Positions 1 to 64,000 of a stretch of 64,000 nucleotides of DNA are shown in pieces. The notes beneath the pieces are model-generated. The model did not search any database and had not been told where the DNA came from. It saw nothing but the letters and a program-made list of their open reading frames with translations. The position numbers were made by a program, and so were the translations under genes. Origin of the DNA: Crambe crambe (Eukaryota; Porifera; Demospongiae; Poecilosclerida; Crambeidae); assembly GCA_963924555.1 (NCBI GenBank), contig OZ004586.1, positions 4,794,501 to 4,858,500 on the forward strand. Direction: 5' to 3'. Each line of letters starts with the position of its first letter. Within the stretch, counting starts at the first letter, position 1.

Positions 1-59
1 GGTTCCTGCATGTTACTGACCTATGTTGCTGTCGGTCTTTAGTTGAATATATGGCCCTG

Positions 60-445
60 GTAGATGGTTAACTGAAAGTAAGCACTGCCATCTCTATGAA
101 ACAGTACAATAACTAACTATTGCTGCATACTGTATGATCTATCTGTTGACAAACTAATTGATTATAATTTCTATTAATTAGACATGATTTAATCACTTTA
201 TGTTCTAGTGATTTTTATATATTCCCCTCCACCACCCCCCATAGAATTTATGATGGATTTTATAATACTATTCACCAAATCCTTCAACTTGACTAGATGT
301 AAAAATGATGCTTCAGCCACATGACCATTATCAGAGCCTGGCATGGGATATAATTATAGAAATGCTTCAATGAATAATATAGTTTGTGATGTGATGGTAC
401 ACTCCTTCTCAGCATTTTTTCCAGGCAGCTGGCCATATATGGCCA
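60..445. repeat. Left copy of a diverged duplication
   Basis: This stretch resembles 1855-2105. Shared blocks include CATCTCTATGAAACAGT, CTGTATGATCT and a block reading AAATCCTTCAACTTGACTAGA here and a near-identical form there. The two copies are separated by the inverted-repeat element at 681-1520. No open frame with coding character is seen. It looks like duplicated intron or intergenic DNA of the Death-domain locus. Confidence 0.5.
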
Positions 446-680
446 ACCACTTTTTGGTTTGGTTGGCCACTTTGCAAAGTTGGGTGGCCATAAAGCAAAC
501 ATGATCAAATACTTTGGAAAATGGTTGGATATTACACGGAAAAAAGACAAGGGCCAGCGGATATATTTAACTCTGCTCTATAAGATGAGTTTCATGATAT
601 TCCATACATATATCATGTTACAAGATTGTTTGTCAAATATGATGACATACCATATTTAATGTTAGTGAAACATTGCTTTC

Positions 681-1520
681 TAGCGTAAGTCGCCAATTAT
701 CAACCAGCACATAGCTATTATCGACTGTGGCAACACCAATTATTGACTACTTAATATACGGAAAGTCTACGGTAGTAAACAAACGTAAACGGAGTTTAAG
801 AAAATGGCTGCATTGAAAAATATATGGGAAAAACGTACAAGCTCTAGAGAGAAAACAGGACTTCAACAGCAAGTATTTATCAACTGCAATATGAAAGTAA
901 GTTACTAGGTCACATTACCTATCGCCATGGCTCCGGAAGATCACTTAAAAGGTACGAAAGCTATCGACTTAGAGTCGAATTTGGTGCTTGTTTAGTGAGA
1001 ACTGTATGGATAGATTACGACTGGATTCTGTAGGAATATGAAACACAGACCAATGAAGACTGTTTCCGAAAAGTATCACCAGAATCCAACAAAAGGAGAG
1101 CTTCTGCAGCAGTTCCATTCCACCGTTAAATTGTGAAGTAGAAATGCTTCGTTCATTTTTTATAAAATTTGTTATGATGATGTATTTTATAGCATAAAAT
1201 AGTATAAAAGTATCTTTTTAAGGGCCCTAACATGTAATGTAGCAAAACTGAAAGAAAGAATGGAACAGACGATGATTGATATTATGATTTTCAACAGGTG
1301 GTCGAAAATAGGTACCAGTGGTCAATCAATGATTTTTTAGTTGACGTAGTAGATTCAGCATAGTAAAATTTCTATCCAATTGTGAGAAAAATAATTTATA
1401 TGACGTTATAGAGGATGAAATTATCTTTCCTATGGTTGTTATTTGAGACTTTGACGACCATTGGTGAGGGAGATATGGTGCGAGGGGCAAAGTATGGTCG
1501 ATAATCAGCGGCTTACGCTA
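681..1520. mobile_element. TA-flanked inverted-repeat element, short relative of 17703-19845
   Basis: The ends are TAGCGTAAGTCGCCAATTAT and the near inverted copy GATAATCAGCGGCTTACGCTA, with TA at both edges as in Tc1/mariner/pogo target duplications. The same terminal sequence bounds the coding element at 17703-19845. This copy is about 840 bp and has no long ORF. A short plus-strand frame starting at the ATG near 804 runs about 30 codons to a possible donor at AAAGTAAGT. That could be a residual first exon or chance. Confidence 0.6.
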
Positions 1521-1854
1521 TGAGGTCTAATTAAGCATGTCTTCCCAACTATAAGTTTCCCCTCACTATTGTGTTTAACAACTTGAGGTATCATTGCCCT
1601 AATGCTGTTAATTTTGAGGTTTTAATCAATGATAATATTGTAAAGATTACAATTAGGTGAGTGAAATGAACCCACACACTAATCATGGACCTGTATGAGG
1701 GTATGCAATTCAAAATATGCTCACATATCAAAAGTCACTAGTTGTAGTTTTTATGTTTTTGTTGTTGTTGTTTAGTATATACTTTTTTCTCACTAAGCAG
1801 ACTCAGTTCTCCAAATGGTAAGTGTATAACCTTTTGAGGAAACAGTAGCGAGGT

Positions 1855-2105
1855 GCTTTAACTGAAGTAAGTACAACCATCTCTATGAAACAGTGCAAGA
1901 CTCCAAATAACGAATTATAGCTGCATACGTACTGTATGATCTGTCCACTACTAGGAAGAAATCCTTTGACTTGATTAGACATAGAGAATAAAGCAATTCT
2001 TCAGCTGCATGATCATTCTCAGTGAAACACTCCGAGCCTATAAAATGCTTCATTCACCAATAATACAGATAGTGTAGTGTTAGTACATGATTGCACACTG
2101 TTTAT
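1855..2105. repeat. Right copy of the duplication at 60-445
   Basis: It shares the block order of 60-445 at visibly reduced identity, and lies directly upstream of the first Death-domain exon. It suggests that DNA upstream of the exons was duplicated before the 681-1520 element landed between the copies. Confidence 0.45.
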
Positions 2106-2203
2106 ATATAGTGATGTGGTCATTACTCAATTTTGATTATTCCTCTACCATAGCCAGTCACGTCTTCTTATGTAATTGATGACCACACCCCCTTCCATTG
2201 TAG

Positions 2204-2476
2204 ATCCCACACTCACTCCAGAGAATGTCAGGATTGTGTTGGAGCAAGTGAATGATTTGGATCATATTTTTGGTGTCCATTACTTTATCTATAGCTATAA
2301 CTATAGCTCTTTACGTGTACCACGTAACAAGAGAGGTGATATCATGACTGCTTCTGACTATTTTGTCTCCTGCGGTTTGCACCCAACATGGATGAGACTA
2401 GCTGGTGTCCTCTACCGTCATGGGGAGAAAAGAGCTTTGACAGTTGTTAGGAGATTCCTGCACACACCATCTCCAG
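2204..2476 (+). CDS. Death-domain-like exon 1 of the Roco/Death locus
   Basis: This is an open exon of 273 nt with acceptor CCATTGTAG and donor GTAAGA. It starts and ends in phase 1, so it can be inserted or skipped without a frameshift. The product begins DPTLTPENVRIVLEQVNDL and contains a W-x-R-L-A core near its end (TWMRLAGVLY), resembling the Death fold: six helices with a conserved Trp-Leu-Ala region. It is alignable with the exon at 3613, which begins DPSLTVENMCEVLKGVDL. No signal peptide or start codon context is seen, so earlier exons probably lie to the left or outside the window. Assignment to the Roco gene is inferred from strand, phase and exon similarity, not from transcript data. 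Confidence 0.6.
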
Positions 2477-3163
2477 GTAAGATATGAAGAATGTTCTACC
2501 ATTGCACACACTAAGTGATTCAGTCACATTTATGTATGTATGTATGTATGTACTATAACAGTGTTGTTAATGTACTATCAATGGATACTTACTACATTAC
2601 TTGTATGTGTAACTATGTGGAGTGAGTTAAATGCAAGAATTCCTATACAAAGCTGCTGTCCACAGATTGGATAGCTCATAGCTTGATGTTGGGATTCTTG
2701 CATTCAATTGATCCACCTCTGAATGAGTAATCCCCTTAAATTAATGAACTGTAACTATGAGCTTTGCTGTACTTATAATCATGAAGACAGTCACATATTG
2801 GTATTCGTATTTGTATTATGTACATGTCTCAACTGAATTTGTGATGTTAATTAGTACAGAATCATGCATAGGTCAGATCAAATGTCTATATCCATGATTT
2901 CCTCTGATACTAGAAGATGTAAATAATATTGTCATACCATGTTGACTGTGTCATTTGATTGACAATAACTTATTAGGAAATAGAAAAGTGTAAAAAGATG
3001 TGCTCCAATTAAAGTTTTATGATTTGTGACCACTGACTGACACTATTAGTCACACCCGACCTTATTTTAAACACGATCATGTAGTGATGTGCTTTAGAAG
3101 AAAAAGCAACCCTATACAAAGTGGCTAGTTCACAATGTGTCATACATGTATTTAGAATTCCAC

Positions 3164-3494
3164 CATAGGCGGAGGAACATAAATTTACCTGGGGGGCCAA
3201 CCCCAAACCCCTATTGCACCATGCATACCAACAATAGTTAAATTTTAATTAAAAAACAAGAGTCAAAATTCAGTCGACACAAACAAGTTATATTATACGT
3301 AACAGTAAGTTCTAATAGATTTTCATGTTTGTCAATAGAGTTGAAAATGTTTCACTTTTCATATGCAGTTATGTATAATTGTCTCCTACAATGACTTAAT
3401 AGTTGAATGAAATCTGGGGGGCCAAAACCATAAGTATAAACATCTGGGGTGGGGGGGCCATGGCCCCCTGGCCCCCCTGGTTCCTCCGCCTATG
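3164..3494. mobile_element. MITE with perfect 15-bp terminal inverted repeats
   Basis: Ends are CATAGGCGGAGGAAC and its exact inverse GTTCCTCCGCCTATG. They are flanked by a 5-bp direct repeat TCCAC (3159-3163 and 3495-3499). Length is 331 bp. The subterminal sequence is rich in G-runs (left) and C-runs (right). It has no ORF. Intact ends and target duplication imply a fairly recent insertion between the first two Death exons. Confidence 0.8.
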
Positions 3495-3612
3495 TCCACT
3501 GTTAGTACTTTCTCAAAATAGCACCACCTGAGTACTGAATACTTAGTAGTGGGAAATGAGCATACAAAAGATAGTATGTGTGTATTTGACTATCTTTTTT
3601 CTCTTCCTGCAG

Positions 3613-3870
3613 ACCCAAGCCTCACTGTGGAAAATATGTGTGAGGTCCTCAAGGGAGTGGATCTGAAATATTGGGCATTTGATATTCCAATCTCTGTACG
3701 TAAAAGAATCGAGAGGCAGTACCATGGCAACCTGTCTGAGTACAATAGAGCGTTCTGTAAGGAGTATTTGGATGCCCACCCTGCTCCCTCATGGGCACAC
3801 ATTGCAGAGGGTCTCTTTCAATCATGGGAGCATGATGTACTAAAACAACTAGAGCGACAGCACCCAATAG
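3613..3870 (+). CDS. Death-domain exon 2 of the Roco/Death locus
   Basis: This is a 258-nt exon with acceptor TTCCTGCAG and donor GTATGT, phase 1 at both ends. The 86-residue module starts DPSLTVENMCEVLKGVDLKY and includes SWAHIAEGLFQSW, the Trp/Leu pattern expected in the fifth and sixth helices of Death domains. Death domains are protein-interaction modules used in apoptosis and innate signalling complexes. The final single base joins in frame to the Roc-COR exon at 20622 (G plus TT gives Val). It is an intact copy of a duplicated unit; the second copy at 5361 is dead. Confidence 0.65.
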
Positions 3871-4338
3871 GTATGTGAGTATTAGGATGACTACTCCCAA
3901 ACATGTTTGGTGGTTAATAAGTGTGTGTATGTGTGTGTGTGTTTTAGTGGGTGTATGTGCTTATGGTTAGTTAGTACAACAATTACTACAGAATATTTAA
4001 GATTTCGTACCCTGATGTGTGTGGAAGTAAAATTGGAGTTGGAACATGTAGACAAAGTAATACATATCCAATCCACTATGGTATTAGAGAGTTCAGTAGC
4101 ACTCTCTATGTAGGGATTCCCCCCTACCAATAGCAGATATTCAAAACCACATACATGCCTTAAGGAAGTGTTTATATTTACTATGCTACTTCCACCATTA
4201 TGCTTATACGTAGCTTCTCACTCTACTTAGTACATGACATACTTCAAAGCTGTATTCTCTTCTTACTATCATCATACCCTTTAACTCTCACATTGCTCAA
4301 AGCACCACTAACAATTTTCATATAAAGCTACTCTTTCT

Positions 4339-4854
4339 GGTCCATACCCAGTGGGGGTTCGGGGGTTCAATCGAACCTCCCTTTTCAAATCGAATTTTAA
4401 TTTTTTAAACGCAAATTGAATTTTAAACGCGAGCGCGTACATCGCATGCGTCATTAAGAATTGGTTATTTAGTTCATGTGCATGAGCTAGCTCGAAGAAG
4501 AGAGAAAGAAAACGAGTCTAGTAAAGCCTATTGTCCAGGCCAGGTCAGTTATAAGCTAGCTATAACCCACCCGTAGGCTGCTGAATTCAAAACTGTTATA
4601 GTGGTGCCTGAAGCTATTAGCTCTGCTAAGTTAAGCTTGTATCTAAGTCTTACTGTAAAACTGTACTGGTATACCATCTTCATCAGCTACTCCCTGACTG
4701 CCTACAATGAACAGCTGCTAGTAAACTATTCTAATTAGCATACGTGGATATATCCAAAAATGGGTGTGATCAGACGGCGTGGTCAGGAAAAATTTTCCGA
4801 GCACAAGCACGCGGATACTTGGAACCCCCCTTCCAAAATTTCTGGGTACGGGCC
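4339..4854. mobile_element. 516-bp insertion with GG(C/T)CC-type inverted ends
   Basis: The left end GGTCCATACCCAG is the inverse of the right end CTGGGTACGGGCC apart from two bases. The segment is absent from the matching position in unit B (near 6605), which shows it is an insertion. The subterminal sequence is C/G-run rich. It contains no ORF with coding character. It is classed as a non-autonomous DNA transposon; the target duplication is not clear. Confidence 0.6.
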
Positions 4855-5084
4855 TGTCTTTGGCCTTTTGTAATAGACCTCCCGCCTTTGTTCTTCAAGA
4901 ACATGTGAGGTACAGACCTGCTACACTACTATGGATGCCATTTATTGTGAACATGCCATTCGTATGCCACCTATGCCACTATAGTGACTATATCTTGGAT
5001 TGTTAACTTACTTTATGTCCCAGATGTAGCTAAGTTAATAAACGTTCGAGTGTGTCATGAATATTAAGATGTATACTGATGGTT

Positions 5085-5345
5085 CAGAACAAACTCTATG
5101 TGTGGATGAAAAAAATAATTCCAGTATTTTGGAAAACATCTGGATCCTTTGCCATTTCACTAAACAGCTGGCTGTAAGCAAAGTTAACTTTTCCTAAAGA
5201 GTCCCACCATCCCATAGGAACTGTAGTCTCCTCTACATGTTCTTGCCCTTTTATTTAGCAACAATGTCTGTTAATCATGGCTATCACATTTCTTCAAGAG
5301 TATACCAAACCAATTATTGTACAGACAATCAAAAACTTTTAAGCT
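5085..5345 (-). pseudogene. Broken copy of the 7262-7546 coding-like block
   Basis: The reverse strand preserves several short peptide stretches of the 7262-7546 frame, such as GKVNFAYSQLFSEMA, but with multiple stop codons and small indels. It closes tandem unit A. Confidence 0.5.
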
Positions 5346-5360
5346 CCTTCTCTTCCTTGT

Positions 5361-5489
5361 CAGTACCATGGTAACCTATCTGACTGAAATAGAGTTTTTA
5401 TAAGGAGTATTTTGATGTCCACCCTGCCCCCTCATGGGCATACATTGCAGAGGATGTGCTAAAACAACTAGAGTGACAGCACCCAATAG
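5361..5489 (+). pseudogene. Dead copy of the Death-domain exon at 3613
   Basis: This matches the last half of the exon at 3613-3870, including the same terminal bases and donor (CACCCAATAG then GTATGTGAGTATTAGG). It has in-frame stops (CTGACTGAAATAG), a TGA replacing an Arg codon near the end, and a missing segment between GCAGAG and GATGTGCT. The first half is absent and replaced by the end of unit A. It is a decayed duplicate. Confidence 0.75.
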
Positions 5490-5782
5490 GTATGTGAGTA
5501 TTAGGTTCTGATTAATGACTACTCCCAAACATATTAAATTTTGGTGGTTAAGAGTTGTCAAGCATAGTAACCACGTGGTCACAAAAGAGTGTAATTACTA
5601 ACCATAAATTTCCACTGCGATACATTGAGTTTCAATGGGACTATATGGTATGTGTGGTAGTGTTATAGTGTATATCTTAGTTTGGAGCTTGGCTACCTTA
5701 GCAACCATGTGTGGGCGGTATGTCTGACCACCCTTAATAAGTGTGTGTAAGTGTGTATGTACGTATTTTTGTGTGTATGTGC

Positions 5783-6290
5783 TTATGGTTTGTTCAGTGA
5801 GCGAGTGGAGTGAGTAAGCTGACTCTCAGGCTCATTGAAATTGTAATTATGTATCTAAGTCTACACTCCAAATGCCCCAGGCGTAGGTACATTGGTATGC
5901 TATGTATGTGTCCGGAATTAGGTGCCTAATACGCATGCTCCAATTGTAATCAAGTTGTAGATTATTTTCTACAACCTTTTGTTGAGAGCAGCTAATAGAT
6001 TTTATGCACATGGCTTATCTAAGTGCTTGTGGTAAGCATTCACAGCTTTCTATGTATGGAGCTTCCTGGTTGGAACCACCACTCTTGTCTCTGACAGCAA
6101 TATCAAGCACTGGAGCCTATCAGCTACTTTAATTTCTCACTTGCTCACTGTCAAATGCTACACATTGCTATAGTAGAGGCTCTTAGTGTTTTGTTACATA
6201 TAAACTCAACAGCAAAATCTCCTGAAGAGTTGAAGCACTAAAGAATGCTTGCTCGCTCACATCATACAGACCATTGATTTTAATTGAGGC
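5783..6290. repeat. Interspersed repeat, second copy near 19865-20200
   Basis: This segment interrupts unit B relative to unit A. It has a diverged counterpart at 19865-20200; shared pieces include CTACACTCCAAA(A)TGCCCCA and a block with TCTCACTTGCTCACTGTCAAA. Its outer parts read CAGTGAGCGAGTG and GCTTGCTCGCTCAC, a possible imperfect inverted repeat, so a MITE is likely. Confidence 0.45.
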
Positions 6291-7261
6291 AGTCATAGAT
6301 TTAGTATCCTGACATGTGTGGAATTAAAGTTGGAGCTGGAACATGTAGATAAAGTGATACATCTCCAATCCATTATGGTATGAGAGAGTTCAGTAGCACT
6401 CTCTATATATGGATCCCCCACCCTAAATAAAGTAGCAAATCACACAGCCAAAATTCACTTACGGACCGTTTATATTCACTATGCTACTTCCACCATAATT
6501 ATGCTTCACACTCTACTTGGTACATGACGTACTTCAAGAAATTCTGCTCTCTTCTTTCTATCATAACTCTCACACTGCTCAAAGCACTACTAACAATTTT
6601 CATATCAAACTAGACCTCCCGCCTTTATTTTTATGCTACTTATGAGGTACAGTCTTGCTTCACTACTCATTATGGATGTGAACATGCACATACGTATGCC
6701 ACCTCTATGCCACTATAGGAGTGACCATATCTTGCATCGTTAACTTATTTGATGTCCAAGACTGTGTTTACTTGGGGTGCTGGCTTTTAATACGTAGATG
6801 TGGTGACTAATGCCACATTAACACTGAAATTATTAGCTTATACCTTTCTAATTTCTTATTAATACACACCATAAACGTGATCGATAGCACACCAGACGTT
6901 AATGGACATTCTTCTCTCCTGCAATCCAATGTAGTACATGCCAGAAATTGTGTTATTGTTTTGTTATTGTTTTATGTTTTGTTTTGTTTCCGTTTTGTTG
7001 TTGTTTGTTGTTGTTTTTTTGTTTTTTTTCTCTTCCTGCACTAGTAGGACACTCAAACTTCGTTGCATGTCACTTATTGTCAATGAACACCTTTAGCAAC
7101 AGTGTCGTATGACTGACCAAAGTGATGTCACTAGTATGAATAAGTCATTGCAATACTAACGACATTACTATTCTTAACACCTTGTAGATAATGTATCAAT
7201 ACTGATGGTTCAGAACAAAGCAAATTGAAAACAAAAACAACAAATGTATATAGCACCATCT

Positions 7262-7546
7262 CTATGTGCCTCTATGTGGGGATACCCCCTCCCCTCCTCC
7301 CCTTGAAAATAATAGCTGATGTTCCAGTGATTTTGGTGCCATTTCACTAAACAGCTGGCAGTATGCCAATTTAACTTTTCCTAAATCATCCCATAGGAGC
7401 AGAAATCTCACATGTTCTTGCCCTTCAATGGCTGTTATTATGGCTATCAAGTGTGTGCAAGAAGAATAAAAAAACTTATTAAGCTCCTTCTCTTTCTCAT
7501 CGGTTAACAAGGGGCTCCAGATGATGTCTACTTTATTATCTATCAT
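7262..7546 (-). CDS. Unrecognised open segment, duplicated coding-like block
   Basis: A 94-residue minus-strand frame includes LTDEKEKELNKFFYSS, GQEHVRFLLLWDDLGK and KLAYCQLFSEMAPKSLEH. A diverged copy on the same strand at 5085-5345 retains CTGACAAGGAAGAGAAGGAG and SQLFSEMA-type coding but has several stops. A frame that stays open here but is broken in the copy suggests a once-coding exon. I do not recognise the family. It sits at the end of each tandem unit, opposite to the Death exons, so it may be an exon of another gene or of a transposon swept into the duplication. Being open could also be chance. Confidence 0.35.
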   Translation of the reverse strand: MIDNKVDIIWSPLLTDEKEKELNKFFYSSCTHLIAIITAIEGQEHVRFLLLWDDLGKVKLAYCQLFSEMAPKSLEHQLLFSRGGGEGVSPHRGT

Positions 7547-7708
7547 ATCAAGTTGATCTTTGGAGGGCTCATGTTTGCATGCAACTACTATTAAGGGAAA
7601 ATATGAAGCTGCCAGTTATACAATGCTGTAAGCAAAAGCTTAATGTAACTTTTTTAGTGGAAGAAAATTTATACATTTATATTTTGTTGATTTATATTTT
7701 ACTACTCT

Positions 7709-8119
7709 GCCAGTTATACAAATTCTGGTTTAGCTGTAAGCAAAAGCTGGTAAGGGTTTACTCCAATGGATGCAGAATTTTCATCTCATACTTAACAATG
7801 CAGTTTGACTTTAAGTATACTGAGCATGCCACAATGCTTGCATTTCCCTATAGGTTGGTAATAGATGGTGCTGTGGTCATGCTGGTTACTTTACTTTATT
7901 TTACTCTGCTACTTATACGAATACTGGTTTAGCTGTAAGCAAAAGCTGGTAAGGGTTTACTCCAATAGATGCAGAATTTTCATCTTGTACTTAACAATGC
8001 AGCTTGACTTGACTGAGCATGCTGCAATGCTTGCATTTCTCTATAGTGATACTGGTTGGTAATAGATGGTGCTGTGGTCATGCTGGTTACTTTACTTTAT
8101 TTTACTCTGCTACTTATCA
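7709..8119. repeat. Two units of a ~200-bp tandem repeat (left part of a split array)
   Basis: Successive units share GGTTTAGCTGTAAGCAAAAG, a CTTAACAATGCAG block, CTGAGCATGC and TTACTTTACTTTATTTTACT. Units begin at about 7709 and 7912. The array resumes at 9181, so about 1.06 kb of other repeats has been inserted. Short ORFs here are by-products of the repetition. Confidence 0.7.
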
Positions 8120-8335
8120 GAGAGTGCGGTAGCACTCTCTATGTAGGGATGACTCGGACGGCCGCGCGCGCCACCTATAGACTAATACAAAAGTGAAATT
8201 CCAGTTCCCCCACTTAGACCTAACAAAAGCCACTGTGAATGATTATTCAGCCTACTAGAGCCTACTACAATGTGCAGACCAAGTTTCAGGACCAGGGAGC
8301 TTACCGTTTCAGAAATACGGCAAGCAGGTAAATCG
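8118..8335 (+). mobile_element. Element with hairpin-type end AGAGAGT...ACTCTCT, copy 1
   Basis: It starts with a short palindrome (AGAGAGTGCGGTAGCACTCTCT) followed by ATGTAGGGAT. The following ~200 bp reappears in inverted orientation at 16968-17507, including GAAATTCCAGTT-type and CCAGGGAGCTTACCGTTTC blocks. Further end copies are seen near 4085, 6387 and 10503. An (ATT)n tract (8355-8400) follows. It is non-coding. Confidence 0.55.
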
Positions 8336-8354
8336 CTATATTCTTCTTCTTCTC

Positions 8355-8386
<32 letters not shown>

Positions 8387-8900
8387 TTATTATTATTCTT
8401 CTTAGACAACCATATCTCTCGAACCACTCAAGCTACAGCCATGATTTCTAGACAAATCCACTCCAAATTCTACGAACTACGATCTTTTCTACTCGTTGAT
8501 CCTCGAAAGAGTCGATGAAAAAGGAGACACTAAGGAGCACAGCACTCGACTAATTCAATTAGGAAGCCATCTTTTCTATAATACGCATGCGCATGTATTT
8601 GATATCCAATTATTCGAAATTATAATATTACTCAGCTGCCTCTAGCTAGCTAGCTAGGTCCTATATGTAGCTAGAATAATGATGATGATGATAGACTACT
8701 GTATCGACTCGGGGATTTAGATTCAACAAGGTAGACTCTATTTCAGCATCTTCTACCTCCACCTTGACTCGTTGATAATGATTGGGCTGGTATGCTATTG
8801 GAGAACTATTCTTCTTTCATCTGTCCCTGCATACACATAGAAGAATGAACTCTATACATAGCTAAAACCATAAAAGAGAGGAAAAAAGACCAGGAACAAG
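8336..8900. other. No gene recognised
   Basis: This stretch holds an ATT/CTT microsatellite at 8340-8402, AT-rich DNA, a GATGATGATGAT run near 8680 and short inverted repeats. It is part of the material inserted into the 200-bp tandem array. No convincing exon is seen. Confidence 0.4.
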
Positions 8901-9181
8901 TAAGGGAAAAAGCATTTCGTGAAATGAAAAAAGATGTAGGGATGACCACTGCTCAAAAAAGTAAGGAAACAAGAAGGATGGAATCTTTGTTCTGTATATC
9001 CAGCCAACAATCCCTACATATACGTACATTACTACACTATAATCTGAAGCTACCCGACGTATATGTAGGGATTGTTGGCTGGATATACAGAACAAAGATT
9101 CCATCCTTCTTGTTTCCTTACTTTTTTGAGCAGTGGTCATCCCTACATCTTTTTTCATTTCACGAAATGCTTTTTCCCTTA
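8901..9181. mobile_element. Perfect 125-bp inverted repeat (foldback element)
   Basis: The arms 8901-9025 and 9057-9181 are exact reverse complements as far as can be read, with a 31-bp spacer. The outer sequence TAAGGGAAAAAGCATTTCG matches the ends of a second foldback element at 11225-11535. Both strands therefore show nearly identical small ORFs starting MKKDVGMTTAQKSKE, which are not evidence of a gene. Complete arm identity implies recent formation or gene conversion. Confidence 0.85.
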
Positions 9182-9580
9182 TACGAATACTGGTTTAGCT
9201 GTAAGCAAAAGCTGGTAAGGGTTTACTCCAATGGATGCAGAATTTTCATCTCATACTTAACAATGCAGTTTGACTTTGAGTATACTGAGCATGCCACAAT
9301 GCCTATAGTGATATTGGATGGTGCCGTGATCATACTGGTTACTTTACTTTATTTTACTCTGCTAGTTATACAAACACTGGTTTAGCTGTATAAGCAAAAG
9401 GTGGTAAGAGTTTACCCAGTGGATCCAGAATTCCTATATATTTATCTCATACCTCTATGTAACTATGCAGCTTCTTTTTATGATGACTTTTAGTAAACTG
9501 AGCATGCCATAGTGCTTGCATTTCCCTATTGATAATAGATGATGCAGTGGTCAATAATAGATGCTCTTTGATAACTGGTT
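9181..9580. repeat. Continuation of the ~200-bp tandem array
   Basis: Units beginning near 9181 and 9366 repeat the sequence seen at 7709-8119 (ACTGGTTTAGCTGTAAGCAAAAG, ATGCAGAATTTTCATCTCAT, TTACTTTACTTTATTTTACT). The last unit decays towards 9580. Confidence 0.65.
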
Positions 9581-9769
9581 GCTTTTTTACCAGTTTCTCC
9601 TCCCATTTTCCTATGCTATTGAAGTTCCTAGCTAAGGCTGTTGTATCATAGAAACAAATAACATTATGCACATGTACATAATGTGCATAGAGTAGACTGA
9701 GTGTGTCATCCAATGTTTCTCCTCATATCTACTAGGGAAATGCAAAACATTATGGGGCAAGTGCACATG

Positions 9770-10440
9770 CTCAGTTAGCTAATGATGTCACCATATTGCA
9801 AAAGGTCAGAACTGGAAGAACATACAAGATAATAATTTGACTCATTTGACTCCCTAATGTGAGCAAATTTTGTATATAATATACAGAGTCACCATCCTTT
9901 TTTAACCCATGGACAAGACCAATCCTTATAATGTGGTTTATTTCAGCACAGCAAGTGCAGGTCATGATTCATTCAAATTGTATATCTATACCCCAGGCAG
10001 CAGGCAAGATTGTTATAGTGGATTGTAGGCACTAAGTGGACTTTGTGTCATGCCCAGCCTGAAGATCAAAGAAGACGCTCATAAAGTACAACTCACCCAC
10101 GCACTGTGCTTTAACTTGCCCGGCACAGTGCATGGTTGGGCACTGGCAGCTTGGCATGTGGAATGCCAGCCCACACTGTAAGACAGCTCGGAAGTTCTGC
10201 CTTTTACTCTCTGAAAAGCTCGTTGGTTTGAAATGTGGAATGTGGTCAATGAATAAACATGCACAGTGCTCAATGTATAACATTATAATTTCAAACCAAC
10301 AAGCTTTAGCTAGAATAAAAGACAGAAGATCCTAGCTGGTCTACAGAGTCAGTTAGCCCATGATATCACCATATTGCAAAGGATGGAACTGGAAGAACAT
10401 ACAAGACCCTAGTGCGAGCTAATTTTGTGTATACCTTATA
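9770..10440. repeat. Diverged direct repeats flanking a palindromic stretch
   Basis: About 60 bp at 9770-9829 and 10349-10407 are near-identical, both containing TCACCATATTGCAAA and ACTGGAAGAACATACAAGA. Between them, 10080-10300 has internal inverted pieces (GCTCGTTGGTTTGAAAT and ATTTCAAACCAACAAGC). Non-coding. A related fragment is at 17590-17700. Confidence 0.5.
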
Positions 10441-10502
10441 CAAGTTAAATTTGTTTGTGTATTAAATTTCATGGCTTGGCCATCTGTCTTGGAATCCGCC
10501 AA

Positions 10503-10620
10503 TCAGAGAGTACTATTGTACTCTCTAAGTAGGGATGGCACGGATCGCCCCATTGGACTAATACTTGTAGCTATTTCTTTCATAACTTCCCTCCTACAGT
10601 CAGCAACTCCTAACTTGAAG
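10503..10620 (+). mobile_element. Element with AGAGAGT...ACTCTCT end, copy 2 (partial)
   Basis: The first ~60 bp (AGAGAGTACTATTGTACTCTC, then AGTAGGGAT and a GGACTAATACT block) match 8118-8175 in a diverged form, then similarity fades. A (CAT)n run is at 10721-10749. Confidence 0.45.
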
Positions 10621-10839
10621 ACAGAATACCTTCAATGTGCTAGGACTCAAGTATGAAGAACAGAAGTCAAAGCAGTATCATTTTACAGTGACTTCTAAAG
10701 TTGCCGTTTTCATCTGGTCGTTCATCATCATCATCATCATCATCATCATTAAACAACTTATTTCAGAAAATGGTTCATTGAAGTGCTATAAATTTCATAC
10801 CAATCTACTCAGAAATGACTGCGCTATAATCCTTTACCT

Positions 10840-10995
10840 TTAATTCGACATGTTCAAAAATAGCATGTCATTTTCCAACTTGCTAGCTTTCAACCTACAA
10901 CAAGGCAGACCTTGACCTCGCAATTGACTAAGGAATCTGTCATTAGCTTTCTCCATTCTCTTGATGTTGGTCTCACGATGCTCAGAGCGTAAACC
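10840..10995 (-). CDS. Possible terminal exon, function unknown
   Basis: Reading the minus strand from a possible acceptor (AGTGCCTAG) at 10996 gives 52 codons to a TAA. The product includes SEHRETNIKRMEKANDRFL and SQLRGQGLPCCRLKASKLEN. Its composition is protein-like (charged helix, no stops), but no family was recognised and no upstream exon was found. It may be the last exon of a decayed gene or transposase. Confidence 0.25.
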   Translation of the reverse strand, partial: GLRSEHRETNIKRMEKANDRFLSQLRGQGLPCCRLKASKLENDMLFLNMSN

Positions 10996-11224
10996 CTAGG
11001 CACTAATCTGGTTATGAATCAAGCCTTGATGCAACAGTATATCAGGTACATACCAGTAAAGGCCTTTAAAAATTACCTTCCAGATCAGGTTCATTTCGGC
11101 TCATACAATAATATTATTATGATGAAACCTCCACTGAACTACATAGCTACAATACATGAATTTTAACTCTTGATAGCAGGATCAGTTGCATATACGTAGA
11201 GCATTACATCAAAAAAGATGATGA

Positions 11225-11535
11225 ACAAGTAAGGGAAAAAATATTTATTCTAAATAAAAAAGAGAAGTAGGGATAGTTGTGTGCAGTTCAAAAAAGTTCA
11301 GAGTGAACTTCAATCAAGAACCCCTTACCCATCACCAACTACGAGGTAACTATTCCTACTTCACTCCCTTTATATCTCATCATAGGAGTGGAGTAGGAAT
11401 AGTTGGCTCATAGTTGGTGATGGGTAAGGGGTTACTTGACTGATGTTCACTCTTGTTGCTGAACTTTTTGGAACTGCACACAGCCATCCCTACTTCTTTT
11501 TTTTATTTAGAATTAATTTTTTTTCCTTTACTTGT
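11225..11535. mobile_element. Foldback MITE, copy 2
   Basis: Ends ACAAGTAAGGGAAAAAA and TTTTTTTCCTTTACTTGT are inverted. Inner arms pair over about 140 bp with mismatches (GAAGTAGGGATAG with its inverse CATCCCTACTTC; CCCCTTACCCATCACCAACT with its inverse). It is the same family as 8901-9181 by its terminal sequence. No ORF. Confidence 0.75.
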
Positions 11536-12689
11536 ATTAATAGGGCTAGGGGCCGGGGGTTAGGCTCGAGAGTTTCTGGCGTGCACAGCAAACAATGAGC
11601 TACGCGTACAAGACTACATAATTATAGTTAGATCCTGTTTTGCGATCGTGATGGCTCTTTTAAAGTTCTTGAAGACAGAGGAAGGGAGAGTGTTTCATTG
11701 ACAGAAGCTCAGTTAATGGAGATAGATCGTGAAGTGAAATGAAGAGGACCGAGCAAACTATTAGCCAGAGGGAAGAACAATCGTTACACTTGGACCTGCA
11801 AATGCAGCTGCACGTTTTTCTCAGCTCTTTGATTTCAATGTAAGCTATCTACTATTTGCCAATTTTAGCTAAATGAAATGGCTTCATTTCTTAACAGGTA
11901 AATAAATCAACTTATTGAAGGTTGAGAACTGAATACTATGGTGGCCGAGAAGGGTCACCCGCGACCGCTTCACAAATATTCACTGCCGCCCGCAGTATCC
12001 ATAATACCGCCAGCGGTACCCCCCACATACCGCCCGCGGTTGGTGCGCGCGCATGCATGACAGATCTGGAGACCCTTTACCCAGTACCACGTGTACGTAC
12101 GTGTCGCGATCGCGCATGAGCTGCAGATCCGGAGACCCTTTACCCAGTCATTGATGTACTGAATTGCATCTATATTTTTCACCGAGATACGCCGAAAGAA
12201 ATGCATCAAGTCCTAAATCCTCCATATCCATTTTTAAAACAATTTTGCACCTTATATATAATTATCTCTGTTGCAGTATATTTATTATTATGATTCAGAA
12301 TGAAAGAATAGATTCATGACTAAAAGTTTGTCCTGTTCCACACACTAAAAATCTAGCACAAAAGAGAACAGAATATTGACATCATTATAATTACTATTTT
12401 TATTTCGCTAGATGATAGCTACCTTATCACTGGTTGCATGTTTGCTGTGCTTCTTCAAACATAATTGTATTACTTCATGATATTATATTGAAGACGTAAG
12501 GGGCCAATTCCCCTCCTCTCTTGTCCACTGCAGTGAGTAGGCCATGCTGCTTCATCAATAGTTCTACCTGCACAATTACGAAATAATAGGTAGGGAAACC
12601 TGGCCATAGTGGAAGTAAATGAGGCAACTGACTTGCTCTATCAAAATAATACTATTTCATAGCTATCTTCTGTAATAAAATGAACATAC

Positions 12690-13233
12690 ATCAATTTTCT
12701 TGATGGCAACAACACTTCCATACAAATTCCCTCTGTACACTGCCCCAAACCACCTTTCCCAAGCGAATTCTTCTCATCAAGCCACTTGTGCAGTAACTGA
12801 GTGTCTCTTCATCTACTATAAGAAATTATGCACAAGATTAACACTAACAATTGAAGTGGGGGAAGACCCTATCTTTTAGTTACCTGCATGAGATCTACCC
12901 AGCCCACTTGGCACATGTACTGTTTGAGGTGATATCTGTATTGACACTGTAAGAATAATTGACATTAGAATTCCAGAAGGCTAGCCACCCTAATATTCAC
13001 CTCCACCAGAGCTGATCTTCCCAGATGGTTCCCCAGTGGGTGCACTAGCCGGTGCCTGGATACTCTCTGAAAATGCATACCAACAAGGTAGAAGTCGCCA
13101 CACAGCACGATATCCACGCAATCCATTTATTGTGCAGAGTACATGCTGCAGATTGGAAGCTGCCTAAATAATAAGTACAAAATAGCCAATACATACCTCA
13201 ATGGCACTCCACATCACCCCAGATGGGAGGTCC
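12690..13233 (-). pseudogene. Spliced kinase-like gene fragment inside the long-TIR element
   Basis: Four successive minus-strand exons are visible, most with good splice signals. They are 13233-13197, 13163-13001 (codes NLQHVLCTINGLRGYRAVW and later ASAPTGEPSGKISSGG, with donor GTGAAT), 12946-12884 (acceptor TTCTTACAG, donor GTAACT; codes VSIQISPQTVHVPSGLGRSH) and 12815-12690 (acceptor TTCTTATAG, donor GTATGT). The last encodes WLDEKNSLGKGG and FGAVYRGNLYGSVVAIKKI, a protein-kinase glycine loop and the VAIK lysine strand. One base is missing between GKGG and FGAVY, and another frame break lies near the exon start, so the copy is dead. The three internal junctions are phase-compatible. Kept introns imply capture of genomic DNA rather than retrotransposition. 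Kinase subfamily is unknown; an IRAK/RLK-like type is possible. Confidence 0.6.
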
Positions 13234-13719
13234 CTACAGCATCTATTCAGGCCAAGCCTCTTTTATCTCCTTTTCAGCCAGCTTAAACTACTTTGAACAA
13301 AGTAACTTAAGATTCCTGCTTAGGCCGAACCAATTAAATATCCTGTTTCTCATCACAAAAATATGAAAAATCTAATGCTGCATGCGAAAACAAAAACACG
13401 AGGACTTTCCAGCTGCACAGAGTTATGTAGCTAGATTATTTTAATAGCTAGCCAGCCTAGCTAACTTGGTCTACACAAGCTGCTAACTAGCTAGTGTGTG
13501 TGCCATTAAAAAGAGCATTTTTTTTTGTTGCCTAATTTAAGCAGCTGTCACAAATTACTCACAATGAGTCTCTTTATGATTAGACTGGCACAGCAAAGAA
13601 AAAGTTTTGTTTCAATTTTTGCAAAAATCAATGAGGGAGCTGATAAGAAACAGGAAAATTAATTGGTTTTGCCTTATGGAATTAAACTAGCTCTGGGTTT
13701 GGACCTTCTTGATAGACCC

Positions 13720-13800
13720 TAAAGCCGATGCACTATCCTTTGATAGCTCCTACCAGAGTAAAAATATTCGGTCAGTAGCTCATCAACACCTGCAAAGATA
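13720..13800 (-). other. Short coding-like exon, possible transposase remnant
   Basis: After a good minus-strand acceptor (TTATCTTTGCAG) the sequence reads VDELLTEYFYSGRSYQRIVHRL and then a stop. The pattern (acidic start, YF-SG-SY-I--L) resembles the N-terminal helix-turn-helix region of some integrase-type transposases, from memory and weakly. It may be the remnant of the element's own gene. Confidence 0.25.
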
Positions 13801-14567
13801 AAAGAAATCAGTATAGGCTCAGCCAGTAAAGCTGTATACTCACCATTCGACCTTGACACGTAGTATAAATGACTGGGTAAAGGGTCTCCGGATCTGTCGA
13901 TGTCATGCGCATGCGCGCGCCAACTGCGGGCGGTATGTGGGGGGTACCGCTGGCGGTATTGTGGATACCGCGGGCGGCAATGAATATTTGCGAAGCGGTC
14001 GCGGGTGACCCTTCTCGGCCACCATAGAATACCTTAGTCAGCTGAAGTTAGCATCTCAGAAAGATGTCACAGTCAAAAGTTTACCAACAAAACCTCAGTG
14101 AAGGCCTCTTCTTTTAGGACAAGATTTAGACTGAGCAGTACAGGATTACATCAAAGCATTAAGGATAGCTGGAGGAGTTTTAAATACAACATTTTTAATG
14201 GCAGCTGCCAATGGTATTGTTAAGGCTAAGGATTTTAGCCATCTAGCTTCTCATGGTGGTAATATTAATATCAGCAAAGGCTGGGCTTGATCTTTATTAA
14301 ACCATAATTATGAAACGTAAATGTTCAAATGCTGGGAAAGTTTCTACACCAGATTTTAAGAAAATTAAAGTCCTCATAAATGATATTCCAAACCAGTTGA
14401 TCGTAAATTGGGGTCTATCTTTGCTTCCAACTGGTCGGTGGACAATGCATTGTGCTGGAGAGAAGGTGGTACCAATTATCCATGTAGATGATAAGCGGCA
14501 AATTACTGCTGTGCATGCTGCTAACATGACAGGTGAGTTGAGTGTGTGCATTGGTCACTGAAACAGC

Positions 14568-15210
14568 TAGCCTCGTCCCCAGGCTCTCTCGCGTGCATGG
14601 AGGGGAGAGGAGAAGAAAGAGAGCCTGGTACACACTGAGACTGCGCATGCTCAGGTTTTTCACAGAAATCTGTAAATTTGTATTCTTCCATAATTTTTCA
14701 TTCATTCTACCTACAAATACGTAATACAAATGATGTCATTGATTCATAATGTCTACAATGGAGGAGTGTCTAGTGTTCCTAGTGCTAGTAGCAGTGCTAA
14801 TTTTGAAGAAGACGGACTTGAAAGGTTAGAATTTCCTTGAAGGATGAGCAGCATCTGTCGATCAGAGCCGTTTACGAAGGAAGCAGCAATTCCTACTGGC
14901 TTTGGGAAGAGCCTATGTTATGAAATCCTCCCTTTGTGTGATGGAACACCAGTATGACCAACTTGATGCTTCAAAGAGCTGTGCTGTAGTTTCTCCCCTG
15001 ATGCATAGCTATACTAGTATATTATGCCTGATGGTAGATCAAATAATCTATTTCTAATTGTAGCACATTGAAACATCATCGCACATCATAACGAGATAAC
15101 GCGCTGAGCGGCAGAAGTCACACGTGATGAAATTTACGATCACAGTGTACCAGGCTCTCGTTCTTCCCCTCCCCTTTCTGTGCATGTGCAAGAGCCTGGG
15201 GACGAGGCTA
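14568..15210. mobile_element. MULE-like MITE carrying a RecQ-type helicase fragment, copy 1
   Basis: Ends TAGCCTCGTCCCCAGGCTCTC and the inverse GAGCCTGGGGACGAGGCTA are flanked by a 9-bp near-direct repeat (TGAAACAGC / TGAAATAGC). Inside, plus-strand sequence around 14840-14945 reads LKDEQHLSIRAVYEGSS, then PTGFGKSLCYEILP in another frame, with its Walker A-like TGFGKS. That is the motif 0/I region of RecQ-family helicases. A second copy is at 61716-62269. It is inserted in the pogo-like relic. A 9-10 bp target duplication is typical of Mutator-like elements. Confidence 0.75.
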
Positions 15211-15560
15211 TGAAATAGCGGGCAAATTGTTTTTGTGCAGATGAATTGCTACCACCTCAATTGATTTACAAAGGAAAGACAAATAGATGCCACCCACAAA
15301 TTGCTTTTCCTTCACGGTGGGATATTTGGCATACTGATAACCACTGGAGTAATAAACCAATTGTACCGATAAACTCCAACCTTTAGATGTATCAATCAAT
15401 AAGCCTATGAAGGATGAACTAAGGGGAATGTTCCATGTCTGGTATGCAAGTGAAGTAGAAAAGCAGATGAAAGAAGTTCCTATTGAGAAGGTGAAAGTAG
15501 ATGTAAGCATGTCCAACGTCAAAGGAAGGAGTGTAAATTAGATCATTCCATCCTGGCAAG

Positions 15561-16430
15561 CTTTGCAAAGTCATCCTGATAAAGACTGGAATTCTTCCTG
15601 CCATTGAAGCCATTCGAAAATAGCTACAGCTACCATGTATAATAAACCTAAGAATTCAAATAAGACTGTGCAAAGTTGCTGGAGAATACTGTTCACCATT
15701 ACATTCAATTTAGAAAAGTACTTGTGCATTAGTGCAATGCAAAATATGATCAGGTACTTGGTCCTCCAGAGGAATGCTGCCATTTCTACATGAACTAAAG
15801 CCCACTTAGTGGAACTTGATGTGTTATCAGGTGCCAAACCTTCTCCAAGTTTAGAAAGTGCTTCCTCACTGGCAAGTTGAAGTGAAGGAGCCTCTTAACA
15901 GGTCGTTGTCAGAGTCAAAAAACTTGTCATCCTGTCCTGCAAAGCACCATTAGCAATACACATACGGAGACAGAAATTGTCGTATAGAAAGCCATCTTGC
16001 GGTGCCGGTGAGAAAGTAACTAAGCGACATAGCCTAAAGGCAGATCTGAGTCAGCCAATCAGGTGGTTATAGTACAGTTGCCTTGGAAATTATGGCTGTG
16101 AACGGTCCATATCCTCAGGCTGCTCCCTTGGACTTGGACCTTTTGCAACCATAATTTTCTCAGCACCATATAGTAAATTTTACCTAAATTTCCAGTCAGT
16201 ATTTTTGGACAAATTTCAGTAAAAATACTGAGGAATCAGTATGGTAGGAGGCTCTGCCATTCACATATCATTTACATTGCTGTTGCTGTAAAGTTTGATA
16301 TTGAATAATACACAAATTTTGTTAATAGTCTTCGATCACCAGTTTATGTACCTACGAAAGAAGAAGATAAAAGATAGGTTATGCTATGAATATTTATAGC
16401 TAGCTAATTACAAAAACGGAAACATATATG
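15561..16430. other. No gene recognised
   Basis: AT-rich unique-looking DNA follows the pogo-like relic. Short ORFs on both strands lack splice support or family motifs. The first ~250 bp could contain the eroded end of the transposase. Confidence 0.4.
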
Positions 16431-16437
16431 AGTGCAT

Positions 16438-16955
16438 CTAAATAAAAAAGTGAAGTAGGGATAGCCACAAAATTTCGCTACATTTTTTACTATTCCTATT
16501 ACTCCTAACCCTCCTAATTACTTCACTCCCCCTCAGCAACAAGTGTGTCAAGTAACCCATCACCAAACTCAAGAACCACAGCAATATTACTAAACTACTA
16601 TTCCTACTTCACTCCTAGGCCTCCTAATTTCAATAACAACACACATATCACCCTATCCCTATTTCTCTCCTGCCTCATGGATGGAGTGCAGTAGGGATAG
16701 CTTGCTTGATATGTGTGTGGTTATTGAAATTAGTAGGCCAAGGAGTGAAGTAGGAATAGTACTTTCGTAATATTGCTGTGATTCTTGAGTTAAGTGACAA
16801 GCAAGTGATTACTTGACTCACTTGTTGCTGAGGGGAGTGAAGTAGTGATTTAAATAGGTGATATAGGTGTGGTCGTCGAAATTAGGAGGGCTAGGAGTGA
16901 TAGGAAAAGCTGCAGCTAAATTCATGGCTATCCCTACTTCACTTTTTTATTTAAA
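16438..16955. mobile_element. Foldback MITE, copy 3, with nested palindromic arms
   Basis: Outer ends CTAAATAAAAAAGTGAAGTAG and its inverse CTACTTCACTTTTTTATTT pair. Several internal blocks also pair around a centre near 16675, such as GAAATTAG with CTAATTTC and CTTGTTGCTGAGGGGAGTG with its inverse. GTGAAGTAGGGATAG is shared with the 11225-11535 element. Arms have diverged with small indels. Confidence 0.65.
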
Positions 16956-16967
16956 AGAAATTTTTGG

Positions 16968-17507
16968 ACCTACTTGCCGCATTTCTGAAACGGTAAGCTC
17001 CCTGGTCCTGAAACTTGGTCTGCACTTTGTAGTAGGCTGGATATCATTTAGTCTTGTGAACCAGACCTTCCACCTTTGATCCCTGTGAGGAGGAAATGGG
17101 TCTGGTCAACACTCCGCACAAATTTTGTGCCCGTTGAATGTACAAAATTGATGAGCAGGTGAGATTTGCATATAAATGACGTAACTCTTGGTGCAATAAT
17201 TATAGTCGGCTTTTTTTCTTCTTAGTAAATGATAATGTATTCTGACACAACACAATCTGATTGGATTGCCAAGATCCTGGCACTGACACAAAACTTATGT
17301 GGAGTGTTGACCAGACCCTTTCTCTCCCCAAAGGGGTCAAAGGTGAAAGGTCTGGTTCACAGGAATTGATAATCATTCACAGTAACTTTTGTTAAGTCTA
17401 CAGAAGTAGAGTAACTAGAATTTCACTTTTGTATTAGTCTATATGCGGCGCATGCCGGTGTCTGTGTCATCTCTACATAGAGATAGTTACCACTCTCTTT
17501 GACTCAT
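16968..17507 (-). mobile_element. Inverted copy of the 8118-8335 element, itself carrying an insertion
   Basis: Reading the minus strand from 17507 gives the AGAGAGT...ACTCTCT-type end and then the same ~200-bp sequence as 8118-8335. It is interrupted by the MITE at 17056-17360. The two copies lie 8.6 kb apart in opposite orientation. Confidence 0.6.
17056..17360. mobile_element. 305-bp MITE with GTGAACCAGACC ends
   Basis: Ends GTGAACCAGACCTTCCACCT and the inverse AGGTGAAAGGTCTGGTTCAC are nearly perfect. Inner blocks GGTCTGGTCAACACTCC and GGAGTGTTGACCAGACC also pair. The segment is missing from the homologous position in 8118-8335. No ORF with coding character. Confidence 0.75.
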
Positions 17508-17984
17508 ATTTTACAATGCAGCTTATGTACGTACTTGTATGCAGAGTAGACTGAGTGTGTCATCTTAACATTGACAATTTTTTTCCTCATATCTAGCATT
17601 CTGTGTATAATATGTACAGGGACACCAGCCTTTACATGGACAAAACCAATCCTTATAATGTGGTTATGTTTTGCATTTTATTCTCTATCATCTAACCCAT
17701 GCTAGCGTAAGTCATCAATATTCGACCATCTAACTTTACTACGTTATAACTTCCTTACCGTTGGTGCCAGACGTTGGGACAAAGTTCATTGTGCTGAACG
17801 AAGACTAACAAGTGCAATCAATCAAAAATCAATACTAAACGACCATTACCAGCCACGTAGCTATTATAAAGGTACAAGGTACTAAAAACAATTATCGGCC
17901 ACAGATACCTCATTTCGGCCACTCATTGAATTTGTATTAACTCAATGTCGTCCAACTTATCAATGACATTATTCGTTTTAATAG

Positions 17985-19655
17985 TTAAATCATAGTAGTC
18001 CAAATAGTAGTCCAAATATTTTTGTTTTGATTGTTCTGAAGTGTATCAGAGAGATAAACTTCACTTGAAAGTAAGATTGCATATATAACAAACACAACTA
18101 TTCCCATCTGTGCTGAGTGCATCCACAGGCCACAGGTTTCATTAGTACAACAGATCCATTCTTTTTGCAAAACCCCATCAATAAAATAATCCTCGTATGA
18201 TCCCAAACATACAGAACATTCATTTTGCTCAGTTGAATTGCTTGTCCCATGCCCAGCACAGCCTGTCCCAGCTTGGCTTGTCCCAGAACCATCACCATCA
18301 TTTTCCTTATTGGACTTCTTTTTCTTGTTACGAAGACGCAACTCTGCCTTCTTTTTCTTCAATGCTTCCTTTTCCATCACCACCTTTTTCTTAGCAGCTG
18401 CTTTTTTCTCCTTCTCTTCAGCTTTCCTCTTTGCTTCAATCTCTCTCAGGCATTTCTTCTCTTCTCTCTCTTTCTTTCGCATTTCTTTAGCTAGTAATTC
18501 ATCTTCCTTTTTCTTTGCTTTCATTTCCATAAGTGCTATAGCATCCGAGCTAGTCAGTACACGAGCACTTGCATTCACAGCTGAGGAATTCGACTTGGCT
18601 TTATTTGAAGTTACATTGGGGTAAGATAAAAATTGAGTTATCGGGGATAAAACCTTCCTTTTACCTGAGGGGGTTGATATTGTACGGTGAGGAGTATCAA
18701 TGATACTGAGAGTGGGAGGTGAGATTGCTGAACTGACGGCAGAGTCTGTATGTTGAGGAGTATCAATGATACTGGGAGTGGGAGGTGAGATTGCTGAACT
18801 GACGGCAGAGTCTGTACGTTGAGGAGTATCGATGATACTGGGAGTGGGAGGTGAGAGTGCAGCAGAGCCTATGTGGTGAGGAGTATTGATAATACTGGGA
18901 GTGGGAGGTGAGAGTGCAACAGAGCTTATGTGGTGAGGAGTATCGATAATACTGGGAGTGGGAGGTGAGAGTGCGGCAGAGCCTATGTGGTGAGGAGTAT
19001 CGATAATACTGGGAGTGGGAGGTGAGAGTGCGGCAGAGCCTATGCGGTGAGGAGTATCAATGATGGGAGTGGGAGGCGAGATTGCTGGATAGAGGGCAGA
19101 GCCTGGAGTATTGACAATACTAGAGATTGCTGGACTGATCGCAGAATCTGTGCAGTGAGGAGTATTGGTGATATTGGGAGTGGGAGGTGGGTATGATAGA
19201 CGAGGCTGTGCTAGAGGATCACCTCTTCGAAGGGCTAACTTGGGCCACCGTTGCATGAAACGTAACCACCACCCTTTCCCATTAAACTTAACTGGACCAC
19301 CATTTTTCTCTTCCAGAGTCTTGCATACAATGCTTAACACATCATGCCGCCTTTTAGGATAGCCAATATCAGTACATGTAATAATATAATTTACAAGCTC
19401 TTGTTCTTCACTAGCTGATAAATATGGTACTCTCCCCGGATTGGTTCCGTGCTCAACTCTCCCTGATATTTTATCTTTTAGAGTAGATTTGGGAAGGCCA
19501 AATTCAACTGCTGCCCTGTTTATTCCCATACCTTCAGTAACTGCTCTCATTGCCCCAAGCATCGACTCTTCGTTCCATTTTCTGTATTTTTTTGGACGAT
19601 TCGATATTTCTTTTTCAGCCAGAGGTCTCTTTCTCTTTGTTTTACTTTTAGGCAT
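17985..19655 (-). CDS. Pogo-derived HTH_psq protein with Pro-rich repeats, DDE core not seen
   Basis: This is a single intact frame of 556 codons from the ATG at 19655 (the frame is open 25 codons further up, but MPKSKTKRKRP is the natural basic start). Residues ~25-70 contain KKYRKWNEESMLGAMRAV and NRAAVEFGLPKSTLKDKISG, a pipsqueak-type helix-turn-helix. Residues ~80-150 (PYLSASEEQELVNYI, WWLRFMQRWPKLALRRG) match the second DNA-binding half of pogo-type proteins. Where relatives known to me have the catalytic DDE domain, this protein has about eight 19-22 residue repeats (SPPTPSIIDTPHHIGS type), then a Lys/Glu-rich coiled-coil-like segment. A C-terminal Cys cluster follows (CSVCLGSYEDYF, WICCTNETCGLWMH), like the zinc-binding tail of such transposases. 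It could bind the element ends but not cut them. It lies within matching TIRs, so it is probably element-borne. Confidence 0.75.
   Translation of the reverse strand: MPKSKTKRKRPLAEKEISNRPKKYRKWNEESMLGAMRAVTEGMGINRAAVEFGLPKSTLKDKISGRVEHGTNPGRVPYLSASEEQELVNYIITCTDIGYPKRRHDVLSIVCKTLEEKNGGPVKFNGKGWWLRFMQRWPKLALRRGDPLAQPRLSYPPPTPNITNTPHCTDSAISPAISSIVNTPGSALYPAISPPTPIIDTPHRIGSAALSPPTPSIIDTPHHIGSAALSPPTPSIIDTPHHISSVALSPPTPSIINTPHHIGSAALSPPTPSIIDTPQRTDSAVSSAISPPTPSIIDTPQHTDSAVSSAISPPTLSIIDTPHRTISTPSGKRKVLSPITQFLSYPNVTSNKAKSNSSAVNASARVLTSSDAIALMEMKAKKKEDELLAKEMRKKEREEKKCLREIEAKRKAEEKEKKAAAKKKVVMEKEALKKKKAELRLRNKKKKSNKENDGDGSGTSQAGTGCAGHGTSNSTEQNECSVCLGSYEDYFIDGVLQKEWICCTNETCGLWMHSAQMGIVVFVIYAILLSSEVYLSDTLQNNQNKNIWTTIWTTMI
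18680..19095 (-). repeat. 57-66 bp tandem repeats inside the HTH protein gene
   Basis: Repeated AGGAGTATCGATAATACTGGG and GTGGGAGGTGAGAGTGC blocks recur seven or eight times, always in multiples of three, so the frame is preserved. They encode SPPTPSIIDTPH-type repeats with units of 19 or 22 residues. Near-identity among the central copies suggests recent expansion. Confidence 0.85.
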
Positions 19656-19864
19656 ACTAACCCTGCTGACATGTGGCGGCAAAATGGCGGTTTCCTGTAA
19701 ATTTACGTATAACAGTGTGTTATGTTGCAATTGTACGTATATCTTCGTGCACCTCCGTATACTAAAGTGGTCGATTTCAGGTAACTGTGGTCGATTTTCT
19801 AGTGGTCGAATAATGGTGGTGGACGATTATTGATGACTTACGCTATGGGACTATTTAATTCAGC

Positions 19865-20200
19865 AAACAAGTGCAGCATGTGAGCTGTCTCTCAGATTGA
19901 GATTATATAATGTAGAGCTACACTCCAAAATGCCCCATCAGGCATGTGTCCTGATTAGTGGTGCTCTGCACATGCATAATGCATAATGTGCATGCTCTGA
20001 TTGTAATTACTATAGGCAAGATTGTTTTCTACAGGATTTTACCATAGCGGATTGTAGGTACTAGGCTTTAATATCTTGGGGCTTCGCTTATTTAAGTGCT
20101 TTGTGATAAGCACTGATTTCAGAGTAGGAATCAATCAGCTACTTCACTTGCTTGCTTGTTTGCTGTCAAATGTTGCTGGTAGTAGTCAACCTATAGCACA
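19865..20200. repeat. Copy of the interspersed repeat at 5783-6290
   Basis: Matching order of blocks: CTACACTCCAAAATGCCCCA, ATGCTCTGATTGTAATTA, TATTTAAGTGCTTTGTG, TCACTTGCTTGCTTGTTTGC. Non-coding. A poly-T/G tract follows at 20350-20390. Confidence 0.5.
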
Positions 20201-20621
20201 TTGTACTACAAACTTCAACTTCATAATACTGTTATATATATCAGGAAATTTTACATCTTTCATGGAGAGGCTTTAGAAAATGATCATGAGTTACTTCCTA
20301 TATGTTTAGCTTTCAAACTTTCAAATCATTTGCTTTAGCCTGTGAAATCTGATTTTTTTTTTTTGGTTGTTTTTTTTTTTTTTTTTGAAGAAGCCAGATG
20401 ACTAAGCTTTGTATGAACTCATCCAGGCAAAAAAAATTACTTAATGTATGAAATTTCACCTCCTATCTGAGCTGATTTTCATTCACTTCATCCACTCTAG
20501 ATTACCTATTGGCTAGATTAGTATTTTTCCCTATTGGCTAATCATTGCAACAGTTAAAAAATTGCATTCACCAAGTACATTAATGCAATACACACTATTG
20601 TTTTTCCTTTTCTTTGTGTAG

Positions 20622-22714
20622 TTATCAGTCCTGCTAGGAGAATGATAGCTTGCAACCGAGCAATCAAAGCAACGGGGTCTTGTAATGAGCGTTTTGTACA
20701 AAGTTTTCTATCTGGTTCTCCAAGGTCTGGGAAATCGTCATTCAAGGATAGAGTTGTGGGTCGTTTTCGAAAAATACAAGCCAGCACAGGTGTGGCTGAG
20801 AAAGTAACAAGGGTGGAAGTATCCAGATCTACCGTTCAAGTTGGGGGGCTGGTGTGGAATGAATTGGAGTCTTCTCGACACGAAGCAGCTTTAGTGGCAG
20901 ATAAAATATCTGTAGAAATGAAACTACCAGAAATACCAAGAAGGAACCTAATTTCACGTTTAATAGTAGAGGGGATTGATAAATTGAGAAGAATAAAAGT
21001 GCGAATGCCACAATTACATGAACTTGCAAGTTATGATGAAGCATCTACAGGTTCTACTGAAGTTAATCCCTTCCAAGTCATTAAGAACTCTTCTGACATA
21101 CCTCTCTCATCCACTCCCACACCAATTAGTACCACAGTAAGTGTCCAGGACAGTGACTCACATGGAAGCTACATCAGTATCTGGACACAGTACATGTCTG
21201 ATGTGGGAGGACAGCCAGAGTTCCAAGAGCTCCTCCCCAACCTGCTCTATGGCCCCTCCTTATTTTATCATGTATTTAGAGCTGACCGAAGTTTATACGA
21301 CAAGGTCCATGTGGAGTATCTGCACTCAAATGGAGAATCAATGGTACCTTACGACACTACTGTATCCACCAAAGATGCCATACTCCAGTTTCTCTCCAGC
21401 ATCTCTTCCATTGGGGTGGGCAGCAGATCTAAGGGAGGGAAGCAAGTCTCACCTAAAGTTCTCTTCATCGCTACTCACATTGACAAGCTTGAGTCAAAAG
21501 ATAAAATCCTGGAAATTGACCAAGAGCTTCAGCGAATCGTAAAGGAGACGCAGGCTTTCAAAGATAAAATGATAGTATATGGTTCCGAGTCCTGCATGTT
21601 GCTTCCTGTGAATAACCTCTCTGAAGATGATTCTGCCTTCCAGGATGTACGAGCTGTTGTAAACCGAGTGGTCACTGGCAGTGATGACTACTGCATCAGC
21701 GTTCCTTACACGTGGTCCCTCTTTTCCATCACCATCCAGCACCTGAAGGAGCAAGTGTTATCCTATGACACTTGTCTAGCTGTGGGTAAGGGGTGTGGGA
21801 TTGACACAACTGAAGACATGGACAACTGTCTTTGGTTCCTGCATCATCAAACTGGGATCCTTCGCCACTTCAAGGAGGTCCCAGAGCTCCGTCATCTGAT
21901 TGTGAAAGACCCGCAGTACATATTTGACAAGGTCACAGATCTGATTGTAAACACCTTCACATTTGAGAAGACTAGAGGTGACATGGTTATTAAGGAAGAA
22001 TTCTCCAAGAAGGGAATCTTTTCTATCGAAAGTTTCGAGAGGCTAGCATCCGATTCAGACCTCATATCTTCCTCTGAGCTAATCAAATTGTTTGAGCACC
22101 TCCGCATTGTAGCTCCTTTGAGAACAGAGGGCACTCCGATGAAGTACTTTCTTCCTTGTGCTCTGGTCCATGTCGACCCTCAGGAAGCTCCAGAATTTGC
22201 TCCAGAATGGCTCCCTTCCATTTTCTTTGGATTCAGTAGTGGTTACTGCCCGAATGGCATATTTGCTGCTCTTGTTGCTGATCTTCTGCACATGAAAACG
22301 GGCCTAGCTTTTAAGTGGAAGTTTCGTGAAGACCAAATATTTAGAAATCAGATATGTATTTCAGTTGGTCCTTTCCTTGATAGATTCCGCTTCACAGTTT
22401 GCTCAGATCACATCAGTGTCGACATCTTACCAAGCGATATATCTCTGCGAAAAAACCACACATTATCCAAGGTTTGCAACCATGTATGGCAGCAGATTTC
22501 AAATAGTTTATCAGATGTCATAGCAAGGCTGAACTACGATCTTGGGAAGGTGGCTCACCGATTGGCATTTCAATGTCCTTTGTCCACCTGCACCCGAAGC
22601 TTTCATCTTGCATATGTACACTTTGATGACAATATCCCTTGTGCCCTTGAATGTTCCTACCTGAAGAATAAAGCAACAGAAGTTCCTGAAAAATGCAATA
22701 TTTGGTTTGATGAG
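20622..22714 (+). CDS. Roco-type GTPase exon (Roc-COR)
   Basis: The exon runs from acceptor TTCTTTGTGTAG to donor GTCAGT. It enters with two bases (phase 1) and leaves in phase 0. Counting from the internal Met at 20642, it shows the P-loop GSPRSGKSS (residues 25-33), the switch II motif DVGGQPEF (187-194) and the guanine-specificity motif ATHIDK (277-282), all in the order of a Roc domain. Residues ~365-530 (WFLHHQTGILRHF, VKDPQYIFDKVTDL, SSELIKLFEHLRIVAPL) match the winged-helix COR region. Roco proteins are large GTPases that act as dimeric signalling switches. The following exons add a linker and a Death domain. Two Death exons lie upstream and join in phase. The Met is internal to the exon, so the true start is earlier. 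Confidence 0.85.
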
Positions 22715-22771
22715 GTCAGTTAGAAATAAAAGTACCTTTGAATCAGATAATTATGGGTATTATTTTTATAG

Positions 22772-22859
22772 ACCTTTTTGCCTTTGAAGATATCATCATC
22801 ATCTCCTGTTGGTAGTAAACATTCAACCAAAGAGGAACAGCAACCTAGTTATATTCTTG
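22772..22859 (+). CDS. Linker exon of the Roco/Death gene
   Basis: This is an 88-nt exon between acceptor TTATTTTTATAG and donor GTGAGT, entering in phase 0 and leaving in phase 1. It encodes a Ser-rich linker, TFLPLKISSSSPVGSKHSTK, followed by EEQQPSYIL. It joins the COR exon to the phase-1 Death exon. Confidence 0.7.
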
Positions 22860-22919
22860 GTGAGTCATCATTTAAAGCTATAGTTGGCATCTTGATTCTG
22901 TGTTACTCTCCTTTGTTAG

Positions 22920-23254
22920 ATATTGATGATCTCGGGGATGTTTTGGATGAAGTCAAAACTCTCTCTGCAAAATGGAGAGTTCTTTCCACTTATTTGCATC
23001 TTCGTGAAGATTCCCTTGAAGTTATTGAGCAGAACAATCCCAGAGATGCAATATCATGTCTTCGTCAGGCACTTGCAGAGTGGCTGAAGTACAATTACAA
23101 CTGTGAAAAATATGGAAAGCCAAGCTGGAGAAGTTTAGCCAGAGCTGTTCAGAGTCTGGATCAAAGCCTCTGTGAAAAGATTATCAGTGATCACCAAGGT
23201 GAGAGGACTCATGTTCATGTTGCTAAATCATATAATCTCCTTTTTTCTAATTAA
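22920..23254 (+). CDS. C-terminal Death-domain exon of the Roco/Death gene
   Basis: The acceptor CCTTTGTTAG opens a 93-codon module in phase 1. It codes LDEVKTLSAKWRVLSTYLHL, the core ALAEWLKYNY and PSWRSLARAVQSLD, a clear Death-domain helix pattern (W-x-x-L near the start, W-x-x-L-x-x-A-V at the end). A donor (CACCAAG then GTGAGA) at 23199 would again be phase 1. Alternatively, translation reads through to a TAA at 23252-23254 and the gene ends here. No further exon is recognised to the right. The exon class equals that of 2204-2476 and 3613-3870, so all three are shufflable modules. Confidence 0.75.
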
Positions 23255-24351
23255 TTTTTAGATTGAATGGTTTTGAGCTGATCAAGTTTCCTATGCACCT
23301 TAGCTACATGACCCATAATAATTATTATTATTCTCTTCAATATTTAAAATTATTTTGTGATTATAGCTACATCATAATTCCCTTAGGCTAAGCCAGCAAA
23401 CTTGATTATTACTTTCTCCTCACTGCAAGCTATGTCATGTGAGCGCTACATAGTCTGGTGGCGCAGCACGCACTGCAGACCGCATGCTAGTCTCGTGAAT
23501 CTCTCTTGCTCAGCTGTGTGTAAGCCTGTTGGCCCAGTGTTGTGGATGAGAAGCTGATCTCTGCAAGTTATTTAGCTGATGTTGTATCTATTGTGGATCT
23601 GAACTTGTGGATGGCCTCAACATGCTTTTGTTAATATTCATTACTGCCATTGCATGTTAATTTTCAAGACAGGAAGTACAATGAAACAATGAAGTAATCA
23701 ATTGCCTGCATCCTGTTTAACAAGAAATGAGTTGAGAAACTAGTAACAAGTTTGCTTGGCCTTGGGGATAAGATGTAAACATAATTGCTTGAGGATTCCA
23801 TACAATGCAGACAGAGAAGGTGGGTGGGTTGTTGGCAGGGGGAACTGACCTATATGTATATATGAGTTAGCGGAGCTGGAGGCAATCTCAAAGAGGATGC
23901 AACTGGAGGGGATACTACAGCAAAGGACTTTTACGTAGCTATTCTTTGTGACTGCCCTGCCTGCACTCTTTATTGAACTTTGACCTCCATGAACTTGTGC
24001 TGATGCAACATGCAGTTGCTCCTGCAGAAGCTACTGACTGGTAATTGCAATCATAATAGAATCCTCATAGATAATAGACTGCAAAAACATTAATTTATTA
24101 GATGACTTCAAAGGTTATGATACAATACACAAGTTCTATAATACTGACTACTATGACACCATAACAAACAAACGACTTCAACTACTACAATATTATTGAT
24201 GTTAAACTACTTTTGGCCTAAAAGAATGATTTCCAACAAAACTACAGTAAATAAAATAAACAGTTTTCCTGTGTTATGCTATAAATACTCTACTGTGACT
24301 TTAATAAAATAATGTCAAGATTTAGAGGAGGCTATCTTTACACCTCTTCCA
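23255..24351. other. Convergent intergenic region
   Basis: The plus-strand Roco/Death gene and the minus-strand CaMKII gene end towards each other here. A minus-strand polyadenylation signal for CaMKII (AATAAA, plus-strand TTTATT at 24094-24099) lies 250 bp past its stop. No other gene is seen. Confidence 0.5.
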
Positions 24352-26137
24352 TTACTCAGTGTCGGCTTTTTGATCAGTAGCAGCACTAGCATTGCCACCA
24401 CTAGAAGGAGGGACCTCACCAGCTTCAACCACACCCTTGGAACGATGGCTGTGCACACACTTCCAATCCTTGTCAAACTTCTGCCACACTCTGGTCTCTG
24501 GGATGGTCACAGTGTAAGCTCCACCCTCTCTGCAAGGAATTGGGAAAAAAAAAAATCACACAACATTGTATTTAAGACTGAAATTCATAACGGAAATTAG
24601 CTAGACAATGTAGCTGCATGACTTCTGCAAATTTTGTGAGCTAAAATTTATAAACCAAATTGGTGTATTAATCCATGAAAATTTTACCCACACCACTATA
24701 AGGTATACAGATGAATGCATGACTGATGAAGAGACCACTACGAACCCAAGCATACCACAGCATAGCTAAGAACGATCAGATTGCACTAACTTGTTGACAC
24801 ATTGGATGAGCCTGATGTAACCAATGACAGCAGCAGTCTCTCCCAACATGTGAACCCTCGGAGTTATGACAGATTGCTGTAGAGCATTAGGATCTTTAGG
24901 GCCTATAAAGGTAAAGAAAGAAGAAGAAATCGTCACAATAATAATTTTATAGGAGAAGAATATTAAAAGGTGTCGCAATTAAGTACTTGTCCTGGTTTCC
25001 AAGGAATGGTTCCCCAATGCAGTGACTTCTTTTCCACTCCCATAGAACTTACAATGATCAAAGTAAAACTTGTGAAATTCCATCCCTGACACCAGCTGGG
25101 TGCAAGATTCCGGTTCAAAACAGGTCATATCTTGAATACAGAGTTTGCTAAAAATAACACAATAAACAACATAGAAAAAGGTGCAAGAAAATTGCTTATT
25201 ATTATCTATGACTGCATCAACAGAGTGTGCACTGTGCAATCATCTGTGCTGATGTTTTGCAAATAGTTAAATTGTCACTACAAGTCAAATTGCGTACCAG
25301 TATTCCGGAAAATCCCTGTCAGCAATGGAATTGATAAGACGACGAGTCACCCTGATGATTTCAGCCTCTTCAGGTGTTTCAGCTACGACTTCTGAGTGTG
25401 TATATGTGTGGACATAAAAAAATATATTAAAAAAAGACACTTGTTGCGTGTTGCTACTGCAAAGAATACACTTCCCCATGCAACTTTTAAGTAGCAGAGG
25501 AAATTTAATGGCTCTAGGCTGCATGAAACAATGAAAGCATGCAAAAAAAAAAATTGAAATTAGCAATGAAATGTATATTCTGGACCAAAAGATTAGACAA
25601 AAATGCACTTTCATGATCTAGCTATACATTATTTGCACAGCTACCAAGCACATACTTTTAACAAAAGAGTTAGCTAGTTCATTATTATGCATGCAAATAA
25701 AAGAGTAACTGATTCACTTACCATTGGCCTCTTCCTCCTGAGCCGTACCAACCATGTTTTCTTGTTCTCCTGGTTTAGCTGTATTGCGAGCACTCACTGA
25801 AGGAAAAAAAAGAAAGAAAAAAGAAAAAAAGGATGTGCTTAGCTCAGAGACTGAAATATCAGCTCCTTTTATACTCTGCAAGCACATGAAGTGCATGTAT
25901 TTCATGCAGAATTGCTAATTAGAATGTTATGTGGAGATTGGTTCCAACTAAGCATGACTGCACACTAACGTGTCAATTTCACTTTGATGTGTTTATAAAG
26001 GTATTCTCATCACAAGGTACGTACAATCATTATGGTTATTTCAATCACTGCTGATTAGAGAAAAGGATATGGTCCAAAAATGATGAGTCAGCATATCTCA
26101 GAAGCGTTCCAATCGCTACTGGCAGCGTAATGGATGT

Positions 26138-26181
<44 letters not shown>

Positions 26182-29100
26182 GAGTACTTGTGCATGTGCT
26201 GAGGGTTAATTAACTGCTGGTCATTGGTCTTCTTCCAACCATTAATGGCCAACAAAGTATTACAGGATAAGGTATGGGATGTCCAAATATAGCTTATGAC
26301 CTATTGAAGTGGGTGTTTTGTTACTGATATCTTGTAGCTGATATTTGACACATTATATGATAGCCCAAGCATAGAATTGATTTTGCAGTGATTCATTATT
26401 TATTTTTATTATCCATTAATTTTTACTTACTGAACATGGAGGATCTTTTGGTCACCAACAGGGCAGTGTGGACAGCAGCTTTCAGCTTCCTACGAGCATT
26501 GAACTTCCTCAGGACAGTGATGGTTTCTTGTCGGTGCACAACTGATGCAACACGGTCACGATTCTATCAAAAAGAAGATAATTCAAGACAAATTGGAGTC
26601 AGTAAAGAGTCGTGCAGACTTTCAATGGAACCATACACCACATGTACAGTTCCTGGATAATCATAGGTACAAGCTCCACCCATATCAAGATCACAGTAAA
26701 CTGGTCTCACCCACTTTGCTATTATCCAGGGTGAGAGATAGCCCCACCTACTAACATAACCTGGCGATTCCAGGAATAACCCCCTCCCACCCCACTGTAT
26801 GCCCCACCCAAATATATGTATCCAGAACAGTTTTCAACTTAACCAGCCCCACCTACTTATGTGCTCAAAGTACTGACTACCAGCCCTGCCCACTTATATG
26901 CATCCAAGGACAGCTTTCCATGCCTCACTGTACTAACAGCCCCACCCACTTACACGTATCCAGGGGTGCTCAAGAGCTTCCTTAGCAGTGATTCGCTTGC
27001 TTTGATCAAGAGTCAACATCTTATTGATGAGTTCCTTTGCTGAAGGTGTGACTGAATCCCACTCAGGACTAGGATACTGCAAGTGCATATGTAGCAATTA
27101 AAACCATTACCAGACCCTATCCAAAGGATTATGAATCGGCTATAGTGAAGGAGTGGGTGTGGCACCATGGGTTTTTTGAAGTATGCAAAGCTCCTGATTT
27201 AGCACTTGCCTCATAACGACCTTTCTTGATGAGCTCGAACATTCGCCCCTGGTCGTCATCCCAGAAGGGTGGGTAGCCAACAAGAAGGATATACAGCACC
27301 ACTCCACAGGCCCAAATGTCCACAGCATAGGAGTAGGGGTCTTTACGCAACACCTCAGGAGAAAGGTAACCAGGAGTACCAGCAAATCCTGTATATACGT
27401 ACGTATATAATCATGATTACGTATGTACTATGTACACTAGGGAAAGGTGAGCGAAGCATTAGCTGTTCACGTCATCTTATTGGAACCGCAAAAAGACAGA
27501 ACCGGAAAACGTATGTACGATAATAAAATAAAATATATAATACATTATTATACAATAGTGCCCTCTCATTCAACCCCCTAGTGGCTATACAATAGTGCCC
27601 TCTCATTCAACCCCCTAGTGGCTATACAATAGTGCCCTCTCCTTCAACCCCCTAGTGGCTAGCTTCACTCGCAATAAGATAAATACGTCTACAGGTACAA
27701 TTTTCATCTGCAGACAAATTATGACACTCTTTACAAATGGCAGCTATACAGTTTGCTTCATTGTAGTTATTGTTTTTGTTTATTGTTTTTTTGTTGTTTG
27801 TTGTTTTTTTGTTTTTGTTTGTTGTTTTTTGTTTTTGTTTGTTTTTTGTTCGGTTTTTGTTGTTTTTTTTGGCCTTTTTATTTTGATAATTACACCAAAT
27901 TTATATAATAGCAGAGAGTGTATATTTTTTAAGCTTCCTATGATTATGGTAGACATGTGAATTCCTCACCATAATAATGTTTTCCATCCATTGCTTCCAC
28001 AGCCAAGCCAAAGTCAGCAAGTTTAACACAAGCACCTTTCTCCTTCGAGGCCAGTAATAAATTCTCAGGCTGCATATCAAGAAAGAGGGGGGAGGGGGGA
28101 GCTCAATTATCATAAAGCAGACATTACTGGATTTCGGATAAGGCAGTTCCAAATATCACTTGCTTAACGGATTTTTTTCTCCTTTCTTATAAGCAGACAG
28201 GACGAAATAAACTTAAACATGAACTACTTCAGTACACTATGCATCATGATTATATGGTCATGTGTTCTAGCATACAAAGAAATAGCAGTATACTGGGGGA
28301 TCTAGTATACAAAGATAAACAGCAGTATACTGAGGATATATAAGTCTCAATTCTGTCAAAATAGGGCAGAGGAATCCGTTACACAAGTGAACTGCCTAAG
28401 GTGAGTACAATTATTCTTTAAGTAGCAAATAGAATAAGTACAGATAAACGACTGTTATACGTACTGTGGGTGTGGCACCATGGCACAGGTACTATAACAA
28501 TTTTCATAGATTTCAAAATTTGGCTCAAGTACTAATTTCAGGGTTCTCCCCAGGCATCTTAAGGCAAATGCAGTGATGGGCATTGTTTGAATACAGTGGG
28601 TTGAAAGGTCAATGGAGGTGCTGAGATCTAAAAAGTGTTGAAGTGGTGTAAAGAGACCGAAAGGTGCAACACGTGCTAAATAAGTGTTTAATTTTAAAAT
28701 TCCAGAAGTTTCCAGGAGAAATTTTCACAATTTGAGAAGGTGACTATTCAAAAGTTTCACAAGTTCGCAAAGGTGACTATTAGAAACTTTCACAAGTTTG
28801 TCAGTGAATATTAGAAACTTTCACAAATTTGTCAGTGAAAACTTTCACAGGTCAGTGAGTGCTGGAGGGTCAGGGCTAGCCTGTAGTGTCCCTATGAGAC
28901 TGCATGAGTACTCTGAAATAATAATGATGGAGACAATGGGAAATTACTCGGAAAGGGAGAAGGAGGAAATGGGGAGGGAGCGAGAGAGAGAGGGAGGGGG
29001 GAGAGAAGGGAATGGAGAAGAGAGAGGAGAAGAGAAGGGACGAGGAATGGAGAGAGGTTAAATAAAGAAGATAGAGGGAGCAACGTATTTATGTGAGACA

Positions 29101-32100
29101 AAGGGAACCCTTATTCCACCTAAAAAAAAAAAAGACTGCCCTCGATCCATGAAATTTTGAGCACCTTAATGTCTCTATGAATGATTCCATTGGTGTGACA
29201 GTGTGTGACACTTTCCAGAATCTGCTGGATGCAGTTTGAGGCATCTTTCTCACTGTAGAACTCTCGAGCAACTATGTCATCAAAAAGCTCCCCTCCAGTT
29301 ACGAGGTCAAAGATCATGTAGCGGACATGGTCCTCTTGAAATACATGGTGTAATTGAACTGCAGGATACAAATTCAAAATTATAATCAGATGATGGGTCA
29401 GTGTATTTTAAATTAATCTAATTAATGCACACCAAAAACCCTTAAAAGCAATATTCATTAGTTGAATTTCAGATTACTAGTACTGTAGTCTCATTATAAG
29501 TATGATTTCTTCTGATGCACATATATAATCATTACCACCATGCAAATCCATGGCCAGTCGTCCCACGAACCACTTTACAAAAACCCTTTTGAAGGGAGAG
29601 ATGAGTCGAGGCATTTTTGCTCTGCCTGTTGCTAAGGTTCATAAGCTAAACTTTTGGTGATTTCAAAGTGATGCATAAGATTAAGGAGCCCACGAAAGTT
29701 ACAGCTCTATACATAAATTGGGAAACATTTTTTTTTTTTGTTTTTGCACTATGTATCTGTACATGGTAATAATAATTGTTGTGAGAACTTCCTAATTTGC
29801 ATTAGTTGTGGCTTGTGTTGCAAAGTGAGTGCAAATCCTAATCAGAAGCATACGTAATACTCTCGTTATATGTACGCTAAGCTACGATTCTTTGGATAGG
29901 GTGTGATTAATCATTGACACATGCGTCCTGAAACTACATAAATTACGTATGATGCCTGTGGGCACATGTAACACAAGTCATTTCATTGGTTCATTCATTC
30001 ATGTGACATACGTTATTTTCAGATCCTTAGATTGGGTCATACGTAGCTAAGTACATATGCAGCAAGACTGGCACAATAACTATGGACCTCTGCCCCTCCC
30101 CCTCCCTTCATCTGCCCCTCCCCCTCCCCTTCTTACTTACCAATATTCCTATGCTTCATCATACGACATACTCGAGCCTCACGCTCCAATTTCTGCAAAT
30201 CTAAAAATATCAAAGAGAAAGTATTATTATATTGGCTTGAATTAGCACAAGGAGACACACATCCCATAATGCTACTGTCTTTGAAGGGTCTTCAATCAAA
30301 AAGCCCAGAAGGTACAATGTACCTGCTTGCTCTAAACTCACAGTTTCCATGTACATGACATGGTATGGGTGTAAAGTGAAGTCATAATTATGTATCATTA
30401 TAAATTTATGGGTAGATGATATATGATGTGTTCAGCCCAACATAATACTCTCAGTCTGCCCTACATGAATCCCCACTGAAATACTAGTACTAAAGCAAAA
30501 GTAACACACTTCATTATATCCAAAATTATACGCTCATTGGGACAGAAGTTTGCTCATTGGGAGCAGATCTATATCTGTATAAGGAATCACTCAGAATGCA
30601 TTTTACATTGCATAACTTCTGATAAGGATTTATAGTGTCCTGACATGATTCCAGTTATGGTGTCCTGATATATATGATTCCAGTTTGACTTAGACATTTA
30701 ATTATGACAGGACGTCAAATTTGAATCACTTTATGCATTTCGGCTACATAGGCATTCTATTCTGTCCTGATAAATATATTATTGAAACATTTGGCAATGT
30801 TTGTCCTAGTATCAGCAGCTCTGCATTAATACTTAGTGTTATCAGCTGTTAGTAGCTCACACACTGCTTGGAAAGTGGTAAACACCAATGGAAACTACAA
30901 TACACTGTAAAATGGGTAATGGTCAACAATACTAAAAACTACATACTCATTTTTCTGTGCCCAGTAAGAATTGGGACACTTCTCTAATTAGGATAATTTT
31001 CAGGACACTTTGCTAACTCTAATCAGGACACATTGCTAACTTATCAGGACACCTTGCTAATAACCAGGACACCTCGCTAAGTCTAATCAGGACACCTTGC
31101 TAATATTCAGGACACCTCGCTAATAATCAGGACACCTTGCTAATAATCATGACACCTCGCTAATAATCAGGACACCTCACTAATAATCAGGACACCTTGC
31201 TAATAATCAGGACACCTCGCTAATAATCAGGACACCTCGCTAACTCTCATCTCTCCATATTGGGAGATTCCATCCAACCAACTACACACCCCAACCCCAC
31301 AAAATCAATTCATACTTACCTCTGGTAGTCAGTCGTCTGGTATTGATGATTTTAGCTGCAAAGTCTTTTCCAGTTTTCAAATGACGAACTTTCTTGACGA
31401 TACTGAATGCACCCCTGTATGTAACAGTGAGGATTACAACAGCCTGCCATAGGCCATTTTCTGGGTCAAAAGGTCAAATGTCTGATCAGTTGGTCTGACA
31501 TCATATTGGCATAATACGAATGTATCTGGCCATATGTGCCAATCAACTCTTCTTATGGTCTGACATTTTGTCAGATGAGTTATAATCACTGCTGTATGTA
31601 AATAAATTACTATGCAGTCAATATGTACAATGTACTTGAGGTGAGCAATCAAATATCAGGTGCACTCCTGTTTATTTGTTTGTTTGTTTGTTTGTTTGTT
31701 TGTTTGTGTTTGTTTGTTTGTTTTTTCTAGTAGCCTGAAATTTTTTGTGGAGACAGTGCAACTATTACAGAACACACGACAGAAGTTTAGGACAATTTCA
31801 TCAAAGCACGTCTGGAGAAATATCTAAGCTAATGATTGCCTAGATGGGAATGTACTTCACAACTACTTTTGATGGATTCTAATACACACACTGATAGCAG
31901 CTGCACACAATGCAATGGAACCTCTAATATATATAATGGACACCTTGGGACCAGCCATAGAGGCTTCCACTATTCAGATATTCAATTAACAGTATGGTTC
32001 CTTTAAAATGTCCCTAATTGGGAGGTTTTCCCCTGAATATGAAGAGTTCACTATAAGAGCCAGCTAATACTAAGTAATATTTAGTTCACTCTTTTCTAGC

Positions 32101-35100
32101 TCTAAGTGTTTTAATGCACCTGCACGAGAATGATGCTATAATGCTCGAGAGAGTGCATTACATTCACCGAGAGCATTATAGCATCATTCGAGTACACCAT
32201 GCATTAAAACACATGGAGCTAGAATAGAGTGATCTAAACATTTTAGTGCTGATCACATGACTTGTGACCAATCAAATTCCAGTTGGTCCTTACAGAACCC
32301 TAGCCTAGCCTAGTAGCCTAGCCCTAGTACCTAGCAAGCTCTGACACACTTTGGTTCAGTAAGAATGTTCTAATTTAATGATATTCAAAAGTAAATTCCT
32401 GATCTAACAAGTGAAATGCTAAAGTCTATAAAAGAACATATACTTACTGTAAGCACTAGGGACTGAGGCTGGAAGGTCATAGTCCTAGTGGATCTTCCAC
32501 CAGGCTCCTATGTACCTTCAGCACAGTTCCTCAAGTGTGCACTAAACATTTAGTGCACATAAAAGTGTGTGGTTTATGAGATTTTAAAGCACACTTTTCA
32601 GAGGATCTGATTGGTCACAAGTCATGTGACCAGCACTAATAGACAAATGGACTGGGCTTCATCAGCTACTTTGAAGGATTCTATTACACTGGTGTGTACC
32701 TTACACACATCAAATATACATGAAGTGAAGCCCCTTGGTGTAGATGGCTTAAATTTCCTCTACATTTCTTGGAGTAGCAGCTGCCTATCTCTTAGTGGAA
32801 GTATATAATAAAATTAATGCATCTGTTGCAATTTAATTACAGGGGTTTACCCTCATTACAATACCCAATAGACACACCTTTACAGTGTTTCCCTCAGTAT
32901 ATTAAATTGGCAGACCACCCTGTTTGGATATAGAACTTCAAAGAATGTGGGCTGGGTCTATGGCACTAATTGAGTTCTATTCTCATGAATATACATTAAG
33001 TACCCTGTTTGAAAGTACAGTCTATATCAGGAGTGGCAAGATAAATGTTAACCTACATAGACACAGGATGCATCCCTATTGCAGAGGTTTTTATTCTTGG
33101 CAGGCATGTTCTTGGTACATACGCATGAAACTTGGTGGAGTAGCTATCTCTAAGTGGAAAGCCCTCAATGTGGACTCAATGCACTTACATGCATGTGTAC
33201 CATGGATCATTCATGTGCATAAGAAGGCTAGCCTATTAATAAGATGGCTCCCTTGGAAATCTTGGAAAGCCTTCAAGAAGACACACCTTGGAAAGCCTTA
33301 AAGAGATTGGCAAGCCTTAAAGAAGAGAAAGCCCTTTAAGTGATTCAAATAAGTCAGAAGGAGGAAAGTGAGTTTTCCTTGAGGCACTGAACCATTATTA
33401 TTATGAAAATGGCATTGGGATGATATACGTAGGTTATTGGTTATTGGTGTATGGAGGAAATGGATATGTAGTGAAAGTTTTCTTGAGGTGGCAAGAATAA
33501 GCGGACACTGTCTGTGATCCCAAGTGTCCATGATCACAAGTGTCCATGATCCCAAGTGTCCATGATCCCAAGTGTCAAGGTCCAATGGCTACCTCCAACC
33601 CATTCTTTAGCATCAACATTTTTGGAGAATTAGAGCCTGTCATAATAATTATTACAAATAAGGAATTCCTGCTCTTTATGGTGATCTTAGTATCTGTGTA
33701 CTCTTATGGAAGTAATGAAGGAGTTTTGACCATAGAGTTTTAACCATAGGATATATGTACCTTGTGTCCTATCCCATCAGTTGCTCAACCAGCTGATCCA
33801 CTGTACTATAGGGCTGAAGTAATCCCATAGCAAATACATGTTACCACTGAGCTCACTATCAAAGCATTATGGACTATTTCACAATTACTTTTCCTTTATG
33901 GAGCTGGAGCTGGGCAGTGAACCACACCCCCGGCCACTAGGAGAGAACCATGCACCAAGACCTATCTTTTATTAGCACTAATTATCAATAAGGAATTGCA
34001 GGGTCTCAAACATAGTAAGCTTAATTGATGGAATAATTATTATCACGGCATAAATCTATTAGCCATTATACATTCATGTTTATTCTGTACCTAAGCCGTC
34101 CCTAACAACACTTAAACAACAGCACTTAAACGGTTAACCTCCGTACCCACCCACGGCTACACAATTTTGTAGCTGCAAGTGTGCAGTGTATTTTTTTTTT
34201 TTTTTCACAGTATACCTGCAGCTGCGGTTACGTAGCCAGAGGTGCTATATATATATACAGGTGCCATAGCCTGAGGTGCTTCAGGTGCTAGTAGCCAGAT
34301 AGCGTCATTCATCTACATAGCTAGTGCGTGCTAGATAGCATAATCTCTTTCATCTTGTTAAATGTACAAGTTTATTAATATCTGGGTGGAGACTAACATT
34401 GCACAAACCACTAAACTTTACTACATTACCAACAAGCAAGCAGCAAGCAAGCAACAAGCAAGCAGCTCAGCTCTCTCAGCGGCCATCAATCAATCACTCA
34501 GGTCTTGTGCAAGATGATGGACCAGTGCAGTAGGGACAACCCACACTACCAAACAACCACGCTAAAAACGGAACCCAGCTGGCAAGCCAGACTACAACAA
34601 TTTGATAGGGACAACCACAAAACAACCTAAAAATGAGATGAACTGAGATGAAAGAAGATACAGTAAAAAATATACTTGTGAGGAAAACTATAATTAGCCC
34701 ACAATAAAAAAAATTGCATTCAGCCTGAACTTCCATGAAAAGCATTGAAGCAAATATTTGCTCAGTAATGCGTGCAAGTTTGTTATGGTCAATGACTTTG
34801 AAGAATTAGTACAATACTTTTTTTTGCAAAATCTTGAGGGAGGGAGCTGTGCATCATGCCAATGTGTGGTGCTTGCAAAAAATTGAATATATCAGCTATC
34901 AATCAGCATCCATATCACAGTCACAGTGCAAAATACTGTCTATCTCTCTCTTTCAAAACACTAGCTAAATCACATTAGAATGACAATAGGCGAGTTAATA
35001 ATACACTTGAGTCTTGGGTTGGAGTTTCGTATTATAAATTCATGACCTTTGATATGATCTATACAACACTAGCAACTTGACCCATTGCAACACAAAAAAC

Positions 35101-35315
35101 ACATCAAAATGACCTCATTAAATCTAAGCAGTGTTCATGTACACCCATTGGTTAAAACAATGATGTTACAAGCCCTATTATTCAGCCACCCACCCTCCCC
35201 TTTGGAAATGAAATAGCATACAAAACTACACCACTCCAACAACTAAAGCCACTCACTTTCCAAGCTCTTCTTTGAGCTGAAATTGTTCGGAAAAAGAGAG
35301 TCGAGGGTCCCCCAT
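24352..35315 (-). CDS. CAMK2: Calcium/calmodulin-dependent protein kinase II, complete 13-exon gene
   Basis: CDS exons (minus strand, high to low): 35315-35257, 31414-31320, 30200-30141, 29358-29165, 28069-27970, 27388-27210, 27076-26954, 26563-26431, 25796-25722, 25391-25298, 25147-25053, 24902-24791, 24529-24352. Phases close exactly to 498 residues plus TAA. The Ser/Thr kinase domain has GKGAFS (19-24), AAKII with Lys41, HRDIKPEN (Asp134) and LADFGLA (Asp155). The autoregulatory segment HRQET has Thr284 at the autophosphorylation position, followed by the calmodulin-binding stretch [13 protein letters not shown] short variable linker (exon 9) follows, then the association domain ([71 protein letters not shown]) that forms the multimeric hub. 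The enzyme is a Ca2+/calmodulin-activated kinase. The intron after exon 6 has a GC donor. The start is the only ATG in the first exon frame. Confidence 0.95.
26140..26178. repeat. (CA)n microsatellite in CaMKII intron 9-8 region
   Basis: Uninterrupted AC dinucleotides run for about 37 bp within the intron between exons 8 and 9 of the minus-strand gene. Confidence 0.95.
27549..27659. repeat. 37-bp tandem repeat, three copies
   Basis: Copies at 27549-27585, 27586-27622 and 27623-27659 contain ACAATAGTGCCCTCTCATT and CCCCCTAGTGGC, with one substitution in the third. It lies in CaMKII intron 5. A T/G homopurine-pyrimidine tract (27768-27875) follows. Confidence 0.9.
28940..29060. repeat. GA-rich low-complexity tract in a CaMKII intron
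   Basis: Purine-only stretches of GAGAGAG, GGGAGGG and AGAAGGG with few interruptions. Open frames through it encode only Glu/Arg/Gly runs. Confidence 0.8.
30985..31250. repeat. 20-bp minisatellite, about 11-13 copies
   Basis: The unit is TAATAATCAGGACACCTTGC with TCGC/TCAC variants. Copies are regular from about 31080 and more diverged to the left. It lies 70 bp beyond the donor of CaMKII exon 2 in the minus direction. Confidence 0.9.
31668..31725. repeat. (TTTG)n microsatellite
   Basis: About twelve TTTG units with one interruption, in CaMKII intron 1. Confidence 0.9.
32094..32224. mobile_element. 131-bp palindromic MITE
   Basis: TTCTAGCTC with its inverse GAGCTAGAA bound inverted arms containing TGTTTTAATGCA / TGCATTAAAACA and GATGCTATAATGCTC / GAGCATTATAGCATC. 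It lies in CaMKII intron 1. Confidence 0.75.
32246..32636. mobile_element. TA-flanked MITE with GTGCTG(A/G)TCACATGAC ends, copy 1
   Basis: Ends GTGCTGATCACATGACTTGTG and the inverse CACAAGTCATGTGACCAGCAC are flanked by TA. Internal sequence, including AAGCACACTTTTCAGAGGATC and a CTGGAAGGTCATAGTC block, recurs in the copy at 61614-62551. No ORF with coding character. Confidence 0.8.
33514..33576. repeat. 16-bp tandem repeat, four copies
   Basis: Units of TGATCCCAAGTGTCCA, one with CACA replacing CCCA, in CaMKII intron 1. Confidence 0.85.
33580..35256. other. Proximal part of CaMKII intron 1
   Basis: AT-rich intron DNA with a (CAAG)n-like run at 34434-34465 and poly-T near 34192. Short ORFs lack support. 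It may hold regulatory sequence because it adjoins the first exon. Confidence 0.4.
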
Positions 35316-35549
35316 TCTGATTGTTATTCTTCTCTTTCTTGGAGAAATGTTTATAAACCAACCCCTAGTGCACTTTATATGGGGTTTATCCGCTCGCGCG
35401 GAACGTGTAGCGCGCGCAATCATATTCCTAGGCATGCGCAATGAATTCACTATGCATGCAACGCCCATTTTTCTGGACTGGTGTCTGATCGCGACACAGA
35501 TTCTGAAGTCGGCAGAGCACTAGTAAATCCCCAAGTAGAGGCAAGAGCT
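35316..35549. promoter_or_regulatory. Probable bidirectional promoter of CaMKII and annexin
   Basis: Only 234 bp separate the divergent start codons. The segment is CpG-rich against an AT-rich background (CGCTCGCGCGGAACG, TAGCGCGCGC) and contains a palindromic GCATGCGCA core similar to the NRF-1 site found in metazoan housekeeping promoters. The TTTATAAAC and CTTTATATGG motifs could be TATA-like elements. Both 5' untranslated regions must fit here or be spliced. Confidence 0.7.
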
Positions 35550-44346
<8,797 letters not shown>

Positions 44347-45075
44347 GTTGCACTGCAGTTCAGACACCTTGTTGAATTTTATCCAGTAGTGTTATTAGGG
44401 AACAGAAAAAAAAACCTGTATTTTGTTGTCTATTTTTGTACTGATTTATAATTGTGTAGTGTAGCTTGCTTAGTTGATGCGCATTATTTTGGGTGGCCAC
44501 CGATGACGTAAAGTGTCCACGTGCGCCATCACATGGACGTGAAGAAATGGCCACCAGCTCTATCTAGAATGGGTCTTGGCTTGTGTCTCAATTTGGACAA
44601 GTACAGATAGTGCAAACACCTTTATAGCGTACCGCTCGCCTAGAGAAGAAAGAAGTACGCCATTATTATCCATCAAATACTATGTAAGCAAAGAAACAAG
44701 CGTGATAAGCATAGATAATAGTTAGGAAAAGTTGAGCCTATTGTAACCAGCTACCACCTGTGAGTTAATTTGTAACACGAGTGAGTTAATAAAAGCCGTT
44801 TCTAGAGGTACAGGCTGTCAGGTATGAACTTGGTGAAAAAGCTTGATCTGTAGTGGAATGAATCCTGAACTCTGATTCTCTGGACATCAGCCTAAGGCTG
44901 TAACATGTACCTGGGATATGAGTAATAACACAGTTTGATTATTCACAATTGGTTCCCTTCTTCCTTTAGCTAGAGAGTAACTAAACTGAGTACTACATGG
45001 TGTGCATTATTTGGACTACTATAATTTCTTCCCCTATATAGACTCTATCACAACCCAGTCAGTCTTCTACCAAAA
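44347..45075. other. Annexin 3' region and G3BP upstream region
   Basis: 730 bp between two plus-strand genes. A candidate annexin polyadenylation signal AATAAA is at 44788-44793. No separate gene is seen. The G3BP promoter and 5' UTR must lie in the last few hundred bases. Confidence 0.5.
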
Positions 45076-48000
45076 ATGGATGCTTCAGTTCCTGGTAAGG
45101 ATCAAAACTGTAGAATCTGTTACAGTAGGCGTGGCTCATTACCTATTGGATGGAGGCCACTACAACTATATTTCTAGATCATGATCTAACTAGTGATTAA
45201 AACAACTATGCCCTTAATAGTCGGGAAGTAAAAAATATCTGCCCTTGTTGCCTTCCCAAAATCCATCTCCCTTGACTTTTTTGTGACCACTCCTCCTAAT
45301 TGAATGTCAGGTTTTTTTTATATATTTAGTTCAGACAGTCATAGGTTGACAACATTCCCTTGAAACTTATTGTGATTAAGTCAGGCAAGCAGCTGTCTGC
45401 AATGTTTCCTTAATAAAATGGAGCCATGCAGTCTCAGCCGACCGGCAGAATATCTTGGTTGGAATTTCCGGTGACCATTCTGTTAAATAGTCGGGCATTA
45501 CCTGGTTCATGTCGGTTACTATAGTAGTAATGAGTCCATTTCGACTAATGAGCGTAATTGTTTTTGAATTCTTGTTTATTGAATTGCCAAGGGGATAAGA
45601 TGTGTCTTTGTTTGCATTTTATTGTGGCCCAAGATCATTCCTGTGGTTTTTTTGGTTTGGAGGGTTATTCATTCATGTTTCAGTGGGTAAAATATCCTCA
45701 CCTCTGGATGCCACATGCACTTCTGATAAGAAGTTTGTAGGGATTTTAATGAAGCGTAACTTAACTGTTCTGCAAGTATATGAAGAATTTTATATGCTCA
45801 TTTTTGCTTTGATCATGATCGATTTATGTATAACCTATACAGGGTTTATTTCAAGGGGGCAAGCCCTGCCCCCAGGAATTGGCTAGCTGTCGCATAGAAT
45901 TTCACTTACATGTACTGGTTTATAGTTGCCCCTCCTCAAATTTTTTAATATCTTTTCTGTACTCAAACACTGGTCAGGTTATGTAGCAGATTGCTCAAAT
46001 TTGAAAGCATATCCTGACTTTCAGCACAACACAGATTCCCCTTAGAAGATGTCAGTTTCACTTTATTCGACTACCCTTTACCAATTTTAACACTGCCATG
46101 CATGAAAAGGGAGGCAAAGAAATATCTGGTGGACTTAATCCATGGCATATGTCTGCTGGCTATTATATAGGTGTGTTCATAAGCCGTGCATTGTTGGCAC
46201 CGAGTCTTAGTTTGTCAATTTTGATGGTGAGACGAGAGTACACACATCATCATCATCCAAGCTAGGCTAATAACCTTAGGTTCCAATGATATCCCATGAG
46301 TGGACAAAAATGATTCCAGAACTGTCGCCCTTCATCCTAGTACAATGCAAATAGCCTTTAACTCCAATTAATGCACTCCCTTGAATTGTATACAATCCCT
46401 TTCATACCTGTAATGTGTAGGTGTGTGCACTCCTTTGTGATTATGATTTCAAATTACCCTTTTGCCAGCAAAATCACAACTACACAGATCCAGTCACTTT
46501 AGAACCTTTTCCATGATGTGACTGTGGTGACGGGTCATATTAATTAATCCTAAAATTAGGATTACCATCAATAGCTGCTAATACTGGTCTTGAATATTTC
46601 AAGTAATGATTCTTAACCCTTTCAGCACCATCCCTTGTGGGCAAAGCTTTTGTCAAACAGTACTACACGCAGATGCATCGAGACCCTTTCCAGCTGCACC
46701 GTTTCTACCTGGAGCAGTCCTCGTTTGTCCATGGGGGCTCAGACATCGGCAGTGAAGACCCTGTCATTGGACAAAAGGTAAACACATAAATACATGGCTA
46801 AAGTTTTACTGACGATCGATCCAGTACCCACAGGATAGCAGTTTGCCACTCCCACTTTACAAAACCACACCCCTTTGGGAGATCACTGTACAAATGGTGG
46901 TTTTTACAAGACCACACCCATTATAGTTCTTTAGAAGGTCACTATAATATAATGATTGGTGACATGAATGTAAGCTGTATCAAGGTTATTTGCTCCCTTT
47001 AACATCATAATGTTTTGGCACTCTCAGTAATGGCAGAGCGATTCTACTTGCATTCATCTGACACCTTGATCATTCACTTGATTCTTAACCAAAGTTAAAG
47101 TTGCAAACACCAATGGATAATCAGCTCTCTGCTGATGCATTGGACTAGAAAGAATCGAGAAAATTATAGCAAATGGTCAAGATATCAGGTGAATGCAAAT
47201 CGACTTTATTTTGCCCTTTTTCCAGCTTCAGGGAATGTGTATATGTGTAGTTACTAGCAGGTGTGATAATGATGATCCTTGCTAACGGGCAACCATCTTG
47301 CTAACAACCATTCTTCACACATTGGCTTCTCTGGAGATTAGCAGTACCTCTGATAAACAATTAGCGCATTTATCACCAATTGCTGCGTCTCTAAAAAAAC
47401 AACACCTGTGCTTTCTCTTCTTCGGGAAAATGGACTCTTTTTTCACACTTTTAATGAAAAAACAACTGTTACCATGGCACCTGATAGATCAAATACAGTA
47501 GAACTATAAAGTGGACACTTTGGGACCAGATATTTTCGTCCTTATTTCCCTTAATAGTAGAGAGGTTTCCACTCTTCAGAGGTTCAACTTGTATTAGCAG
47601 TATAATTTTTAAATATCCCTATAATGGGGAGATATTTGTGTTGCATCCAATAATATAGAGAGTTCGCTAAGAGAAGGTTCCACTGTCTAATATTTCCATT
47701 TTCTAGCTTCACATTGTAATTATAAGCATGCTCTTATAGGATGGATCAAGCTGCATTACAATGTGGACATGTAGGTCCATGTCATGTCCCAAGAAACACT
47801 TACCAGTTAGTGATTATGTCCCTTTATAATATTTTTTTTGTTGCAGTCCATCCATGACAAGATCAAGTCACTGGATTTGAGGCAAGTCCATGCCAAGATC
47901 AAGCAAGTCGACAGTCATGCCACCCTTGGCAATGGCATTGTGGTTCAAGTAAGTTTAATATTTATTTATTTATTCATTGGATAAGTAACTGCAATAGCAG

Positions 48001-51000
48001 TAATATTTGTAGTCATGGTGATCATTCTAGGAGATGAGGTTTGGGGACAGTGTTTTTAAGTGCCAATGTTACTGTTGGAACCCTACAAAGGACTGATCAT
48101 TTTCCTGGAGGAACTGGTTTTTTTTGTGGGCAATCTGGGTGCCTGTAGCATGAAGCCATGCACCTAAGTACAGGAAAGAGAGCCTTGTAATTAGTGTGGC
48201 CTTTCCTTTCAATTGTGCTGTTGACTATAGTACCTACAGGACATCTTCACAGGGTGTAGTGAGACTGCAATCACCTGTACATGGGCTACTGTTCATTGCA
48301 GGTTGGTTGTCAGGGGAATAGGTAGATACTATGGTTTACACAACTGCATGGATTCAATAGGACATGAAAGGATCAGGTCCTTGTAAGCCACTACCTATTT
48401 CTCATTCCTTCCTGACAACCATCCTGAAATTTACAGTAGACACGAGTGGCCAAACTTAATAGGAAGTTGGGAAGTGGGTGCATGGCAGAATGGAATGACC
48501 AATGTAAGGATTTTAAAAATGGTAAATCACACTGAGCATTCTCTGTGCAACTTGGTATGACATCATCTTGTCTCTGCACTGATTGCTTTTTGGCTGCCTA
48601 AATGGCACAAAATTATCTTGAAACAATCACTGGCTCTGGACTTGTTACTTTCTAGCATTAACACCAAAAAGTACCAATTAATTACCACCAAGAATATTCC
48701 CATTGTACAAAAATAAAAAATAAAAGTTTTTAAAAAGATCTCTACAATGGAGCCTCCTCCCCAGGGATCCTTGGCCACTCCCCTGCCAATTCATACCTGC
48801 ATGGGTTTGTCATATACAGTGTTTCCCCCCCACGAAATTGATCAAGAGGAGGTGTGGTGGTAACCCTGTAGTGACACTGTGTGCACTACTGTCGATTTCA
48901 GGACCGTTGTCTTGTAATTTAACGCATGCGCATAAATTGCGCCATTTTCAAAATTTTAAAAACCTGGCCGGCCAGCTAGCTAGAGGCGATGCCACCTCCA
49001 TATGCAACTGATCTTCGCTGGAGAATTGTATGGTTAAGTCTAGTCCATGGCACCTCTCCTAAAGATATTGCTCTACAACTTATGATGAGCAGTCGCACTG
49101 TGTCTAGATATCTCCATAGGTTCAACACAACTGGTGATGTCGTTCCAAGTATTCGTCACAATGGACCACACCAACTGCTTGGTGAATATGAACAACTTAT
49201 TTTATTGAGATTAATTTTAGAGAATCCCTCAGTTTATCTATCTGAGATAAAAGAACAGTTATTTCAATTATTTGGTGTTGAAGTTAGTGTCTCCACAGTT
49301 TGCAGAACCCTGAAACTGATGGGGTGTAGTAGGAAAAAGATACGACATATTACAGCTTTACAGCGCTCTGAGGAATCCAGGGCAAGATTTATGGCAGAAA
49401 TATCGATTTTTGATCCCAAAATGTTCATTTGGTTGGACGAGACTGGATGTGACCGTCGTAACAGTTCTAGAAGGTATGGATATTCCATACGAGGTATATA
49501 TACCTCCTCAAGATCACAGACTGTTCATTCGTGGAACAAGATATTCTGCTATACCCATTATGTCCATGCAAGGTATTCATGATGTTCAGCTATTCGAGGG
49601 TACAGTAAATGGTGACATGTTTGAACAATTCATTAGAGATACACTCCTTCCTATTCTAAACCCATTTAATGGTACTAATCCTCTCTCGGTAGTAATAATG
49701 AATAACTGTTCAATCCACCACGTTGACCAAGTTATAGATTTAATTGAAAATACAGCTAAAGCAAGAGTAATATTTTTACCCGATTTAATGCCACTCGAGG
49801 AAGTGTTTAGTAAAATTAAGTACACAATGAAAGCAAATGATGACATCTTTCAAACAAGTTCTACCACACGAACACTTATCACTATGGCATTTAGCTCAAT
49901 AACTAACCAGGATTGCCTGGGTTACATACAACATAGTGGATATATACACTAGGAATCAATATTAATATGTTGACATCATTATTATAGTGATAGGATTTAT
50001 GTATAGAGTTAAGGGGAGTTAATCACCTTTTAGCTTCTTTAGTATTCCTAAAACAGCCACTTTCTCATCAGCATACTCGATATCAGTTAATACACCAGAT
50101 TCTTTTAAATTTTTAAGCTCATTCAATTGCTTGGAACGTGCTTCAATTTGCTTTGCGGGACTTGTGCTCATTCCTGCATATTGATTCACTGATTGTGGCG
50201 AAAGTGCAGATGATATTGCAACAGCTGCTTTGGTTAGTGCATCAGCCATAGGTGAATTGCCTTCATTCTTTCTTTTATCTACAGTGCCTTCTTTACCAGC
50301 CCTCACAAACATTGATGATTTAGGGGGCTCTTCTAAACTTGAGTGGATATTGCCTGCAATCATTCCGCTCCAGATTCTCACCTGCATTTGTGTAAACTTT
50401 GAACCATGTTTTTCTTTGAGCTTCTTAACTGTTGTCTGTACACATTCTTCTCTCTCCTCGGAGACCTTCTTCTTTTTGGGTGGTTCATCACTTTCTCCTT
50501 CTCTTTCATTTTCATCTGGTGAATTTCTGGTACACATCCCACTACGACCTTGAGTTGAACTGTTCTTTAATCCATCACACCAGAGAATGGTATTTTTTCC
50601 TGCAAGGATATCTGCCCAAAAATCTTGTAGATCAGCTTGATTTCGAATACTTATTATTAGAACCTTTTACAACTCCAACATCAAATTCACCTGTTATAAC
50701 ATCTTCTTTTAGCTGTCTCTTAATGGTGGATCTCAATTCATCACGTGACACAACTCTAGGTACATCACGAAGGGTGAAAAGCTTACTGTCCTTCCCCACC
50801 TTGGATACTGCTTTTAGTAGAATCTTACTTATTGTTTGGGAATTGGTACTTGTTGACTTTTCAGGCAGTGGCGTCATGATCACTGGCCTATGGCCAGTTT
50901 GAATACAAACAGCAGAAGGGCTATTGATGGCTGAAAGTTTGTACATGATGGCGGTGTCGACCCTTTACCTCCTTTTTCTTGGTCACGTTTGATACGCATG

Positions 51001-54000
51001 CGCTGCACTGAATGACTGGAATCCGGAATTGGACAATGGATCTGAAATTGACGGTACAGGGTGGTTGTCCATAAGGAATGAGAAATAGGTAGTGGCTTTC
51101 AAGGACCTAAGAAACTCAATCCTTTTAAATCTATGCAGTTGTGTAAACCATGTATCCACCTATATATTCCCCTAACCTTCCTGACAACCAACCTGCAATG
51201 GACAGTATAATGCAGCATGCAGTTACTTAGATGAGCCTACATGAAAGGAAAGGTGCTTCCCTTTGGGAGAAGTATGGATATGTGATAGTGATTATCTGCA
51301 ACCATGGTGGACTACAATCAGGATACTTTTTTCCATATCCTTATAATGACACTTTCCCATAAAGCACTTTCATTTTACAATCAGGATACTTTTTGTCTTG
51401 TGCATAAAGTGACATGACTTTGACAGTCCTTTGTACATATGCGTACATATGGTACAGGGGCATATTTCATGGGACTTTCACAGTCTGACTATGAAATCCC
51501 TGACAGTTTTATCAAGATACATGCCTGACTGTAAAAACCCCCTGATGAAACCCCTGATGGTTTTACCGACCCCCTGACTGTTATGTAATATAATGACTCT
51601 AAAGACCCTGACCGTTGAAGGAACACTGATGCACTGTTTCAAACATGGTTGTCCCATCCTATGAGCAGATTAAGAGGCACTAAAAAGGAAAAAAAAAATT
51701 TTTTTCCCCTTATCTCCAACCTGTCACATTCCAGTATTAACACCAGATGTAGCAATCAATTGTTACCTTCAAATACTCACAGCAAAAAAAAAAAAGTAAC
51801 AATTTTTACTCTGATCTTGACTTGCTACATTCCAATATTAACACCAAATGTAGTAATAGTCATCAGAATAAAAAATCGCACCTGTCTATGTCCAAATTGT
51901 CCTCATTTGTTCATTTGAGCAGTGACCTATTATGCATGATAAGGTGTCCTGATTGAACCACAGTTTGTTTTAGTTTTGCATTTCTTATTCTATTGTGTAG
52001 GGCTTGCCTTAAGCTGAAATTAGTGCTTTCCATATTATAATAATTATGTATAGTTCATACATAATAGTCCATCAGCATCAGGCTTAGCTAACTGGATGCT
52101 TTTTTGGTTTAGTGGTTAGAATTACCTGTATTGTTATAGTTACATGTACTAACTGAAAGTGCATGTAGTTGCCTGTATCTCTCTATGTGAGGTATGCTTT
52201 GCAACACACTTACCATCCACTGAGACAAGTGCTCACCTTCAACTCTGAGCCAAGCATGTAGAGCTGGCTGAAACCACCAATGAATTAGTGTGGGTGTTAG
52301 GCACTACATTTGTTGTTTTATTGTTTGTTTGTTTGTTTTTGTTTCTATTTTGACAAGGGTATAAATCCTGGTATACATCAAATGATGCACACCATAGAGC
52401 AAGACCAAAATGGTATGAATCAAATTTTTTCGATCCACGAAAAATTTTACCCCACAGAAATTTCCCACTAAATAATGTCTCTGTATTGATACCACAAAAT
52501 TTTGCCTCACCAAAATTTCCTGCATAGAGGCTTAATAATAATTAATATTTGGTTTCAGGTTACTGGTGAGTTGTCAACTGGAGGACGTCCAATGAGGGCT
52601 TTTGTCCAAACATTTGTCCTGGCTCCTGAGTCACCCAAAAAGTATTATGTCCATAATGACATCTTCCGATACCAGGACGACGACCTCACAGAGAGTGAAA
52701 CCAATGAGCCTCCAAGTATGTAGAGGAGGAAGGGGGGAGGAGAAAGAGAGGGAGGAGGGAGGGAGGGAGGGAGGGAGGGAGAGAGAGAGAGAGATCCCCA
52801 GCATACCTCAAGCATAGAGGCGCATCTTCCCTTTGATGTGGTGAATAGAATACTGATTAACCACAAATACCCTTTGATGTGAGAAACAATACTTTTTCAG
52901 TTGGGATAGTAAACACTATTATTGCCACATACTAAACATTGCTTAATAGGTGAAGGGGAAGCCCCTACACTAATGGATCCAGTTGAGGATAATGGAGAAT
53001 ACTCTAGCTCCGGTGGGGTCAACATGGATGGGACAAAACTGGGAGGAGGGGGCGAGTCAGATGGGGGGATGTTCTCCAACACAGTCGCTCCCACGACCGA
53101 CCAAGGGCTCCAGAATGAAGTCCATGATACGGGAGGTAACTGGGAGCACACCTATAATGAAGGTAAACAGAAAAACAACTGTGACACTTTCGTTTTACTT
53201 ACATAAGACTGTTACATACTGTGATATTAATGATCCCTATATGTTTGAGGTGATCCTTCACAAATCCCTCCATTTCATGGTAGAAGATTACATACCATGG
53301 TAATGAAACTGCATGAATTAGCCTCTCTGTCTAGGTATGTGTGTGTGTTCCTTAAGACTTTCACAAGATTCTGCATGACAATTATATCTTTATATATAGG
53401 TGTGCATCAGTCCTTGAAACTGGAGGTGTGAAATTTATAGTCCTTCCCTTTCAGATAACAATTATGAAACTGCATGTACCATCCTCTCAGTCTAGGGGAG
53501 TCTGTGCACCTTAGCAAGACCTTCACAAAGTTCTGCATGTATCTTTAGATAACAGGTGTGCATCAATCCTTGAAATTAGTGCCTTTTCTAGTACAGAGCT
53601 AGAGTTTAGAATCTCTTCTTGTTAATGATTTCACAGAGACTGCCCACATAAGACAAAATGGTCTTCCTGAAGACATGGAGTCTCAGGCTACTACTGAAGA
53701 TTACTCAGTCGAGGCTTCAAGTCATGTGACTAACACAGTGGACCAACCTGAAGTCCCATTGGTCAGTGGGGAAGGATTTTCCTCTCAAGATGTTTCCAAG
53801 GAAAACAGTATGTCATTGACACTATTTTTGTAACTTAAAATTTTAGAGATTATTTGCATGCACTGTATTCTCATTGTGGCAACATTGTTCCACAAAGAGC
53901 CTCTTAAAGTATTCACACTTCAGAGAAGGATTAATTAGTGCCCCCTCCCCATGTATAGTAAACATTTGTGGTGTGCATTATTGGGAAATAGATCGTATTA

Positions 54001-55400
54001 TGGTAAAAAAAATTTTCTTTCAGTGTCATGGGCAGGACGATTATCAAAAGTGTCGGGATCATCACAAAACCGTCCTTTGAATAGCACGGTGAGTTAACTT
54101 AATAGCTTAAGTTATAATTGCTAGGGCTGGCAAGACTTCGCCACAAAGAGTAGTAGCAGGCTCCCATAATTTTGAGATTGGTTCTTATGTCGGTAATGAC
54201 CTTTACCTATTATTGCCTTTCATCGGTGATGACCATTACCTATTTGTCACAAGTTTACAGGCTGGTAAAACTGTGTTTCAGTGTTATCATACAGTGATCT
54301 GTAGAACAGAAAAACCGTAGAACCTGTAGCAATAACCTCTCTCCTCGGACACTTACCTGGCTGTAATTGTACAAAAGTTACCTCCAGGGGACCAGGCAGA
54401 TATGAAGCCACACCCAGTAGGCATGCTCAGTGGTCTTTATAAATAGATTGTACTGAGCAAGAGTATAGAGTTAGAAGAAAGATCAATACTATAGACACTA
54501 TTGCAAGTCATACTCTGCTACACAGCTATTCTAATAATGATAGTTCTCAGTATAATGAACTCATGCTTCCCTTTTCTCCATGGATTCTTCTGTCAGAGTC
54601 TAGCCACTTGTTTGTGACATGTGCACACTTTGGGTACTAGAACACAGAGCTTATGACAACAGCCTGACACATGACATTTTCCGGCCAATATCTGGTCATT
54701 ATTTGTTTGTCAGGACAAACATACTGGTCAAAATGGACACTGATGCAATGTCCAGTTAAATTTTAGGACAAACTATACTTTGTGGGGACAGCATGTCCAG
54801 TCAATATCAATTTCTTATCATAAGCACTGGAACAGCTCCAAATGTGTGACATTTTCAAACGTACTTGCAATATTATTCCTACTCTTTTGTGTTGTCCAGA
54901 CTGTGTCCAGCTCTCAGGCTCTCCCTCAACGCGAGCCCCGTCGTCGGCCCGACTTCTCACGTGGCCCTGTCCCAACTTCAAACCACACCTCTGGCACTTC
55001 AAAGGATTCCACAAAGAAAATGTCTTCAGGTCTCCATTCCCGAGACGCTCCGGACAACTGGCAGATATTCGTTGGAGGGTTACCCCCTCAGGCCAATGAG
55101 GCCGAGATTCGTGAAGTATTCGGCAAGTATGATTCGATATCTGAAATTCGGGTTAACCCCAAGAATTTTGCATTTGTTGTCTTCAATGGTCCTGAACCTG
55201 TGGAGAAGATCATGCAACTGAAGGAGACATTTGAAATCAGAGGAAAGCCTCTAAACATCGAGCCTAAGAGAGCAAGCAATCGGGGGGCTGGTGGGTTCCG
55301 AGTCGGGGATCGGAATAAAACGTTTGGCGGGAGTGGGGGAGGAATGGGAGGCAAAGGAAGAGGAGGAGGTGGTGGTGGTGGCAAAGGATCCAAACGCTGA
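45076..55400 (+). CDS. G3BP: Ras GTPase-activating protein-binding protein (G3BP), complete 8-exon gene
   Basis: CDS exons: 45076-45094, 46626-46777, 47847-47948, 52559-52715, 52950-53162, 53637-53807, 54024-54088, 54900-55400. They give 459 residues with all phases closing. Residues ~8-135 form the NTF2-like dimer domain ([75 protein letters not shown]). A ~180-residue acidic and low-complexity middle follows. The RRM at ~346-420 has RNP2 QIFVGG (348-353) and RNP1 KNFAFVVF (381-388). The C-terminus is Gly/Arg/Lys-rich but with few RGG triplets. G3BP nucleates stress granules through NTF2 dimerisation and RNA binding in the cytoplasm. Length is close to human G3BP1. Intron 3 hosts an IS630-like transposon. 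The short first exon (MDASVP) is supported by an ATG with an A at -3 and a good donor. Confidence 0.93.
47496..47685. mobile_element. MITE related to 43920-44075, in G3BP intron 2
   Basis: Ends CAGTAGAACTATAAAGTGGAC and the inverse part GAAGGTTCCACTG enclose GGACACTTTGGGACCAG, also present near 31945 in CaMKII intron 1. Arms are imperfect. Confidence 0.5.
48299..48426. mobile_element. 128-bp MITE with CAGG(T/A)TGGTTGTC ends, copy 1
   Basis: CAGGTTGGTTGTCAGG and its inverse CCTGACAACCATCCTG bound a 128-bp segment that recurs, inverted, at 51057-51195. It shares GGTTTACACAACTGCAT and CCACTACCTATTTCTCATTC with that copy. Confidence 0.75.
48989..49952 (+). pseudogene. IS630/Tc1-superfamily DDE transposase, frameshifted
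   Basis: The first frame (48989-49582) has the paired HTH region ([37 protein letters not shown]) and the first catalytic motif FIWLDETG with Asp150. After YGYSIRG the sense reading moves to another frame (open 49410-49952): [43 protein letters not shown] and [10 protein letters not shown]. The break lies at a TATATA run near 49495. The second catalytic Asp, normally in the DNCSIHH motif, is Asn here (MNNCSIHH), and a few residues are missing before the P-L-E-E motif holding the third acidic residue. Motif order fits the superfamily. The copy cannot be active. Confidence 0.85.
50019..50946 (-). pseudogene. Accessory ORF of the IS630-like element, frameshifted
   Basis: The minus strand opens at 50946 ([20 protein letters not shown]), continues through [19 protein letters not shown], and breaks near 50632. 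It resumes in another frame with [59 protein letters not shown] and a C-terminal helix ending at the TAA near 50019. The K-rich stretch could be a nuclear signal. I recall similar hypothetical proteins beside such transposases in early animals but know no function. It converges on the transposase with about 70 bp between the stops. Confidence 0.6.
51057..51195. mobile_element. MITE copy 2, inverted relative to 48299-48426
   Basis: CAGGGTGGTTGTC and GACAACCAACCTG bound a 139-bp copy that starts directly at the TA of the IS630-like element. Either the large element inserted at its edge, or the MITE inserted at the TA. Confidence 0.7.
51196..52558. other. Remainder of G3BP intron 3
   Basis: AT-rich intron DNA with a duplicated block near 51710 and 51820 (CACATTCCAGTATTAACACCA and a variant), a (GTTT)n run near 52320, and a segment at 52420-52530 with repeated CACGAAAAATTTTACC-type words seen again near 58290. 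No exon is recognised. Confidence 0.4.
52717..52795. repeat. GGGA-rich tract after G3BP exon 4
   Basis: Purine-only GGAGG/GAGGGAGGG/GAGAGAGA sequence begins directly after the donor of exon 4. Confidence 0.85.
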
Positions 55401-56720
55401 AATGGTGAGTATTGGCTATAATATATGTACATTTTTTGCATGCATTGAGAAGCCCATTCTTTGACTAGAGCACTGGTCAAACAGCTGCTGCCACTGTCAG
55501 TGACCATCCACAGCAATGAGTTTTTCCACTTAGCCTTAGTAATATTGTCCCCTCTGCACATGCGCAAGGGTTATAGTTGTCAGTTTGTCCTTCCGTCTGT
55601 CTGTTACAATTATTCTTGAGCCAGTGGCGCTTACCACACTTCAACTTCAGTCTCAACGATGATACTCTCGAAAGGCATGATTCCAGCTCCATACTATTGC
55701 CTATACTCCATATAATGCACACTCTGTGCTGCTAACCATTACCTACTCCATCTAGGCTATACTACAAGGTGAATTGATTAGAGCAACAGCATATAATTAT
55801 CTCGTAGCTAGCAGGAGTATCTTTAGTGACAAATCATAGGCTTTATGCTGCTACTGTCTCACCTGCAAGCTTGGGTATTTTATATGCAGGCACTGATAAT
55901 AATAGAATCTGGAGTCTGTAGTATGGACACTGCTAGCTAGCTCAACATAAATAAAAAAATACTTATCATGGTGATCTGCTCAATATCTGCAAACACACAC
56001 AATTATAAGTGCACAGAGGGTTAGCATTCCAGTGCTTTTCATTTGTACTGTTTCATCAACAATGTTCTTTTGCCTCAGGTAGCTTTAACTATCAACTTAT
56101 GTACCTATTTGGGCTGTACTGTGCAGCAAGTTGATTAATTTCTCTCATGATTTTGTGCATTATGCATATATGGTGGGTGGACAATGGTCCCTGTGATTAT
56201 ATAGTTTGGTTAAACATGTTTTGGACTCAACTGTCACAAGTTAAAGCTTCCTACTTCTTCCATAGAGATTACTTCTTTAACACCAAAATCTATTTTCCCT
56301 ACAGGTCTGATGTGATCCCCTGAAATCCTTTACTGACTGGGTTAAAAGTAAATCATCAATGAGCTGCATATTAAACACGTACCTCCTTTATTTTAGCATA
56401 ATATCATAACTTATCACACAGCTATAGTTGTTTGTTTGTTTATTTGTTTGTTTGTTTGTTTATTGTTGACCCCTTATGTATGTTTCTCTTTTTATGTGAA
56501 TTTAATTGTAATGTTGAAATCAGCTCCAAGCAAAATAATGTACTGGAGTATGTTGGCATTCTTATAATTCCATCCTGCTTCGATCACATTATTATTATAG
56601 CATTCTTGTTTTATGGAAATAATTATTAATAATGCTTTATATCCGTCTGTACAAGAATTTTATCTCGTCAAGAGTTATTGGTAATAATTATGAACAATAA
56701 AATAATTATAGATATTATTT
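55401..56720 (+). other. G3BP 3' UTR with probable UTR intron
   Basis: Four bases after the stop, AATG is followed by a good donor GTGAGT (55405). An acceptor TTTTCCCTACAG ends at 56304, and the AATAAA signal is at 56696-56701. A (TTTG)n run lies at 56430-56462. The UTR exon would be about 56305-56720. Introns in a 3' UTR can matter for transcript surveillance. This is inference from signals only. Confidence 0.5.
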
Positions 56721-58001
56721 GAACATCCATGGAAATTTTTTGATCGAGTGGTAGAAAGATGAGAGTTTCGACAGAAACTTCAAAAATCTGTCCAAGATCA
56801 AGAGTATTAAATTTTAACTTTGCCACTCAGTAAATTAAACCTCTGTGGACATTCAATTGACCCCACCTATCTATTAATGTAATGGCTCGTACTAAAATCA
56901 CAATAACCTCATGATTGTGAAAATACCTCACTAGACCAATACTTAGGGGGGGGCCTGCAGTGCCAGCTGCCTGAGCAAGCCTGCAGGGTACTTGTAAATG
57001 TGGGGCAGCCGCTCCAATAGAAAGTGTTTGGAATCTGAGAAGGCCACATTCACTGCTAGGCAAGCTCTGGTTGGGATCAATCGTAGAGGTTTAGCATCGA
57101 TCAAACCTTAGATTCAGTATGGGTACAGATAACAGGAACAGGATTAGTATAAGTTTGTCTAGCAATGCTTGTTGATCTGGAAGGTCAACAGGTTTTACAA
57201 TCAGTCTGAGCAGGTAGCTGCTATTCTTGATTCCCTGAGGGGTCTTTGATGTGATGAAAGATTCTGCTGAACTCCATAATTAGACTATAGCACCGTATAA
57301 TTATTTTGGTTGATAATGGGAGCCATTTTAACTGTTCAAAGAATGGGCTAGCTACAGCTTGTAGGGACAACTTGTCAGCAGTTGAATAATTAATCCTTGG
57401 TGCGTGCATGCGAGCAAGGATTACTGTAGTCGTTCTGTCTGTCTGTTACAACAAAATAAGCAAAGTGGAAATAGAAACTAAAGTACCAACACGACATAAA
57501 TTACATATTCTTTGTAACAACTGTGTAAAATTTTATGAAAATCCTTGGTTCGTAATATTATATGTCGTTATTTATACTTAGATCAGTTCAAACAGGTGTT
57601 CTTATACACGAGAACATGCACAGAAAGCTACTGTGGTTGGTTTACTACTTCTTTACACGAGCTATATAGCAAGACTAAAGCAACCAAGCCTCGAAGCTAT
57701 AGCCAGCTGCCTAGCAAAATGAACACGTGATGAGCTGCATGGTACGCACTATTAGATACTCGTGCTCAATTCATCTTAATATGCTAATGTATCATGAGCC
57801 GAGGATTCAGCACTTTAGTGCTTTCATTTTCATCGAATAATCTTCAACCAAATGGTGGTAGCATGTACCTGTTCTTAAAAAATATAAGAGAGGAAATTCG
57901 ATATAATAAAATCAGCTATATATAATATGATTGGGGGTGTGAGGAAATTCGATATAATAAAATCAGCTATATATAATATGATTGGGGGTGTGTCCAGGCA
58001 G
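56721..58001. other. Convergent intergenic region with a 51-bp tandem duplication
   Basis: It lies between the G3BP and TGF-beta receptor 3' ends. Two adjacent identical 51-bp units at 57890-57940 and 57941-57991 contain GAGGAAATTCGATATAATAA. No gene is recognised; short ORFs lack splice or motif support. Confidence 0.5.
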
Positions 58002-61000
58002 TTACTTATCTTCCTGTTTGACAAAGAGCTGATGTAGCCTTTGTTTCACTGCTTGAGCTGTGGGTCTGGCAGAAGGAACACGGTACCAGCATTCTCTCAA
58101 TATAAACACCATTCCTCTCATCATCTAATAAAATATATACCCTGCCATAATCTTTTTTTTTTTTTTTTGGATCATAGCTAGCTGAACTTGATGATTCCCA
58201 TATTATAATTTTTTGTGGGTCAAAATTTTCGTAGATTTCGTGGTTTTGAAGGGAATTTATATGGTTCACACATCAATATTTGCAAAACCACGAAAAATTT
58301 TACCCACGAAAATTTTTCGCTATACGGTAACATACCAGGTAGTCCCAGGTAGAAATTGAAATGCATTCACTAGATCCCTTGATCATTCTGCTAAAACTTT
58401 TAACAAATTTAGCTCGAGTAGTAAGGATCGAGTGAATGTAAATTAGATATATTCCCGGGGGAAATGCTTTCAGTCATGAGATGCACAGTGCCAGGTTTAC
58501 TCTTTTGCGACCTATCTAAAAGAGAGCCTGGTATAGTTGTTCACATTAGCCTCGGAATTCTGAGTTTTCCGTATATTCCTTGCACACTCTCCGTAAATGG
58601 ATGTTCATTGAAAATAATCTGAGCACCAAACAATGAAACCAGCCTAAAGACAGTCTTATTGAGCATAAGTACTGCATAAGTGCCGAGGCACAGTGCTGAA
58701 GGCGACTATGCATGGTGGTACGTTATAGTAGCACACGCAAATAGTTATACGCATGACCTTATAAGCCACATGTATGGAAAGGACTGTCTGAAAGCAAACA
58801 GCGAGAGCAGAGTGTACAACCTCAAGATTTTATGAACGTCTGAACAGCAAGAGTGAGCCTTAAATAGCGAATAACAGAAGCTACAAAGTTGAGTTAAGAC
58901 TCCGAGTTGTGAGAAAGCAGAAAGCTGAAGACCAGGCATGTTATAATAACAGAAAGTAAGCAAGAAAACCAACATGAAAGCCATAAATAGCGAGACCAGA
59001 GGGTACAAAGCTCAAGATCATCTAGCAGAGCCTGCAAGAAAGCCTTAATAGCAAGAACAGAAGCTACAAAGTCACAAGTAGGCTGAGAAAGCTGAAAGAT
59101 AGCCAAGCTATAGCTATGACCACCATAAAAGCTCACTCACTTAAAAAAAAACAACTATGAATAGCATTAACAAAAAAACAAAACAAAATATAATAATGAC
59201 AGTGCATGCAAAAAGTAGTCTTCAGTATAACTCCTATAATTATTTATATACCTGCAAAAATAAATCAAACGATAATAAGTTTACTACGTGCAGAGGCATC
59301 CAGTCTTTTAAAAGACTAACTTGTTAATACATAGAGCCTGGGGAGAGGCTAGGTGTTTAGGCCCAGTTGTACTTTGTGTAATTATTAATTATCTGATTTC
59401 CTGTACTGTATGTAGCTGTATCATTTCTTGTTTCTATGCTTTAACACATGCATTAGGTCAATTAGAAAACCTCAGCTCAAGCCCCCCACTATGGTTCAGT
59501 ACAAGATATTGTTAGGCAAGTGTGTGCAGCTCAGTGGGGTGAATGAGAAAGTAGCGGATTTTCACAATTCCAATTCAGTAGCTACCTATCATAATTACCT
59601 ATTATAATGATGCTGGCAGAATGTGTTCAACAATACACACAAATCAACATAACTACAGGAGTTCTGTTTGCACTGAGTCATTTTGACCCTGGTAGAGAGA
59701 TTGTCCTCTCTTCAGAGATGTATTAATTGAACATTAAAGCGATTTCCTTAGGTTCACCAGAAAATGCAATTTTATTGATGTATAGACAACAGTGCTTACT
59801 TTGCTTTGTAGCCAGGCAGAAGGAATTCTAGGTCGTTGACACTCATTCACCACTATCTTCTTCATAATCTCTAGGCTGGGATCAGATGGGACCAAATTGT
59901 AGAAGGGGGGCTCATATTTGGACATTGTACCTACATCCAATGATATTAATATACCCGAGGTATATGCCTTATCAATTTAGCTAGCTATAGTACTTCAATT
60001 ACTTACAGTCCAGTTTGCATCTAGAGCAAATTTCCCACAGGACCAGCCCCAGGGCATAAATATCAGCATACACAAAGGAGTCAAACTTCAACATATTGAT
60101 AGTTTCATCTAGTATCTCTGGAGCCAAATACCGCTTGGATCCCTGCTTGGGGTTGGTAGGAAACTTTACTTCGTTATTAACTTTGATTACAGAGAGACCG
60201 AAATCTCCAATGCAGCATTCCAGATCATTTTTCACCATGATATTCTTTGATTTTATGTCTCTATGAGCAATAGCAGGCTTGGTACTTATACCCAGCAACT
60301 CGCTGTGAAGATGGGCCAGTCCTCTGCTAATACTTAAGCACATTCGCATCATAACCGCAGGGGAGACTGTGTTTTTTATGAGATAGTCATAAAGTGAGCC
60401 ATGTGGGTGATATCGAGTGATGAGCCACAGTTCAGTCACACCATCGTTGGAAATCATATCGCTGGCGAAGAAACCAAGTATGTTCTCATGGTGAAGCCAA
60501 GTAGTGTTATAAACTTCCAATTCTCTAGACCACGACTGCTCATCTCTAGAATGAAACTTCTTTACAGCTACTTCCTCTCCCTGGTAATCGCCAAGGAACA
60601 CTTGCCCGAATCGTCCACTGCCAATAGGTTCACCTATATGGATGAGGCGGGCTACAGATCTTTTAATCACCAGCGGTAATCCAGAACCACTTCCTGAAGA
60701 AAAGACGCTGTTGATTGCAGAGCACTGATGTTCATCCTCCTGTATATTAGTTCTGCATCTTCCATTCAGTCCAGTTCTCCGTCTTTTAATCACCAAACAA
60801 TAGAGAATTCCAAGTATCGTGATCAGTCCAATGCTTGAAACTGGAAGTACAGCCAGAATTGCAAGTAAGTCCCATTGTTTCTCCATGTGCCTCCTTTTTA
60901 TGTCTTCTGTGCTGTTGCTGCTGCTTCTACTATGGCCTGCATACATTATGTGGACACAATTATTGGGATCATGTGAGGCAAATGGAATCCTTCACTTTAG

Positions 61001-63500
61001 TAATACAGACAATCTACCAAGTAAGTAAACTATAAGCTCCATTTCTCCCCACCCCCTTTCAATATTCTGGATCCACCCCTGGCATTACATCAGACTAACG
61101 TTTGACCTTTTGACCTGAAAGTGGCCTATGTAGACTCAATACAGATAATACTAGCCCTACACAACCCTGAAAAAGGACTTAACTCTCCAACCAATGCACT
61201 TTGTGTCCATATTGAGGCACTATAGTTGTTCATATCGCATGTACAAGCGTACCTTCTGAATTAAAAGTCGTTGTGCTTAAGCCATCATCAGAGGTGCTCT
61301 CATTATGGTAACCAAGCATAGATTCCAAGGTAGATCCATTGTTGCACATGAATGTACTGCAGCAAACTACTTCATTTGTACTGCAAAAGTGATCATGAAC
61401 TAAATCAAATTCAACAACGTGATTATGGCACCCTCGATACACGATAGTCGATGTCCTCCTGATGTAACATCTAAAATCAGACGTGCAGTTACAATGGGTA
61501 CAAACTTTGCCACTGTCATCTTCTCTGCACGAAAGACCTTGAGAGAGAGAGAAAATGCAATACTCACACAAATTTTTGCTTTCAAAGAGAAACCACCTTC
61601 TCTATGGTGATTATTGCTGGTCACATGACTTATGACCAATCACATCCTCTGAAAAGTGTGCTTTAAATCTCTTAAAGCAATGCAATAAACGTTTACTGCA
61701 CACTTGAGGAAGACTTAGCCTCGTCCCCAGGCTCTCACGGAAGGGGGAGGGGAAGAAAGAGAGTCAAGTACACACTGACTGTGCATGCTCAGGTTTTTCA
61801 TAGAAATCTGTGAATTCGTAATTCTTCGGTTCATTCGGTTCATTTTACGCACTTACAAATGATGTCAATGGCTGCATATTCAGTGTCCAGTGTTCGTAGC
61901 AGTGCTAGTTTTGAAGAAGCCGGCCAGTACGGACTTAGAAGGTTAAGTTTTTAGCGATCTCTCCTTGAAGGATGAGCAGTGTCTGTCTATCAGAGCCGTT
62001 TACGAAGGAAGCAGCGCGTATTCATGTGGCTGCCTACTGGCTTTGAGATGAGCCTGTGTTATCAAATCCTCCCTTTTGTGATGGAACACCAGTATAACCA
62101 ATTAGGTGATTCCAGAGCTGGTAGTTTCTCCATTTTTAATTTTAGCATCATCACGTGTCATATAACACGCCGGGCATGCGAAATTTACGATCAGTGTGTA
62201 CCAGGCTCTCTTTCTTCCCCTCCCCCTCCCCTTTCTGTGCACATTTAAGAGAGCCTGGGGACGAGGCTAGAGGAAGACTATGACCTTCCAGCCTCAGTCC
62301 CAAGCGCTTACAGTAAAACAGGAACTGAAAATGTCTTGTTTTATAGACTTTGGCATTTCACTAGTTGTATTGAGTTTCAAACAGGAATTTGCCTCATTTA
62401 TTTATTTATTGGAATATTACATTTTTAATGAACCGAATATGTGTCAGAACTTGCTAGGTACTATAAAAGAAAGAGTATGGTGAGGCACAAGAGTGTTCAT
62501 CATGTAAGGACCAACTGAAATCTGATTAGACCCAAGTCATGTGACCAGCAATAAAACACTTATGACTTAAAGCATGCTATTTATTTTAGAGGTTACACTA
62601 TAGCCCCAAGGGGGGGAGGGGGTAGCAAATGTCTGATAAAAGCAGTGGCAGATCTACATTGTATTCAACAACTACCCCTACTAGATGGTTGTCTAGACTT
62701 CGTTATTGCAGCATTGGCCCTCAGGCACAATGCTAACTACCCCTTTGAAAATCTGGATCCACCCCTGAAAGGATCCTCCTACTGTGGGTCTGAGGACTAC
62801 CCACAGCACCTATCCCCAATAAGGGACACTTTCTAAGGTATCACCTACCGAAGTAACTAGACTAGCTATGCTCGTTATAAGGCTAGAGTATTTGTTGAAA
62901 CGTGGGTGGTTTGTTTCATAAAGTGAGAACTATAATGCACAATGCTATTTGCAAAAGGCTTCATTGTCACCAGATTGAGTTTCTTCCTCCTCACCACATC
63001 ACTCCCTCAAAAAGAAAAGGTGACTGGTTCCTTCCCAGAGACTAATTATCTAAGCTACTAATGTGACAGACAAGCAGCTGCAACAAAGAGAGCACTTAAT
63101 TACACTTCAGTTACCAGTAGTTTACCATTAGTGATGGGAACAAAAATAAACCTATCTTTAACTATATGCTGTCTTAGTATGAGCACTGACAAAGGCTCCT
63201 TCTAGTGAATTAGCTGTCCCACACCAGCCTTGTGAACCAGATCAGATCAGTCCAACACCACCAGCTGATACTAGCTAATTAGATACTGCTTACCTTGTAT
63301 ATAGTCTTGCTAGCTATATAAATTAACTAGCTACTCTACAGATTACTAAATATATGAACAGCTGTCTTGTTTAATAGCTGATATTAAAAGTGTGAGGAGT
63401 TTCGACCCCTAGCTAGTGCTAGCTATAAACCCTTACCTCTGCTCTCTTCTATCAGCAACAACAAGATCAGAAAGAAGTTCAGCAGCAAATCACAACCCAT
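58002..63500 (-). CDS. TGF-beta/activin-type I receptor Ser/Thr kinase, complete 5-exon gene
   Basis: CDS exons (minus, high to low): 63500-63437, 61537-61253, 60936-60007, 59930-59800, 58124-58002. Phases close to 510 residues and TAA, close to animal type I receptors. Residues 1-21 are a hydrophobic signal peptide (CDLLLNFFLILLLL). Residues 22-116 form the Cys-rich ectodomain with the hallmark VVCCSTFMCNN. One transmembrane helix is at ~140-166 and the GS box SSGSGSGLP at 196-204. In the kinase, GSGRFGQVF, Lys242 (VAVKK), Glu255, AHRDIKSKN (Asp343), GDFGLS (Asp361), GSKRYLAPEIL and the final lobe YEPPFYNLVPSDPS, RECWYRVPSARPTA are all present. Ligand-bound type II receptors phosphorylate the GS box and this kinase then phosphorylates Smads. 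The GS box has Ser residues but lacks the Thr pair before SGSG. The start is chosen because it gives a signal peptide and phase 1. Confidence 0.93.
58195..58325. mobile_element. Palindromic repeat with TTTCGTGGTTTTG arms
   Basis: TTCGTGGTTTTG near 58237 pairs with CAAAACCACGAA near 58285, and the outer TGTGGGTCAAAATTTTCG pairs with CGAAAATTTTACCCACG loosely. Related words occur at 52430-52520. It is in the last receptor intron. Confidence 0.55.
58780..59110. repeat. Degenerate tandem array in the last receptor intron
   Basis: Recurring AGCGA/AGCAAGA, ACAGAAGCTACAAAG, GAGAAAGC(T/A)GAAAG and CCATAAATAGCG words at ~50-120 bp spacing. Units are too diverged for an exact period. Confidence 0.5.
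61614..62551. mobile_element. TA-flanked MITE, copy 2 (family of 32246-32636), carrying a nested element
   Basis: Ends TTGCTGGTCACATGACTTATG and the inverse CAAGTCATGTGACCAGCAA, with TA borders, match 32246-32636. Internal blocks CTCTGAAAAGTGTGCTTTAAA and ACTATGACCTTCCAGCCTCA are shared. The copy is enlarged by the element at 61716-62269. Confidence 0.75.
61716..62269. mobile_element. MULE-like MITE carrying a RecQ-type helicase fragment, copy 2
   Basis: Ends TAGCCTCGTCCCCAGGCTCTC and GAGCCTGGGGACGAGGCTA match 14568-15210. The 10-bp duplication GAGGAAGACT flanks it, and the related MITE at 32246-32636 shows the unoccupied form. Inside, after an ATG at 61861, it reads AYSVSSVRSSASFEEAGQYG, then LKDEQCLSIRAVYEGSS and, in a shifted frame, VFMWLPTGFEMSLCYQILPF. 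This is the RecQ-type motif I region with the Walker GKS changed to EMS. Confidence 0.8.
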
Positions 63501-64000
63501 ATTGACGAGCAGAGTTACAAGCAGCTGCACAAACAACTCAGCATGCAATGCAATGCAATGCAATGCAATCATTGAGCATGCGTAAACAATCGCGCAGGCG
63601 CGCGCAGTGCTAGTGAGACCTTTAATCAGCGCAGCAGGTGTTGCAAAAAATAAAGTAACTTTTTACAGTTGTAAGAACTTTTTGAGCACACTCTGCCACA
63701 TAGAGTTGGTTGATTGCAACATTGAATGCAATACCACAGGAAAATTGCCCCTCACCAACTGCTCACCTAAATTGTGATCAGTTCTCAGGGTCTTCCTGTT
63801 GTTGCTGTTTGCAATGGCCTGGTAATTTCATGGCTGACATGACTCCTCCTATTCTCCTTCGGTTCTTTCACCTCCGAGGAGCTGATTTCAACATTTGACG
63901 AGACAGTGGACTCATTTAGCTAGTATTTAAATCTCCAACCGTGATTGAGGTCCAATCTGACAATATGGGAAGTGACACTGGGTCACACTGAGAGACAGCA
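63501..64000. promoter_or_regulatory. Upstream region of the TGF-beta receptor gene
   Basis: It contains a (CAATG)n run (63546-63570), a CpG-rich GCGCAGGCGCGCGCAG segment (63591-63606) and a CATGCG motif, consistent with a promoter for the minus-strand receptor. Sequence beyond 63700 shows no supported gene before the window ends. Confidence 0.45.

Follow-up and report, generated by a model that had tools for sequence, protein, structure and literature searches.

The window analysed here is a 64,000-nt stretch of the genome of the sponge Crambe crambe (contig OZ004586.1, positions 4,794,501 to 4,858,500). Judging from its sequence, the interval 11937–14026 is almost certainly a worn copy of an IS3EU-type DNA transposon with two genes, shortened by internal deletions. 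The features of this interval are given below, with a fuller relative, L024, as reference; K and T denote kinase-gene and transposase exons.

11931–11936, no strand: target-site duplication GAATAC, left copy; single copy in empty sites L060–L062
11937–14026, no strand: non-autonomous IS3EU-type element, internally deleted, as assigned from termini, target-site duplication, family, map onto L024 and empty sites
11937–12105, plus: left terminal inverted repeat, CpG-rich; element 1–169 against 1919–2090, 89%
12420–12540, minus: kinase C-lobe exon remnant (K7) in two frames; two pieces, 95% identity to L024 K7
12589–12601, no strand: junction of deletion 1, kinase exons K4–K6 absent relative to L024; element 653/665 = L024 1852/2894
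12663–12800, minus: kinase glycine-loop/VAIK exon (K3), frameshifted, limits approximate; from exon matches and the map onto L024
12840–12843, no strand: junction of deletion 2, about 150 bp; element 907/904 = L024 3153/3304
12844–13087, minus: kinase-gene linker (the stretch from Ig-like to glycine-loop exon in L024); element 904–1153 = L024 3304–3562, 93%
13088–13089, no strand: junction of deletion 3, 3.3 kb; element 1153/1152 = L024 3562/6891
13197–13319, minus: first recognised transposase exon (T1); 93% identity to L024 T1
13323–13673, no strand: nested MITE with TTA duplication, outside the ancestral element; no match in L019–L024
13855–14026, minus: right terminal inverted repeat, CpG-rich; pairs with the left arm, 89%
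14027–14032, no strand: target-site duplication GAATAC, right copy; single copy in empty sites L060–L062

The element has the ends TATGG..CCATA and is flanked by a 6-bp duplication, GAATAC, which occurs once and uninterrupted at three paralogous empty sites on the same contig. Duplication and empty sites together mark the element as a true insertion, and the empty sites rule out a resident host gene at 11937–14026. The long GC-rich inverted repeats that the original prediction placed at these limits are indeed there, with an ungapped core of 130 nt (92% complementary) and a gapped alignment of 169/172 nt (89%). The arms are also CpG-rich as predicted, with observed/expected ratios of 1.10 and 1.24, whereas the interior has 0.29 and the window as a whole 0.35. 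An Rfam search of the window returned no matches.

The interior is collinear with the 6.76-kb L024, which contains both transposase and kinase exons, except that three internal stretches are absent; seven other short copies are likewise largely collinear with L024, again with stretches absent. Remnants of several minus-strand coding exons are present, as had been proposed, and the glycine-loop/VAIK exon among them is real (K3) but frameshifted, differing by one base in length from its counterparts in L009, L010, L011 and L024. Only K3 and the pieces of K7 remain of the kinase, both frame-broken. The exons are not, however, all of kinase origin, as the prediction had it: the 5'-most recognised remnant is transposase exon T1, which in L024 joins the catalytic exon T2 in phase 0. 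T1 is all that is kept of the transposase, in keeping with the original prediction, which saw no intact one; relative to L024, deletion 3 removed exons T2–T5 together with the N-terminal kinase exons. Copies of the window type would presumably be mobilised in trans by the transposase of fuller copies.

Two-gene relatives in the same genome

The fuller relatives, 4.6–8.3 kb long, carry an intron-containing, integrase-like transposase gene and an IRAK/Pelle-type kinase gene, usually tail to tail; L024, which belongs to the window's subfamily, and L034 have the two in tandem instead. Twenty loci (L029–L048) were picked from 50 transposase-exon places after kinase matches had been seen beside many of them, so that the presence of kinase-gene exons in 20 of 20 (only K1 and K2 in L034) does not describe a random sample. 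Both ends and a 6-bp duplication enclose both genes in 9 of these 20, or in 10 of 21 with L024. Genome-wide, 33 of the 50 transposase-exon places have a kinase-exon match within 10 kb, 31 of them convergent, where random placement would give about 0.5 transposase–kinase pairs; L030, L034 and C3:2985485 add three (36/50). Spacing, mostly 1.1–1.7 kb, and orientation are nearly constant. The kinase is thus a resident gene of a two-gene lineage.

No kinase pieces were found at the other 14 of the 50 places, and a five-copy transposase family (C12:2900632, C12:6556770, C15:4695525, C9:4670662 and C3:7558871) had no kinase in any search; its kinase may be lost or too diverged. Conversely, when neighbouring kinase matches were merged into 75 loci, 43 had no transposase match nearby, comprising short copies, host-like genes and unclassified places. 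A few transposase-free places with higher kinase-exon identity are of the transposon type. All counts from the genome searches are lower bounds, because only the best candidates were scored. Copies up to 99.7% alike point to recent spread, and several two-gene loci have visible breaks.

The ends and duplications are those of IS3EU elements. Among short and L024-family loci with both ends preserved, 10 of 12 are flanked by a 6-bp duplication (L012 and L015 have none); among longer loci with both ends, 9 of 10 are (L039 has none, and that of L048 is maybe 7 bp). Untruncated ends of short and L024-family loci read TATGG, and TATGG or TACGG ends were also recovered by a pattern-free inverted-repeat search; the end search in longer loci was made with the pattern TAYGG..CCRTA and is therefore no independent evidence for these termini. 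TA..TA termini (TAYGG..CCRTA), 6-bp duplications and a DDD/E integrase-like transposase are all found in these elements.

Acidic D, D and E motifs were present in all six transposase families looked at. The exon-joined proteins of L031 match PF24764 (96 bits) and PF07714 (98.6 bits); the former we take, from the ends and duplications, to be the IS3EU transposase domain. On the kinase side, the motifs VA(I/V)K, (H/Y)xD(I/L)K and DFG are preserved, and K3, K5 and K6 are free of stops, in 18 of 21 loci. Amino-acid identity of the kinase among the six families is 44–68% (32–56% of compared residues differ), and in nine of nine family pairs pN (0.20–0.39) lies below pS (0.72–0.92); dS is saturated for most pairs, and a finite value, 0.20, was obtained for a single kinase pair. 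The K4/K5 intron (phase 0) occurs in four of four models and the K5/K6 intron (phase 2) in five of six families. Both are also present in L049, which we regard as host-like, no transposase match having been seen near it. Family topology is the same in the kinase and transposase trees, with weak kinase-tree nodes at 50 and 33; a tree of transposon and host kinases on one 67-residue exon is too short for firm support.

The solved chains closest to the transposon kinase include plant RLKs, IRAK1 and IRAK4, and the family combines this kinase similarity with the catalytic Lys, Asp and DFG of IRAK/Pelle kinases. It has HGD/HQD-IK and DFG in common with IRAK/Pelle (RLK) kinases; the compared transposon-type exons read DFGF, whereas four of five host-like exons read DFGL. 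Animal IRAKs have an N-terminal death domain. The transposon protein differs from IRAK/Pelle kinases in an N-terminal domain without assigned family and, in some families, an Ig-like domain. The N-terminal exons searched gave no Pfam match at E up to 1, and no family was found for K1 by sequence (best E 0.54); for K1, AlphaFold2 predicts the order strand-helix-strand-helix-strand (mean pLDDT 74.9). As read from its exons, the second protein is a conserved N-terminal domain followed by an Ig-like domain in some families and an IRAK/Pelle-type kinase domain.

Putative partner genes of other PF24764 transposases

As a control we took the 60 highest-scoring of 155 PF24764 matches (down to 159 bits), all contiguous. 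One of the 60 lies within 10 kb of a kinase match, at 8.4 kb, in a search with kinases of the two-gene lineage as queries, which a diverged kinase next to another transposase would escape. A convergent HECT-ligase-like match, by contrast, accompanies 22 of these 60 places and none of the 50 kinase-lineage places. In all, 26 of the 60 have a HECT match within 10 kb, 4 of these not convergent, and 34 have none; the comparison used 72 of 120 HECT matches, for the most part a single one from each cluster of neighbours, and the putative partners are recognised by profile matches of about 25–41 bits (cut-off 23.9) and by position. The same genome thus holds loci that resemble the kinase lineage in apparently pairing a PF24764 transposase with a convergent enzyme, but differ from it in that the partner resembles a HECT ubiquitin ligase and the transposase core is contiguous.

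The one contiguous PF24764 locus that we read, L063 (4.0 kb), has no long inverted repeat and no HECT match. Its second ORF points away from the transposase and had no family by sequence; homology of the K1 domain to this ORF is unsupported (probability 0.1%). We also considered an alpha-kinase partner as in fungi and rejected it, the seven alpha-kinase matches (on C20, C9 and C17) all lying, by eye, more than 100 kb away from any listed PF24764 or transposase-exon place.

The kinase here, the HECT-like partners and the fungal alpha-kinase make it possible that IS3EU elements have a lineage-dependent slot for an accessory enzyme. We propose only tentatively that such a slot, usually convergent, might be filled by an IRAK/Pelle kinase, a HECT ubiquitin ligase or an alpha-kinase according to lineage. 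L063, the 34 places without a HECT match and the 4 of 26 that are not convergent speak against it. Were it true, transposition in this superfamily would generally require the modification of a protein, either the element's transposase or a factor of host defence.

Why the kinase is there

In the usual picture of eukaryotic DNA transposons, a transposase lies between the repeats. That fuller relatives in the same genome carry transposase and kinase points to the kinase as a functional component of the transposon rather than a fragment picked up by accident. Taken as a whole, the observations are very probably best explained by descent of the window copy from a two-gene IS3EU-type transposon whose kinase was taken from the host and kept as useful. 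The ancestor of the lineage would have acquired the kinase, introns included, from a host IRAK-like gene, and the gene would have been retained for its help to the transposon. The kinase remained beside the transposase throughout the divergence of the families, and its coding sequence is constrained; it probably benefits the transposon. Phosphorylation of the transposase or of a host factor by the kinase may license transposition, or alternatively it may change host signalling such that copies are tolerated; chances are about even that it would act on the transposition machinery rather than on host immune-type signalling.

The kinase could instead be a neutral passenger that became fixed early on in a single autonomous lineage and is unused by the transposon, as the five-copy transposase family without a kinase match might indicate. 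We consider this unlikely, since all six families preserve the catalytic residues and most intron positions, pN is far below pS, kinase-gene exons occur in every one of the 20 (non-randomly) fetched transposase loci, and a different enzyme takes the matching position both beside other PF24764 transposases and in fungal IS3EU elements.

Much less probable still is the Pack-type reading of the original prediction, by which a non-autonomous TIR transposon took a piece of a resident kinase gene. Pack-TYPE and Pack-MULE elements are filled with host-gene sequence rather than transposon sequence, and their copies differ in cargo. The window element is non-autonomous, bounded by long TIRs and holds several exon pieces of an intron-containing kinase gene, and the host-like IRAK gene L049 has intron positions in common with the transposon kinase; to this extent the reading stands. 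Capture by this element is rejected, as the transposase's own exon T1 lies inside it and its interior is collinear with L024. That two-gene relative unites the same interior with a transposase, the very combination that the prediction had named as its refutation. Nor did the suggested look for copies with the same TIRs bear out different cargo: in the related short copies fetched, the cargo is again pieces of the kinase and transposase genes. The glycine-loop exon of the window family is 88–90% identical to that of L024, whereas places without a transposase nearby match the glycine-loop or DFG exon at about 40–62% over 29–67 residues. It remains likely that a host kinase gene was once captured with its introns, though by the element from which the two-gene lineage descends. 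A further reading, in which the kinase belongs to an independent family of mobile or duplicated host genes and is a chance neighbour of the transposase, fits the 43 of 75 kinase loci without a transposase match but is extremely improbable against TIRs and duplications enclosing both genes in ten loci, the regular spacing and orientation, and the roughly 0.5 pairs expected at random.

One transposon lineage has thus retained an innate-immunity-type kinase while six families diverged at 32–56% of the compared kinase residues. If such partners are needed, transposons would manipulate host protein signalling or regulate their own transposase by modification; as kinase and HECT-like kinds occur in one genome, this dependence is directly testable. 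A caution for annotation is that exons resembling IRAK kinases or HECT ligases may, in such genomes, be transposon-borne.

Comparison with known transposons

IS3EU elements are reported to have TA..TA termini, which read TAYGG..CCRTA in rust-fungus families, 6-bp target-site duplications and a DDD/E transposase (PMC10045372, PMC12730594). With the Repbase superfamily IS3EU/GingerRoot, the sponge elements have in common TA..TA termini, 6-bp duplications and a DDD/E transposase; they differ in an intron-rich transposase and in an IRAK/Pelle-type kinase as second gene, no such kinase appearing among the papers listed by our literature searches. Fungal TET+ IS3EU elements are reported to have an alpha-kinase gene that likewise opposes the transposase, with a TET/JBP gene between them (PMC12730594); that kinase belongs to another family, whereas the sponge kinase has a typical Pkinase-type domain. 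Styx of Zymoseptoria is described as derived from a two-protein IS3EU element, with further genes taken up (PMC10853768); unlike in the sponge elements, no kinase is named in the passages on it.

Outside IS3EU, the Oxytricha TBE elements (Tc1/mariner) are reported to have an accessory ORF with a kinase domain under purifying selection (PMC4724952, PMC12242761). TBE elements are thus also DNA transposons with a kinase-domain accessory ORF, but belong to another transposase superfamily, join a zinc finger to the kinase and live in a ciliate. KolobokP of animals is reported to carry a second enzyme downstream of its transposase and on the other strand (PMC9587614), and differs from the sponge elements in that its transposase is of Kolobok type and the second enzyme a His-Me finger nuclease.

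Structure and insertion of the window element

A repeat search of the window recovered the inverted repeats at the positions claimed by the original prediction, and base counts agreed with its description of the arms as CpG-rich. The element and the insertion nested within it are as follows:

11937-14026: transposon with long terminal inverted repeats (TIRs); 5' end TATGGTGGCCGAGAAGGG, 3' end the complement of TATGGTGGCCGAGAAGGG; GAATAC on either flank
13323-13673: nested MITE; ends GGCCRAACCAATTAA; TTA on each side

Both flanks, fused with a single GAATAC (805 nt), were searched against the whole genome (143 Mb, 119 contigs). On contig C9, which holds the window at 4794501-4858500, positions 4581450-4582266 matched at 97% along the full 805 nt, and five further sites spanned the flank joint at 81-83%. 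GAATAC was single and unbroken in the three empty sites read (L060, L061 and L062); together with these matches, this establishes the window element as a genuine transposon insertion into locally repeated sequence. The hosting sequence (window flanks 11600-11936 and 14033-14500) recurs within C9:4.34-4.77 Mb at 81-97% identity.

We retrieved 16 further loci with matching ends (L009-L024), some with one end only; a 6-bp duplication flanks 10 of the 12 two-ended loci, which are short or belong to the L024 family. L024, on contig C20, is a 6.76-kb relative carrying two genes, and the window interior is collinear with it minus three pieces, with junctions at element 653/665, 907/904 and 1153/1152. 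Seven short copies (L009, L012, L013, L019, L020, L021 and L023) are also largely collinear with L024, internal stretches being absent. Internal deletion is the usual origin of non-autonomous derivatives of cut-and-paste elements. The window copy retains T1 (the first recognised transposase exon), a linker stretch, and kinase exons K3 and K7. The exons of the original prediction are chimeric: deletion has joined a transposase exon to exons of the kinase gene. With K3 frameshifted, K7 split over two frames and few exons left, the window copy encodes neither a transposase nor a kinase protein. The nested MITE has no counterpart in L019-L024 on sequence comparison and recurs at more than 20 further genomic sites; its TTA duplication resembles that of Harbinger-type MITEs.

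Elsewhere in the window, fold-back sequences at 11225-11535 (nested inverted arms of 77 and 49 nt) and 16437-16965 share an arm sequence, regular tandem repeats with 98% matches occupy 41459-41736 (33 bp x 8.4) and 42905-43184 (22 bp x 12.7), and 36921-37043 is a pure CT run of 123 bp.

Two-gene relatives

Integrase-like transposase exons are present in L024 and in 20 loci fetched around transposase-exon matches (L029-L048), as is the kinase gene. Across six families examined, three acidic residues lie within the motifs WHxDGYDK, RxDxGTEN and RIE, with variants WHFDAYEK and KIE in L047, and the exon-joined L031 protein scored 96 bits against PF24764. In raw counts, contig C3 holds many PF24764 and transposase-exon matches, often short or with stops.

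Genome-wide exon searches placed a kinase-exon match within 10 kb of 33 of 50 transposase-exon places, where 31 pairs converge and two, L024 and C12:4088083, run in tandem. Places scattered at random over a single 143-Mb circle would give about 0.5 pairs; the association is not due to chance. Two of the 17 initial negatives proved to hold kinase exons when read (K3 and K7 in L030, K1 and K2 in L034) and a third, C3:2986174, gained a match in a later search, bringing the total to 36 of 50; a kinase match is missing at the other 14, including one five-copy family without any. All 20 fetched loci contain kinase-gene exons, which is no random sample, since the set was chosen after many pairs were visible. 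As a control we took 60 strong PF24764 places, each matched in one stretch and therefore intronless over the profile; just one lay within 10 kb of a kinase match (at 8.4 kb), a comparison blind to a very different kinase.

Both genes lie within two ends and a matching duplication in nine of the 20 fetched loci, and L024 makes a tenth.

Target-site duplications (TSDs) of two-gene loci
L024: ATTACT
L029: CGCTAG
L032: CTTTTT
L033: ATGTTG
L036: CATAAG
L038: GCTATG
L044: GCATGT
L045: GAAATG
L046: GATTTA
L048: GACTTC(T)

L039 has two ends and no duplication, and one end or both were not found in the remaining ten. The transposase and kinase genes are a single mobile unit. Likeness is high within the families of L038 (seven loci, 97.3-99.7%), L045 (five, 97.2-99.3%) and L029 (four, 94.2-99.2%), so these loci spread fairly recently.

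The transposon-borne kinase

The kinase gene has these exons:

K1: conserved N-terminal domain; no family in Pfam searches
K2: Ig-like exon in L024, L029, L031, L033, L034 and L041; weak Pfam matches (E 0.07-0.08)
K3: glycine loop and VAIK
K4: kinase exon between K3 and K5
K5: HGD/HQD-IK
K6: DFG exon
K7: C-lobe

An AlphaFold2 model of K1 gave strand-helix-strand-helix-strand (pLDDT 74.9, pTM 0.64), and we presume K2 to be Ig-like from its Cys/Trp/Tyr-x-Cys pattern. The joined kinase scored 98.6 bits against PF07714, and its closest solved chains include plant RLKs, IRAK1 and IRAK4, which makes it a kinase of IRAK/Pelle type. Two runs of kinase-like open frames, one at C13:2.24-2.46 Mb and one at C12:0.71-0.82 Mb, have gaps of a few kb up to tens of kb and resemble arrays of host kinase genes.

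In 18 of 21 loci K3, K5 and K6 are free of stops and retain the catalytic Lys, Asp and DFG; of the three exceptions, L030 and L034 are missing some of this exon sequence and L035 has a broken K3. In L036 Tyr replaces the His of HxD. Kinase pN was 0.20-0.39 versus pS 0.72-0.92 in all nine between-family pairs, with the transposase much the same; synonymous distance was saturated in eight kinase pairs, and the ninth gave a ratio of 0.20. Predicted introns sit at the same position at K4/K5 (phase 0, 4/4 models) and K5/K6 (phase 2, five of six families), the exception being L045, where the program picked a different join across a 1.6-kb insert. The host-like IRAK gene L049 has candidate phase-0 introns at K4/K5 and at K6/K6b, the latter matching L045, and a candidate phase-2 intron at K5/K6. 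Kinase and transposase trees of six families, L049 excluded, have identical topology: L024 groups with L029/L031, and L038/L032 is joined first by L040, next by L045/L046 and last by L047. Support is weak at two kinase-tree nodes (50 and 33). Conservation, introns and trees fit a single early acquisition, introns included, followed by common descent.

Proposed accessory partners and known systems

Transposase supplied by fuller copies would move full and short elements alike after binding their TIRs; such trans-mobilisation is usual for these elements. The most likely role of the kinase is to help the transposon that carries it. Either the transposase or a host factor would be its phosphorylation target, or it would damp a host response; the two modes are about equally likely. 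An IRAK/Pelle kinase in IS3EU is not reported in the titles and abstract starts listed for IS3EU, GingerRoot, transposon-encoded kinases and alpha-kinases with transposase (mostly non-subscription literature, without Repbase).

The second ORF of L063, a contiguous PF24764 locus, prompted a genome search for HECT (PF00632). Modest matches (about 25-41 bits) lay within 10 kb of 26 of the 60 PF24764 places, where random placement predicts about 0.6 pairs, and of none of the 50 kinase-lineage places; 22 of the 26 were convergent and 0.3-1.7 kb apart (for example C5:4846550/4847687 and C9:3776827/3775481). The HECT-paired places would belong to IS3EU by PF24764 alone. L063, the one contiguous PF24764 locus read, has no HECT match, and its 4 kb holds no long inverted repeat. 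Its second ORF is directed away from the transposase, near which a long tandem repeat of ESPIYYIGVSYILYRSLLYI-like units occupies L063 238-1083.

In fungal TET+ IS3EU, transposase and alpha-kinase genes are oppositely oriented in all families, according to section 4.1 of PMC12730594; section 3.1.3 gives rust TET+ IS3EU ends as TAYGG..CCRTA with 6-bp TSDs, a description that the ends and TSDs of the window family fit. With the IRAK/Pelle kinase here, the HECT-like partners and the fungal alpha-kinase, three different enzymes seem to fill a comparable position. The TBE of Oxytricha, a DNA transposon with a kinase-domain ORF under constraint and of unknown function in the excerpts of PMC4724952 and PMC12242761, offers a precedent for a constrained kinase ORF borne by a transposon.
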